Source: Terriglobia bacterium (GTDB taxonomy: Bacteria > Acidobacteriota > Terriglobia > Bryobacterales > Bryobacteraceae). Taken from it: 64,000 nucleotides of DNA. The DNA is taken from positions 1 through 64,000 of the forward strand of contig JAIQFI010000007.1 of assembly GCA_020073345.1 (NCBI GenBank), read 5' to 3'. Positions 1 to 64,000 of the stretch are shown piece after piece. Under the pieces are notes generated by a model. The model saw only the letters and a list, made by a program, of their open reading frames with translations. It did not search any database and was not told the origin of the DNA. A program made the position numbers and the translations under genes. Positions within the stretch are counted from its first letter, which is position 1; the number at the start of each line of letters is the position of its first letter.

Positions 1-763
<763 letters not shown>

Positions 764-821
764 GTTTCTCTCTCGCTCCCCTGCACTTTGAAGCCGCGCT
801 GCGTTGTGCGCGATCAAAATA

Positions 822-897
<76 letters not shown>

Positions 898-971
898 CTT
901 CCGGATAATCGCCCTTACATCAGTTGTTGCTTAGTCGGTGACGCCGATTCGGATGCGAGGGACTAGGGTTT

Positions 972-977
972 AGTATA
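972..977 (-). promoter_or_regulatory. Putative -10 element (TATACT) upstream of tRNA-Thr
   Basis: Reverse complement of agtata in the block ggactagggtttagtatagca, which is similar to the block upstream of tRNA-Tyr. Confidence 0.45.
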
Positions 978-1174
978 GCAGACCACTGCGGCCGGTCCGG
1001 CGATTCCGTTGCTCCTGGATGCCGTGCCGACCCAGTAGGCATGAGGACCATCAGCGCCGGGGTCCATGCCGATTGTTCTTGACTTCGAACGCGATTCCTG
1101 GCGTATACTATTAACCAATTCGGGCCCCAATACTCTGATTTTTTATAGATAGTCGGCTTGTAGATGGAGCGTAT

Positions 1175-1534
1175 ATGCCCTGCAATCTCAAGAAAGACAC
1201 CTCGGGGTTATTTGATGCCCTGACGACAAAGGGCTCGACTGCGACGATATTCGTAACCAGCGATGCTACTCCTGCGACCAGCTTGACGGCCGTGGCGCTG
1301 AATGGAGCGGACGTCCCGGTTGGAGATGATGGAAAGGCCAAGTTGCCGGCCCTCCAGCGAGGGACCAACGTTCTCGACCTCACCGTGGAGGGCGCGGGCC
1401 TGAAGCCCGGAGACGACGTGCACTTAGTTGAAGATTGCGGCGGAGGCACAACCTCTGACCTCAAAACTAAGTTTGTGGGCGATACGCCGGCGGGCGCCGA
1501 CCCGGTAGTCGGCTTCCGAATTCATGGATCTTGA
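1175..1534 (+). CDS. Hypothetical protein, possible Ig-like domain
   Basis: 119 aa ORF; its stop overlaps the start region of the next ORF, suggesting an operon; no recognised family. Confidence 0.55.
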   Translation: MPCNLKKDTSGLFDALTTKGSTATIFVTSDATPATSLTAVALNGADVPVGDDGKAKLPALQRGTNVLDLTVEGAGLKPGDDVHLVEDCGGGTTSDLKTKFVGDTPAGADPVVGFRIHGS

Positions 1535-1536
1535 GA

Positions 1537-3192
1537 ATGTCGATGAACCTTGAGAAGAAATGCGGTATCGCGCTGGTCTTTTTCCTTCTGGCAAACCTGC
1601 AAGGCGTGGATGGGGCGGCGCCCAGCGATCCCAGGACCACAGCGGAGCGTCTGAACTATTTCGACCTGAGCGTGATCATTAACCTGCCTGCTGCGGCCAC
1701 GCGAAATGCGCGGCGCGACGACATGGCGGACGCCCTCGGCACCCACAACTATGCATTCGTGTATTACGCTCTGCCGCCCAGCACCTTGAGCGACAGCTTC
1801 AAGGAGTTCCTTCAGTCCGCCGAAAAAACCAGGGTCGATCAGCAGATCGGGTCGTCGGCTTCGGCGGGAGGATCGACGAGCACGGCTTCCAAGACCGGAC
1901 TCGCTACCTTGCTTGGATTCGCCCTGGAATCGGGCGCGGTCACCCAGACCATCGATCAGAACGTCGCGACTCTGCGTGCCAATGCGGACGGATTAGTCCG
2001 GTTCCTTTCCAACCAGGAGCTATTCCCGGCATGTGACCGAAAGAGTCCGGAGTGCTCGGCTCCCGGCCCGCTTAAGGACGTGGAGCTTTCGGTGTCGTTC
2101 AACGTGAATGACGCAGGCACCAGAACGTTAAGCGGCGTTGCGCCCGCAAGCGGGAATCCGGTGGATTTCGCCGCACTGCTGAGCAAGCACCAGTTTTCAG
2201 CCGCCACCGCTCGTTACGCCATAAACAACAATCGCGACCCACGGTCCAAGAAATATCGCGACAAGTGGATGGCGTGGTTCAAGGCGAACCAAAGTCTACT
2301 GCAAGCCGCGGGAAGGGATCTGCTGAGTTACGTCGCGGCCCTTCACCTGAAGGCTCAACAAACGGACATCAATGGCGTTCCCACAGCTACCAGCGGACTG
2401 CCCGATCAGTACACTTTGTGGCTCGCCGATACCCAAAAGCTGCTGGCTGCTGCCCCCCTGATCGAAGCGGAATGGCAAAAAGTAATGGCATCTCAACTTG
2501 ACATTCTGCTGGATAAGATGCGGAAACTCGATCCCGAGTTTGACAGCAAATTAACGGATTTGGCAAGGGGATACGTCCGCTATCTTGCGCTCCGCCGTGA
2601 CCTTTCGTCAACACTCATCACCGACCCGGCGCTCACCGTCGAGTACACGTATTCCCAGCCGACGATTCAGCCCAAGCTCCACACGGTTAAAGTCGCGTAT
2701 GCCTATAGCCCCGCGGGTGCCGCGGGAATGCCGAATCCGGGCACAATTACCTTCAACGCAGCCCTGGATTTTTACCAGAAGCCCCAGCTTACCGGCACTC
2801 TCCAGAATTCATCCCGCTGGAAGGATGCGCAGGCAGCGCTGCAATTCGACCGTCCTTTGGGCCCCCCGGATTCCCCCGCGCAGCTTTCTCTGGGCGCCTA
2901 CTACCAGTACCAGATCCACCCCGGCATCATCACCATTCCGGACGGAGCAACCGTTTTACCCGGCACTAATATCACGCTGCCTCCCAGCGGGACTCAGTTG
3001 TTCACGCAGAAGGGATCGCTTTTCGTGGGTCAGGCGACCTTGACGGTTCGTCTTTCCAGTAGTGGGCTCAAGGTCCCGATCGGGATCTCCTGGTCCAACC
3101 GGACCGATCTGGTAAAAGGCAACGAAGTCCGCGGCCACGTAGGCTTCACTTTCGATTCCACGCCGCTGTTCCTGATCCCCGGCTTCAAGTAA
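1537..3192 (+). CDS. Hypothetical secreted/outer-surface protein
   Basis: ~551 aa ORF with N-terminal signal sequence (MSMNLEKKCGIALVFFLLANLQGVDGA); C-terminus rich in short beta-like segments; no recognised family. Confidence 0.75.
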   Translation: MSMNLEKKCGIALVFFLLANLQGVDGAAPSDPRTTAERLNYFDLSVIINLPAAATRNARRDDMADALGTHNYAFVYYALPPSTLSDSFKEFLQSAEKTRVDQQIGSSASAGGSTSTASKTGLATLLGFALESGAVTQTIDQNVATLRANADGLVRFLSNQELFPACDRKSPECSAPGPLKDVELSVSFNVNDAGTRTLSGVAPASGNPVDFAALLSKHQFSAATARYAINNNRDPRSKKYRDKWMAWFKANQSLLQAAGRDLLSYVAALHLKAQQTDINGVPTATSGLPDQYTLWLADTQKLLAAAPLIEAEWQKVMASQLDILLDKMRKLDPEFDSKLTDLARGYVRYLALRRDLSSTLITDPALTVEYTYSQPTIQPKLHTVKVAYAYSPAGAAGMPNPGTITFNAALDFYQKPQLTGTLQNSSRWKDAQAALQFDRPLGPPDSPAQLSLGAYYQYQIHPGIITIPDGATVLPGTNITLPPSGTQLFTQKGSLFVGQATLTVRLSSSGLKVPIGISWSNRTDLVKGNEVRGHVGFTFDSTPLFLIPGFK

Positions 3193-3209
3193 AGCGGGGA
3201 GAGAAAGTA

Positions 3210-3298
3210 TGGTGGACAGGGAAGGATTCGAACCTTCGTAACTCGCAAGGAGTGACAGATTTACAGTCTGTTGGCTTTAACCACTCACCCACCTGTCC
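3210..3298 (-). tRNA. tRNA-Tyr (anticodon GTA), class II with long variable arm, CCA encoded
   Basis: Reverse complement GGACAGGTGGGTGAGTGGTTAAAGCCAACAGACTGTAAATCTGTCACTCCTTGCGAGTTACGAAGGTTCGAATCCTTCCCTGTCCACCA. Confidence 0.95.
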
Positions 3299-3344
3299 GA
3301 TGCCGCAAACTGCCCCGGATTTGGGGGGCTTTGGACTAGAGTTC

Positions 3345-3350
3345 AGTATA
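3345..3350 (-). promoter_or_regulatory. Putative -10 element (TATACT) upstream of tRNA-Tyr
   Basis: Reverse complement of agtata within ggactagagttcagtatagca, near-identical to the block at 961-980. Confidence 0.45.
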
Positions 3351-3392
3351 GCAAAGGCGATTGAGTGGGTTAGAATAGCAAAGGAAACCCGG

Positions 3393-3467
3393 GCGGGAGT
3401 AACTCAGTGGTAGAGTCACAGCCTTCCAAGCTGTTGGTCGCGGGTTCGATTCCCGTCTCCCGCTCCA
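3393..3467 (+). tRNA. tRNA-Gly (anticodon TCC), CCA encoded
   Basis: GCGGGAGTAACTCAGTGGTAGAGTCACAGCCTTCCAAGCTGTTGGTCGCGGGTTCGATTCCCGTCTCCCGCTCCA. Confidence 0.96.
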
Positions 3468-3571
3468 GAAAGCCAAGCACTTACAAGCGCCACACCGCTC
3501 CAGTTCAGCACAACGCCGGCCGGAGCTTTATTCCCGGAACGTCTCCGAACGGGAACGGTGCTAAGAAAATC

Positions 3572-3820
3572 TCACCGGGGCGCATTCACCGATTGCCCGT
3601 CTTCGAGGGTGTAGATGTCCTGCCGTGAATCCCGCAATTCGTCTGACCATTCTCTAGCAATCCCCTGCTGCCAGGCGATGCCACCTTCATCTTCATCTGG
3701 CAAGAGGACGATCAAGCGCACCGGCCCAGATGGAACCTCCGCCGGTACTTGGGCTCGTAGTCGATGTTGTTCATCGATATCGCCGACCAGTTCGATGGCT
3801 TTCATGGGAGTAGTGTCCAT
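3572..3820 (-). CDS. Small antitoxin-like hypothetical protein (82 aa)
   Basis: MKAIELVGDIDEQHRLRAQVPAEVPSGPVRLIVLLPDEDEGGIAWQQGIAREWSDELRDSRQDIYTLEDGQSVNAPR resembles small TA-associated hypotheticals; no partner toxin seen downstream. Confidence 0.6.
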   Translation of the reverse strand: MDTTPMKAIELVGDIDEQHRLRAQVPAEVPSGPVRLIVLLPDEDEGGIAWQQGIAREWSDELRDSRQDIYTLEDGQSVNAPR

Positions 3821-4043
3821 TCCGAGTCTTTGTGAGCATCCAAATCATAGCAAATTCAAATGTTCGCGAACGCGACCCTGTGGGCACCTCACTCCTCCGC
3901 CGCTCTACTCCGACAAGACCACTTCCAACTGGTTCACGGCTGCCCTCTGCTGCGCCAAATCGGAAATTGTATACACCGCCACAGAGACACCGAGACCGTG
4001 TCCCTGCTGACCTGCCACGCTGGGCTTGGCTTAGATAGAACGG

Positions 4044-4760
4044 CTAGTTTCGAGCGCGCACTTGAATCAGGCGAATCTGTGTCTTCCACTGTTCTGGGGT
4101 GCAGGATCCCGCAGTCCTGTCCTTCGCGCAATACAAGAGGTGGACAAGTGAATAGCGTGTGCCTGGCGCGACCGTGGCTGTCTCAATCTGCGTATCGAAC
4201 TGAGTCCCGGAAGGATCGTAGTAGCCCAGGGTGAAGAATATCGTGGCAACTTGAGTGCATTCGTTCAAGACCGTTGCTTGTAATCGTGGAATGTTAGACT
4301 GCAGGACCGTTCCCTGAAGTAAGTAGGAACCGCCGCTGACGTTATGGATGTCGCGAACACTAATGCACCCCTCGACTATCGCTTCTTGGGACGGAAGGGG
4401 AGAAATCTGAGACCGTCGGCTAGATCCCGGTGTGTTTGGAAGCCTGAGCGTGACGGTCGCGTTCGCATTCACTCTGGTGTCCACCTCGATAGGTGCAGTA
4501 CTCCCGCTCTTATCCTCCGCCCAGATTAAGTATTTCCCCAACGGGAGATTGCTATAGGAAAAGTTCCCGCCCTTCGCGGTTTTGACCCAGTAATGTTTTT
4601 TGGCACCGACTGGTTCGATACGGACAGTCGTGCCCGAAGCAGCCTGCCCATCCGCACCGATTACGGTTCCCGTTATCAAAGATCCAGCTGCTTCGGCGGA
4701 CGGCAGACAGATCAAGAAGAGTGCAGCAAATATCGTTATCTTGGGGACCCGCAGTCTCAT
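4044..4760 (-). CDS. Secreted protein with carboxypeptidase-regulatory-like (CarboxypepD_reg/Cna-B-like) domain
   Basis: Signal peptide, then GTVIGADGQAASGTTVRIEPVGAKKHYWVKTAKGGNFSYSNLPLGKYLIWAEDK. Confidence 0.7.
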   Translation of the reverse strand: MRLRVPKITIFAALFLICLPSAEAAGSLITGTVIGADGQAASGTTVRIEPVGAKKHYWVKTAKGGNFSYSNLPLGKYLIWAEDKSGSTAPIEVDTRVNANATVTLRLPNTPGSSRRSQISPLPSQEAIVEGCISVRDIHNVSGGSYLLQGTVLQSNIPRLQATVLNECTQVATIFFTLGYYDPSGTQFDTQIETATVAPGTRYSLVHLLYCAKDRTAGSCTPEQWKTQIRLIQVRARN

Positions 4761-4882
4761 TCGGTGGTGCTCGTAACGAGATTACGGCAACGCTTAGGAG
4801 GAGTGCAAGTGTGGCTCCCCCTTCGGCCTAACTGGATGACACCGACCAGGGTAAGTACCCCAGGCCGGGCAACGAGCGCATC

Positions 4883-5828
4883 CTACTCCCAGGAATTGCT
4901 CACCACAATTCCCTTCTCAGCCTGCCGCGACCACTCGTTCCAATATGGGAGACGCGAGATTAGGAAGGCGCGGCGTTCCTTACTCATCCACGCGTTCCGT
5001 TCAAGCGCTTCAGGAATGCCCTCGATCATTGCGAAATCTTTTGCAAACGCCGGACCGAGCTTGAATGTTGGTGGGACGGCCAAGGCGCGGTATTTTTGAT
5101 CTGCTCTTTTTGTTACCGTCGGGTACCAACTGCAGTTCCTTGCGGGCGTTAGACGGTCGAATGTCATCACCACTTGTCCTGGCGGCTCCCACTGTTTTCG
5201 CAGTCGCTTCAGTTCTGGCCGCTCATCAAACTCCCGTCGACGGCCATAGATCAGAACGAACTGCGGGTTAAAGGTTAGGTGCCTCTTCATGTGGTCCGGG
5301 ATTTCGAAAGCTGAATAGCGCGCGATTCTCGTTCTGGTCCAGCCAAGCTTTCCATTGGGCAAGCTGGTTCAACACCTGCGTTAGATCGTGGTGAGGATCT
5401 CCAGCTTTCGTGAACCATTGCTTAGCCGGGCTTTCGATCTCGATGAACACCGGGGTTAAGTTCGCCGAATCACTTCCCAGCCAGATGAAGTCCGGCACCT
5501 TCGCCCCAATCCCCACCAGTGCGGCCTCGGAAAGGAGCGCTGCTGGGAAGGGAGGATGACCTGATGGACCGGTCATGCTATACGCGCCGGGCACAAGGGA
5601 CGGGTGATCGATTAGAAAATTGTGGATCGTTCGTTCATTATTACCTTCCTCGGAATTTAAGAGGCCGTGCCATTCGGCGATGAGCTTACTCTCGTATTCT
5701 TCCCAAGATATACAGGCGGGGGGATTCGCGTGCATCTCATATGTTGGGCGCAGCGACAAGGACATAGTATCAATTATCGGGGAATTGGGCTGTGTGGAGA
5801 TGGGCATGGATTCTAATAGCGCCTCCAC
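4883..5828 (-). pseudogene. Shedu SduA-like (DUF4263) nuclease, split by an apparent frameshift
   Basis: ORF 5828-5268 carries PDFIWLGSDSANLTPVFIEIESPAKQWFTKAGDPHHDLTQVLNQLAQWKAWLDQNENRALF. The overlapping ORF 5362-4883 in another frame continues the expected family C-terminus (PDHMKRHLTFNPQFVLIYGRRREF...ALERNAWMSKERRAFLISRLPYWNEW). Confidence 0.72.
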
Positions 5829-6008
5829 ATTCCGACCATGAGTCCGCTGCTCTTAAGCGAGCGCAGCGAAACTCATTACTCCAGTTACTCTATCCATCCC
5901 GAACTCTTGATACACTGAACGAGGAATGAGTGGGTTGCGGGGCCTGTAATCGACGCGTTGGGCGCGCAAGTCTTTTATTTACGAACGCTCGAAAATCTTC
6001 CAAGCCAG

Positions 6009-6084
6009 GCCGGGATAGCTCAGTTGGTAGAGCGCTAGATTTGTAATCTTGAGGTCACCGGTTCGATCCCGGTTCCCGGCTCCA
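6009..6084 (+). tRNA. tRNA-Thr (anticodon TGT), CCA encoded
   Basis: GCCGGGATAGCTCAGTTGGTAGAGCGCTAGATTTGTAATCTTGAGGTCACCGGTTCGATCCCGGTTCCCGGCTCCA. Confidence 0.96.
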
Positions 6085-6090
6085 TTTCCG

Positions 6091-6498
6091 CTACACGAGA
6101 ACCAGCGCGTGGCCGTGGTTGTGCTGCTTTCGCCCGTGCTTCTGGCCCGACTTCGGCTTCGTCGCGGCGGGCCTCTGCGCCGGTTCGTCTCCCGTAATCC
6201 CGCTTAGAACCACCGGCCCACGATCCGGGAATACAACGACCAGCGAGAGATCCCCACCCAACGCTCTAACATTCTTCTGCAATGTGGAGAGCAATAAATC
6301 ACTGCGTTGTTCCAGCCGCGAAACACTGTCCTGGGTGATTCCGAGCTTCTTGGCCATGTTCACCTGCGTAAGCTTGCGCGCCTGCCGTAGTTCCCGCAAG
6401 GTCATCTCTTCGGCAATCAACTGCGCCGCCCGGCGCTCCACCTTCTTGCGCTGTGCGGGACTCAGCTTCTTGATGATGTCGTTCACGTTCGTGGCCAT
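6091..6498 (-). CDS. XRE-family HTH transcriptional regulator / antitoxin-like
   Basis: LRELRQARKLTQVNMAKKLGITQDSVSRLEQRSDLLLSTLQKNVRALGGDLSLVVVFPDRGPVVL: HTH_XRE plus the short C-terminal domain typical of HigA/antitoxin-like XRE proteins. Confidence 0.85.
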   Translation of the reverse strand: MATNVNDIIKKLSPAQRKKVERRAAQLIAEEMTLRELRQARKLTQVNMAKKLGITQDSVSRLEQRSDLLLSTLQKNVRALGGDLSLVVVFPDRGPVVLSGITGDEPAQRPAATKPKSGQKHGRKQHNHGHALVLV

Positions 6499-6573
6499 GA
6501 TTACTTCTTCCCTCTTCGTCTCATTGCCTTGTCAGCTTCAACCCGCCAACTCACTCTTGTAATATGATATTAA

Positions 6574-6598
6574 GTACATATGATGTACAGTACATATG
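6574..6598. promoter_or_regulatory. Putative operator for the XRE regulator: GTACAT-ATG-ATGTAC followed by GTACATATG
   Basis: Perfect 6-bp inverted repeat plus a third half-site, 76 bp upstream of the XRE start codon. Confidence 0.5.
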
Positions 6599-6646
6599 GC
6601 AGGCGTCCGAGAATCGAGCATGCCAAAAGGTTTGGCGGAAGCGATG

Positions 6647-6684
6647 AATCTTGAGGCCACCAGTTCGATCCCGGTTCCCGGCTC
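6647..6684 (+). repeat. Duplicated tRNA-Thr 3' fragment (att-like)
   Basis: aatcttgaggccaccagttcgatcccggttcccggctc versus tRNA 6045-6082 aatcttgaggtcaccggttcgatcccggttcccggctc. Confidence 0.8.
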
Positions 6685-6689
6685 TATCC

Positions 6690-7046
6690 TCAGGAAGTCC
6701 CCGCGAGCATCGCCGTCCACGACTCCTCATCGTGGCCGACGCTCAACAGCTTTCCGCCGCGAACCAGGGGAAGCCGGAGCAGGCTCGGATCCCGCTCGAT
6801 CCGCTCCAGAAGCTGAGTATCGCCCATCCTGAGGTACTTGAGGCCAGCATCGGCATAGGCCTTGCCCTCCGCGTCGAGCAGTCCCGCCAAACCGAAACGA
6901 TCCACGAATCTCTTGATTTCGCCGCGAGCCATGGTTTTCTGCCTCAGATCCACAAACTGAATCACGACGCGGCGCTCTTTGAAGAACCGTTCGGCGGCGC
7001 GGGTAGCCTGGGAATTCTTCACACCGAAGATCTGAACACCAACCAT
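6690..7046 (-). CDS. ArsC/Spx-family (arsenate reductase-like) protein
   Basis: From internal ATG: MVGVQIFGVKNSQATRAAERFFKERRVVIQFVDLRQKTMARGEIKRFVDRFG...LRLPLVRGGKLLSVGHDEESW; ArsC-family fold pattern. Confidence 0.78.
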   Translation of the reverse strand: MVGVQIFGVKNSQATRAAERFFKERRVVIQFVDLRQKTMARGEIKRFVDRFGLAGLLDAEGKAYADAGLKYLRMGDTQLLERIERDPSLLRLPLVRGGKLLSVGHDEESWTAMLAGTS

Positions 7047-7068
7047 CTTCTTGCCATAATATCGGAGT

Positions 7069-8007
7069 ATGTCAAAACGAACGCTACCCACAATCACCTT
7101 GCTGGCCGTTGGAATATGCGCCGGACATTGCTTCGGCCAAGGCGTCACCGAGATCACTCTTCCCGCTACGCGGATATTTCCGGAGAGCATTACCTCTACT
7201 GCCGATGGCACTTTGATCGTTGGGAGCCTGGGGCATGGCAACGTGCTGCGGATCGCGCCCGGGAAAACTACCGCGGAAGAGTGGATCAAGCCCGGTACAG
7301 GCGGACTCAACGGCGTGCTCGGCGTCTACGCCGACGAGAAGAACAAGCTACTGTGGGTCTGTTCCAACAATCTGGAGAACAAGGGCGAGGCGACGGCTGT
7401 GATGACCTTCGATCTGAAGAGCGGCGCGCCCAAGGGAACGTATCGCTTGCCGGGCGACATGGCGCTGTGCAACGACATTGCGGTGGGATCGGACGGCACG
7501 GCCTACATCGCGGACACGCGCCAGAACAGCATCCTGATGCTCAAGCCCGGAGCGAAGGCTCTGGAGGTCGCCGCCAAAGATCCACTTCTGGCTGGCGCCG
7601 ACGGACTCGCGTTCGGCGACAAGACCACGCTCTATGTGAACAGTGTGACCGCCGGCAAGCTGCTTCGCCTGGACCTGGGCCCGGACGGGAAGTCGAAGAA
7701 GGTTACCGACCTCAAACTTCCCCGGCCGCTGGACCGGCCTGATGGGATGCGGGCCATCGGGACGCACCGGCTGCTGCTTGCGGAAAACTCCGGGAAAATG
7801 TCCCTCGTGACCTTCGCGGGTCCGGAAAATCAAAATGTCGTGATCGGGACGCTCAAAGAAGGGCTGGAGGCCACGCCGGGCGTAACCGCCACGCGCGGGA
7901 TGGCCTGGCTCATCGAAGGAAAGTTGAACTACCGCAACGATGCGGCGCTGAAAGACAAGGATCCCGGGACCTTCAAAATGGTCGCGGTTCCTCTTCCGAA
8001 GAAGTAA
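7069..8007 (+). CDS. SMP-30/gluconolactonase-like beta-propeller protein, secreted
   Basis: Signal peptide; repeated propeller motifs (SITSTADGTLIVGSLGHGNVLRI, NDIAVGSDGTAYIADTRQNSILML). Confidence 0.75.
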   Translation: MSKRTLPTITLLAVGICAGHCFGQGVTEITLPATRIFPESITSTADGTLIVGSLGHGNVLRIAPGKTTAEEWIKPGTGGLNGVLGVYADEKNKLLWVCSNNLENKGEATAVMTFDLKSGAPKGTYRLPGDMALCNDIAVGSDGTAYIADTRQNSILMLKPGAKALEVAAKDPLLAGADGLAFGDKTTLYVNSVTAGKLLRLDLGPDGKSKKVTDLKLPRPLDRPDGMRAIGTHRLLLAENSGKMSLVTFAGPENQNVVIGTLKEGLEATPGVTATRGMAWLIEGKLNYRNDAALKDKDPGTFKMVAVPLPKK

Positions 8008-8018
8008 AGCGGAATGGT

Positions 8019-8336
8019 CTAGTCGCTCTTTGGAGCAACTTCCTCCACCTTGACGCCGACGTAGTATTCGGCGCCTTCGCAGGTGCAATACCTGGTTTCA
8101 GCGTGAGCTACGGAATCGGTCAGGTGGATGCGGATCAGCGACCCGGGAGACAAGAAGAACGGAAGGCTCAGCTTCAAGCTTGATTCCCCGACATCAAGAA
8201 TGCGAGCCTTCACGGCATTTCGTACGTGCGGACTAAGCACATCGATGACGGTATCTCCTACACACGCAGTGCGGGCATCGCTTCGACGGTCTAGGCGGCC
8301 GAAGTGGGTATTACGTGATGACGTGGATATCGCCAT
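8019..8336 (-). CDS. PilZ-like domain protein
   Basis: 105 aa from ATG 8336: RLDRRSDARTACVGDTVIDVLSPHVRNAVKARILDVGESSLKLSLPFFLSPGSLIRIHL...YYVGVKVEEV; RR-start and D-x-S-x-x-G-like pattern. Confidence 0.6.
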   Translation of the reverse strand: MAISTSSRNTHFGRLDRRSDARTACVGDTVIDVLSPHVRNAVKARILDVGESSLKLSLPFFLSPGSLIRIHLTDSVAHAETRYCTCEGAEYYVGVKVEEVAPKSD

Positions 8337-8426
8337 ACACTCCTCCGGCACCCAGACTAACAGCGTTCCGGCCGCAAAACGCTCGGGGAAACACCTGTAT
8401 TTGGACGGCGGTGTAGACTGAGGACC

Positions 8427-10046
8427 ATGAGGCGCGGGGTACTGCTGGCTCTCTGTGTAATAGGAGCCGTGTCGGGAGCAGTCATCCAGCCTCTGCCCAT
8501 AGTTCCCCGCCCTATGGTGATGCGGCAGCTGAATGGAAACTTCCTGCTGGGCCCGTCGGCCGCCCTTTATGCCGAAGGTGATGCGCGGCCCGTCGCCCAA
8601 TGGTTTGCTGAACAACTCCGTTCCGAGTTCGGAATCGCGGCGGAGGTCGCTGCCCAGTCCCCGCGCGGGAAAGCATTCCACTTTCTTCTCGACGAGAGCT
8701 CGCCTGAAGAAGGCTACCGCCTGCGGATCGAGCCGCGCGGCGTCACCATCGTGGGCCGTCCCGCCGGGTTGTTCTATGGAGCGCAATCCGTGCTCCAACT
8801 CGCGGCGGCGCGCAGCGGGGCGACGTTCGTTCTCCCCGCGGCAGAGATCCAGGATCAACCTCGCTTTCCTTATCGCGGTCTTCACCTGGATACGTCGCGC
8901 CATATGTTCCCGGTAAAGTTTCTGAAGCGCTACCTGGATTGGATGGCGCGCTACAAGCTAAACCGGTTCCACTGGCACCTCACCGACGATCAAGGCTGGC
9001 GCATCGAGATCAAGCAGTACCCGCGCCTGGCGGAAGTCGCCTCGATGCGGAAAGAGACGCTGGTCGGCCACGCACCGCAATCGACCCGGTACGACGGCAA
9101 ACCGTACGGCGGATTCTACACGCAGGAACAGATCCGCGAAGTGGTGGCCTACGCGCGCGAACGTTTCATCACGGTGATTCCGGAGATCGAGATGCCCGGC
9201 CATTCACTGGCCGCGCTGGCGGCGTATCCTGAGCTCGCGTGCACGGCGGGCCCGTTTGAAACCGCGACCACGTGGGGCGTTTTCAAAGACGTCTACTGCC
9301 CCAAGGAGAACACCTTTCAGTTCCTGGAAAACGTGCTGACCGAGGTCATGGAGCTGTTCCCTTCGAGCTACATCCATATCGGCGGCGACGAAGTTCAAAA
9401 GGACCGCTGGAAAGAAAGCCCGGCTGCGCAAGCCGTGATCCGCAGGGAAGGATTGAAGGATGAAAGCGACCTGCAGAGCTACTTCATCCGCCGGATGGAG
9501 CGCTTCATCAACTCCAAGGGCCGGCGGATGATCGGGTGGGACGAAATCCTGGAAGGTGGCCTGGCTCCCGACGCGACGGTGATGAGCTGGCGCGGCGAGG
9601 ACGGCGGTATCGCAGCGGCCCGGCAGGGCCACGATGTCATCATGACGCCCGACGCGTATCTGTATTTCGATCACTACCAGGGCGATCGTAATCAGGAGCC
9701 TCTGGCCATCGGCGGAATGTTGCCGCTCGATAAAGTGTACAGCTACAATCCGGCGCCCGCGGCGCTTAGAGCGGATGAAAAGCAACACATCCTGGGCGCG
9801 CAGGCCAATGTCTGGACCGAGTACATCGCGGATTCCCGTCAGGTGGAATACATGCTGTTCCCGAGATTGTTCGCGCTGGCCGAGGTGGTGTGGTCGCCAC
9901 AAGAAAATCGAACTTATCGCGATTTCATAAATCGCGTGCCGCCGCAGCTCGCGCGGCTCAAGCGGCAAGGCGTGAACTATCGCGCTTTGGACGCATTCAA
10001 AGCGCAAAGGGCGCGGCGCGCACCAAAGAACAACGATAAGAACTAG
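8427..10046 (+). CDS. Beta-N-acetylhexosaminidase, GH20
   Basis: YRGLHLDTSRHMFPVKFLKRYLDWMARYKLNRFHWHLTDDQGWRIEIKQYP, HIGGDEVQKDRW, IGWDEILEGG; catalytic GGDE present. Confidence 0.95.
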   Translation: MRRGVLLALCVIGAVSGAVIQPLPIVPRPMVMRQLNGNFLLGPSAALYAEGDARPVAQWFAEQLRSEFGIAAEVAAQSPRGKAFHFLLDESSPEEGYRLRIEPRGVTIVGRPAGLFYGAQSVLQLAAARSGATFVLPAAEIQDQPRFPYRGLHLDTSRHMFPVKFLKRYLDWMARYKLNRFHWHLTDDQGWRIEIKQYPRLAEVASMRKETLVGHAPQSTRYDGKPYGGFYTQEQIREVVAYARERFITVIPEIEMPGHSLAALAAYPELACTAGPFETATTWGVFKDVYCPKENTFQFLENVLTEVMELFPSSYIHIGGDEVQKDRWKESPAAQAVIRREGLKDESDLQSYFIRRMERFINSKGRRMIGWDEILEGGLAPDATVMSWRGEDGGIAAARQGHDVIMTPDAYLYFDHYQGDRNQEPLAIGGMLPLDKVYSYNPAPAALRADEKQHILGAQANVWTEYIADSRQVEYMLFPRLFALAEVVWSPQENRTYRDFINRVPPQLARLKRQGVNYRALDAFKAQRARRAPKNNDKN

Positions 10047-10078
10047 TCGGGCCGCGCTCCGTTTTGCGCGCTAAGAAA

Positions 10079-11530
10079 TTAACGTGCCGCAAATAACGCG
10101 ACGTCGACATCCAGAAACGGGCCCAGTTGACGATTGCGCCAGCCCGCAAATTCGGGCCTTGCGGCAAACCATTCGCGCCAGCGGGCGACATCGGCGGCGG
10201 GGCCGTGAATCAGGAATCGCCCGGCTGCCGGAAGCGCGCTCTGCGCGAGAGTTTCTGCATATTGCTTTCCCGCGGGCGAATCGCCATAAGGCAGTAGATA
10301 GGGCGTGCCGTGAATCGGATACACATCGAGTTGGCTGTATAAGTAGCCCGGCAGCGGGTAATCCGGGCTCCAGATCGGCGGCTTGGCTTCGATGAACGGG
10401 CTGACGACCAGCACCGGCGTCGACGGTCCAACCGCCAGGGCGTTCGCGGCCCTGGAAGCTCCGCGCCAGTCCGAATTGTGATGCGGCGGCCAGAGTTCCC
10501 CCCACTGCCCGCCGAAGACCAATGCTGCAATTCCCATCGCCAGGGCGAGCGGCTTCCAGTGGCGTTTGGGAATAAAGAACGCAGCAGCCGCCGTGGCTGC
10601 GAGCGCCGAACCGGGGAGCGCGATGGAAACGTACCGCGTGGTGAAGACGCTAATGCCGCTGATGTGCGAGTACGCGAACAAGCCGAGAGGCTGCATCAGC
10701 CACCATCCGGCGATCAGGGCGATCGCGGCCGCAGACGGAGCTGGCTCCAGGCGCTTCCAGTGCAGCGCGCGAGCCAGAATCCAAGCGCCGAGTGCGCAGG
10801 CCGCGACCAAGCGAATCTTGAAGGAGCTACCCAATTCAAACCAGGTAGGTAGCGGCGCGAAAACATGCATCGCGGCGTCCCGGTTCATCGCCAGCGCGTT
10901 GAAGACCACCGGCAGCAGCGCCAACACCAGGCCTGTACAGATCGTTAAAGCTTGAGTCCATGAAACGCGGCGGTCGGATCGTGCGAGGAAATAGACCGCG
11001 TAGACCAAGTAGAACGGCCAGTAAACCAAATGCACCCGCCACAGAAGCGCGCCTGCAGCGAGGAACAGGATGCCGTCGAACCATTTCCCGGAATCGAGCC
11101 AGCGAATCAGGAGCCAGAGACTCGCCGCCGCTACACACGTTCCCAGCGCATACGGTCTCGCATCGGCGGCTTCGTAGTTGAAGAGTCGAAGGGTGAGGCA
11201 GGCGAATACGGCAAACCAGGCGGCTTCTGGACAAATCAGCCGGGCGGCCACGCGCGCAATGAAGAACAGCGCGATGGCCAGAGCGACCAGCGAAGGAAGA
11301 CGCTCGACCGCTTCGGAGAATCCAAACATTGCTTCCGACGCGCGCGGCAGCCAGTAGTAGACCGATCCAATCGCCGGCGCAATGATCGCCAGCGACGGAT
11401 GGCTGACACCGTGGTGAACCACGAAGGCGGTTTCCGCCTCGTCCACCCAGAAGCTGGACGTGAGCGGCATGACCCACATGCGCGCGACGCACACCAACAG
11501 CAATGCTGGAAGCGCGACGCGCACCGTCAC
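10079..11530 (-). CDS. Multi-pass membrane protein, glycosyltransferase family 39/ArnT-like
   Basis: 483 aa with many TM segments and an SSFWVDEAETAFVVHHG motif typical of GT39-like mannosyltransferases. Confidence 0.7.
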   Translation of the reverse strand: MTVRVALPALLLVCVARMWVMPLTSSFWVDEAETAFVVHHGVSHPSLAIIAPAIGSVYYWLPRASEAMFGFSEAVERLPSLVALAIALFFIARVAARLICPEAAWFAVFACLTLRLFNYEAADARPYALGTCVAAASLWLLIRWLDSGKWFDGILFLAAGALLWRVHLVYWPFYLVYAVYFLARSDRRVSWTQALTICTGLVLALLPVVFNALAMNRDAAMHVFAPLPTWFELGSSFKIRLVAACALGAWILARALHWKRLEPAPSAAAIALIAGWWLMQPLGLFAYSHISGISVFTTRYVSIALPGSALAATAAAAFFIPKRHWKPLALAMGIAALVFGGQWGELWPPHHNSDWRGASRAANALAVGPSTPVLVVSPFIEAKPPIWSPDYPLPGYLYSQLDVYPIHGTPYLLPYGDSPAGKQYAETLAQSALPAAGRFLIHGPAADVARWREWFAARPEFAGWRNRQLGPFLDVDVALFAAR

Positions 11531-12585
11531 TTGCCGAAGCTCACCCGTACGCCGGTGCTGTAAATGGCGTCATTCTTCTTTCGTCCGGGCACCGGGTTGC
11601 TCAGGAAGCGATCGCTGATGGTAACCTGCCACGAAAACCACTTGCGTATCGCGGTCACACCGGAGATGTCGAAATTAACCCGATACGCGCCCGTATCGGA
11701 GAGGTTCGAAAGAAAATCCAGCTTCTGCTCGACATGCGTGGCGGCGCTGAATTTATGGAGGAAATAGTCACCTACCAGAAGTTCAGCCGAAGTGCGATTC
11801 AGCCCGGTGGAGAAGAATTCGCGATTGGCGGCCGCGCCCATCCGCAGATCGAGCTGTGTGGGCGTGGTGGCGATCGCGTGATAACCGCCGCCGCCGGCCG
11901 GCGTGAAGCGCAAATCCAGGTCTTGGAATTGGTCGGATTCCAGATCCACCGAACCGAATACGAACGCCTTCTTGTTCAGGTTCAAGTTATAGGCGACGCC
12001 TCCGCGTTTGGAATTCGCGGTGGTTTGGCTGGTCCCGCCCGAGAAGTCGCTGGATGAAAAGATGGAGGTGTAGTAGACGGCAATCTTGTCGCGGGTGGTG
12101 GCGCGCGCGGCGTTAGTGGAGAGCGTCAACGTTTCCGTGTTGGCGTTTCCGCGGCTGGCGGCGAATCCCAAGTCGAGATTCCCGACCCACAAGTCCACCA
12201 AGCGCGGGTTGCGAAAGTGATCGATCTCGGTTTGAACCTTGGTCTGCTCGTCACTGTTGCGGATGAACTGGATGGATTCCTTCGATGTGGCGACCACACC
12301 CGACGTTTTCGTCGTGACGTTGAATCTTCCGTTCACGGTTTCGACCGATCCGACGATGGTCTGGCCATCGCTGAGGCCGATGTACAACGGACCGGGCGCG
12401 GAGATAGCGGTGATCGAATCCCACTTGAGCGTGACCTCGCCCGCATTATCGGTCTTGACGACCAGAGTCTTGGCGTCGCTGCGGATCACGGAACCCGTAA
12501 TTCGGTCGCCGTTGGTTAGCGTGATCTGATCCGCCCAAAGAGAACACGCACACAGCAGTGACGTGGCTGCGATGAAGAACTTCAT
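11527..12585 (-). CDS. DUF481-family outer-membrane protein
   Basis: Signal peptide; DQITLTNGDRITGSVIRSDAKTLVVKTDNAGEVTLKWDSI; C-terminal beta-barrel ending in TGVRVSFGK. Confidence 0.82.
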   Translation of the reverse strand: MKFFIAATSLLCACSLWADQITLTNGDRITGSVIRSDAKTLVVKTDNAGEVTLKWDSITAISAPGPLYIGLSDGQTIVGSVETVNGRFNVTTKTSGVVATSKESIQFIRNSDEQTKVQTEIDHFRNPRLVDLWVGNLDLGFAASRGNANTETLTLSTNAARATTRDKIAVYYTSIFSSSDFSGGTSQTTANSKRGGVAYNLNLNKKAFVFGSVDLESDQFQDLDLRFTPAGGGGYHAIATTPTQLDLRMGAAANREFFSTGLNRTSAELLVGDYFLHKFSAATHVEQKLDFLSNLSDTGAYRVNFDISGVTAIRKWFSWQVTISDRFLSNPVPGRKKNDAIYSTGVRVSFGK

Positions 12586-12594
12586 CTCCCAAGC

Positions 12595-13446
12595 TTAGCG
12601 AACCGAGACGGGCAGATTATCGATCAGCCGGACTTCTCCTAACCACACGGCCGCCACGACGCGCACTGCCCCGTTGATCGGCTCGACCGGCTGAAACGTC
12701 GCGGGATCGACAACTTCCAGATATTCAACCCGGAACGCGGGAGTTTGCGCCAGCAGCGCAAGCGCGGCCTGTCTGACCACGGAGGCCGAGTGCATGCCGT
12801 TGCCGATCAAACGCTCGGCTTCGCACAGCGCTTGGTAAAGAAGCGGAGCGATCTGGCGCTCATCGGGCGTCAGGCGCTGATTGCGGGAACTCATCGCCAA
12901 ACCGTCGGGCTCGCGCACGGTGGGAACCGGCACGATCGTGATGGGAATGTTGAGATCCGCCGCCATCTTCTGGATCACGGCCAGCTGTTGCGCGTCTTTT
13001 TCGCCGAAATAGGCGCGGTCCGCCGGAAGGATGTTGAACAACTTGGCGACAATGGTTGCCACGCCACGAAAGTGGCCGGGGCGAAATTCACCTTCCAGGC
13101 GGGTCGAAAGGCCGGCCACGGCTACGGAAGTCAGCGGCTCGCCCGGGTACATTTCCTTGGCGTCCGGCGCGAACACGGCGTCCACACCGAAGCGTTCGCA
13201 AAAAGCAAGGTCGGTATCGAGGTCGCGCGGGTACTTTTGAAAATCATCCGCGCGGTCGAATTGAGTCGGATTGACGAAGATGGTCGCGACCACGTATCCG
13301 TTCTCTTCACGTGCGCGACGCATCAGGGCGCCGTGCCCTTCGTGCAGGGCGCCCATGGTCGGGACCAGACCGATGGCCAAGCGATGTCCACGCACCGCGG
13401 CGATGTGCTCGCGCGTTTGGGCAATGGTCCTTAAAATAATGCTCAC
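12595..13446 (-). CDS. panC: Pantothenate synthetase
   Basis: LVPTMGALHEGHGALMRRAREENGYVVATIFVNPTQF, YFGEKDAQQLAVI, REPDGLAMSSRNQRL. Confidence 0.97.
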   Translation of the reverse strand: MSIILRTIAQTREHIAAVRGHRLAIGLVPTMGALHEGHGALMRRAREENGYVVATIFVNPTQFDRADDFQKYPRDLDTDLAFCERFGVDAVFAPDAKEMYPGEPLTSVAVAGLSTRLEGEFRPGHFRGVATIVAKLFNILPADRAYFGEKDAQQLAVIQKMAADLNIPITIVPVPTVREPDGLAMSSRNQRLTPDERQIAPLLYQALCEAERLIGNGMHSASVVRQAALALLAQTPAFRVEYLEVVDPATFQPVEPINGAVRVVAAVWLGEVRLIDNLPVSVR

Positions 13447-14231
13447 TTCGGGAAGCGGCCGCTGCGCACGTCGTCGATGTACTCCCGGGCGGAGCGGACC
13501 ACCTCTTTGCCCAGCTCTGAGTAGCGTTTCACGAACGGCGGGGTGAATTCGTCGAACAATCCGAGCACGTCATAGCTCACCAGAACCTGCCCGTCGCAAT
13601 GCGGGCCGGCGCCGATGCCGATGGTGGGAATGGCCAAAGCCTTGGTGATTTCGCCCGCGATATCCGAGGGAATCGATTCCAGGACGATGCCAAACGCGCC
13701 GGACTGCTCGACGATTCGGGCTTCCTCCAACAGTTTTTCGGCGGCGGCGCCCGCGATCTTCTTAAAGCCTCCCAACTGATGCACCGACTGCGGCGTGAGA
13801 CCGATGTGCCCCATCACCGGGATACCGATCTCGACCAGTCGGGCGATCACATCAGCCGAGGCCTTGCCGCCTTCGAGTTTCACCGCCGCCGCGCCCCCTT
13901 CCTGGATCAGGCGGCCCGCGTTTCGCACCGCGTCCTCGACACCGGTCTGGTAGCTCAGGAACGGCATGTCGGCGACTACCAGCGCGTGCCGCGTCCCGTT
14001 GCGGACCGCGCGCGTGTGGTGCACCATCATGTCGAGCGTGACTTCGAGCGTGGTCTCGTGACCCATGACCACCATGCCGAGGGAATCGCCCACCAGGATC
14101 GCGTCGACTCCGGCGCAGTCCAGAAGGCGGGCCATAGTGGCGTCGTAGGCGGTCAGCACGGTGATCTTTTCACCACGCTGCTTCATTTCGAGGAGGTCCG
14201 GGATACGGACCGGCTTGGGAGACTGCTTCAT
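13443..14231 (-). CDS. panB: 3-methyl-2-oxobutanoate hydroxymethyltransferase
   Basis: ITVLTAYDATMARLLDCAGVDAILVGDSLGMVVMGHETTLEVTLDMMVHHTRAV; overlaps panC by 4 nt. Confidence 0.97.
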   Translation of the reverse strand: MKQSPKPVRIPDLLEMKQRGEKITVLTAYDATMARLLDCAGVDAILVGDSLGMVVMGHETTLEVTLDMMVHHTRAVRNGTRHALVVADMPFLSYQTGVEDAVRNAGRLIQEGGAAAVKLEGGKASADVIARLVEIGIPVMGHIGLTPQSVHQLGGFKKIAGAAAEKLLEEARIVEQSGAFGIVLESIPSDIAGEITKALAIPTIGIGAGPHCDGQVLVSYDVLGLFDEFTPPFVKRYSELGKEVVRSAREYIDDVRSGRFPK

Positions 14232-14283
14232 TGGTAATCTCAGGCAACTCTAATCTATAGTAACTCAATCACTTAAGCTTGCC

Positions 14284-14312
14284 TTGACACTATGCCAAGC
14301 ACTTAGTATATA
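14284..14312 (+). promoter_or_regulatory. Putative sigma70 promoter of the isc operon (TTGACA-17-TATATA)
   Basis: ttgaca 14284-14289, tatata 14307-14312, 17 bp spacing, upstream of the iscR-like gene. Confidence 0.6.
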
Positions 14313-14315
14313 CTG

Positions 14316-14340
14316 ATATTGGACTGAAACAGTCTTACAT
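14316..14340 (+). promoter_or_regulatory. IscR type-1-like operator: ATATTGGACTGAAACAGTCTTACAT
   Basis: Perfect GACTG-AAA-CAGTC inverted repeat matching the core of the type-1 IscR consensus ATASYYGACTRWWWYAGTCRRSTAT; overlaps the start codon. Confidence 0.6.
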
Positions 14341-14818
14341 GCTGAAGCTCACCAAGAAGGCCGATTACGGGTTGATCGCACTGCGCCACCTGGCGTGCCA
14401 GTCTAAGACTGGGTCCGCCAAAGAGATCGCGGATAAGTATCGGATCCCGTTGCCGCTACTCTCGAAAGTACTGCAGACCCTGGTTCGAAACGGCCTGCTG
14501 GTATCTGAACAAGGCGCCAGCGGCGGCTACAGATTAGCACGCGATCCGCACGAGATCACGGCGCTTGAAGTGATCCGCAGCATCGACGGCCCGATCATCC
14601 TTACGCAGTGCTTCACCGAGCACGACGAGCCGATCGAATGCGATCAAAGTGAACTCTGCCCGGTGCGCGAGCCGCTGAGGAAAGTTCACGAAGGGATTCT
14701 GCGGTTGTTGTCTGGAATCACGATTTCGGATTTATCCTCGGACGATATGCCTGTTCCGTCCATCCAAGGTATGGTTTCCAGCATCCAACCCTCTAGAGTA
14801 GGTCCGCAAACAAGATGA
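14339..14818 (+). CDS. iscR: Rrf2-family Fe-S regulator, IscR-like
   Basis: [80 protein letters not shown]-x9-C-x5-C candidate cluster ligands; heads the isc operon. Confidence 0.88.
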
Positions 14819-16029
14819 AACTACCGATTTACATGGACAATCACGCCACCACGCCGGTGGATCCGCGCGTGTTCAAGGCGATGACGCCGTACTTCACCGA
14901 TACGTTCGGGAACGCCGCTAGCCGCAATCATAGTTTCGGATGGGTGGCGGAAGACGCCGTCGAAAAAGCCCGCAAGCAGGTGGCCGAGCTGATCGGCGCG
15001 AATAACAAGGAAATCGTTTTCACCAGCGGCGCCACCGAATCGAACAACCTGGCGCTCAAGGGCGTCGCGGAGATGTATGCCGAAAAGGGCAACCACATTA
15101 TCACCGCGGCCACCGAGCATAAAGCCATCCTCGATACCTGCAAGCGTCTGGAGAAAGAAGGCTGCAAGGTCACCTATCTACCGGTGGAAACCAACGGACT
15201 GGTGGATCTGAACAAGCTGCGCGCCGCCATGACGGACAAGACCATCCTGGTCAGCATCATGTACGCCAACAACGAAATCGGCGTGCTGCAGCCGGTCGCC
15301 GAGATCAGCAAGATTGCCAAAGAGCGCGGTGCGCTGTTTCACACCGATGCGACGCAAGCGGTCGGCAAGGTGCCCGTGGATGTGATTAAGGACGGGATCG
15401 ATCTGGCCTCGATCAGCGCGCACAAGATGTATGGACCCAAAGGCGTGGGCGCACTGTACGTTCGCCGGCGCAACCCCCGTGTTCAGGTCACCGCGCAGAT
15501 GGACGGCGGCGGGCATGAGCGCGGCATGCGCTCCGGCACGCTGAATGTCCCGGGAATCGTGGGGTTGGGCGAGGCCTGCGCCATCGCCAAAGCCGAGATG
15601 TCCGAAGAAATTAAGCGCATGGCCTACCTCCGCGACAAGCTGAAGGACCGGCTGCTGGCATCGCTCGACGAAGTGTACATCAACGGCACCATGGAGCACC
15701 GGTTGCCGAACAACCTGAACATCAGCTTCGCCTTCGTTGAAGGCGAATCGCTTCTGATGGGCATTAACGAGATCGCGGTCTCGAGCGGATCGGCCTGTAC
15801 TTCAGCGACGCTCGAGCCCAGCTACGTACTGAAGGCATTGGGCGCCGGAGACGACTTGGCGCATTCTTCCATCCGCTTCGGCTTAGGCCGTTTCAACACG
15901 GAAGAAGAAGTGGATTATGTGGCGGCGAAGGTAATCGATGTGGTGCAAAAGCTACGTGAGCTTTCACCGTTGTACGAGATGCACAAAGAAGGAATCGACC
16001 TGACCAAAGTCCAATGGACGGCTCATTAA
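14815..16029 (+). CDS. iscS: Cysteine desulfurase IscS
   Basis: [78 protein letters not shown]. Confidence 0.97.
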
Positions 16030-16047
16030 CTTCAAAGGATTAAAACT

Positions 16048-16461
16048 ATGGCGTATTCAGACAAAGTTCTCGACCATTACAACAACCCCCGCAACGTCGG
16101 CTCGTTCGATAAGAAGGATCCCAACGTTGGCACAGGGATGGTGGGCGCGCCGGAATGCGGCGACGTGATGAAGCTGCAGGTGAAGGTGAACCCGGCCACG
16201 GGCGTCATCGAAGACGCCAAGTTCAAGACGTTCGGCTGCGGCAGCGCCATCGCCAGCTCGTCGCTCGCGACGGAATGGCTGCGCGGGAAGACCGTGGACG
16301 AAGCGCTGGCCATCAAGAACACGGACATCGTCAACGAGCTGAGCCTGCCACCGGTCAAGATCCACTGCTCGGTGCTGGCCGAGGACGCGATCAAGGCCGC
16401 CATCGACGATTACAAGAAGAAATCGGAGAATGTCGGGGTTGAGTCAAAAGCTCACGCGTAG
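16048..16461 (+). CDS. iscU: Fe-S cluster scaffold IscU
   Basis: MAYSDKVLDHYNNPRNVGSFDKKDPNVGTGMVGAPECGDVMKLQ, FKTFGCGSAIASSSLATEW, LPPVKIHCSVLAEDAIKAAI. Confidence 0.97.
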   Translation: MAYSDKVLDHYNNPRNVGSFDKKDPNVGTGMVGAPECGDVMKLQVKVNPATGVIEDAKFKTFGCGSAIASSSLATEWLRGKTVDEALAIKNTDIVNELSLPPVKIHCSVLAEDAIKAAIDDYKKKSENVGVESKAHA

Positions 16462-16472
16462 GCTTCGGCTAG

Positions 16473-16793
16473 ATGGTTACGGTCACTCCCAAAGCAGTCG
16501 AGAAGATTCGCGAAGCCTTTAAGCGCGAAAACGTCTCGGGAGGGCTGCGCCTGGGCGTGCGCGGGGGCGGGTGCTCGGGTCTGAGCTATCTGTTTAAGTT
16601 CGATCCGAAACCTCGGCCGACGGACAGCGTGCTGCAATTCGACGATGTCAGCGTCTACATCGACCCCAAGAGCATGGTGTTTCTCGAGGGGATGACGCTC
16701 GACTGGCAGGATACGCTGATGCAATCGGGTTTCGTGTTCGAGAATCCCCATGCCAAGAAGAGTTGCGGCTGCGGCACCTCCTTTACGGCCTGA
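16473..16793 (+). CDS. iscA: A-type Fe-S carrier IscA
   Basis: GGLRLGVRGGGCSGLSYLFKFD...VFENPHAKKSCGCGTSFTA; three conserved Cys. Confidence 0.95.
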   Translation: MVTVTPKAVEKIREAFKRENVSGGLRLGVRGGGCSGLSYLFKFDPKPRPTDSVLQFDDVSVYIDPKSMVFLEGMTLDWQDTLMQSGFVFENPHAKKSCGCGTSFTA

Positions 16794-16812
16794 TGAAGTT
16801 CGGCTTTGCTCG

Positions 16813-17343
16813 ATGAAATTCTACGATGCGCTCGGCCTTGAGCCGAAGCTGGCGCTCGATCTGGACGATCTCAAGAAGCGTTTCTACGATCGCAGCCGCC
16901 AGTGGCATCCCGACCGCTTCAGCCGGGCCAACTCCGAGGAAAAGCAGCGGTCCGAGGAAATGACCTCGATGCTCAATGACGCCTTTCGGACTCTGCGCGA
17001 TCCTGTCAGCAGGGCAGAATATTTTCTGCGCGAGAGCGGCCTCGAGCTTCCGAAAGACGCTCCGCCAGAGCTGCTGGAAGAGGTGTTCGAGTTGAATATG
17101 GCGCTAGAGGAGCTTCGCGGTGGCGATGAATCGGCGCGTGGGCAGTTGGTCTCGGCACAGGAACGGTTCGCGGCGATGATGGGCGACGCGGATGCGAGCC
17201 TGGCCGGCTTGTTCGCGCATTATGACGAAAAGCCGGAGCGGGCGATGCTGGACCAGATTCGCGCGACGCTAAATCGCCGCAAGTACGTGTCGAACCTGCT
17301 GCGCGATGTCGAAAAGGAACTGAATGTCCACTCTGCAAATTGA
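16813..17343 (+). CDS. hscB: Co-chaperone HscB
   Basis: [39 protein letters not shown] (J-domain HPD) plus HscB C-terminal helices. Confidence 0.92.
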
Positions 17344-19165
17344 CTTCGGCCACGCCAAGCCGCGCATTGTCGGCATTGATCTGGGAACCACCAACAGCCT
17401 GGCGGCGGTGATGGATCTGACCGGTCCGCGGATTCTTTCAGGAATCGTACCCAGTGTAGTCTCCGTTACGGAGTCGGGAGAAGTGATCGCGGGAGCGGAA
17501 GCGCGCGAGATGCTGATCACGCATCCCGAGCGAACTGTCTACTCGGTCAAGCGGCTGATGGGCCGGGGAGTGGGTGATGTACAGGAAGAACTGAAGCTCT
17601 TCCCGTTTCACGTCGTCGAGGGCAGCGAGTCCGTCCTCAAGCTTCAACTCGGCGACAAAGTCATGACGCCGCCGGAAGTATCGGCGTACGTTCTCCGCAA
17701 GCTGAAGGAAGACGCTGAGGAAGTTCTTGGCGCCGAAGTCACGCAAGCCGTAATCACCGTTCCGGCGTACTTCAACGACGCTCAGCGGCAGGCCACTAAA
17801 GACGCTGGCCGGATCGCAGGGCTCGAAGTTCTGCGCCTGGTGAACGAACCGACAGCTGCCGCACTGGCTTACGGACTCGATAAACGCAAAGAGGGTCTGG
17901 TCGCAGTCTACGATTTCGGCGGCGGGACGTTCGACATTTCAATCCTAAGATTGCATGACGGCATCTTCGAGGTGCTCGCGACCAACGGCGATACGCATCT
18001 GGGTGGCGACGATATCGATAACCTGCTGCTCAACATCGCGCTCGAAGACATTCAGAGCGAGTGGGGCGAGGACGTTTCCGGCAATGCCGGCCTGGTGCAA
18101 CTGCTGCGCCGCGCCGTCATTCAGGCCAAAGAAGCGCTTTCCTTCGCGCCCGCGGCGATGATCGATCTGGAGTATGGCCCACGAACATATCAAAGAGAGA
18201 TCGACGTCCAGCTATTCAATCGTCTGATCGAGCCGATCATCGAGCGCACGCTCCGTCCCTGCAGGAATTGCATCAAAGATGCCGCGATCACAGTAGAGCA
18301 GATCAACGAAACGGTGATGGTAGGCGGTTCGACACGGATTCCGCTGGTCCGCTCCGCTGTGGAAAGACTGTTCCGCAAACGGCCGCACACGGAGCTAAAT
18401 CCGGACGAAGTCGTCGCGCTTGGTGCCGCCGTTCAGGCGGGCATCCTGGGCGGTGAGGTGGAAGATAAGCTTCTGCTAGACGTGACTCCGCTGTCGCTGG
18501 GCATCGAAACCATGGGCGGCCTGATGTCCAAGCTGATCCATCGAAACTCGACCATCCCTGCGTCCGAGACGGAACTCTTCACCACGGCCGTCGACGGGCA
18601 GACCAACGTACTGATTCACGTGCTGCAAGGAGAACGCGAGCTGGTCAAGGACTGCAGAAGTCTCGCCCGCTTCGATCTCAAAGAAATCGAGCCGATGATC
18701 GCCGGCATGGCGCGCATCCAAGTGCGGTTCCTGATCGACGCGAACGGGATTCTGAACGTGACGGCGAAGGATCTGCGCACCGGCAAAGAGCACAGCATGG
18801 ATGTGAAGCCGTCGTACGGCCTGACCGACGACCAGGTGGAAGCGATGATCCTGGAGTCGTACGACAAGGCCGAGGAGGATTTCAAGGAGCGTCAGCTTCG
18901 CGAAGCTCGCATTGAAGCCGACGCGATTCTAGGCGCCGTCGACAAGGCTAAGGAAGACGAAGCCTACCAAGCGCTGGCAGAAGACGAGCGTTCAACAATA
19001 GATCGCGCCATCAACGAGCTGCGCCTCGCGTACCATAGTGACGACCACCTGCTGATCCGTGATCAGATCGAGAAATTGAATCAGGCTACCATGGCGCTGG
19101 CGGAAGCGATCATGAACGAAGCAGTAGGCAAAGCGCTTAAAGGAACCAACGTCAACGCTCAATAA
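17324..19165 (+). CDS. hscA: Fe-S assembly Hsp70 chaperone HscA
   Basis: [56 protein letters not shown]; operon position after hscB. Confidence 0.93.
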
Positions 19166-19173
19166 GATCCTCT

Positions 19174-19386
19174 ATGCCTAAGCTGACGTGGCAGAACCTG
19201 GATGATATCGCCTTATCGTTGTACGAGAAGTTTCCGGACATGGATCCGACACATGTCCGTTTCACCGATCTCCACAAGTGGATCACCGAGCTCGAAGACT
19301 TCGACGACGATCCGCTAAAATCGAACGAAGCGAAGCTCGAACGGATCCAGATGGCATGGCTGGAAGAATACCAAGACAATCGCTAG
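19174..19386 (+). CDS. iscX: IscX
   Basis: MPKLTWQNLDDIALSLYEKFPDMDPTHVRFTDLHKWITELEDFDDDPLKSNEAKLERIQMAWLEEYQD. Confidence 0.95.
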   Translation: MPKLTWQNLDDIALSLYEKFPDMDPTHVRFTDLHKWITELEDFDDDPLKSNEAKLERIQMAWLEEYQDNR

Positions 19387-20783
19387 CGGCTTTCTTACTG
19401 GCCGTACGCCTGGCCGCGCAGGAGCCGGCGCTCACGCCAGAGCAGCGAGCCGTGGTAGACCACGTCTCGGCTGATTCGCTGCGCGGGAATCTTTCCTTCC
19501 TGGCCTCGGATCTTCTTGAGGGACGCGCGACTCCCTCGCGCGGCCTGGACCTGGCGGCGGAATACATCGCGGCTCAGTTCAGGCGCGCCGGACTCGAGCC
19601 TGCGGGCGACGATGGCTACTTCCAGACGGCCACGGTAACCGTGCGGGAACCGAATCGTGAAGGCTTCTCGATGACGGTGAGCGCCGGCGGCCGGACGATG
19701 ACCGTCGCCGCGGACGAAGCGTACATTCTTCCCGCCGCGCCTCTCCGCCTCGACGACTCCGAACTCGTGATTACCGACGGATCGCAGCCCTTGACCTCCG
19801 AGTCTGTGAACGGCAAAGCCGTGCTCATAGTCGGAGCTCCGCGAGTGCCCTTTCCCCAAGGTGCGCGGCCTGCTCTGGTGCTCAGTTTGGTTACTGCCCT
19901 TCCGTCTGGACCGCAGGTTTATCCCGACGCGCCCCCGCGGCCCGTTACAACAGCCGTGATCGCCAAGCCGACGCTGGCGGATTTTGTCCGCGGAGCGACG
20001 GACGCGCGCATCACAATTCATTCCGCCCCCGCATCCGAGAAGCCCGTGAAAGTCCGCAATGTCGCGGGCCTTCTGCGCGGATCCGATCCGCAATTGCGCG
20101 ATACCTATGTGATGCTCAGCTCGCACTATGATCATCTGGGGCTAGCACCATCCGGCGACGACCGCATCTTTAACGGCGCCAATGACGACGGCAGCGGCAG
20201 TTCCAGCGTGATGGAAATCGCGAGTGCGCTCGCGGCGCTGCCGGTGCACCCCAGGCGCAGCGCCTTGTTCATGCTGTTCTATGGCGAAGAGCGGGGCCTG
20301 CTGGGCTCGCGCTATTACGCCGCCCATCCTCTGGTGCCGCCCTCCCAGACGATCGCCCAGTTGAACCTGGAACAGGTGGGCCGGACAGACGCCGCCGACG
20401 GTCCGCAAATCAAGACTGCTTCGATCACCGGTTACGATTTCTCGGATGTGCCGACTATCCTTGCCGATGCCGCACAAACCGCCGGGGTCAGGGTCTACAA
20501 GAACCCCCAGAACAGCGATGCGTATTTCAGCCGCAGCGACAACCAATCGCTAGCGGATCTCGGAATTCCAGCGCATACCCTGTGCGTCGCCTACGAGTTT
20601 CCCGACTATCACAAGGTCAGCGACAGTTGGGAAAAAATCGACTATGACAACATGGCGGCGGTCGATCGCGCCGTGGCTCTGGGGATGCTGCGGCTGGCTT
20701 CCGATGCCGCGCCGCCCAAGTGGAACGAGCAATATGCTCCCGCCCGGCGTTACGTAGACGCCGCTCACCGCCTACATCCGTAA
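19356..20783 (+). CDS. M28-family aminopeptidase, secreted
   Basis: SSHYDHLG, NGANDDGSGSSSVMEIA, FYGEERGLLGSRYY, YFSRSDNQS, YHKVSDSWEKID; start inside iscX followed by a hydrophobic N-terminus. Confidence 0.85.
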   Translation: MAGRIPRQSLAAFLLAVRLAAQEPALTPEQRAVVDHVSADSLRGNLSFLASDLLEGRATPSRGLDLAAEYIAAQFRRAGLEPAGDDGYFQTATVTVREPNREGFSMTVSAGGRTMTVAADEAYILPAAPLRLDDSELVITDGSQPLTSESVNGKAVLIVGAPRVPFPQGARPALVLSLVTALPSGPQVYPDAPPRPVTTAVIAKPTLADFVRGATDARITIHSAPASEKPVKVRNVAGLLRGSDPQLRDTYVMLSSHYDHLGLAPSGDDRIFNGANDDGSGSSSVMEIASALAALPVHPRRSALFMLFYGEERGLLGSRYYAAHPLVPPSQTIAQLNLEQVGRTDAADGPQIKTASITGYDFSDVPTILADAAQTAGVRVYKNPQNSDAYFSRSDNQSLADLGIPAHTLCVAYEFPDYHKVSDSWEKIDYDNMAAVDRAVALGMLRLASDAAPPKWNEQYAPARRYVDAAHRLHP

Positions 20784-20785
20784 CA

Positions 20786-23517
<2,732 letters not shown>

Positions 23518-23521
<4 letters not shown>

Positions 23522-25473
23522 GATTTCGTTTGGTCTCCTGAAGTTACGATCTCCGAGAAGTCGGCGACCGCATTGAATTGCATTTGGATTCTGAACAACA
23601 ATTCGAGACGACGAACGCGAACACCAGGATCGTTGTCCATGACCATCACATGGTCGAAGAAGTGATCTACGGCAGGCCGAGCACTCGCTGTGGCTTCTAA
23701 GAACGGAAGATATTCCAAGTTTGGAAGATGTCTTTGGGCAGCTTGGATCACCCGCTCCAGCGCCCTGTAGAGCTCCTTCTCAGCCTCCTGTTCGAAGTCC
23801 CCTTCCAGGATGCGTTCCCCGCCCGCAAATCCCGACTGCTTAAGAATGTTGCTGATTCGCTTGAAGCTCGCAGCCAGTGGCTCGAAATTCTCGGTGGGCC
23901 GAACTTCGGCAAGCGCCCTTAACCGCGCCTCAACATCGGCCAATGTCCAACAACCGGCAGCTAGTACAGCATTCACTTCGTCGTACTTAAATCCACGAAC
24001 CTCGCGGAAGTAGTGCTGTACACGCTCCAGCAGGAAGGCATTCAGTTCCCCCTGCACCAGCGAATCGAGTTTATAGTCGAGACCGGCTTCCACCAGGATC
24101 TTCACCACTCCTTGGGCGGCACGCCGCAAAGCGAAAGGATCTTTTGAGCCACTGGGAATCAGGCCGACGCCGAAACAGCCGCGCAGCGTGTCGAGCTTAT
24201 CCGCCAGCGCCACGATCTGCCCTTCACGTGTCGATGGAATCGAATCCTCCATGCTGAGCGGCTCGTAGTGTTCGTAGATTGCGCGCGAAACTGATTCAGG
24301 CTCGCCTTGCGCCTTGGCGTACAGCCCGCCGACGACGCCTTGCAGATCGGTGAACTCTTTCACCATCTCGGTAGTCAGGTCGCATTTGCAAAGCAACGCC
24401 GCACGCTGAGCATTTGCATCCCCGCCGAGTTCCTTCACCAGCGCGACCACACGCTCGGTCTTCTCTTTATACGATCCAAGCTTGGCCTGGAAGGTCACTT
24501 TCGCCAGGTCGTCGATACGATCCGCGAGCTTCCTCGCCTGATCGACGTTCCAGAAGAACCGTGCGTCGTTGAAGCGAGCCTTGAGTACTCGTTCGTTTCC
24601 ATGCTTAACAAGGCCCTCGGGATCGCCCGACGTGTTCATCACCGCGACAAAATTCGGCTCGAGCCAGCCGGGCGGACCTTCCACCGAGAAGTACTTCTGG
24701 TGATGGCGCATCACCGTCGTGAGCACTTCGGCGGGCAGTTCTAGATAAGCCGGATCGAAGTCACCTTTGATCGCCGTGGGAAATTCCGTGATGTAGGTCA
24801 GTGTCTCGACCAGATCCCCGTCCAGCTTCGCCCCCAGCGCCGCGGCTTCTTTCTCGATCTTGTGACGCCGCTCGTGGGCGGCCAGGATCACAAAGTTCTT
24901 CCGCAGCTCACTTTCATACGTGGCGATGGTCACTGGAATCGCGCTTGAGCCCAAAATCCGGTGCCCGCGCGTGACGTTGCCGCTCTTCACACCAGCAACC
25001 TCGAAGGGAATGACCTGATCGCCGAGCAGCGCAACGATCCAGCGAATGGGACGGATGAAGCGGGGGCCGTTCTTGCCCCCGGTCCAGAACATGGTCTTCG
25101 GCCACTGAATTCCCAGGATCGCAATCGGCAGCGATTCAGCCAAAATGTCGAGCGCAGCCCTGCCAGAAACCTTCTTGACGAGTTCGTAATAATTTCCGAC
25201 CTTGCGCAAAGCCGAAGCGTCCGCGCCCTGCTTCTTCGCGAAACCCTCGGCGGCTTTGTCGCCAGCCGTGATTGGCGGACCTTTGACAACCTGCTCGGAA
25301 TCGGGCGTTCGCTCCGGCAAGCCTTCGGCGCGAACCACCAACCTGCGGGGCGTCGCATCCACGTTCGGCGTGGCGCCCGAGAGGTCCAATTTAGCGAGTT
25401 GCGCCAAAGCCCCTGGGATCATCCAGTGCGGAATCTCTTCCGTGCCAATCTCCAGCAGAAAATCGAGGCTCAC
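23518..25473 (-). CDS. glyS: Glycine--tRNA ligase beta subunit
   Basis: [50 protein letters not shown]. Confidence 0.97.
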
Positions 25474-26369
25474 GCGGTGCCCCCTTCGCTCTGCTGGTCA
25501 CTTTGTTGATCGGCCCAAACCTTCGCCGTCCCCACCGCCAGATCGCGGACACGCTTGATGATACCCACGCGTTCTGTCACCGAAATCGCACCGCGGGCGT
25601 CGAGCAAGTTAAACAAGTGCGAGCATTTCAGCACGTGCTCATACGCCGCCAGCAACGGATAACGATGCTTGTCAGGATACTTCTCGTATCCCGCCAGCAA
25701 CTCTTTGCACTCGGCCTCATGCTCCGTCAGCAAACGCCACAGCCGATCAACGTTCGCCATCTCGAAGTTATAAACCGAACCCTGCACCTCGTCGGCCAAG
25801 CGAACTTCGGAGTACTTGACACCAGGAGCCCAGTCCATGTCGTACAGGCTGTCGACGCCTTGCAGGAACGCAGAGATGCGCTCCAGTCCGTACGTGATCT
25901 CCGCGGGCACAAGGTCCAGATCCATGCCGCCGCATTGCTGGAAATAAGTGAACTGGGTGATTTCGAGCCCGTCCAGCATCACCTGCCAGCCAATGCCCCA
26001 GGCGCCCAGCGTGGGGGCTTCCCAGTTGTCTTCCTCGAACTTGATGTCGTGCTTCGCAAGATCGATGCCGATGGCTTTGAGGCTTCCCAGATACTGGTCC
26101 AACACGTCTTCCGGCGAGGGTTTCAGGATCACCTGCAACTGCTGATGCTTGTAAAGCCGATTCGGGTTTTCGCCATAGCGCCCATCGGCGGGACGGCGGC
26201 TGGGCTGCACATACGCGACGCGATACGGTTTCGGCCCCAGCACACGCAGAAACGTTTCGGGACACATGGTCCCCGCTCCGACCTCGACATCGTAAGGCTC
26301 CTGGATGATCACACCACGCTCCGCCCAGTAGTGTTTCAACTTGAGAACGGTGTCCTGAAAAGTATCCAT
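25470..26369 (-). CDS. glyQ: Glycine--tRNA ligase alpha subunit
   Basis: [71 protein letters not shown]. Confidence 0.97.
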
Positions 26370-26374
26370 GAAAA

Positions 26375-27013
26375 TTACAAAGCTTCCAGCAGCGGGACCG
26401 TCAGGAATCTGCGCTCGACGTGCTGCTCCATGGCGCGAATCAGGCTGCGCCGGAGCCCCTGCAAGGTGGATTTGGTCCAGTCGCGCGGCGTGAGGTCGGC
26501 CAGCTTCTTGACGAACATCTCTTCCACGATCTCGACAGTTTCCCGGTTGCTCACGCGCAGTTCGGGCAACACGCCGGTCAGGCGAACCGACCAGAGGGTG
26601 AAATAATCCACCGCGGACCACATGCCTCCGCCGGAACGCAAAAACTCCAGGGTGCTACTGAGGAGCCGGAAGAATTTTTCATTGGGCTCGTGCGGCGGCA
26701 TCAGATGGTCGGTCACCTCCGTAAAATAGTCCAGCGCCAGGGAACATCCATAGTCGGACTGCAACCCGAACTGCGACTCGATCAGCTCGCAGCTCGAAAG
26801 GTTCGCCAGATCGGCGTTTTCGCGCAGGAAGTAGGCCATCCGTACGTGGGAGAGCCGTTCCAAGCCCGATCCAAATGCGCTTTTCGGACGCTTGGCTCGC
26901 CGCGCGACCCCCCGCAGCTTGCCCTGGTCACGGGTGAAAAAACTCACGATGAGATCCGCTTCCCGGTACGGGTAAGTGCGCAGGACGAACGTCTCGCTCA
27001 CCTGCGCGGGCAT
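26375..27013 (-). CDS. recO: DNA repair protein RecO
   Basis: [56 protein letters not shown]. Confidence 0.93.
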
Positions 27014-27052
27014 AGTCTGGGCGCAATATCTAAGGGTATCATGCCCGACCGA

Positions 27053-27400
27053 TTATTTTGATCCTGGAGCAGGCGCCGTGTCTTCGTGGATCTCGCCGAC
27101 CCAATAATTGGTGTCGCCTTGCACAAATACGGTGGCGTTGATTTTCTCGCCGGCGCGCAGGGCCTCGAATTCCTTGGCGTCCTTGACGGGGAACTCCATG
27201 GTCATGGGGCCCATCCAATCGCCGATCGCTTCGTGCTTGATGGCGGCGATTTTACCCTGAGCATCCAGGCGCAGCACCTCGCCGTGCAGCGCATATTGGC
27301 GGACGGGTTCGTCCTTGGCTGCCTTGGCCTCGTCCTTGATGTTGGCTTGCTGGCAGCCGGCCAGGAGAACAAACAGGGCGATCGCCGCACAAGTACGCAT
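27053..27400 (-). CDS. CusF-like copper-binding lipoprotein
   Basis: Lipobox LLAGCQQ; YALHGEVLRLDAQGKIAAIKHEAIGDWMGPMTMEFPVKD matches the CusF-type W/M metal-site pattern. Confidence 0.75.
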   Translation of the reverse strand: MRTCAAIALFVLLAGCQQANIKDEAKAAKDEPVRQYALHGEVLRLDAQGKIAAIKHEAIGDWMGPMTMEFPVKDAKEFEALRAGEKINATVFVQGDTNYWVGEIHEDTAPAPGSK

Positions 27401-27409
27401 ACCTTGAGC

Positions 27410-27445
27410 GTACAAGAAAGGCGGGGACCATGTTCCGTCCCCGCC
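27410..27445 (-). terminator. Intrinsic terminator-like hairpin downstream of the TonB receptor gene
   Basis: GGCGGGGAC (27420-27428) / GTCCCCGCC (27437-27445), followed on the minus strand by TTTCTTGTA. Confidence 0.6.
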
Positions 27446-27467
27446 GGCGTTCAGGACTGTCGTTCTC

Positions 27468-30400
27468 TCAAAAACTGAATTTGGCAGCCAGCTGGATGAG
27501 GCGGGCGTTGCTGGGAAACACCTGGTCCCATTTCCCGAATAGGGGATTCCCGGGAGTGAGGTAGTTGGTTTCGTTCACGTGGCTGGAGCTAAGAACGCTG
27601 TCGAGCCGGCCGGGCGTGTACTGCGGATGATTCAGGGCGTTGAAGAAATCGGCGCGAAGCTCGATGTGGTACCGCTCGCCCGCCGTGAAGGTCTTCACCA
27701 CGTTGATGTCGACGTTGTTGATACCGTTGGTCGGCAGAATATTCCGTCCGGAGGTCGCCAGCGCGCCAGCGGAGGCGCGGATGAACTGGGCATCAGGATT
27801 CACAGCCACATAAGCGACCACCTGTCCCGCGCTGTTCTTCAGTTGCTTGACGTCGCTGCCAATCCTCGGTATGCCGTTGGGATTCACAATGACACGATCG
27901 GACACCGCATCCGTGTTCATGTTCGCGTCGGTAGCGCTCTGGGGAGTCACCCACTCAGGCGACTCGGCCATGTAGACACCAGACACCTGGTAATTGCCCA
28001 CCAGGTTGCGAAGCCACCAGTTGTCGCTCTTTTCGAACCACGGCGTCTGATACAGCCAGGTCAGCGTGAGCCGGTGACGCCGGTCGAGCGCGGAAGACGC
28101 CCACTCCGGTCCGAGATTATTGAAGTCCTGGGGACGGCGCGGAGTCAGCGAGGTGAAGTTAATTTCCATCGTGCTGTCGTCCATCAGGTGGCTCCAGGTG
28201 TAGGCGCCTTTGAATGTGAGATGCCCCGAGAGCCGCTTGCTCACATCCACTGCCAGGCCGTGATATTCCGAGTTCCCCTGCGGAACGTACGAAAAGATGG
28301 TGGAGTTGAAACCGTATGCGCCCAACGAATTGGAACTTGCCTTACTCTGTGCCTGAAGTTGCGTTAGCGTGAGAGGCAGAGCGTTCAGTTGGTCCTGGGA
28401 CGGCGCCTGCAGATAGGTCGGGAGATAGTTCGTGTCGGTGACCACGGCCGTGCGGCCAAGTTCCGTCTGCAGCAACAAGTGCACGCCCTTGTTGCCCAGA
28501 TAGCGCACGTCGACCACGTAGTCTTTTGCAAAAACATGTTGTATGCCGAAATTCCAGTTGATGGCGTAGCCTAGTTTCTGGTCGCCCAGCCAACCGGAGG
28601 TCGCCGCACGAGCCTGGACCGCAGTGAGGCTAGCGGGCTGCGCGCTGGGGAGGATGCCGCCGCCGGCGAGATATCCGGGCGTGTCGGTCACCGGGCTGTT
28701 GACGATCGAGTTCACCTGCGGGGGCCGCACGTTGGTGCCGATGTTGTCGAAAATCTGGTCGTAGGCGATCCCGAAGCCGCCGCGGATCGACGTCGTCGCG
28801 GATTTACCCGGCGAATAGGCGAATCCGATACGCGGCGCGAAATTCTTGGTCTGCGGCTGCGGCTCAAAGAAGGTCAGCACGCCCGGAACATCGGCCAAGC
28901 TGTTCAGCGTGTACTCTTTCATGGATCTCGGCACCGAGGTAAATTCGTAACGCAGACCCAAGCTCAGGGAGAAGTTTCGCGTCACTTTCCAATCGTCATT
29001 GCCGAACCCGTAGAGGGCGTAGTTGTTTCCCGAATACGGCAGGCTTCCGCCAACCGCTCGCTGCGCCTGGAAATCGGGGACTTGATCCAGGAGGTACCGT
29101 TCCAGCGTCCTGTATTGATAACTGCCGCGAATATTGGAGATGAAATTGATAGCGGATATGTTGTCACGTCCATCAAAACCGAACTTCAGGCTGTGGTTAC
29201 CTTTGATCCAAGTAAGGTTGTCGGCAATCTGATACGTGTTCTGAATCACAGTCTGGGGCGCGATGACGTTGGGTCCGATGCTGGTTCCCAGTTCCCGCAG
29301 ACTGATGCTGGGGAACATGTCCAGGCCGGGAAACTGCGTCGGAGGCACGGCCATGTTGTCGTTAAAACGGTTATAGGCCAGACGCGCCTCGTTCGCGAGG
29401 TTGGGATGGAACGCGTGGAATTCGGAGGCGGAGAACAGCTTGGCGTTGGTCGGCCGCGGATAGTAGAACGCGGGCAGACCAGCCCCGGTATCGATCCGCG
29501 AGGTGTTGTTAACGACGTAACGCACTCGGAACTGGTCGTTCTCGGACAGGTTGTAGTCACCCGAAGCCAGCCACCGGTAGATGTTCTGATAGCTGGGTGC
29601 AACGGTGGGCACGATTCCGACCGGAATAGAAACGCCGTTCACGACGCTGGTGAAGCCGTTGGTCTGCTGCGGGGCAGCACCGGCATACTGCTGCATCACG
29701 TTCAAGTTGGTCTGGGAGACGTTCGGCATGCCGGCCAGTGTCGCGTAGCCGGCCGCGGTGGGAGCGTAAACATTCGAATTGCCCGTGCTGGCGAATCCGG
29801 CCGGATTGTAGTCGAAGTTGCCGTAGTAGAAGATTTTGTTCTTCTGGATCGGACCGCCCAGCGCGCCGCCGAGCAGATTGTAATCGTAACGCGGCTGGGA
29901 GAAAATTCCCTGCCGCTTCCAGAACTGGTCCAGGGCGTCCAGATTCCGGTTCTCCAGGTAGTCGTAAAAAGTTCCGTGCAGATCGTTGCTGCCGCGACGG
30001 ATCACCGCGCTGAACTGGCCGCCCGAGGAATGTCCGAACTCGGCGCCAAACTGATTCTGCAGCACACTGAATTCAGCCACCGAATCGTTCGGGAGCATCA
30101 CCAGAGGGCCGGTAATATCCTTACGATTGTTGTCGGCGCCCTCGACCATGTTGTTGTTGTTCCGCGGACGCTGGCCGCCCACGGAAGGACCCGTTCCCGC
30201 ACCAACGCCGCCCGAGCTGGCGACTCCGGCTCCTAACAACGACAGATTCAAGTAACCGCCCGCGGGACTGGCCGCCACAGGGTTATCTGATGCCAGAAGG
30301 CTGGCGAATATGTTCGCGATCTGAGCGGTGGTGGTGTCAATCAACGTCGCGGAGTCCACCACTTCGATCGAATCCGTAGTCGTACCCACCGAAAGCGTGA

Positions 30401-30740
30401 CGTTTCTTGTGGCGGTCTTGTTCAGCTCGACACTGAGATCCTCGATTTGAGCGCTCTTGAAACCAGCCGATGATACCGTAACGATGTAGCTGCCCACTGG
30501 AAGATTATTGAAACGGTAGGCTCCGCTCTGATCTGACTTCGTATCCGACGTCACGCCTGTCGCGATGTTCTTGACCCCCACCGTGGCATCCGGAATCACC
30601 CCTCCGCTGGCATCGTAGACCGTTCCAACGAGATTTCCGTCGGTGACCTGGCCAAAGCTGCATATCGATGACACCCCCACCGTGAACAAGATTGCAGCAG
30701 CAACGCGGAGGAGTCGCGAAGCATGACTAAACGAAGACAT
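27468..30740 (-). CDS. TonB-dependent, Oar-like outer-membrane receptor with N-terminal carboxypeptidase-regulatory domain
   Basis: 1090 aa; GTVYDASGGVIPDATVGVKNIATGVTSDTKSDQSGAYRFNNLPVGSY; plug PSVGGQRPRNNNNMVEGADNN; ends in ...AKFSF. Confidence 0.92.
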   Translation of the reverse strand: MSSFSHASRLLRVAAAILFTVGVSSICSFGQVTDGNLVGTVYDASGGVIPDATVGVKNIATGVTSDTKSDQSGAYRFNNLPVGSYIVTVSSAGFKSAQIEDLSVELNKTATRNVTLSVGTTTDSIEVVDSATLIDTTTAQIANIFASLLASDNPVAASPAGGYLNLSLLGAGVASSGGVGAGTGPSVGGQRPRNNNNMVEGADNNRKDITGPLVMLPNDSVAEFSVLQNQFGAEFGHSSGGQFSAVIRRGSNDLHGTFYDYLENRNLDALDQFWKRQGIFSQPRYDYNLLGGALGGPIQKNKIFYYGNFDYNPAGFASTGNSNVYAPTAAGYATLAGMPNVSQTNLNVMQQYAGAAPQQTNGFTSVVNGVSIPVGIVPTVAPSYQNIYRWLASGDYNLSENDQFRVRYVVNNTSRIDTGAGLPAFYYPRPTNAKLFSASEFHAFHPNLANEARLAYNRFNDNMAVPPTQFPGLDMFPSISLRELGTSIGPNVIAPQTVIQNTYQIADNLTWIKGNHSLKFGFDGRDNISAINFISNIRGSYQYRTLERYLLDQVPDFQAQRAVGGSLPYSGNNYALYGFGNDDWKVTRNFSLSLGLRYEFTSVPRSMKEYTLNSLADVPGVLTFFEPQPQTKNFAPRIGFAYSPGKSATTSIRGGFGIAYDQIFDNIGTNVRPPQVNSIVNSPVTDTPGYLAGGGILPSAQPASLTAVQARAATSGWLGDQKLGYAINWNFGIQHVFAKDYVVDVRYLGNKGVHLLLQTELGRTAVVTDTNYLPTYLQAPSQDQLNALPLTLTQLQAQSKASSNSLGAYGFNSTIFSYVPQGNSEYHGLAVDVSKRLSGHLTFKGAYTWSHLMDDSTMEINFTSLTPRRPQDFNNLGPEWASSALDRRHRLTLTWLYQTPWFEKSDNWWLRNLVGNYQVSGVYMAESPEWVTPQSATDANMNTDAVSDRVIVNPNGIPRIGSDVKQLKNSAGQVVAYVAVNPDAQFIRASAGALATSGRNILPTNGINNVDINVVKTFTAGERYHIELRADFFNALNHPQYTPGRLDSVLSSSHVNETNYLTPGNPLFGKWDQVFPSNARLIQLAAKFSF

Positions 30741-30851
30741 GAAGATCCCTTTCCACTGCTGGAGTTTCCAGTGCTTTATTACTGTGAATCGGCAGGAGGT
30801 AGAGAGAGGATTAGGTATGGGTTCGCAGCTGGTACTAGGGCCCTCTAAGGC

Positions 30852-31997
30852 CTACTCCGATGCGGCCCGGCCCTCGCAGGCGGTCAGGATCCCCAACAAC
30901 GCAAAGAAGAAAGATGCCAAAGCCGGCCTCTGCTGCATCGGATAGTCGATGAGACAGTGCACAAAAACCGCCAACAGACCCAGACCCCACAAGGATCGAA
31001 ACGCCGGCCGAATGACTCCGCTCACTACTGCGGCCATCAATAGGAAGAACGGTATGCCGCCCTCGGCGGCCCACTGGGCCCAGTCGCTATGCGCCTGGTT
31101 GGCGAACAGGCCGTCGTCGAACCGGGCGAAGCCGGGGTAGACCTCCGACCAGGTTCCCAGCCCGAATCCTGTCAGCGGGCGGTCCCGGACCATCTCCAGG
31201 CTGGACAGCAGGAAATCCTTCCGGACGGCGTAAGGATTCGGCTCCTGCAGCCGCTTCCAGATGACGTCCCAACCGGCGACCGCGCCCAGGATGGCGAGCG
31301 TGCCTACGCTGGCGAGCAGCACGCGTCCAGCGCCTCGCCGGGAGGCGATCCCCTGCGCCAGAGCCACCAGCGGGATTGCAACGACTTCAGCCAGGCACAG
31401 TATCGTTCCGGCCCGCGACCCTCCCGCGACCACCGAGGCCAGCAGAAGCGCGCCCATGACGCTATAGAGCACTCGGCGCTTCTGATCCAGAATCGCCCCG
31501 ACCAGCGCAATCGGCAGCACGGCCTCGATAAACGCAGCGTACTGGTTGTAGTAGACAAACGGCCCCAATGTTCGCTGGTCCGATCCGGCATGGAAGATCC
31601 AGAACACGATTCCCGGCGGCGAGGAAAACACGGTGAGCATGGAAATCGCCGCCAGCGCCGTCTCGAACCATAGCACTGCGTTTAGGAACCGCTCCCGTCG
31701 CCGACGATCCCGGCCCAGATCGAGCGCCAGGGTGAAGACGGCCAGATACGTGGTCCAGTTGAGGACTTCGTTCAGCGTCTTAAACCGGTCCACTGTCCAA
31801 CCGGCCAAGGCCTGAAGCAGGCCCCAGACGACGGCCACTCCCAACAATACAATCGTGGGATGAACCGCCACGTGCTTTCGCTGCACGATACGCACGGCGG
31901 CCAGAGCGAACACGGCGATTTGAAACGCGCTCAGCCCCCAGCGAGCCGGAACCCACATGGTGAGAATGCCCAGGAACAGAATCGCGGCGAGCAGCAT
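30852..31997 (-). CDS. O-antigen ligase (Wzy/WaaL)-like membrane protein
   Basis: MLLAAILFLGILTMWVPARWGLSAFQ..., YYNQYAAFIEAVLPIALVGA, TGFGLGTWSEVYPGF...NQAHSDWAQWAAEGG; typical Wzy_C pattern. Start could be GTG at 32021. Confidence 0.83.
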   Translation of the reverse strand: MLLAAILFLGILTMWVPARWGLSAFQIAVFALAAVRIVQRKHVAVHPTIVLLGVAVVWGLLQALAGWTVDRFKTLNEVLNWTTYLAVFTLALDLGRDRRRRERFLNAVLWFETALAAISMLTVFSSPPGIVFWIFHAGSDQRTLGPFVYYNQYAAFIEAVLPIALVGAILDQKRRVLYSVMGALLLASVVAGGSRAGTILCLAEVVAIPLVALAQGIASRRGAGRVLLASVGTLAILGAVAGWDVIWKRLQEPNPYAVRKDFLLSSLEMVRDRPLTGFGLGTWSEVYPGFARFDDGLFANQAHSDWAQWAAEGGIPFFLLMAAVVSGVIRPAFRSLWGLGLLAVFVHCLIDYPMQQRPALASFFFALLGILTACEGRAASE

Positions 31998-32039
31998 CAG
32001 GGACCACTTTACGCGATCCACGTGCCATACTCTTTCTAG

Positions 32040-32327
32040 GTGAGACTGCGACCCACAGCCTTGCTGCTGACCTTGCTCCTCGGCGTGGCCGGCTGCTTTG
32101 GCGTTCCAGCCCCGGGTAGCGCGATTCCTCGTGCCTCCTACTCGGTTGTCTGGCCCGACAAATCTCTCCATAAACAAGCGCCGAAGCAGGAGATCGCGGA
32201 ATCTGGAGAAGCCGCTGGGCCGCTGGCTGCGGACTCCCAGCCGGTCATCTCCAAAGACGATGCACCGGCTCCGGCGGCGCTGCTCGATCCCTCCCTGTTT
32301 CAACGCCCCCCTCCGTCCATTTCCTAG
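32040..32327 (+). CDS. Small putative lipoprotein
   Basis: GTG start; LLLTLLLGVAGCFG lipobox; 95 aa, no recognised family. Confidence 0.5.
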   Translation: MRLRPTALLLTLLLGVAGCFGVPAPGSAIPRASYSVVWPDKSLHKQAPKQEIAESGEAAGPLAADSQPVISKDDAPAPAALLDPSLFQRPPPSIS

Positions 32328-32375
32328 CGGCCCTAACCAAACAATCACTTCGGTAAAGGAAGAAAGGAGGGAGTC

Positions 32376-34523
32376 GTGCGTCGATTCCTGGATTCTCTAT
32401 TTGCGCCTTCACGTCGTGACAAGGCGGATATTCAAAAGATCAACGCCCTGCGGGCTGGATTTGCGGGCTTGAGCGATGACCAACTCCGCGCGGCAGGTGC
32501 TCGTGCGATCGGTTTGCACAAGAATGACCTGCTTACGGTGATAGCCGTGACGGCTGCGGTCGCATCGCGCGTGCTCGGCTTGGACATGTTCGACGTCCAG
32601 CTTCAAGGCGCGCTCGCTCTGGCGCGAGGCAGCATCGCCGAAATGCAGACCGGCGAAGGCAAGACGCTGGCAGCTGTTCCCGCCATCGCCTGGTATGCGC
32701 GGCAAAGAAACGGTGTACACGTCATGACCGTGAACGACTACCTGGCCCGTCGCGACGCCGCCTGGATGGGCGAGATCTATCGCTTCCTCGGCCTGTCCGT
32801 GGCTCACGTCCAGCAGGGAATGACCGCCGCGGAGCGACGCGCGGCTTACGCCAGTGATATCACCTACGCCACCGCAAACGAAATCGGGTTCGATTTTCTG
32901 CGCGACCGTCTGGCGCTTCGCCTGGAAGACCAGGTCCACCGCCCGTTCGCGGCCGCCGTGATCGATGAAGCCGATTCCATTCTGATCGATGAGGCTCGTA
33001 TCCCGTTGGTGATCGCCGGAGGCGACAGCGGCGAAAACACTTTTGCCTACGCAGCGGATACGGTGGTCCGCAACTTCCGCGTTCCAGTGCATTGCACCGT
33101 GGATGTGGGGAGCCACAATGTTTCGCTCACCGACGCGGGAATCGCGGCAGTAGAAAACGCTTTCAGCTGCGGCAATCTGTATGACCAACACAACTTGGGC
33201 CTGTTGACCGCCGTGCAGGATTCCCTGCATGCGCACGTGCTGCTGCGCAGGGACGTGGATTATGTGGTGAAGAACGCGGCCATCGAAATGGTGGACGAGT
33301 TCAAGGGCCGCATCGCCCAGGATCGCCGCTGGCCGGCTGGACTTCACACCGCGGTCGAGGTCAAGGAAGGCGTCGCCGCCAAGCGCCAGGGTATGATTCT
33401 GGGCTCCATCACCCTGCGGCACCTGGTGGCGCTCTATCCGCGGGTTTGTGGGATGACCGGCACCGCGGCAACGCAAGCGCTCGAGTTCCAACAGGTGTAC
33501 GAATTGCCGGTGGAAGTGATTCCAACCAATCGGCCCATGATCCGGGCGGATCATCCCGACGCAGTCTTCCCGACGCGAGCGGAGAAAGAGAACGCGGTGG
33601 TGGAGGAAGTTCGCAGGGCTTACCAAAGAGCCCAGCCTGTTCTCGTGGGAACCGGCAGCGTGGAGGAATCGGAACGGCTGAGCCGCCGGCTCGGTAACAC
33701 CCCGCACCAGGTTCTGAACGCCCGGAATGACGAGAACGAGGCGGCCATCATCGCGCAAGCCGGCGAGTGTGGCGCGGTGACGATTTCGACCAATATGGCG
33801 GGACGCGGCACCGATATCCGGCTCGGTCCGGGCGCCGCGGAACTGGGCGGGCTGTATGTTATCGGCATGCAAAAACACGAGAGCCGTAGAATCGACAACC
33901 AGCTTCGAGGACGGTCCGGGCGGCAAGGGGATCCGGGCAACTCGCGCTTCTTCGTTTCGCTTGAGGATGACCTTCTGGTCAAATACGGGGATCTCAATCC
34001 GGAACTCGGCCGCGATCCGGACACCGTGCAGCGGCTAGTCGAAGGTCACCACCTGGATGCGCGGCTGTTTCTGCAGAAGTACGAACTGCCTATCGAAGGC
34101 CAGCGCTACCGAATTCACTCGCATCGACAGTCGGTTTTAGAAGGGAAGATTGATTGCGCTTCGGATCTGGAACGAATCGTGACGCTTCGCGCGATCGATG
34201 ATCTCTGGGCCGACTACCTTGCACGCGTGGCCGAGTTCCGGTCCGGCATCCCATGGTTGGATTTTGCCCTGGGGGGCGTACCGTACCTGACTTTGGACCG
34301 CAGGGATCCGCTGTACGAATACGCCCAGAAGATTCACCAGTGGTTCCCGGAGATGGAAGCGGCGCTGCCTGGGGAGATCGTCCGGCGCCTGGCCGAAGCG
34401 GAGGCTGGCGCGACGGATCCGGGCGAGCGGGGCGCCGTCTGGACCTACCTCACCACGGATCAGCCGTTCGGCTCCTTCAGCCAAAGGTGGGCACGCGGCA
34501 TCCGGCGGAGATTCAAGAAATGA
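32376..34523 (+). CDS. Short, non-canonical SecA-like preprotein translocase ATPase
   Basis: AEMQTGEGKTLAAVPAIAWYA, VIDEADSILIDEARIPLVIAGG, NMAGRGTDIRLGPGA, GRSGRQGDPGNSRFFVSLEDDLLVKYG; only 715 aa and no C-terminal Cys-rich zinc motif. SD AAGGAGGG before GTG 32376. Confidence 0.9.
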   Translation: MRRFLDSLFAPSRRDKADIQKINALRAGFAGLSDDQLRAAGARAIGLHKNDLLTVIAVTAAVASRVLGLDMFDVQLQGALALARGSIAEMQTGEGKTLAAVPAIAWYARQRNGVHVMTVNDYLARRDAAWMGEIYRFLGLSVAHVQQGMTAAERRAAYASDITYATANEIGFDFLRDRLALRLEDQVHRPFAAAVIDEADSILIDEARIPLVIAGGDSGENTFAYAADTVVRNFRVPVHCTVDVGSHNVSLTDAGIAAVENAFSCGNLYDQHNLGLLTAVQDSLHAHVLLRRDVDYVVKNAAIEMVDEFKGRIAQDRRWPAGLHTAVEVKEGVAAKRQGMILGSITLRHLVALYPRVCGMTGTAATQALEFQQVYELPVEVIPTNRPMIRADHPDAVFPTRAEKENAVVEEVRRAYQRAQPVLVGTGSVEESERLSRRLGNTPHQVLNARNDENEAAIIAQAGECGAVTISTNMAGRGTDIRLGPGAAELGGLYVIGMQKHESRRIDNQLRGRSGRQGDPGNSRFFVSLEDDLLVKYGDLNPELGRDPDTVQRLVEGHHLDARLFLQKYELPIEGQRYRIHSHRQSVLEGKIDCASDLERIVTLRAIDDLWADYLARVAEFRSGIPWLDFALGGVPYLTLDRRDPLYEYAQKIHQWFPEMEAALPGEIVRRLAEAEAGATDPGERGAVWTYLTTDQPFGSFSQRWARGIRRRFKK

Positions 34524-34544
34524 GCCCAAATCAAACTCGCACCT

Positions 34545-34735
34545 CAATGTTTGCTCTCAAAACTACCGGTAAAACCTATCCGTCTGGTAAAGGTTACGCT
34601 CATTTTGAGGCGATTTCCTTACGTGCCATAGCTGCCAAACCTATGCCAAATAAGGGGACAACGCTACGTCCCTCGGGTTGGCAGCGCGCTTGCTTCTTGA
34701 GGTCTCGACGTCAGGACACGCAAGAAGTGAGCCTG
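34545..34735 (+). ncRNA. Candidate structured leader RNA (unclassified)
   Basis: Nested inverted repeats: GCTGCCAA 34631-34638/TTGGCAGC 34678-34685, inner GGGAC/GTCCC, then a 12-bp stem 34688-34699/34721-34732 with two G.U pairs. Confidence 0.4.
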
Positions 34736-34754
34736 GCCGAAAAGAGGAAACGTT

Positions 34755-35654
34755 ATGTCATCGCTTGATTTCGACGGGATGCCGGAACATCCGCAAGGCC
34801 CGCGCTGGAGTAAGGGAATCGTCGTTGGATTGACGGCAGGCCTGGTGCTGGCGCTGGCAGGAGACGCGTATCTCCTTAAGCGTTCCAGCGACGCCAATGA
34901 TCAGATGGCGCGGATCCAGGACGAAACGCATACCCAGATCACCAAGCTGGGCGATGCGACCACAGAACTGCTGCAACAGCGCTTGAACGCGCTGGATGAA
35001 GAGATGACTGCCGCCATGAAGGGCGCGAGTACCAGCACTACCGCCGCGCTCAAGCGGGCTCAGGCCGACGCTTTGAAGCAATCGCAAGAGCTCAGCAAGA
35101 AAATCCAGGAGCAGCAGCAGCAGGTATCGGCGCAGATCGGCGATCTGAAGGAGGCCACCAGCACGGTCGACTCCAAAGTCAGCGCCGTTTCCTCGGATGT
35201 GGGCAATGTGAAGACGGAAGTGACATCGGTGAAGGCAGATGTCGCGACCACACAGGCGAACCTCGAAAAAGCCACCGCGGATCTCAAGAGAATGACCGGC
35301 GACATGGGCGTGATGAGCGGCCTGATCGCGACCAACGGCAAGGACCTGGCCGCCCTGCGTGAGCTCGGAGAGCGGAACTACTTTGAGTTCGACCTGACCA
35401 AGAAGCAAGCCGACAAGCGAATCGGTAACGTGACCCTGCGGCTGAAGAACGCCGACGTCAAGCGCAACCGCTATACGCTCGAGGTGCTAGCGGACGATAA
35501 GCGGGTTGAAAAGAAGGACAAGACCATCAATGAGCCGGTGCAGGTGTACGTGGCCGGTTACCGCCAGCCGTACGAAATCGTGATCAACCAGGTGAAGAAG
35601 GACGCCGTGGTCGGGTACCTTTCGACACCCAAGGTGACGCTGGCGCGGAAGTAA
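34755..35654 (+). CDS. Membrane-anchored coiled-coil protein of unknown function
   Basis: One N-terminal TM (GIVVGLTAGLVLALAGDAYLL), then a long heptad-like region (KIQEQQQQVSAQIGDLKEATSTVDSKVSAVSSDVGNVKTEV) and a C-terminal beta-rich domain. Confidence 0.8.
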   Translation: MSSLDFDGMPEHPQGPRWSKGIVVGLTAGLVLALAGDAYLLKRSSDANDQMARIQDETHTQITKLGDATTELLQQRLNALDEEMTAAMKGASTSTTAALKRAQADALKQSQELSKKIQEQQQQVSAQIGDLKEATSTVDSKVSAVSSDVGNVKTEVTSVKADVATTQANLEKATADLKRMTGDMGVMSGLIATNGKDLAALRELGERNYFEFDLTKKQADKRIGNVTLRLKNADVKRNRYTLEVLADDKRVEKKDKTINEPVQVYVAGYRQPYEIVINQVKKDAVVGYLSTPKVTLARK

Positions 35655-35679
35655 CTAAGTACACAGTTAGATGTTTGTC

Positions 35680-35707
35680 GCGGGGCGGCCAGAAATGGCC
35701 GCCCCGC
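35680..35707 (+). terminator. Strong hairpin terminator: GCGGGGCGGCCA-GAAA-TGGCCGCCCCGC
   Basis: 12-bp perfect stem with GAAA tetraloop, followed by tgttgtctt. Confidence 0.75.
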
Positions 35708-35786
35708 TGTTGTCTTACCCCCCTACCTCCCCCGTATCTTTTGCCTCCCTTTCTGGTAACTATGATTGAATCGCCTTGAGATCACT

Positions 35787-36308
35787 ATGACCGACGCCGA
35801 GTTCAGGGCCGTGTTCGAGCAGAACAAAGACGCGGTCTACCGCTTCGCCTGGCGGATGTGCGGTTCGGCGCCGGTGGCGGAAGATATCGCGCAGGAAGTC
35901 TTCCTTACGCTGCTGCGGCAGCCCGGCCGGTTCGATCCTGCGCGCGGCGCGTTGCGATCGTTTCTGCTGGCGGTGGCCCGAAATCTGGCGCTCAAGCGCT
36001 GGCGGGATGCGTCCCGGCTGGATGAACTCGATGATCACTTCGTCACGCCCCCGGCGGATCTCGAACGCCGGGAAACCGCCGACGCTGTGGGCGCCGCTGT
36101 TGCATCATTGCCGCCGTTGCAGCGCGAAGTCCTGATCCTGGCCGAATACGAGGAGTTGTCGCTGGAGGAAATCGCGCGGGCCGTGGACGCGGAAGTCGGA
36201 ACCGTGAAGTCACGCCTGCATCGGGCGCGGGAGAATCTGCGGCAAATTCTCGCGCCGCTGCGGTCGAGGAATGTGGGGAGATCAATACGCCATGGAACCC
36301 TTGGATGA
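35787..36308 (+). CDS. ECF RNA polymerase sigma factor
   Basis: MTDAEFRAVFEQNKDAVYRFAWRMCGSAPVAEDIAQEVFLTLLRQP...LPPLQREVLILAEYEELSLEEIARAVDAEVGTVKSRLHRARENLR. Confidence 0.93.
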   Translation: MTDAEFRAVFEQNKDAVYRFAWRMCGSAPVAEDIAQEVFLTLLRQPGRFDPARGALRSFLLAVARNLALKRWRDASRLDELDDHFVTPPADLERRETADAVGAAVASLPPLQREVLILAEYEELSLEEIARAVDAEVGTVKSRLHRARENLRQILAPLRSRNVGRSIRHGTLG

Positions 36309-36621
36309 TCGTCAATTAGAAGATGATCGCGAACTAGACAGGATGTTGCAGCAGTGGCAGGCGCCCGGCGCACCACCGAGCTTATCAGCGAAAGTATTGC
36401 CGCCGCGCGACTCGTGGTGGCGCTGGATGCTGACTGGTTCGATTCGTATTCCGGTACCGCTCGGCATCGCGCTTCTGGTTGCGTTGGCGGTTTTCTTCTA
36501 TTTCCGGCCGCTCAAGCATCCCGAGGCAGTGCAATCGAGCAAGCCGGTATCGTTGGCGGATTTTCAGCCAGTGAAGCAGTTGGAACCGAGGATCATCAGG
36601 AGGACAAATGAGACCAATTAG
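36292..36621 (+). CDS. Small single-TM protein, possible anti-sigma factor
   Basis: Start overlaps the ECF sigma end; MEPLDDRQLEDDRELDRMLQQWQAPGAPPSL then one TM helix. Confidence 0.6.
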   Translation: MEPLDDRQLEDDRELDRMLQQWQAPGAPPSLSAKVLPPRDSWWRWMLTGSIRIPVPLGIALLVALAVFFYFRPLKHPEAVQSSKPVSLADFQPVKQLEPRIIRRTNETN

Positions 36622-37549
36622 CATTGCGGCGATCGTGCTGTGCGTCCCTGCGTTTTCTCAATCCGGACGGATACAGAATGGAACTGCCTCCTTCAAGAAC
36701 GGTCTGGGATTCGCGTACGAGACGCGCCTCGAACCGCCCATTCCAAGCATCACAGGAGAGAAGTTCGGCGGCGGAGTCCATGTGGATGAAGGGATTCATC
36801 GGTTCCTGGTCGACAATTCGAGGCACGTCTACTTCGGCTATGACGTAGCGGTCGACCGTCTGCCGGAAGAAAGCACTTACCGCGTAACGATCCGGCCCCT
36901 GAGCATCGGCGCCGAAAGACTCCATTACTTCAGCGACCCGGCCAATTGGAGCATCCTGCCGCTACCGTTGCCTGGGTATCCCGCTCCGCAGACCTTGCAC
37001 AGCGGCGACGTAATGGCGCTGGATCTTATGACCAATGCTGAAACCGGGCAGAAGATCGTCGATTACCTCACGATCCAGGAACCACGACGCGGGTTGGGGA
37101 CCTTCAATCCCGATCCGCCGCGCCAGTTTTCCTATGTCCCGGGAACGCCGCGCGACTTCACCATTGACGACGCGTCCCTCCGGCTCTCGGCTCCTCGTTT
37201 GACCATCAACGGAAAGCTGGACGAATCCTCGGCCAGGAGCAACGGAGAAGTGACGGGCGCCGCCATCTGGATCTACGCCGCAAACCGGGGCCGCTTCATT
37301 CTCTCGCTCGTGCCGAACCAGGCGCTCGGCTTCCGTAAAGCGGGCGAGGTCCGCGGGAGCTTATTGACTTTCACCATCGGTGCCGACTCGTTTAGCATCA
37401 ACTGCGCGAACCCGATCGTGCCCGGTGAGGCGCCGTTTAATCTCTACGTACTGCAAGACCGCACCTGGAAACCGACCTATGCCTTCGCGGATGTATCTAC
37501 CTTTACGATGGGCGCGGCGGATCGCGCGGAGCTGCTGGTGAAACGATAG
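36608..37549 (+). CDS. Secreted protein of unknown function (paralogue of 38366..39289)
   Basis: Signal peptide; C-terminal half aligns with the product of 38366-39289. Confidence 0.75.
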   Translation: MRPISIAAIVLCVPAFSQSGRIQNGTASFKNGLGFAYETRLEPPIPSITGEKFGGGVHVDEGIHRFLVDNSRHVYFGYDVAVDRLPEESTYRVTIRPLSIGAERLHYFSDPANWSILPLPLPGYPAPQTLHSGDVMALDLMTNAETGQKIVDYLTIQEPRRGLGTFNPDPPRQFSYVPGTPRDFTIDDASLRLSAPRLTINGKLDESSARSNGEVTGAAIWIYAANRGRFILSLVPNQALGFRKAGEVRGSLLTFTIGADSFSINCANPIVPGEAPFNLYVLQDRTWKPTYAFADVSTFTMGAADRAELLVKR

Positions 37550-37552
37550 GAA

Positions 37553-38323
37553 CTACTGGGCTGGCTGCGGCACCTTGATGCGGCCTTCCCACAGGCTCTT
37601 GTTGTTTTCCTCGCAGGAGTACTCCATGATCTCCCACTCCGGATGAAGCGTCCATCTGCGAACGCTGTCCCAGGGCTTGGTGTAGGTCTTGGGATCGTCG
37701 ATGGTGAGCACGTAGTCGATGTGATCCCGATCCGTCCGCTGGAAGCGTTCGATGGTGTGCAACTGGTCGCTATGCGGGTGCCCGATCGTGTCGACCCGGG
37801 TGCGTCCGTTGAAGCCGATGGTGTCGATGACCAGCGTGTCTCCCTCCCAATGGCCGACCGAGTTGCCGAACCAGGTCGGGTCGTAATCCTTGGGATGCGG
37901 CCGTCCATCAATCGGCGTGACATGGAACCAGCTGTTCTGCTCGTACAGCATCGCGATGTACTTGTCGTCCTGCATGATCTGGACGGGATGCGGTCCACCC
38001 ACCGAGCGCAGCAGTCCGAACGGGAGACAGGCTCCGGCGTAATCGCCCTTGGCGGTCGCATCGTAGGATTCCCACTGCTGCTTTCCCCAGGCGGTAAAGG
38101 GAAGGTTCTTCACACCCTTGCAACAGGCTTCGTCCTTGGTGACGTCAGCCATGCGCGGGGGCTGCCAGACTCCGCTGAAATCAGGCTTGCCATTCGGCTT
38201 GCGCGGGGCGGGTCCCGAGGCTTTGGCGGGGGAAGCTTTACCTTTGCCCTTTTGCTGCCCGGCGGCGATGGGCATCACTACCGCGGCGAGGATTAGAAGG
38301 AATGCACACGAGCGAGTACTCAT
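37553..38323 (-). CDS. Secreted hypothetical protein
   Basis: Signal peptide; PDFSGVWQPPRMADVTKDEACCKGVK...GRPHPKDYDPTWFGNSVGHWEGDTLVIDTIGFNGRTRVD; acidobacterial-type hypothetical. Confidence 0.75.
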   Translation of the reverse strand: MSTRSCAFLLILAAVVMPIAAGQQKGKGKASPAKASGPAPRKPNGKPDFSGVWQPPRMADVTKDEACCKGVKNLPFTAWGKQQWESYDATAKGDYAGACLPFGLLRSVGGPHPVQIMQDDKYIAMLYEQNSWFHVTPIDGRPHPKDYDPTWFGNSVGHWEGDTLVIDTIGFNGRTRVDTIGHPHSDQLHTIERFQRTDRDHIDYVLTIDDPKTYTKPWDSVRRWTLHPEWEIMEYSCEENNKSLWEGRIKVPQPAQ

Positions 38324-38365
38324 AAAAGGACATCATGCGCTTTGCACGAATGGGAGTCAAGCGCG

Positions 38366-39289
38366 TTACTCTGTCAAATCCTTCCGGGCATAGATGTTAT
38401 AAGTCCCCGACCCGTTCGCGATACGGTCGGCACAGTCGATGCGGAAAATGTTTCCGCCGTAGGAGAACACCAGCGAATTCTCCGCCACTTCGCCCGCTCT
38501 TTCAAATCCCTGATCGGCCCGCGGCTTGAACGACAAGGCGAATCGCCCCTGCCCCGGAATGTAGATCGACACAACCGGAGCGCTCACAGACGGCAGGCTC
38601 GCTGAGTCCTGCTCGACTCCGTTGATGCGAAGACGCGGCTGAGTGACCGTCCATTCGGCGTCCTCGGCGTAGACGTCCCGCGCGGCTTGCTGACGGGACT
38701 TCATGAGCCCCGTGCCGACGCGGACGTAGTCCACCACCCTCCGTCCGGTACGGGCGTCCACGGCGAGCGTGAGCGCGATCGTCTCCCCGTTGCGAAGAAT
38801 CTGCGGTACGGGATACGGAACATCCGAATCACTAAACACGACGCGAAACGTTTCGGTTCCCGGAATGGCTTCCAGCGTCATTGTGTATTTCAGCTCGGTG
38901 TGCCGGAAATTGTCACGCACAAACCGGTGCATGGTCGCCTTCCCTGCCTCTCGTTCGACGCCAGTGAAACCCGTCACTACACTCTCGGCGTAGTCCCTCG
39001 ACAGTTGCTCCACCCAGGTCTCGAATTCCGCCCGAGGGCCTTTGCTGCTAGGTGGGAGTGTGAGGACCCACCCGTCCGGGGCAGTCACCGCTCGAGTTCC
39101 GCCGGTGGAACGGGCCGCCTCGAGAATCTCGCGGAAACGGTCCGTGATATCCAGGGCACTCGCTACGCCGGTTGGAACATCTTCAAGATACGTGGTTTGA
39201 ATCTGAGCGACGCGCGTGCCGTGCGGAGCCGGCGATTGCGCAAACGCCGGAATCGCCAGCAGGATGGCAAAAGACCAGGCCAGTTTCAC
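38366..39289 (-). CDS. Secreted protein of unknown function (paralogue of 36608..37549)
   Basis: GTG start with signal peptide VKLAWSFAILLAIPAFAQ; RLRINGVEQDSAS...IYIPGQGRFALSFKPRADQGFERAGEVAENSLVFSYGGNIFRIDCADRI. Confidence 0.72.
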   Translation of the reverse strand: MKLAWSFAILLAIPAFAQSPAPHGTRVAQIQTTYLEDVPTGVASALDITDRFREILEAARSTGGTRAVTAPDGWVLTLPPSSKGPRAEFETWVEQLSRDYAESVVTGFTGVEREAGKATMHRFVRDNFRHTELKYTMTLEAIPGTETFRVVFSDSDVPYPVPQILRNGETIALTLAVDARTGRRVVDYVRVGTGLMKSRQQAARDVYAEDAEWTVTQPRLRINGVEQDSASLPSVSAPVVSIYIPGQGRFALSFKPRADQGFERAGEVAENSLVFSYGGNIFRIDCADRIANGSGTYNIYARKDLTE

Positions 39290-39318
39290 GCAACCTCCCC
39301 GCCCTTTATTATCACAGT

Positions 39319-39921
39319 ATGGTTCTACGACTGTGTTGGACGATCCTCGCGGCGGTAACGTTTGCTGCCGCACAGAACAAAGTCGAAATCGAGAACGACT
39401 GGGTGCGCGTTTTGCGCGTGAAGCTGGGTCCTCATGAGAAATCGACTGAGCAGCAGCATCCCGACTCAGTCGCCGTGTATCTGACCGATCTCGCGAATCA
39501 CAAGGCGGGCGACGTCGCCTGGCTCCCAGCGGCCAGGGACGCCCAGGAGAATCTTTCCGATCACCCCGTGGAGTACGTGCTGGTGGAATTGAAGCCGGGG
39601 GCGCCCAAAGCCAAAGGCTGGCCGGTCGAGCTGGATCCCGTCAAGCTCGAACCCAAATACGAACAGGTGCCCCTCGAGAACTCCCGCGTACGCGTGCTGC
39701 GGACGATTCTCGAACCGCATCTCAAGGGCCCGACGCACGATCATCCTTCCTACGTGGTCGTCTATCTGACCGAGTTGCACACCACCATGACCCTGGCCGA
39801 CGGCAAGCAGGTCGACAACCCGCGCCGCCCGGGCGAAGTGGCCTGGCGCGATCCTTATCGGCATACTACTGAAAACGTGGGAGATCGGACAGCAGTCGAG
39901 ATCCAGATCGAACTAAAGTGA
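39319..39921 (+). CDS. Secreted two-repeat cupin-like protein
   Basis: Signal peptide; internal repeat ENDWVRVLRVKLGPHEKSTEQQHPDSVAVYLTDL / ENSRVRVLRTILEPHLKGPTHDHPSYVVVYLTEL. Confidence 0.7.
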   Translation: MVLRLCWTILAAVTFAAAQNKVEIENDWVRVLRVKLGPHEKSTEQQHPDSVAVYLTDLANHKAGDVAWLPAARDAQENLSDHPVEYVLVELKPGAPKAKGWPVELDPVKLEPKYEQVPLENSRVRVLRTILEPHLKGPTHDHPSYVVVYLTELHTTMTLADGKQVDNPRRPGEVAWRDPYRHTTENVGDRTAVEIQIELK

Positions 39922-39969
39922 ACAACGTGCGTTCTAGGCCGCTCTGTCAGCGTATTAACAAGTGAGCGC

Positions 39970-40527
39970 ATGTTCACCCAGGCAGCAGCCATACAAGAGA
40001 CGACATCGGACACAATGACCGACGACGCCGAACAGTTCGCGGACTTGGTAAAGGAACACCAGGCCATGGTGTTCAGCATGGCGTGCCGATACTTGCGAAA
40101 CCGCGCGCTGGCGGAAGAGATCGCGCAAGATGTGTTCCTGCAACTGTACCGGAAACTACCCACACTGGAATCACCGGACCACGTGCTTCACTGGCTGCGG
40201 TGGGTAACCGCGCACCGCCTGATCGACCATTCTCGCCAGGAGAAACGCCGGCCGCAATCGCCGCTGGAAGATGTTCCGGAACCAGCCGCGGCGCCGGATC
40301 CCACAGAACGCGCCGATCCGCTGCTCTCCAATATGTTGCGGGATTTAGTGGCGGCGCTGCCGGAAAACGCAAGAGTGGTCATGATTCTGCGCTACCAGGA
40401 AGACCTGGATCCCATGGATATCGCCCGGGCGTTGGACATGCCCATCGCCACGGTCAAGAGCCATCTTCAGCGTTCGCTGGCGACCTTGCGGGAAAAGCTA
40501 TCGCACAAAAAGGGAGTTGGGGTATGA
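39970..40527 (+). CDS. ECF RNA polymerase sigma factor
   Basis: FADLVKEHQAMVFSMACRYLRNRALAEEIAQDVFLQLYRKL...LPENARVVMILRYQEDLDPMDIARALDMPIATVKSHLQRSLATLREKL. Confidence 0.93.
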   Translation: MFTQAAAIQETTSDTMTDDAEQFADLVKEHQAMVFSMACRYLRNRALAEEIAQDVFLQLYRKLPTLESPDHVLHWLRWVTAHRLIDHSRQEKRRPQSPLEDVPEPAAAPDPTERADPLLSNMLRDLVAALPENARVVMILRYQEDLDPMDIARALDMPIATVKSHLQRSLATLREKLSHKKGVGV

Positions 40528-40841
40528 ATTTAGATGACGAGTTAAGAGCGGCTCTGCGGCGTGAAGATCCTTCGCCGGGCTTTGCGCAGCGTGCCGTCGC
40601 GCGTGCAAAATCCAATCCCGAGCCGACCATGGCGATCCCCATATTCCAACCGGTTCGGATCTCTCAGATGATCTGGGCCGCGGCTCTGGCCGCGATGCTG
40701 GTGATCGGGTTGACGGCGACGTCCGAGTATCGCCAAAGGAAAGCGGAGCGGGCCGGCCGCGACGCCGTCCTGGCGCTGCGAATCACAGCGGAAAAGTTGA
40801 ATATGACGCGGGACAAGGTGCTCAAGCGGGAGGAGAACTGA
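40524..40841 (+). CDS. Small TM protein, putative anti-sigma factor
   Basis: ATGA overlap with the sigma gene; MNLDDELRAALRREDPSPGFAQRAVARAK then one TM helix. Confidence 0.75.
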   Translation: MNLDDELRAALRREDPSPGFAQRAVARAKSNPEPTMAIPIFQPVRISQMIWAAALAAMLVIGLTATSEYRQRKAERAGRDAVLALRITAEKLNMTRDKVLKREEN

Positions 40842-40842
40842 A

Positions 40843-41397
40843 ATGCGAAGAATCTTTTTGATTACCGTGATCGCCGGCTGGACCGCGGCGCAACTACCCG
40901 CGCAGTTGCTGCAGTTGCGGATCACGGGCCTCGACGGTCTGGCGTCCAAAGCGAAGGAATCCGTGGATATTACCCTGGATTCGAGCCTGCTGCAGATGGC
41001 CGGCGGGTTCCTGGCGCGCAACGGTAAAGGCAGTAAAGACAGCCAAGACATTACGAGTCTGCTCACCGCGCTCAAAGCGATCACGGTGAGGAGCTTCGAG
41101 TTTAACGAAACCGGGCAATATCGGATCGAGGACCTGGAACCGATTCGCGCGCAACTTCGTACTCCCGGATGGAGCAAGATCATCTCCACGCAAAAGCAGG
41201 GCGAGATCAGCGAAATCTACACTCGAATGGAGCAAGGAAAGGTAGTCGGATTCGCAATCATCGCCGCGGAGCCAAAGGAACTGACAATCGTGGCGATCGA
41301 GGGAACCATCGACCTCAAGGATCTATCGAAGCTGGGGGGCCTGGGGGTTCCGTCGATTCCAATCCCCGACCAAGGCAAGAAAGGAAAACAAGAGTGA
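40843..41397 (+). CDS. DUF4252-like secreted protein
   Basis: TVRSFEFNETGQYRIEDLEPIRAQLRTPGWSKIISTQKQGEISEIYTRMEQGKVVGFAIIAAEPKELTIVAIEGTIDL. Confidence 0.75.
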   Translation: MRRIFLITVIAGWTAAQLPAQLLQLRITGLDGLASKAKESVDITLDSSLLQMAGGFLARNGKGSKDSQDITSLLTALKAITVRSFEFNETGQYRIEDLEPIRAQLRTPGWSKIISTQKQGEISEIYTRMEQGKVVGFAIIAAEPKELTIVAIEGTIDLKDLSKLGGLGVPSIPIPDQGKKGKQE

Positions 41398-41900
41398 AGA
41401 TATTTTTGATCGCAACATTCGGCCTGGCGGCATTCGCCCAGACGATCGACTTCAACCTTGATGCGGTGGCGGCGAAAGCCAAAAAGAAGGCTGAGGTCAC
41501 GCTTGAAGGTCCCATGCTCGCGCAGGCGCTCCAGAAGGCTCCGGAAAAGGTCAAGGGCTCGGTGGCAAACGTGAGCCGTCTGGTTGTCCGGAATTACGAA
41601 TTCGATAAGACAGGCCAGTACTCGGACGCGGACCTTGAGCCTATTCGCAAGCAGGTATCGGCCGGAACCGGCTGGTCGCGCGTCGTCAATACGAAGGAAG
41701 AACACGAAAGCGTCGAGATTTACATGCTGGCGAGTCAGGGCGGCAAATTGGGAGGGTTTCTCCTGATCGCAGCCGAAGAGAAGGAGCTGACCGTAGTGCA
41801 CGTGGTGGGATCGATCGACTTGGCCAGCCTTCAGGAAGTGGTGAAGTCGACGATCGCCTACGATCTTTCTACGGCTGGAGCGCGAGCTGGCGAACGTTAG
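41394..41900 (+). CDS. DUF4252-like secreted protein, tandem paralogue
   Basis: GTG start overlapping the previous stop; VVRNYEFDKTGQYSDADLEPIRKQVSAGTGWSRVVNTKEEHESVEIYMLASQGGKLGGFLLIAAEEKELTVVHVVGSIDL. Confidence 0.75.
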   Translation: MKIFLIATFGLAAFAQTIDFNLDAVAAKAKKKAEVTLEGPMLAQALQKAPEKVKGSVANVSRLVVRNYEFDKTGQYSDADLEPIRKQVSAGTGWSRVVNTKEEHESVEIYMLASQGGKLGGFLLIAAEEKELTVVHVVGSIDLASLQEVVKSTIAYDLSTAGARAGER

Positions 41901-42954
41901 TCAGCAGGAATTGCAAAAAACGATCCGACCTGGTCATTAAGGCCATGTGAGCCGCGTCGGGGATAAGCAGCATTGCCTTTCGCGGCGCAGTGACCTGGTC
42001 GAAATACTCTTGCGCAAGAGCAGCCGGCGTGATGTCATCGTCGGCTCCCTGAACAACAAAGAAGGGCATGGAAAAATCGGTGCCCAAAGCCGGAAGGTCA
42101 ATACGCATCATCGGTCCATCCAGGGTTTCCCCGAAAAAGGCGTCGCCGTCCACCACCCCGCGGATGTAGTTCACGACATCGTTCAGCGAATAATCCGGCG
42201 CAGTCAGGAGTTCCTCCAGTAGCAATTGCGGGCCCGTGGGGAATTTATACTCCAAGCCGGATTCATATTGCATGGCCCATCGCCGCTCCAGGCCCATCTG
42301 CTGAATCTGGTGATAGGGAGGCGCTCCGCTCTTCTCCAAGGCGTCGATGGCGTTCTTATCGCCGCGGGCGCGGGCTTTCGCAAGAACACGGGCATAGGCC
42401 ACTACCTCGTTTTTCTGCATGTTCATGATCTGCCCGGTTCCCACCCAGGCATGGAACATGTCGGGTCGAGCCTTAAGCATGTGGACGCCAAGAACGCTGC
42501 CCCAGGAATGGCCGAGCAGGATGAGCTTGTTCTTTTGCAGGCGACGGCGAACGTACTCGCTTATCTCGAGCGCGTCGTGAACCATAAGGTCGATGCTCGC
42601 GGTGGCTCTGCCCGAACTGAAGCTCTTGCCGGCCCCACGCTGATCCCATTGCACGACGGTGAATTCGCGTTCCCAGGGAAAGAAGAGTTGCTCCAGCGCG
42701 CTACTGGCCGCGCCAGGGCCGCCATGGAGCATGAGGATCGCGGGATTGTCGCGATTCTGGCCGCGGATGACGATCCACTGATCGACGCCGCCGATCCGGA
42801 CAAAACGCCGTTCGTCGATTCCATGGCCGACGGGGATTGCCATGGCCTCGGCCAGCCGGTGCTGGCGTACCGCGCGCCACCCAACCGCGGCGGCCACCAG
42901 CAGCAGTAACACGCCGCACAGGGCCAAGAAGCCGCGCAGAAGTAGTTTCTTCAT
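41869..42954 (-). CDS. Alpha/beta hydrolase (proline iminopeptidase-like)
   Basis: ILMLHGGPGAASSALEQLFFPWEREFTVVQWDQRGAGKS; LILLGHSWGSVLGVHM. Confidence 0.88.
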   Translation of the reverse strand: MKKLLLRGFLALCGVLLLLVAAAVGWRAVRQHRLAEAMAIPVGHGIDERRFVRIGGVDQWIVIRGQNRDNPAILMLHGGPGAASSALEQLFFPWEREFTVVQWDQRGAGKSFSSGRATASIDLMVHDALEISEYVRRRLQKNKLILLGHSWGSVLGVHMLKARPDMFHAWVGTGQIMNMQKNEVVAYARVLAKARARGDKNAIDALEKSGAPPYHQIQQMGLERRWAMQYESGLEYKFPTGPQLLLEELLTAPDYSLNDVVNYIRGVVDGDAFFGETLDGPMMRIDLPALGTDFSMPFFVVQGADDDITPAALAQEYFDQVTAPRKAMLLIPDAAHMALMTRSDRFLQFLLTNVRQLALQP

Positions 42955-43009
42955 TGATAAGTGGAACGAAGCTGGTCAAGAATATGTTCCCCATTCTCCT
43001 ATTCCCCAC

Positions 43010-43039
43010 TAGACAAAGTACATCGGGGTCTCCTACAAT
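43010..43039 (+). promoter_or_regulatory. Putative promoter TAGACA-18-TACAAT for the rrf2/cysK pair
   Basis: tagaca 43010-43015, tacaat 43034-43039, upstream of ATG 43051. Confidence 0.45.
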
Positions 43040-43050
43040 CGCTATACCCG

Positions 43051-43461
43051 ATGAATATCTCGGTCAAAACCGAGTACGCCCTGCACGCCATCTTCGATCT
43101 TTCGGTCCAGCCGCAGGGCGAACCGGTAAAGATCGCCGAGATTGCCCGGCGTCAAAAAATCCCGCAAAAATTCCTGGAGCTGATTCTTTCGAGCCTCAAG
43201 CAGGGCGGATTTGTCGAATCGCGGCGTGGAGCCGAAGGTGGGTATCGCCTAGCGCGTCCGGCCGACCAGATCACCGTAGGTCAGGTTCTGAAATACGTTG
43301 AGCAGTCCAAGAAAACACGGCGCGGGCCCGATGCCTTCACCGATCTCTGGAAGCGCGTGGACAGCGCCACCGGAGCGCTGGTGGATACCACGACCTTCGC
43401 GGAGCTGGCGCGGCGCTGGAAAGAATCGCAGACGCGCTTCGTCCCCAACTGGGATATCTGA
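43051..43461 (+). CDS. Rrf2-family regulator, CymR-like
   Basis: [80 protein letters not shown]; contains no cysteine. Confidence 0.87.
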
Positions 43462-44414
43462 TGTTCTTTGCCGACAATTCGCTGAGCATCGGCAACACGC
43501 CGCTGGTGAAGCTGAACCGCGTCACCGATGGAGCGCCGGTCACCATGCTGGCCAAGATCGAAGCGCGTAATCCTGCGTTTTCGGTGAAGTGCCGGATCGG
43601 GGCATCCATGATCTGGGACGCGGAGCGGCGCGGTGTGCTCAAGCCCGGCAAAGAGCTGATCGAGCCGACCAGCGGCAACACCGGCATCGCCCTGGCATTC
43701 GTCGGCGCGGCGCGCGGCTACGAGGTAACGCTCCTGATGCCGGAGACCATGTCGATCGAGCGCAGAAAAGTTTTGAAGGCGCTGGGCGCGAAACTGATCC
43801 TCACCGACGGTTCGCAAGGGATGGCCGCCTCCATCGCGCGGGCCGAAGAAATCGTCGCGTCGGATCCCGATCACTACGTCCTTCTGCAGCAGTTCAAGAA
43901 TCCGGCGAATCCGGAGATTCACTTCAAGACTACGGGACCCGAGATCTGGAACGACACCAAGGGCAACGTGGATGTTCTGATAGCCGGGATCGGCACGGGC
44001 GGCACCATCACGGGAATTTCGCGCTACATCAAGCTCGAAAAAAAGAAAAAGATCCTATCCGTGGGCGTGGAACCGGAAAGCAGTCCCGTGATCACGCAAA
44101 CGCGCGCGGGCGATCCGGTACGTCCCGGTCCCACGGGGATTCAGGGCATCGGCGCAGGATTCATCCCGGATACGCTCGACCTCAAGATGTTGGATCGCGT
44201 GGAGCTGGCGAGCGACGAAGAGTCGATCGTGATGGCGCGGCGGCTGTCGCGTGAAGAAGGAATTCTTTCCGGCATCTCCTGCGGAGCGGCGGTAGCCGCG
44301 GCGGTGCGGGTCGCACGCGAGCCGGAGATGAAGGGCAAGACCTTCGTGGTGATTCTGCCGGATTCCGGAGAGAGGTATCTTAGTTCAGTGCTGTTCGACG
44401 GGTTAGTCGAATAG
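43461..44414 (+). CDS. cysK: Cysteine synthase (O-acetylserine sulfhydrylase)
   Basis: [36 protein letters not shown] (PLP Lys), [36 protein letters not shown]. Confidence 0.95.
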
Positions 44415-44426
44415 GAGAGGTGAAAG

Positions 44427-44909
44427 ATGCGCTTACGAGTTGTCGTAATGCTAGTGCCCGCGTTGGCCGCGCTTGCGCTGCTAGCACAAACGCAGGAAGC
44501 TTTTTACGGACTGTGGAAGGTGGACATGAGCAAGTCCAAGTACAGTCCGGGTCCCGCGCCCAAGAGCAACATGAAGAAGTATGAGCCGTGGAAGGACGGA
44601 TTCAAGGCCACGCAGGACATGGTGACCGCCAAGGGAGAGAAGGTGCACGTCGAGGTGATCGCGAAGGTGGACGGCAAGGATTATCCGGGCAAGGGGAGTC
44701 CGGATGCCGATACGTACGCGTTCAAGAGAATCGACGCTCGCAGCTACGAGGTCACGCAGAAGAAGGACGGCAAGGTGACCATCGTCGCCAAGATGGTGGT
44801 CGCGCCGGACGGCAAGTCCCGCAGCATCGTGCAGACCGGGAAAACCGCCAAGGGCGAGCCGGTCAACAACACTATCTATTGGGACAAAGTGGAAGTGTCT
44901 CAGAAATAG
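44427..44909 (+). CDS. Secreted hypothetical protein
   Basis: Signal peptide; FYGLWKVDMSKSKYSPGPAPKSNMKKYEPWKDGFKATQDMV; resembles common acidobacterial small secreted proteins. Confidence 0.7.
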   Translation: MRLRVVVMLVPALAALALLAQTQEAFYGLWKVDMSKSKYSPGPAPKSNMKKYEPWKDGFKATQDMVTAKGEKVHVEVIAKVDGKDYPGKGSPDADTYAFKRIDARSYEVTQKKDGKVTIVAKMVVAPDGKSRSIVQTGKTAKGEPVNNTIYWDKVEVSQK

Positions 44910-44912
44910 AAA

Positions 44913-44956
44913 AGCGGGCGCTTCTTTTGGGTGAAAAGGGGTTAGTAGCGCCCGCT
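44913..44956 (+). terminator. Inverted repeat AGCGGGCGCT...AGCGCCCGCT, possible terminator without a T tract
   Basis: Perfect 10-bp arms (44913-44922, 44947-44956) right after the stop at 44909. Confidence 0.45.
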
Positions 44957-45048
44957 GTCGTAACGGGGATTTAAGTTAACTGTAAAACGCTCCGGACCCG
45001 GGTGTGGTTACCGGAGGCGCGAAAAAATTTTGCGTGTAGACTGGCAGT

Positions 45049-48000
45049 GTGGTTAGGTCGTGGTCCAACGGGGCCTTACTCCAGGCGGTTGAGTCCTTTG
45101 CCGCCCGTTTTTCCGAGATTGTAATAATCGGCCCCCGCCATTTGGCAGGGGAAGGGCTGGCTCCGGGTCTTCCAGGATCTGCCGGAGTGCATAGAGTAAC
45201 CCTGGTCCAGGCAGCCGCCGAGCTCGCCCGTTCGGCTATGGCGGAGCGGGGCCTGGCACCCTTGAGTTCCTTGGGCCGGGAAGCGGTGGCGGCCAGAATC
45301 GCGCAGAAAGCGTTGGAGCAGCGCGGGCTTGCATATTTTCATCCGGTAGCCGCGCTCCCCGGGTTCGCACGAGCATTGGCCCGAACCATCGTGGAGCTGA
45401 GGCTGGCCCAGGTCGCACCCGAACAGCTCGCATCCGCCGGAACACCCGCAGCCGATCTGGCGCGGCTGCTGGAGCTGTACCAATCCGAACTAGAAGAGCG
45501 ATTCCTGGTGGATCTTCCCGGCTTGCTGGCGCTGGCCACGGAAGCCGCAACCAAGGGCGAGCACCCGTGGGTCGGATTGCCTGTGGCGCGCCTAGATGCC
45601 GATCTGGAGTCCCGGGCACACCAGGAGTTCTTCGCCAGCCTGGCGGCGCGAGCACCGGAGGTGTTGGAAGCTGAGCTCGGTGAAGTAGGGCCGGGCTCCA
45701 TCCCGGCCGCTACCAATTCACTAGAACATCTCCGGCAGTTCCTGTTTTCCCCGAACTCGCAGCGATTCGCCAAGGACGACGGGCGCTTCGAGTTCTTTTC
45801 CGCCCCCGGTGAAGGGCTGGAGGCGGTCGAGATCGCCCGCCGGATCATTCGATTAGCCCGCGAAGGCGTGCCGTTCGACCAAGTAGCAATCCTGCTGCGG
45901 AACCCCGACCGCTATCAGCCCATGATCGAGGACGCCCTTCGGCGGGCGCAGATTCCGGCATGGTTCAGCCTGGGCACGGCTCGTCCGCACCCTTCGGGCC
46001 GGGCGTTTCTGGCGTTATTGTTGTGCGCCGGCGAGAGACTCTCCGCCTCGCGCTTCGCGGAATACCTGTCGCTCGGTCAGGTTCCGGAAAATCCTGGCGC
46101 TCCGAAGTGGGTGGCCCCTGAAGACGAACTCCTCGGCACCCTGGAAAATGAGCCGGCGGAGCCACCCGCGGAAGCCGACCGTCCGACGCCTCGCCGCTGG
46201 GAACGGCTGCTGGTAGACGCCGCGGTGATCGGCGGCAAGGACCGCTGGGAGCGCCGTCTGAACGGCCTGGAGGCCGAATTCGTTATACAGGAGAAACCGC
46301 TCGATCAACTGCACAACCTGAAGCAATTCGCCCTGCCCCTGATCGCGATGCTGGACGCGCTGCCCTCCGCTGCCGTCTGGAGTATTTGGCTCGGCCACCT
46401 CACCGAATTAGCACGAATTTCGCTGCGCGACCCCGATCCGGTGCTGGCGGTGCTGGCGGAACTCGCCCCCATGGGCGACGTCGGTCCGGTGGCGCTCGAA
46501 GAGGTCGCCGAAGTCTTGAGCGAGCGTCTGCGATTCCTGCGGCGCGAGCCGCCCGCCCAGCGCTGGGGCCGCGTATTCGTCGGATCGATCGACGAAGCCC
46601 GCGGACGCGAGTTTGGCGTCGTCTTTCTGCCGGGACTCGCCGAAGGTTTGTTCCCGCAAAGGACGCTGGAAGATCCGCTTCTTCTTGATGAGCTGCGCCA
46701 AGCGGTTTGCGAACACCTGCCGCTTCGCAAGCAACGCGTCAACGAAGAACGGTTGCGCCTGCACCTGGCCGTAGCGTCTGCGCGCGACCGCCTGGTGGTT
46801 TCTTATCCGCGGATGGAAGTGGCCGAAGCGCGTCCGCGTGTGCCCAGCTTCTATGCGCTGGAATTACCGCGAGCCGTGGAAGGATCGCTGCCGGAGCTGA
46901 AGGCGTTCGAGGATCGCGCGCGGGAGGCTGCGCCCGCCCGTCTGAATTGGCCCGCACCGAAGGAGCCCGTCGATGCGATCGACGACGCCGAGTACGATCT
47001 CGTGGCCATTGCGGGCACACGAGGTCGTCCTGGGCACGTCCATTACCTGGTCGAAACGAATCCGCACGTAACGCGATCTCTGCGTGCGCGCTGGGCCCGA
47101 TGGCACGGCTCATGGAAACCGGCTGATGGACTGGTTACCGGCGATCCCGCGGCGCTCGAAGCACTTCGTGACCAGCGACTGACGTCGCGGACGTGGTCGC
47201 CTTCCTCGCTCGAGCACTTCGCAATGTGTCCTTACAAATTCGCGTTGCATGGAATCTACGGGCTGCGGCCTCGCGAAGAATCCGCTCCGCTCGAACAATT
47301 AGACCCCCGCACGCGCGGCGCGCTCTTCCACGAAATTCAGTTCGAGCTGTTTCAGGACCTGCAGCGCTCGGCGTTGCTTCCCGTAAATGACGATCGCCTA
47401 ACGGAAGCGTCGAGTCGGGCAGACGCGCTGCTCGATCGCGTGGCGGCGAAATACCAGGAGAAGCTTGCTCCGGCGATTCCGCGCGTGTGGAGGTCTGAGA
47501 TCGAAGACCTGCGGACGGATTTGCGGGGATGGCTCCAGCACGTCGCCCGCAATGACGACGATTGGGAGCCGGTGCAGTTCGAGCGCGTTTTCGGTGAGGA
47601 CCCACCCTTGACGCTGGCTGAGGGCGTGAATCTGCGAGGCCGCATTGATCTAGTCGAGAAGAACATATCCCGCGATGTATTCCGCGTCACCGATCACAAG
47701 ACCGGCAAGCGCCCCGATACGATCCCTCGCTGGGTGGGTGGCGGCCGGAGCCTGCAGCCGCTGCTGTATGGGCTCGCCGCGGAACAATTGTTGGGATCGC
47801 CGGTGGAAGCCGGGCGGCTGCTGTATGCGACGCAACGCGGCGGCTACACGCCGGTCGAGATCAAGCTGGACGAGCGCGCCCGCCAGTTCTTGCAAAAACT
47901 GCTGGGCGATATCGACGCGTCTATTGCGGGCGGCTTCCTGCCTCCCGCGCCCGCGAAGGACGCCTGCGAGATGTGCGACTACCGGATCGTGTGTGGGCCA

Positions 48001-48081
48001 TATGAAGAACGCCGGCTCGGCAAGAAAGACCGGCGCGATGTTCGACTGGAACCGTTGACGGAGATCCGAGGCATGGCATGA
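45049..48081 (+). CDS. addB: AddB-like helicase/nuclease subunit (PD-(D/E)XK with four-Cys Fe-S motif)
   Basis: SPSSLEHFAMCPYKFALHGIYGL...VTDHKTGKRPDTIPRW...CEMCDYRIVCGPYEERRLGKK; directly upstream of the AddA-like gene. Confidence 0.82.
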   Translation: MVRSWSNGALLQAVESFAARFSEIVIIGPRHLAGEGLAPGLPGSAGVHRVTLVQAAAELARSAMAERGLAPLSSLGREAVAARIAQKALEQRGLAYFHPVAALPGFARALARTIVELRLAQVAPEQLASAGTPAADLARLLELYQSELEERFLVDLPGLLALATEAATKGEHPWVGLPVARLDADLESRAHQEFFASLAARAPEVLEAELGEVGPGSIPAATNSLEHLRQFLFSPNSQRFAKDDGRFEFFSAPGEGLEAVEIARRIIRLAREGVPFDQVAILLRNPDRYQPMIEDALRRAQIPAWFSLGTARPHPSGRAFLALLLCAGERLSASRFAEYLSLGQVPENPGAPKWVAPEDELLGTLENEPAEPPAEADRPTPRRWERLLVDAAVIGGKDRWERRLNGLEAEFVIQEKPLDQLHNLKQFALPLIAMLDALPSAAVWSIWLGHLTELARISLRDPDPVLAVLAELAPMGDVGPVALEEVAEVLSERLRFLRREPPAQRWGRVFVGSIDEARGREFGVVFLPGLAEGLFPQRTLEDPLLLDELRQAVCEHLPLRKQRVNEERLRLHLAVASARDRLVVSYPRMEVAEARPRVPSFYALELPRAVEGSLPELKAFEDRAREAAPARLNWPAPKEPVDAIDDAEYDLVAIAGTRGRPGHVHYLVETNPHVTRSLRARWARWHGSWKPADGLVTGDPAALEALRDQRLTSRTWSPSSLEHFAMCPYKFALHGIYGLRPREESAPLEQLDPRTRGALFHEIQFELFQDLQRSALLPVNDDRLTEASSRADALLDRVAAKYQEKLAPAIPRVWRSEIEDLRTDLRGWLQHVARNDDDWEPVQFERVFGEDPPLTLAEGVNLRGRIDLVEKNISRDVFRVTDHKTGKRPDTIPRWVGGGRSLQPLLYGLAAEQLLGSPVEAGRLLYATQRGGYTPVEIKLDERARQFLQKLLGDIDASIAGGFLPPAPAKDACEMCDYRIVCGPYEERRLGKKDRRDVRLEPLTEIRGMA

Positions 48082-51000
48082 GCACCTCGGCGCGCACGGT
48101 CTCGGACGCCGAGGCCCGGCACAGAATCCAGACATCGCTCGACGAGAGCCTGATCGTCGAGGCGTCGGCCGGCACCGGCAAGACCACCGAGCTGGTGCAC
48201 CGAATCGTAGAAGTGCTGGCCTCTGGACGGACGACCATAGACAAGATCGCAGCGGTGACGTTCACGCACAAAGCCGCCGGGGAGTTGAAGCTTCGGCTGC
48301 GCGAGGAACTCGACAAGACGCGGCAAGAGCGATCGAGCGACGAGTTGGAGCACGCACTGGAGCATCTGGAGGAAGCGTCCATCGGTACCATCCACTCCTT
48401 CTGCGCGCAGCTTTTGCGCGAGCGGCCGGTCGAAGCACGCGTCGATCCGGCCTTCCAGGAGCTGAGCGAACAGGAAAGCGGGCGGCTGTATCAACGGTCG
48501 TTTCGAACATGGCTCGAACACCGATTGGCCGAGCCGTCGCCGGGATTGCGGCGGGCCTTCGCAAGGCTCGCCTGGCGCGACTCCTGGGATGACTCCCCGC
48601 CCCTCGATCAATTGCAGTACTCAGGCAGAAAATTGGTAGAGTGGCGCGACTACCCCGCCGCGTGGCGTCGGGAGCCGTTCGCGCGCGAAGAAGAAATCGG
48701 CACGCTGCTCCGCATGGCTCGCGAGCTGGCGGATCTGAGCTGTCGTCCGCGCAGGGTAACCGACAACCTTTACATCGGGCTCCAGCCGGTCCGGCTAATG
48801 GTGCAAGCCGTAGCAGCGCACGATCAGGATTCGCTCGAGGCCGCGGTGTTGAAGCTAGGACGGGACCTGCGCCGCGACACGAAAAAAGGCTCAGGCGACT
48901 ACGGGGGCGGCGTGAGCCGGGAAGACCTGGTGAAGCGGCGTGACGAACTGCTCCGATGGATCGAAGAGTTCCGGCGGCGGGCCGATGCCGACCTGGCGGC
49001 CGAGCTTCGCGAGGAGATGTCCGGTCTGGTCGAGGAGTACAACCAGCGCAAGCGCCTCCAAGGCAAGCTGGACTTCGTGGACCTGTTGGTTTGCGCCAGG
49101 GATCTGGTTCGCGATCAACGAGTTGTCCGTGAATACCTCCAGAAACGCTTCAGCCACCTGTTCATCGACGAATTCCAGGATACCGACCCGCTCCAGGCGG
49201 AAATCCTGCTGCTGTTGGCCGCCGATGACCCGACGGAATCCGACTGGCTGAAGATACGGGCCGTCGCCGGAAAGCTCTTCGTGGTGGGGGACCCCAAGCA
49301 ATCGATATACAAGTTCCGGCGGGCGGATATCCTGCTCTACCGCCAAATTCGGGACGCAATGGTCGAGCGCGGATGCGGGCTGGTTGCGCTGCGCAAGAGT
49401 TTCCGGTCTGTCCCGAACCTGCAACATTTCGTCAACACGGCGTTTGAAACAGAGATGGATGGCGATGGACACGCCGAGTGGATCCCCCTGGAGCGGTATC
49501 GGGAAGAAATCGATGGGCGGCCGAGTCTAATCGCGCTGCCGGTGCCGCGTCCTTACAAGACGCGCCTCTCGAAAGAGGCGGTAAACCGGTCACTTCCGGA
49601 CGCGATCGCGGCCTTCGTCGCCTGGCTCGTACAAGAGAGCGGCTGGGGATTTAAGGCCAGGGATATCGCGATCTTGTTCCGGCGGCGCACCCAAGGAGGC
49701 CAGGACCTGACGCGCGAGTATGCCCGGGCGCTGGAAGCCCGCAATGTCGATCACCTGCTGGCTGGGTCGAAGTCATTCCACCATCGCGAAGAGGTGGAAA
49801 CCCTGCGAGCCGCCCTGACCGCGATCGAGTGGCCGGATGACGAGCTGAGCGTCTTCGCCACGCTAAAAGGGTCGCTGTTCGCGATCCCAGATGAAGTGTT
49901 GCTTGTGCACAAGCATAAGCGCGGCCGGCTCCATCCGTTTCATCGTGAAGGCGCCGAACCTCCCATCGCCGATGCACTGGGACTGCTTGCCGAACTGCAT
50001 CGCACCCGCAATTATCAGCCCTTCGCCGCGACGGTCCACGCGCTGCTCGAAGCGACCCGGGCCCACGCGGGGTTCCTGCTGCGCCCGGGCGGTAATCAGA
50101 TCCTGGCGAACGTGGCTCGCGTCGCGGATCTCGCGCGCACATACGAGATGACCGGAGGCGTGTCATTTCGGGGGTTCGTCGAGGAATTAACTACGCAGGC
50201 CGAGAAAGAAGAAGCCTCCGAAGCGCCCGTGCTCGAAGAGGATTCCGATGGGGTTCGCTTAATGACCGTACATGGCGCAAAAGGCCTGGAGTTTCCCGTG
50301 GTGATTCTGGCGGATCTAACCGCGAATCTGTGCGCGCGCGAACCCGACCAATATGTCGACGGAACCAAGCGAATAAGCGCCACTCGCCTGCTGCGCTGCG
50401 CGCCTTGGGAGTTACTGGATCACGAGGCCGACGAAGCGGCTCGAGAGCGCGCGGAAGGAGTGCGCGTCGCTTACGTGGCCGCCACACGAGCACGCGATCT
50501 GCTGGTGGTCCCGGCGTGCGGCGACGAGCCGTTTCCGCAGGACAATTGGCTGAGTCCCTTGAATAAGGCTCTGTATCCGTCGCGCGAAGCTTGGCGCAAG
50601 TCGAGCCCGGCTCATCTCAGATTGGGATGTCCGGAATTCGGCGCTGCCAGTGTCGTCGAGCGTCCCATGGATTACGATCGCGAGGCCGAGTTTTCCGTTC
50701 GTCCCGGAATCATTACCCCGCAGCAGGGATCGCATGAAGTGGTTTGGTGGGATCCGCGCACACTGAAACTGGGAGTCGAAGGAGACCACGGGCTGCGCCA
50801 GGAAGAGCTTTTGAAAGACGACGGGGGTGCGAGTTCAGCGTCCTATCAAGCATGGCGGGAACAACGCGCGAAGACTATCGATGCCGCAGCGCGCCCCGAA
50901 TTTGCTGTATTCCTGGCGAGCCATGCGCCCGATGCTCCTCCGAATCCCGTTGCCGTCGAATCCGTAGCGGCAGGTCTGGAGACCGCTCCTACGGGACGAC

Positions 51001-51419
51001 GGTTCGGAACACTCGTCCACGCCGTTCTGCGCGACGTGCCGCTCGACGCGAGCCGTGCCGCCATCCACCAATGGGCGCAGCTCAACGCGCGCATTCTCGG
51101 CGCTCCCGCTGAAGAGGCCGATGCTGCCTGCTTCCGCGTGGAGGCCGCGCTCGCTCATCCGCTGCTCGTTCGCGCCCGCGCAGCCGAGCGGAAACATCGC
51201 GAGTATCCCGTCATGCTTCGTGTTGACGGCGGACGACTCATGGAAGGCGTCATTGATCTGGCCTTCGTAGAGAACAACGCCTGGGTGATCGTCGACTTCA
51301 AGACCGACGCCGATCTTTCCGGCCACCGCGACCAGTACCAGCGGCAGCTTCAATGGTACGCGAGCGCGCTCAATCGCCTGACTGGCTTGCCAGCACGGGC
51401 GTATCTGCTCGGGGTGTAG
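48078..51419 (+). CDS. addA: AddA-like UvrD/REP helicase-nuclease
   Basis: EASAGTGKTTELVHRIVEVLASGRTTIDKIAAVTFTHKAAGELKLRLRE; HLFIDEFQDTDPLQAEIL; MTVHGAKGLEFPVVILAD; VIVDFKTDADLSGHRDQYQRQLQWYASAL. Confidence 0.92.
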   Translation: MSTSARTVSDAEARHRIQTSLDESLIVEASAGTGKTTELVHRIVEVLASGRTTIDKIAAVTFTHKAAGELKLRLREELDKTRQERSSDELEHALEHLEEASIGTIHSFCAQLLRERPVEARVDPAFQELSEQESGRLYQRSFRTWLEHRLAEPSPGLRRAFARLAWRDSWDDSPPLDQLQYSGRKLVEWRDYPAAWRREPFAREEEIGTLLRMARELADLSCRPRRVTDNLYIGLQPVRLMVQAVAAHDQDSLEAAVLKLGRDLRRDTKKGSGDYGGGVSREDLVKRRDELLRWIEEFRRRADADLAAELREEMSGLVEEYNQRKRLQGKLDFVDLLVCARDLVRDQRVVREYLQKRFSHLFIDEFQDTDPLQAEILLLLAADDPTESDWLKIRAVAGKLFVVGDPKQSIYKFRRADILLYRQIRDAMVERGCGLVALRKSFRSVPNLQHFVNTAFETEMDGDGHAEWIPLERYREEIDGRPSLIALPVPRPYKTRLSKEAVNRSLPDAIAAFVAWLVQESGWGFKARDIAILFRRRTQGGQDLTREYARALEARNVDHLLAGSKSFHHREEVETLRAALTAIEWPDDELSVFATLKGSLFAIPDEVLLVHKHKRGRLHPFHREGAEPPIADALGLLAELHRTRNYQPFAATVHALLEATRAHAGFLLRPGGNQILANVARVADLARTYEMTGGVSFRGFVEELTTQAEKEEASEAPVLEEDSDGVRLMTVHGAKGLEFPVVILADLTANLCAREPDQYVDGTKRISATRLLRCAPWELLDHEADEAARERAEGVRVAYVAATRARDLLVVPACGDEPFPQDNWLSPLNKALYPSREAWRKSSPAHLRLGCPEFGAASVVERPMDYDREAEFSVRPGIITPQQGSHEVVWWDPRTLKLGVEGDHGLRQEELLKDDGGASSASYQAWREQRAKTIDAAARPEFAVFLASHAPDAPPNPVAVESVAAGLETAPTGRRFGTLVHAVLRDVPLDASRAAIHQWAQLNARILGAPAEEADAACFRVEAALAHPLLVRARAAERKHREYPVMLRVDGGRLMEGVIDLAFVENNAWVIVDFKTDADLSGHRDQYQRQLQWYASALNRLTGLPARAYLLGV

Positions 51420-54400
51420 GCCGGCGCTCGACCAGTGTATACAGAGCTGGAAGTACGATAAGCGTGAGCGCGGTCGCCGACACCAGGCCTCCGATGATCA
51501 CCACCGCGAGGGGCTTCTGCACCTCCGATCCGATGCCCTTCGAGAGGGCCATAGGCAGAAGCCCCAGCATGGCCAGGAGCGCGGTCATCAATACCGTACG
51601 GAAGCGCACCAGCGATCCTTCGATCGCAGCCTGGCGCGCATCCAGCCCCTCGGCGCGCAGGGCGTTGAAGTAGCTCACGATCACGACGCCGTTTAGCACC
51701 GCCTGGCCGAACAACGCGATGAACCCGATGGCAGCCGACACACTCAGCGGAATCTTGGTGATCAGCAGCGCCAGAATCCCGCCCACCAAAGCAAACGGAA
51801 TGTTCGAGAGAATCAGCAGGGCGCTCTTCACCGAGCCGAAGGCATTGAACAGCAGCAGAAAGATCAGAAAGATGCTGATGGGAACGATGATCTGCAGGCG
51901 CTTCATGGCGCGCTGCTGGTTTTCGAATTCACCGCCCCACTGCAGGTAATAACCTGGCGGAAGCGTCACGTTATGCTTAACGCGCTGCTGCATTTCCTCC
52001 ACGGCGCTGCCCATGTCACGACCGCGTAGGAACACGCCGATGGCGTTCAGGCGCTTGCCCGATTCGTGCGCGATGTTCATGCTTCCCGAGCCGATGCCGA
52101 GCGTAGCAACATCTTCCAGTGGCACGCGCAGCCCGCGCGGAGTCTCCACCAGAATCTCGCCGATCGTCGCAATATCCCGGCGTTGGTCTTCCTGCAGGCG
52201 CACCACCACTGGATACTTCCGTTCGCCCTCCCAGATCTCCGTGGCCTCCTTGCCGCCGACCGCCGTTTCGATCACATTCTGCACGTCGACCACGTTCAGC
52301 CCGTATCGCGCCGCCCGCGCACGGTCGATTTCGATCTGCAACTGCGGCACGCTACCCGCCCGGTCGATGAAAGCGCGCGCCACGCCGCGCACCGACGAAA
52401 CCTGATCCAGCACTTGCTGCGATGTTTTCTTGATTACGTCCAGATCGTCGCCGAACACCTTGATCACGATCTGACCGTCGATCTGCGAAATGCTTTCCAG
52501 GATGTTGTCGCGGATCGGTTGAGAGAAGCTGGGCTCGAAGCCGGGAACCTTGGACAGCGCCTCGTCGAATTGCTTGAGCAGTTCTTCTTTGCTGAGCTTG
52601 CTCTTCCATTCCTCTTGTGGATATGTATCCACCAGGAATTCGGCCATGTTGATCTGTTTGGGATCGGTGCCGTCCTCCGGCCGTCCCGCCTTGGAGATGA
52701 CCGCACGCACTTCCGGAAAGTGTTTGAGAATGGACCTTACGCGGGCGCATTCCTTAACCGCCTCGCTCACGGAGATCCCCGGAGGCAGCGTCAGATTTAC
52801 CCATACCGAACCCTCGTTCAGCTCGGGAAGAAACTCACTTCCAAGTTGGCTGGCGAGAAGAAGACTTCCCGCGAGTGCCATGACCGCCGCCGCCAGCACT
52901 AGTACCGGCCATCGCACGGCGTACGTCAGCACCGGACGGTACAGCTTCTTACAGAACCGAACCAGGCGATTTTCGCCGTGCGGCACGCCGCGCCGCAGCA
53001 GGAAGTAAGCCATCACCGGGACCAGCGTCAGCGAAAACAACAGCGACCCGAGCAGCGCCGAGACGATGGTGTACGCCATGGGCGCGAAGATGCGCCCTTC
53101 CTGGCGCTGCAAGGTGAATATCGGAATATGCGCGATGATGATGATCAGCATCGAGAACATGGTCGGCCGCCCAACGTGAGCCGCGGCCTCGATGATCACG
53201 TCCCGAACGTTTCCGCGTACCTTGTTCAGTGCCGACGTCGCATGCTGGTGCTCGGATAGCTCACGGAAGATGTTTTCCAGTACGATCACTGCCCCGTCCA
53301 CGATGATGCCGAAGTCCATCGCGCCGAGCGAAAGCAGGTTGGCGGGTAGCCCCCGGAAGCGCAGACCCATGAAGGTGGACAGCAGCGCCAGTGGGATGAT
53401 CGCCGCGACAATCGCCGCGGCGCGCAGGTTTCCCAGGAATAGGTAGAGCACGATCATCACCAGAATCGCGCCCTCCAGCAGGTTCTTGAACACTGTGTGC
53501 AGCGTGGTGTCGATCAGGAACGTCCGGTCATAGTACGGAACGATGGAGACTCCCTTGGGAAGAATCGAATCGTTCAGCTCCTGGACCCGCGTCTTGACCG
53601 CCTTCAGAACCTCCGACGGATTTTCCCCCTTACGCATGAGAATGATGCCGGTGACGATTTCGTTGTCTTCGTTCATCCCCACCGTGCCCTGCCGCGGAAC
53701 CGAGCTTACGTCAACCGTCGCGATATCGCGCACCAGCAAGGGTGTTCCGCCGTGTTCAGCTAGTATGATGTTGCCGATGTCATCCGCAGAGCGCAGCAGG
53801 CCGATGCCGCGAATCAGATACTGCTGGTCGCCTTGTTCCAGGTAACTGCCGCCGGCGTTCGCATTTCCCTGCCCCAGCGCGGTCAGCACCTGCTGCATGG
53901 GAATGTTATTCGCCTTCAGCTTGGCTAGATCCAGGCTGACCTGGTACTGCTTCAGGAATCCGCCCAGGCTGACCACGTCGGCGACCCCGGGCGCGAGCTT
54001 CAGGTAGCGGGTGATCGTCCAATCCTGGATCGAGCGCAGCTCCTTCAAATCCTGACCGTTTCCATGCACCCGGTAGCGAAACAGCTCGCCGATGGGCGTG
54101 GATAAGGGCGCGAGCTGCACCTGGGCTTTATCGGGAAGATCCACGCCGCGCAGGCGTTCGAGCACCAGTTGGCGAGCTTGATAGTCGTCGGCGCGGTCGT
54201 CGAAGGTGACGATCAGGAACGACAAGCCGAACTGCGTGTGCGAAAACATCCGCACGGCGTTCGGCAGGCCGCTCAGGCCGATCTCCAGCGGCGTGGTGAC
54301 CTGCTTTTCGACCTCTTCGGCCGCGTACCCCGGATACAGCGTGATCACTGTGACCTGGATATCGGTCACATCCGGAAACGCCTCGATCGGCAGATTCTCG

Positions 54401-54492
54401 AATGCCACTATGCCGCCCAGCACGAACAAGCCGGTCAGCAGGAACACGAACAACGGCTGATGCAAAGCGAACGAGACTAAGCGTTTGATCAT
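51370..54492 (-). CDS. cusA: HME-type RND heavy-metal efflux pump (CusA/CzcA family)
   Basis: ENLPIEAFPDVTDIQVTVITLYPGYAAEEVEKQVTTPLE; LGAMDFGIIVDGAVIVLENIFREL; 1040 aa. Confidence 0.93.
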   Translation of the reverse strand: MIKRLVSFALHQPLFVFLLTGLFVLGGIVAFENLPIEAFPDVTDIQVTVITLYPGYAAEEVEKQVTTPLEIGLSGLPNAVRMFSHTQFGLSFLIVTFDDRADDYQARQLVLERLRGVDLPDKAQVQLAPLSTPIGELFRYRVHGNGQDLKELRSIQDWTITRYLKLAPGVADVVSLGGFLKQYQVSLDLAKLKANNIPMQQVLTALGQGNANAGGSYLEQGDQQYLIRGIGLLRSADDIGNIILAEHGGTPLLVRDIATVDVSSVPRQGTVGMNEDNEIVTGIILMRKGENPSEVLKAVKTRVQELNDSILPKGVSIVPYYDRTFLIDTTLHTVFKNLLEGAILVMIVLYLFLGNLRAAAIVAAIIPLALLSTFMGLRFRGLPANLLSLGAMDFGIIVDGAVIVLENIFRELSEHQHATSALNKVRGNVRDVIIEAAAHVGRPTMFSMLIIIIAHIPIFTLQRQEGRIFAPMAYTIVSALLGSLLFSLTLVPVMAYFLLRRGVPHGENRLVRFCKKLYRPVLTYAVRWPVLVLAAAVMALAGSLLLASQLGSEFLPELNEGSVWVNLTLPPGISVSEAVKECARVRSILKHFPEVRAVISKAGRPEDGTDPKQINMAEFLVDTYPQEEWKSKLSKEELLKQFDEALSKVPGFEPSFSQPIRDNILESISQIDGQIVIKVFGDDLDVIKKTSQQVLDQVSSVRGVARAFIDRAGSVPQLQIEIDRARAARYGLNVVDVQNVIETAVGGKEATEIWEGERKYPVVVRLQEDQRRDIATIGEILVETPRGLRVPLEDVATLGIGSGSMNIAHESGKRLNAIGVFLRGRDMGSAVEEMQQRVKHNVTLPPGYYLQWGGEFENQQRAMKRLQIIVPISIFLIFLLLFNAFGSVKSALLILSNIPFALVGGILALLITKIPLSVSAAIGFIALFGQAVLNGVVIVSYFNALRAEGLDARQAAIEGSLVRFRTVLMTALLAMLGLLPMALSKGIGSEVQKPLAVVIIGGLVSATALTLIVLPALYTLVERRPTPRADTPVLASQSGD

Positions 54493-54500
54493 CGCCGCAG

Positions 54501-55664
54501 TTACTCCTGCCGTTGCTTGCGGCGATAGTCCAGCAGCATGGCTCCGTCGGTCACGATTTTTTCACCGGCGTGGAGGCCGCTTGTCACCCTCAAGCGGCCT
54601 TCAGCGTCGGGCGCGGCGACGATCAGGCGCCGCTCGAAGCGCCGGTCGTTTATCGCCGCGAACACGTAGCTCTTGCCGTCCTCTGTAAACACCGCGCCGG
54701 CGGGTACTGAAATCGCGGCGCCACCCTCGCTCAATTCGAGCGAGGAGGTAATGAACATTTCGGGCTTGAGCAAAACTTCAGGATTCGAAACCAGCAGGCG
54801 GACCTTTAGAGTCCGGCTGTCCGGATCGACTTTGTCGCTGATCCGCTCCACGCTGGCAGGAAAGCGGTGGTTGGGATAAGCCGCTGCCACCACCTGCACG
54901 TTCTGGCCCACGCGGACCAGATGAATGTCGCGCTCGAAAACATCCACCAGAACCCAGACTGTGCTGAGATCGGCGATGGTGAGCAAGGCGGTGCTGTCGG
55001 CTTGTACGTACTGACCCGGAGTCAGATTGCGCTCGATGAGCGTCCCGGCCATGGGTGAGCGCACCGGCACCAGCGATCGCAACCCTCCGTCCTTCGCCGC
55101 CTCCTTTGGATCGATGCCCAGGACCCGAAGCGCTTCTTCGCCCCGAGCCACATGCGTCGTGGCCTTGGCCAGATCGTTTTCCGTCTGCTGGAACGAGATG
55201 CGGGAGGCAGCCTGGTGCTCGAACAGATCCTTGTTCATGATGTAGGTCTTCTGCGCCAGATCCAGGTCACGCTGGCTTTCGAGGTAATCCGCGACCAGAG
55301 AGGCGACCTCGCGGCTCTTGATCGAAAACAGCACTTGATCCTTTCCGATGGAATCGCCCACGCGGGCCTGAAAATCTACTACCTGGCCGGGCAGTGGCGC
55401 CAGGATGCGAACGGTACGGTCTTCATTGAATTGCACTTTGCCTGTGCCGCTGAGATTACCGCGTCCTGATTCAGAGCGGACCGCCTCGACCTTGATGTTC
55501 GCCAGCATGGCGGGATCGAGCTCCACGTCGTTGGGAATCGGCGCCTTGGCGGACACCTTTGCAGCATCGGGCGCGGCGGCGGAAGCTTCGCTTGCGCCGC
55601 TTCTCTGGCATCCCGTGATTGCCAGCGCGATCAGCGCTGTAGACAAGATCAAACTCCCTTTCAT
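54501..55664 (-). CDS. cusB: RND efflux periplasmic adaptor (CusB/CzcB family)
   Basis: Lipobox IALAITGCQR; VRILAPLPGQVVDFQARVGDSIGKDQVLFSIKSREVA; HlyD-like. Confidence 0.9.
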   Translation of the reverse strand: MKGSLILSTALIALAITGCQRSGASEASAAAPDAAKVSAKAPIPNDVELDPAMLANIKVEAVRSESGRGNLSGTGKVQFNEDRTVRILAPLPGQVVDFQARVGDSIGKDQVLFSIKSREVASLVADYLESQRDLDLAQKTYIMNKDLFEHQAASRISFQQTENDLAKATTHVARGEEALRVLGIDPKEAAKDGGLRSLVPVRSPMAGTLIERNLTPGQYVQADSTALLTIADLSTVWVLVDVFERDIHLVRVGQNVQVVAAAYPNHRFPASVERISDKVDPDSRTLKVRLLVSNPEVLLKPEMFITSSLELSEGGAAISVPAGAVFTEDGKSYVFAAINDRRFERRLIVAAPDAEGRLRVTSGLHAGEKIVTDGAMLLDYRRKQRQE

Positions 55665-56926
55665 GGAATCACCTCTTCGCCAACCACCGCGGCCAGGCGG
55701 CTCACGGCCCGTCGGTAATCGGCTTGCGCGTCGTAATACGTCGACATGGTTTCGTTGAAAGCTCTCTGCGCGTCCAGAACGTCCAGTAGCGACCCGGCGC
55801 CCGCCTGGTAAACGTAGGTCGTCGTATTGCGGGCTTCCTGAGACAGCCCCAGCAGATCGCTCTCGATATCGCCGATCAGCTGGCGCGCGGTTTCGTACTC
55901 GCGGTAGGCCCCGGTCACTTCGCCCGAAACCTGGGACTGCAGCGCGTCCATCTGTTTCTGCAACTGAACCTCTTCGGAGCTCACGCGAGCGATTTCGCCC
56001 TGGTTCCGGTTGAACACCGGCAGCGGCACGCTGAAGAAAAAACCCACGGAATTCCCGGTGCCATTGACGCCTTGCTGGCGTCGATATTCCGCACCCGCGG
56101 CGTAATCCACCTTGCCGTTCGCCAGTTGAAGCCGTAGCTCGGACTGTGACCGCGCCTGGTCCAGCCGCGCGGCTTGGATGTCGGGCCGCACCGACAGCGC
56201 GCAGGCTCGAATCTGGTCAAGAGCAGGTGCCGCGGGTGGAATCGGAATCTTCAGCGGATCGCTGATATCAACAGGCATCTCGCCGGGCGCGCGCCCCAGC
56301 AGCGTTTGGAGCTTGATACGGGCCGTTGTGAGCGCCAGTTCCGCGGTCTTGACATTGCTGCGGAACTGCAGCATCGCCACGCGGGAGCGCGTCAGTTCGA
56401 TGGGCGGAATTGCCCCGCCCTTTAGTCGCGTCTCGTTGAGCTGGACCACCGCCTCCAGCGACTTCAAATTGTCATTGGCAAGATCCAGGCGAGCCCTGGC
56501 CTCCATGACATCAATGCAGGCCAGCGTTACGTCCAGCCTCAGGCGGCGGATCGAGTCGGCCACTCGGGCCTCGGCGATTTTCTGCGCATAGCCCGCGGTG
56601 TCCACGCGGTATTCGCGTTTGTGCGCACGCTCGAACGGGAAATCGATGCGTAAGGCTGTCTCTGTGGGCCCCGCTCCATTCACCTCGCTAAAGCCGCTGC
56701 CCAGCCAGTCCAGATGATCGGATGATGCGCTCACCACTGGATTCGGCCGAAGACGGGCAGTGATCACCGCCGTTTCCGCTACTGGAATACCGAGCTTTTC
56801 TGCCAGCAGTCCCGGGTTATTCTGCAGGGCTTCCTGGACGGCCTGATCGATCGTAATCGCCGGTAGCGGCGCCACGGCCAGCACCAGACCCACCACCAAA
56901 CCGAACGCCAATGACTTCGCAGAAAT
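55661..56926 (-). CDS. TolC-family outer-membrane efflux protein (CusC/CzcC-like)
   Basis: ITIDQAVQEALQNNPGLLAEKLGIPVAETAVITARLRPNPVVSAS...YRRAVSRLAAVVGEEVIP. Start uncertain: TTG 56911 in the ORF track, or ATT 56926 with a well-spaced AGGAGG. Confidence 0.88.
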   Translation of the reverse strand: MSAKSLAFGLVVGLVLAVAPLPAITIDQAVQEALQNNPGLLAEKLGIPVAETAVITARLRPNPVVSASSDHLDWLGSGFSEVNGAGPTETALRIDFPFERAHKREYRVDTAGYAQKIAEARVADSIRRLRLDVTLACIDVMEARARLDLANDNLKSLEAVVQLNETRLKGGAIPPIELTRSRVAMLQFRSNVKTAELALTTARIKLQTLLGRAPGEMPVDISDPLKIPIPPAAPALDQIRACALSVRPDIQAARLDQARSQSELRLQLANGKVDYAAGAEYRRQQGVNGTGNSVGFFFSVPLPVFNRNQGEIARVSSEEVQLQKQMDALQSQVSGEVTGAYREYETARQLIGDIESDLLGLSQEARNTTTYVYQAGAGSLLDVLDAQRAFNETMSTYYDAQADYRRAVSRLAAVVGEEVIP

Positions 56927-56940
56927 AATACACCTCCTGT

Positions 56941-56956
56941 CAGCCTTAAGAGGCTG
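56941..56956 (-). other. Perfect hairpin CAGCCT-TAAG-AGGCTG between the VCBS gene and cusC
   Basis: cagccttaagaggctg; 6-bp stem, TAAG on the + strand (CTTA on the transcribed minus strand), just upstream of the AGGAGG SD. Confidence 0.45.
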
Positions 56957-56983
56957 GTCAGATTACAATGCTTTTGACTGGAA

Positions 56984-57622
56984 TCAGGAGTTGCGGGGAG
57001 GAGCGCGCGGGCGGAAATCGGAACGGCGTGCGTCCCGTCGTGCGAACTCATTTTGCCAAGTGCAACCGGCGACGACGCGTTCCGGCGAGGCGATCACGGC
57101 CGAAGGCGCCACCGACTGTGTCCGCTCTTCGGAGATAGCGAATAACGGGAGTTCCGGGACGTGCCCCCGCCAGGCCGATCCTGGCCGCTCGCTCCAGAGC
57201 TTCCGGAAGTCCGCCAGATGTCCTTCGTGGAAGGAGCCGGCGCCGTCATTGATCCACACGCCGATCGGCTGGCTCGATAACGGTTCGAATATGACCAAAT
57301 CTCCGTCATCGTCGCCATCCACGTCGCGACTGCTCAACTCGACCGTCGCGCCAGGGCTTAGGAAATGGAACGAGGTCTGCTGGAAAGCGCCCAGCGTGAT
57401 GCGGACTTCTTGGGCATAACCATTGGCATCGTGCCGCTCCGATCGCGCGGTCGCCAGATCGATGTTCTGGTCTCCGTTGAGATCCGCCAGCACCCAGCCG
57501 GACACTGCGTCCGAATTATTCGCAAAAGGTAAGTTGCGGGTCGTGCCGGCGAGACCCAGCCCGCTTCCGGCCAAGGCCAGGAGCAGAAGCCGTAGCGCCG
57601 AAGATTTGGCGAGAAACCGCAC
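56984..57622 (-). CDS. Secreted VCBS/FG-GAP-repeat protein upstream of cusCBA
   Basis: GWVLADLNGDQNIDLATARSE and SRDVDGDDDGDLVIFEPLSSQPIGVWINDGAGSF. Confidence 0.72.
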   Translation of the reverse strand: MRFLAKSSALRLLLLALAGSGLGLAGTTRNLPFANNSDAVSGWVLADLNGDQNIDLATARSERHDANGYAQEVRITLGAFQQTSFHFLSPGATVELSSRDVDGDDDGDLVIFEPLSSQPIGVWINDGAGSFHEGHLADFRKLWSERPGSAWRGHVPELPLFAISEERTQSVAPSAVIASPERVVAGCTWQNEFARRDARRSDFRPRAPPRNS

Positions 57623-57667
57623 GTCGCCCCGATTATAGCGCGACCTCTACTAGCCCGTGAATGAAAA

Positions 57668-59836
57668 CTATTTAAGGTTCCGCTCGAAGAAATCCACCAT
57701 AGCGGCGTTCAACTGGCGGGCTTCGGCGCCCGTCACCGCATGAGTCTTCTGGGTGTAAACCTGCATCTCGAATTGCTTGCTCGCGCGCTCCAGCGCATCG
57801 ATCATCTGCACGGTGTTCTGGAAGAGCACGTTGTCGTCCTCCACATTGTGCGCGATCATCAGCTTCCCTTTAAGGTTCTTCGCCTGCGGCGGCAGGGCGG
57901 TATTTCTATAGCCGTCCGGGTTGTCTTTCGGCAGGCCCATGTAACGCTCCGTGTAGATGGTGTCGTAATTATGCCAATCCGTCACCGGAGCTCCCGCGAT
58001 GCCGGCCCGGAACACGTCCGGCGCGTTCAGCATGCCGCTGAGCGTCATGAACCCGCCGTAACTCCAGCCGCGAATGCCGACGCGCGCCCGATCGACGAAC
58101 CCGAGCGACACCAGGTGTTCGACGCCGGCCACTTGATCGGCCAGCTCTGTTAAGCCGAGCTTTCGGAACACCGGCGTCTCAAACGCATGCCCCCGGCCCG
58201 ACGATCCGCGATTGTCCACTTGCCAGACCACGAAGCCCTTGTTCGCCAACACCTGATCCAGGTCAGCACCCATCCAGGCATTGCGCACTCCTTGCGAATC
58301 CGGGCCGCCGTAGACCAGCACGACCGCCGGATATGTCTTGCCCGCCTCGAATCCCGCGGGCCGGATGAGTCGAGCATAAAGCAACGTTCCGTCCGGACTC
58401 CGGAAGTCTACCAGTTCCGTCGGCAGAATCTCGTACTCTTCGGTCAGGCGTCGGTTCACCTCGCGATACACACCCAGTTCGCGTCCATCTCCGGCGTGAA
58501 TAGTCGTGCGCGGGGGCGACGATACGCTCGAAAAGGTATCGAGATAGAAGTGTCCGCCCGGCCCCATCGCAATAGTATGCGTGCCTGAGCCAGAGCTGAG
58601 CCGTTGCTTCCCCTCGCCGGTCGTTTCAAACGTGTAACCAACACTGTAGAATTGCCGCTCCAGCGGGCTGGTCTCGCTCGCGGTGTAATAAACGCGCCCG
58701 GCAGCCTCGTCGACGCCAGTGATCCCGGTCACCTCCCAGGAGCCGCGCGTCAGCTGCTTCGATTCTTTTCCGTCGATCGAGTACAGATAGATGTGACGGA
58801 AACCGTCGCGCTCGCTCAGCCACAGGAATTGTTTCCCGCCACTCACGAACACCGGATCCTGTGGCACATTAACCCAGTATTTGTCGGTTTCCTCTAAAAT
58901 CCGCGAAGTCTTCCCCGATCCGGCTCCGGCCAAGAGCAGGTCCAGTTTGTTCTGCACCCGGTTTGTGCGCACCACGTACACGTTCCTCGAATCCGGCGTC
59001 CAGCCGGCACGGGCGATCAGCGAGTCGCGCGTGCTGCCCACTTCGATCCATCGAGTACTCCCGCCGTGGGCGTCCACCACGCCGACCCGGACATCGGGAT
59101 TATTCTCCCCAGCCTGCGGATAGCGCTGCGGCTCATAGATCGGACGAAGCCCCCGCAAATCTTCGTGAGGATAGAGCGGCTCGCGGCTGATATCGAATTG
59201 CAGATAGACGATCGACTTGGAATCGGGCGACCACCAGTACGCCGTGCCCAGATCGAGTTCTTCCGGATACACCCAGTCCAAACCGGCGTTGCGCGATGTG
59301 TCCGACCCGCCCGTCGTCAGACGCGTCTCGCGCTTCGAGGCAATGTCGAGCGTGTATAAGTCCCACTCTCGACGAAAAGCCACCGACTTCCCGTCCGGCG
59401 AGATCTTCGGATCACGCTCGGCGACTGCTGTTTTGGTGAGTTGGCTCCACTTGCCGGAATCGACCTGAATGAGGAAAACGTCCCCGCCGCCGGAATAGAG
59501 CACCTGGCCACCGGCCCATTGCACTGGCGTTTCACGTACCCGCCGGTTCTCCCACTCGAATGACCCCGATTCCGGGATCACCGGTCGCACGGCAGCCGAA
59601 TCCATCGCAGCAGTGTCGATCAGGTCTTTCGACGCTCTGGTGGCGGGATCATAAACCACTAGCTTCCCGGCCTGCCGGTATAAGAACTGTTTTCCGTCCG
59701 GCGCCCAGGCCACCGGGTTTCCAGGACCTTCAGGAGCCAGCCGGGCTGCTTCCTGCACGGTCTCCAGAGTGATGAGTTTTTTCTGCGCCAGTAGACATAG
59801 TGGAACGCACGCCAGGAACAAAAATGCCGCTCTCAT
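57668..59836 (-). CDS. S9 family peptidase (dipeptidyl peptidase IV-like)
   Basis: YPEELDLGTAYWWSPDSKSIVYLQFD; RVGIRGWSYGGFMTLSGMLN; HNVEDDNVLFQNTVQ; GxSxGG nucleophile. Confidence 0.95.
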   Translation of the reverse strand: MRAAFLFLACVPLCLLAQKKLITLETVQEAARLAPEGPGNPVAWAPDGKQFLYRQAGKLVVYDPATRASKDLIDTAAMDSAAVRPVIPESGSFEWENRRVRETPVQWAGGQVLYSGGGDVFLIQVDSGKWSQLTKTAVAERDPKISPDGKSVAFRREWDLYTLDIASKRETRLTTGGSDTSRNAGLDWVYPEELDLGTAYWWSPDSKSIVYLQFDISREPLYPHEDLRGLRPIYEPQRYPQAGENNPDVRVGVVDAHGGSTRWIEVGSTRDSLIARAGWTPDSRNVYVVRTNRVQNKLDLLLAGAGSGKTSRILEETDKYWVNVPQDPVFVSGGKQFLWLSERDGFRHIYLYSIDGKESKQLTRGSWEVTGITGVDEAAGRVYYTASETSPLERQFYSVGYTFETTGEGKQRLSSGSGTHTIAMGPGGHFYLDTFSSVSSPPRTTIHAGDGRELGVYREVNRRLTEEYEILPTELVDFRSPDGTLLYARLIRPAGFEAGKTYPAVVLVYGGPDSQGVRNAWMGADLDQVLANKGFVVWQVDNRGSSGRGHAFETPVFRKLGLTELADQVAGVEHLVSLGFVDRARVGIRGWSYGGFMTLSGMLNAPDVFRAGIAGAPVTDWHNYDTIYTERYMGLPKDNPDGYRNTALPPQAKNLKGKLMIAHNVEDDNVLFQNTVQMIDALERASKQFEMQVYTQKTHAVTGAEARQLNAAMVDFFERNLK

Positions 59837-59874
59837 CGTATCCTGATTGTAAGTTGAATGCGGATCGTAATTGA

Positions 59875-61272
59875 ATGAGAGTAACTTTTTGGGGTGCCGC
59901 CCAAACGGTTACCGGGTCCATGCACCACGTCGAGGCGGCAGGCAAGAGATTCCTTCTCGACTGTGGTTTATATCAGGGACGCCGCCGCGACGCGTTTGAG
60001 CGAAACAGTCATTTTCCGTTTCCGGTGTCCAGTATCGACGGCGTGATTCTTTCCCACGCCCACATCGATCACAGCGGAAATCTTCCCACGTTGGTTCACA
60101 ACGGCTACTCCGGGCCGATCTACACCACGCCGGCGACCATCGATCTGTGCCTGCCCATGCTGGCCGATTCGGCCTTCCTCCAGCAAAAGGACATCGAGTT
60201 CTGCAACCGCCGCCGGGAACATCGGAGGGCCCTTGGCCGCGATGATCGGGAGTGTGAGCCCCTGTACCTTCCTGAGGACGCCGAACGCGTAAATCCCCTG
60301 TTCTGCCCGGTCGGGCTGGGCGAAACCAAGGAAGTGGCGCCCGGATTCCGCTACCGGACCTACGAAGCCGGGCACATGCTCGGCGCGACTTCGATGGTGA
60401 TCGAGGCCGATGGCGTGCGCCTGGCCTTCTCCGGCGACGTCGGCCGCAAGAACCTGCCGATTCTCCGCGACCCGGTCTCGCCCGATCCGGTGGACTATCT
60501 GATCATGGAGAGCACCTACGGAGACCGATTCCATAAGCCGGTCGCGGACGTCGCCGAGAAGCTTGCCGACGTCGTAAATCGGACCGCCGGGCGGGGCGGC
60601 AGAATCATCGTCCCCTGCTTCGCCGTGGGACGCACCCAGCAATTAGTGATGATCTTGCATCAGTTGATGGATGCGCACCGGATTCCCTCCATCCCCATCT
60701 TCGTCGACAGTCCTCTGGCTGTGAACGCCACGGAGGTTTTTCGCAAGCACCCGGAGTGCTACGACGAAGAAACCCGAAAGTTTTTGTCCGAGGGCGACGA
60801 CCCTTTCGGCTTCTCCCGCCTGCGCTACATCCGCGAAGCCAGCGAGTCGAAGGCGCTCAACAGCCTGCATGGTCCGTTCCTGGTCCTGTCCGCCTCCGGG
60901 ATGTGCGAGGGCGGGCGTATCTTGCATCATTTGCGGAACAACGTCGAAGATCCCCGCAACACGGTCCTCTTCACTGGATTCCAGGCCGAATACACTCTCG
61001 GCCGCAAGATCCTGAATGGAGACCGCGAAGTTCCGATCTTCGGCGAGCCGATGCAGCTCCGCGCGGAAGTGGTTTCACTGGACGAGCTGAGCGGCCACGC
61101 CGATCAAGGGGAGCTGATCGAATGGATGCGCCCGCTGGCGGCGCGACTGAAGAAAGTATTCCTGGTGCACGGCGAGCTCGCCCAGGGCGCGGCGCTTGCG
61201 GAAGTGATCCGCAAGGAATTCCACATCGACGTGCAACAACCTTCGAGAGGGCATAGTTTCCTACTGAATTGA
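59875..61272 (+). CDS. MBL-fold beta-CASP RNA hydrolase
   Basis: MRVTFWGAAQTVTGSMHHVEAAGKRFLLDCGLYQG; LSHAHIDHSGNLP; SASGMCEGGRILHHL; FTGFQAEYTLGRKI. Confidence 0.95.
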   Translation: MRVTFWGAAQTVTGSMHHVEAAGKRFLLDCGLYQGRRRDAFERNSHFPFPVSSIDGVILSHAHIDHSGNLPTLVHNGYSGPIYTTPATIDLCLPMLADSAFLQQKDIEFCNRRREHRRALGRDDRECEPLYLPEDAERVNPLFCPVGLGETKEVAPGFRYRTYEAGHMLGATSMVIEADGVRLAFSGDVGRKNLPILRDPVSPDPVDYLIMESTYGDRFHKPVADVAEKLADVVNRTAGRGGRIIVPCFAVGRTQQLVMILHQLMDAHRIPSIPIFVDSPLAVNATEVFRKHPECYDEETRKFLSEGDDPFGFSRLRYIREASESKALNSLHGPFLVLSASGMCEGGRILHHLRNNVEDPRNTVLFTGFQAEYTLGRKILNGDREVPIFGEPMQLRAEVVSLDELSGHADQGELIEWMRPLAARLKKVFLVHGELAQGAALAEVIRKEFHIDVQQPSRGHSFLLN

Positions 61273-61285
61273 GGTAAATCCCATC

Positions 61286-62146
61286 ATGGCTTTTTGCGTT
61301 CAATGCGGCAGTCAGCTTCCCGATGTCGGACGATTCTGCACCAATTGTGGCTCGGCCATCTCCGGAGGGACTGCGGGACCTCCTCCCCCAGCGGTCCATC
61401 AACCGCTCGACTACACCATCCAGGGCGACAACCTTCAGGTGATTCGCATCCGCCTGCAGCCCGGCCAGGAGGTGTACGCCGAAGCCGGAAAGATGGTTTA
61501 CAAACAGCCGCAGGTAGCCTGGGAAACGCGTATGAGCGGCGAGACTCTCGGCGAAAAGATCTTTGGAGCGTTGAAGCGGAAGCTGATGGGCGAGTCCTTG
61601 TTCCTGACCTACTTCCGCGCATCCGTGCCGGGGGAAGTCGGCTTCGCGGGCAGTTATCCGGGGCGCGTCCAGGCGTTCGATCTGAAACCCGGCCAGAACA
61701 TCTTCGTGCAGCGCGATGCCTTCGTCGTAGCGCAGTCCACCATCCAGCTCAACATCGCGCTGGTCAAACGGCTCGGTGCCGGATTCTTCGGCGGCGAGGG
61801 ATTCATTCTCGAGCAGCTTACCGGGCCGGGAACGGTGTTCATCCATGCCGGCGGCGACTTTGTGGAGTTTACGCTGGGCGCGGGCGAGTCCCTGCAGATC
61901 GACACCGGCTGCATCGTGGCTTTTGATGAAACCGTGGACTACGACATCCAGCTGGCCGGCGGTATTCGGACCGCGCTGTTCGGGGGCGAAGGCCTCTTCC
62001 TAGCCACACTCACGGGTCCGGGCCGGGTGATCGTGCAGAGCCTGACGCTCCAGAAAATGCGCCGCGAGCTCGCGCCCTACCGCACCGGCGGCGACGAGCA
62101 CCAGGGTCTGAACATTATCTCGGGTCTCTTCAACAGCGACGATTAA
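61286..62146 (+). CDS. AIM24/TIGR00266-family protein with N-terminal zinc ribbon
   Basis: MAFCVQCGSQLPDVGRFCTNCGSAI (CxxC...CxxC) then EVYAEAGKMVYKQPQVAWETRM...LILEQLTGPGTVFIHAGG-type repeats. Confidence 0.88.
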   Translation: MAFCVQCGSQLPDVGRFCTNCGSAISGGTAGPPPPAVHQPLDYTIQGDNLQVIRIRLQPGQEVYAEAGKMVYKQPQVAWETRMSGETLGEKIFGALKRKLMGESLFLTYFRASVPGEVGFAGSYPGRVQAFDLKPGQNIFVQRDAFVVAQSTIQLNIALVKRLGAGFFGGEGFILEQLTGPGTVFIHAGGDFVEFTLGAGESLQIDTGCIVAFDETVDYDIQLAGGIRTALFGGEGLFLATLTGPGRVIVQSLTLQKMRRELAPYRTGGDEHQGLNIISGLFNSDD

Positions 62147-62169
62147 CGTGAATCGTAGCCGCTGTCAGG

Positions 62170-64000
62170 CTACTTCGCCGCGAACGTCGTGATCCGCGCC
62201 CCCTGCAGCAGGATGTCGTTGTTGGGATTGTTCGGGTCGTACCCATAGTTGCTCGGCACATCCCGCATCCTGACGATGATCGAAATCGCGTTGCCCGGAG
62301 GGGGACCTCCCTGCGAGGAATCCGGAACTTTGACGTTGATCATCCACGACCCTGGATAAGTGGGATCCAAGCCGGAGAATAAAATGTTTTGCGAAACGTC
62401 TTTGGCGTTGATGATAACTACCAGATCAGACGCCTTGGTCGGTGTTGGACCGGAGGGTGCGAAGCCGTCCTGCGGCGGGTTATCCACCAGGCCCTGCCCC
62501 GTGAGTGCTAGCGTCAGCACTTTCCCCAGACCGACCGGGTTTTGCGGGCCATTCAGCGTCCCATCGTCAAAATTAATGGCGAGAATTTGCCCCGTGCCGG
62601 TTCCATTCACCGTCTTGAAGGCAGGATCGGCAGCCGCCATCAGAAAAGTTCCCGCGGCCACGATCTCGCCCGTGGCAGGATTAAACAGCAGGAATTCGGC
62701 GGTACCCGAGGTGGGTGCACTCCAGGGGACCACAAAGTTGATATACGCCTTCTGTACGATCGCGTAGATTCCCGAGGGCACTCCGTTCACCAGCATCTGC
62801 AGACCTGCAACCGTTTTGGGATACGGCGGATCATGGATCTCGTCGTTGACATTGAGGACCTTGCCAATCGGGGCCGCTTGCACCCACATCCCTGGCGTCA
62901 GCGGGTGCGTCGAGGTGAAACTGAATGCGTTCCGGGTCGCAAGCCTGGCAAAGTAAAACGTAATGCGATTCAGCGCTTCGCCTACAATCGGATTTTCAAA
63001 GGCGTCCAAAGCGATCGCCATCGGCAAGTTCGACGCGATCTGCTGGAGAATAGTGCCTGTATTCTGAAATGCGGTGACCTCGGGCAGGTGATAAATCGTA
63101 TTGGCGGCGCCGACCCACATCTCACCGCTGACCGTGCTGACCGCAATCCCCTGAGGCTGGGAGAAATTGGGGAAATTGAGGGCCGCGGCAGGACCCGTTT
63201 GAGCGATGGCCGAAGTATCGGGATAAACCGTGACCCGGTTGTTTCCGGAATCGCAAACATAGAGGCGGCCGGATGTATCCGTGGCGACACCCACGGGGCT
63301 GTTGAGGCCGGCCGGCGTAGCCGAGGCTGCGCTCAACGCATAGTTTGTCTGCCCCACCACGCTGAATGCGCTTTGTCCGTTGCTAAAGGGCTTCTTGAAC
63401 ACCAGCACGCGGTTGAGGGCTGTATCGGAAACCGCCAGATCGCCGTCGGGGAAAAGAGCCAGCCCATGGGGCGTTTTCATGGTCTGCTGTGAGGCGCTCT
63501 GGACCTTTTGCGTGAAGCTGTTTTGCCCCAGCACCACATCGGCGGTCTGGATGGTTCCCGCCGCAACGCTGAAAGGCGCCGGGAACCGCACTGCCCGCCC
63601 GTTGCCTGAATCGGCCACCCACAGGTTGCCACTGTCGTCCACTGCCAGACCCATCGGCCGGAGCAGCCCCGTCGCGGTCGGCAGATCGGGGTCGCCACTG
63701 GGATAGTTCGCCATGGCGCGGAATAAATCCTGCTGCCCGATCACCAGATCCGCCTTTTGTGTGAGAACCGACCGCGCGTTTGTTCCCACCGATCGCGCGT
63801 CTCGAAATCCCAAAACACGGTTATTGTACGTATCGGCAATGTACAGGTGAGGAGGATCAGAACTCTTGTCGACAACGATTCCGCCGCCGGTAGCAATCTG
63901 ATTGTTAACCTTTAAGCCGATCCAGACTTCCTTGCCCTCGATCAGATTGGGAACGCTGAATGGAAAGTCCGTTTGGCCAACTACGATACTTGCCGAATTG
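62170..64000 (-). CDS. NHL-repeat beta-propeller protein with TIGR03437-like C-terminal domain (N-terminus beyond window)
   Basis: GLAVDDSGNLWVADSGNGRAVRFPAP, GVATDTSGRLYVCDSGNNRVTVYP; C-terminus VGLGKVLTLALTGQGLVDNPPQDGFAPSG...ISIIVRMRDVPSN; frame open to the window edge. Confidence 0.85.
   Translation of the reverse strand, partial: NSASIVVGQTDFPFSVPNLIEGKEVWIGLKVNNQIATGGGIVVDKSSDPPHLYIADTYNNRVLGFRDARSVGTNARSVLTQKADLVIGQQDLFRAMANYPSGDPDLPTATGLLRPMGLAVDDSGNLWVADSGNGRAVRFPAPFSVAAGTIQTADVVLGQNSFTQKVQSASQQTMKTPHGLALFPDGDLAVSDTALNRVLVFKKPFSNGQSAFSVVGQTNYALSAASATPAGLNSPVGVATDTSGRLYVCDSGNNRVTVYPDTSAIAQTGPAAALNFPNFSQPQGIAVSTVSGEMWVGAANTIYHLPEVTAFQNTGTILQQIASNLPMAIALDAFENPIVGEALNRITFYFARLATRNAFSFTSTHPLTPGMWVQAAPIGKVLNVNDEIHDPPYPKTVAGLQMLVNGVPSGIYAIVQKAYINFVVPWSAPTSGTAEFLLFNPATGEIVAAGTFLMAAADPAFKTVNGTGTGQILAINFDDGTLNGPQNPVGLGKVLTLALTGQGLVDNPPQDGFAPSGPTPTKASDLVVIINAKDVSQNILFSGLDPTYPGSWMINVKVPDSSQGGPPPGNAISIIVRMRDVPSNYGYDPNNPNNDILLQGARITTFAAK

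Follow-up and report, generated by a model that had tools for sequence, protein, structure and literature searches.

How did a short stretch of DNA with a single gene come to lie between a threonine tRNA gene and a second copy of the 3' end of this tRNA? The locus belongs to the 6.23-Mb genome of an uncultured acidobacterium (Bryobacteraceae) and is located in the window (the whole stretch of 64,000 nucleotides that was analysed, the start of contig C19). The first-pass annotation had described a tRNA-bounded cassette and had named two possible origins, a satellite mobilised in trans or the scar of a larger element. We consider it probable that the cassette is a decayed tRNA-integrated element, a remnant resembling a CIME, which carries an orphan HigA antitoxin. 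The features of the locus are as follows.

3468-6008, no strand assigned: insertion of 2.5 kb between tRNA-Gly and tRNA-Thr with a frameshifted Shedu gene (context, outside the cassette)
6009-6084, + strand: intact tRNA-Thr(TGT), the target gene, presumably restored by the insertion (ARAGORN; Rfam RF00005, 70.7 bits)
6045-6085, + strand: attL-like core, tRNA nt 37 to the 3' end (direct repeat D1, 93% over 41 nt)
6091-6498, - strand: HigA-type XRE antitoxin, 135 aa (PF01381, 3.9e-08; PDB HigA2, 4.1e-08; relatives paired with PF05973 HigB)
6501-6554, - strand: higB stub, six codons from the GTG start on (VSWRVE), then 11 further codons and TAA
6555-6597, - strand: retained higBA promoter/operator region, aligned together with the higB start to intact operons
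6649-6686, + strand: attR-like displaced tRNA-Thr 3' fragment, decaying (two genome-wide matches only)
6690-7049, - strand: ArsC-like gene, directly after tRNA-Thr in the empty-site genome G019 (PF03960, 5.8e-12; synteny)

The displaced 3' end of tRNA-Thr

The displaced fragment lies 3' of tRNA-Thr in the same orientation. Positions 6649-6686 are identical to 6047-6084 at 35 of 38 nucleotides, and the alignable block (6045-6085 versus 6647-6687, 93%) has an offset of exactly 602. The duplication and its offset had been reported correctly by the first-pass annotation, the identity of 36 of 38 given there had not. The match starts with tRNA nt 37, which immediately follows the anticodon, and runs up to the 3' CCA; 5' of nt 37 no similarity between the two copies was detected. 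Of the three changes in the displaced copy one breaks the T-stem and one alters the CCA. This copy was not called by Rfam, which found nothing beyond tRNAs. All other matches to the 38-mer within the window are located in other tRNA genes and reach at most 28 of 38 positions (27-28/38). Thus, chance similarity is excluded. A search of the whole genome with the 22-nt core of the repeat, allowing one mismatch at most, led to these two places only; a second Thr(TGT) att copy was not found. The extent from anticodon to CCA, the presence of a 3' fragment only and the restriction of the core to two places in the genome support the att-like duplication proposed earlier.

The DNA between the copies comprises 564 bp. 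It contains only the higA ORF and the higB stub and has no room for an integrase, whose absence had been stated before. Neither an integrase nor an excisionase was found at this att site. The stop codon of the XRE ORF is 6 nt away from the tRNA-Thr end and not 7 nt, as was noted previously.

Empty sites and other insertions at tRNA genes

For comparison 23 genomes of the genus, one per species, were examined. The cluster Thr(GGT)-Tyr-Gly-Thr(TGT) adjoining the ArsC-like gene is kept in two other congeners, G019 and G020. Both lack the cassette: in G019 tRNA-Thr is followed by 7 nt and then ArsC, in G020 by 6 nt and then a C-terminal fragment of ArsC. The empty alleles that the first-pass annotation had suggested looking for do exist, and fixation of the cassette across the clade, which would have spoken against its proposal, is not observed. 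A search for XRE relatives in the genomes of G019 and G020 gave no match. In the window the displaced fragment is followed by ATCCTCAGG and then ArsC, which corresponds to TTCCTCAGG and then ArsC after the tRNA of G019. Hence, the ancestral junction is marked by the displaced fragment. The 602 bp (positions 6047-6648) are an insertion, which is absent from G019 and G020. The tRNA-Thr of G020 is 95% identical to that of the window, the one of G019 only about 73%, so the empty-site match of G019 rests on synteny and flank.

The ArsC fragment of G020 is followed by an unrelated stretch of 1.2 kb and then by an intact ArsC copy; a tRNA-Thr 3' fragment was not found in this genome. The tRNA-Thr locus of G020 thus holds a different insertion, which duplicated ArsC. 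Positions 7016-8910 of this locus (L058, G020:C44) comprise, after tRNA-Thr, the ArsC C-terminal fragment, a 404-aa ORF with no family match and the intact ArsC. Around the unlinked tRNA-Thr loci of G014, G010, G001 and G008 the tRNA-Thr end is not repeated, and no larger allele at Thr(TGT) was detected among the 23 congeneric genomes. The tRNA-ArsC junction is known only from G000 (the genome of the window), G019 and G020: the ArsC-like protein as query gave no match against the genome contigs, and 25 further ArsC loci at family level have no tRNA within 1.5 kb.

In the window 2.5 kb separate tRNA-Gly from tRNA-Thr; the corresponding spacer of G019 and G020 has 21-22 nt. With this additional insertion the tRNA cluster is an insertion hotspot. 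The spacer of the window contains a Shedu (SduA) anti-phage gene (4883-5828, - strand) split by a single frameshift into two overlapping ORFs, which match positions 5-147 and 147-289 of PADLOC PDLC00398; it is either a pseudogene or an assembly error. An 82-aa ORF (3572-3820, - strand) converges on the 3' end of tRNA-Gly and mirrors the position of higA at tRNA-Thr. By eye it is antitoxin-like, a family match was not obtained.

A second cassette was identified in the same genome (L196, G000:C23:130000-142000, positions 5390-7525). It consists of tRNA-Cys(GCA) and a perfect 3' repeat of about 69 nt, the copy lying downstream at a distance of 2056 bp, and encodes an HTH_17 protein, a membrane-like protein and a PadR regulator; no integrase was recognised. 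The genome has 26 matches to tyrosine integrases (PF00589) above the Pfam cut-off, none of them in the tRNA-Thr cassette, and several are located less than 1 kb from tRNA 3' ends. Together with the tRNA-Cys cassette this indicates that integration at tRNA 3' ends is routine in this genome. At a further locus (L206, G000:C44:1-5000, positions 500-900) two tRNA 3' fragments 244 bp apart, with no full tRNA, sit inside an apparent inverted repeat of about 370 bp.

An orphan HigA antitoxin and its deleted toxin

The 135-aa protein matches HTH_3, and its PDB matches are HigA2 (best) and HigA3 of M. tuberculosis. Its last 20 or so residues extend to the tRNA end and are missing from most relatives. 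Relatives at E<=1e-30 were found in 52 of 257 genomes of the order; the named ones belong mostly to Acidobacteriota, among them several Bryobacterales. In the majority of the 41 loci read, the relative is directly preceded by a PF05973 (Gp49/HigB) toxin gene. The window protein falls within the HigA family as well, the upstream HigB is reduced to a stub of 17 codons (6554-6501, VSWRVE-ADKAMRRRGKK). On sequence grounds the XRE gene is thus assigned as higA, the antitoxin gene of a higBA operon that has lost its toxin body. The first-pass annotation had recognised a single XRE gene, its HigA identity and the gutted operon had been missed.

About 300 bp of the toxin body are lost from the higB of the window. 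Promoter and higB start, which lie at -408 to -349 from higA in intact operons, are found within 108 nt in the window and are identical to those of intact operons at 42 of 60 positions (L093, L104). The alignment scores amount to 44-50 (L093, L101, L104) versus maxima of 28-34 for shuffled sequences. The -35 element reads TGTACA in the window versus TTGACA in the relatives. The 11 codons next to the six retained ones can be aligned only ambiguously with the higB 3' end.

Four or more further genomes of Bryobacterales show comparable deletions of the toxin with retained promoter. These deletions end at different points in G148, G205 and G096; in G201 the toxin is gone, and promoter and antitoxin adjoin. 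G215 has retained the promoter, and stops are present in its antitoxin gene. Pairwise dN/dS between the window antitoxin and ten relatives ranges from 0.09 to 0.16. This indicates constraint over most of the history of the antitoxin and says nothing on the period after the toxin was lost.

Related modules are also present at other tRNA genes. With tRNA 3' ends scanned as T-arm plus CCA, for which shuffled sequence gave one match in 460 kb, a higA module was found 28 nt from the 3' end of tRNA-Ser (G215), 104 nt from the 3' end of tRNA-Leu (G212) and 65 nt from a tRNA-Leu 3' fragment (G214). In G021 two tRNA-Val 3' fragments at a distance of 1.1 kb enclose a 5'-truncated higB and higA but no integrase; full tRNA-Val genes exist elsewhere in this genome. 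Outside the modules three five-pair T-arms occur in roughly 420 kb. By this estimate 42 modules should have about 0.3 of them nearby; four genomes with three distinct sites were seen. In the tree the two Leu modules group apart from the Val module, both groups being well supported, hence they represent separate events. That tRNA adjacency goes along with a broken toxin is no more than suggested by the data (Fisher p=0.08, all matches included; one "near" match is probably a chance T-arm). The Leu loci of G214 (L116) and G212 (L121) share a block of higBA, a VapC-like gene and a GMC oxidoreductase, which starts at the full tRNA-Leu in G212 and at a tRNA-Leu 3' fragment only in G214, where the left-hand context is different.

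Origin of the cassette

According to the proposed course of events, an integrative element carrying higBA would have recombined site-specifically into the 3' half of tRNA-Thr(TGT), most likely by a tyrosine integrase that targets the anticodon loop. Its attP copy would have rebuilt the tRNA, and the original 3' end would have been pushed downstream against the ArsC-like gene. In later decay the integrase and any other cargo would have been lost and the HigB body removed by an internal deletion, which would leave the promoter and the HigA antitoxin between attL and attR. From the repeat alone we infer an entry mediated by an integrase; a larger ancestor of the cassette is likewise presumed. Since the toxin half is destroyed, the cassette looks decayed. 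Its character as a foreign insertion is supported, and so is, of the two origins proposed before, the scar of a larger element.

Anticodon-centred attachment sites in tRNA genes were described for tyrosine integrases, and a displaced 3' fragment is the signature used by Islander (PMC4383910). Islands of this class resemble the cassette in the intact tRNA, the 3' fragment downstream in the same orientation and the identity from anticodon to 3' end. Unlike them, the cassette lacks an integrase and is hence rejected by the integrase filter of Islander. CIMEs (cis-mobilizable elements) are decayed ICEs or IMEs that kept attL and attR (PMC5704250). As in these, the cassette has att-like repeats at a tRNA 3' end and some remaining cargo, and genes for integration and transfer are absent. 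However, it is far smaller (602 bp, one gene), and no parental ICE or IME was found. The name applies if the parent was an ICE or IME, therefore the cassette is designated CIME-like. In the HigA sequence, the toxin-first order and the promoter region it corresponds to type II higBA operons (HigB PF05973 with an XRE-type HigA), but its toxin body is deleted and the antitoxin orphaned. We regard it as a known kind of genomic scar and not as a new mobile element; the type is ordinary, the details are neat.

An entry by homologous or illegitimate recombination, with no integrase involved and with donor DNA already carrying tRNA-Thr beside higA, is rather unlikely. A Campbell-type or flanking exchange could rely on the 38 nt of homology together with the tRNA, the locus of G020 has another insertion that is not of the att type, and other genomes also have higA beside tRNA genes. 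However, the repeat is bounded by sites of integrase action, namely the anticodon and the 3' end of the tRNA, and the tRNA sequence is common to G020, which has no higA, so that a donor tRNA is not required.

Less likely still is a minimal satellite-like, non-autonomous element that is moved via attL and attR by an integrase encoded elsewhere. Both att copies persist, cassettes with no recognised integrase recur (tRNA-Val in G021, tRNA-Cys in the same genome), and tyrosine integrases are numerous in the genome. Against such mobilisation, which had been the other origin suggested, neither a helper integrase nor a further Thr(TGT) att copy was found in the genome; moreover, the displaced fragment shows drift and the toxin deletion. 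Even the closest higA copies do not exceed 83% identity and have different contexts, so they do not form a recently mobile family. No close relative of the XRE protein was found in viral contigs or in phages (one weak match, 39%), and plasmid matches stay below 60% identity. The cassette also differs from PICI-like phage satellites, as it has no integrase, replication or packaging genes.

Broader than this, one might assume that Bryobacterales host recurrent integrase-less cassettes of less than 3 kb at tRNA 3' ends, which spread toxin-deleted HigA and other regulators with the help of resident tRNA-targeting integrases in trans; we rate this general claim as less probable again. Chance or paralogous tRNA similarity around a native higA, conceivable in view of T-arm sequences common to tRNA genes, is refuted by the empty sites of G019 and G020 and further disfavoured by the 35/38 identity and the rarity of T-arm plus CCA in shuffled sequence.

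For the remnant of a decayed tRNA-integrated element the function of the antitoxin has to be discussed. HigA probably still represses its own promoter. It may also neutralise related HigB toxins from other elements; intact HigB relatives are abundant in the order. Such anti-addiction is an established proposal for orphan antitoxins, and in a Klebsiella survey most orphan antitoxins were reported as degraded TA systems (both reviewed in PMC7354431). Like these, the window antitoxin is retained with its toxin gone; in contrast to them it is flanked by att-like tRNA repeats. Its retention by simple decay and by anti-addiction is equally possible.

The cassette would illustrate the stepwise decay of a tRNA-integrated element to nearly nothing, with the antitoxin surviving. 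The repeated deletion of the toxin and the modules at tRNA 3' ends in Bryobacterales may serve as natural cases for the question whether orphan antitoxins act in anti-addiction.
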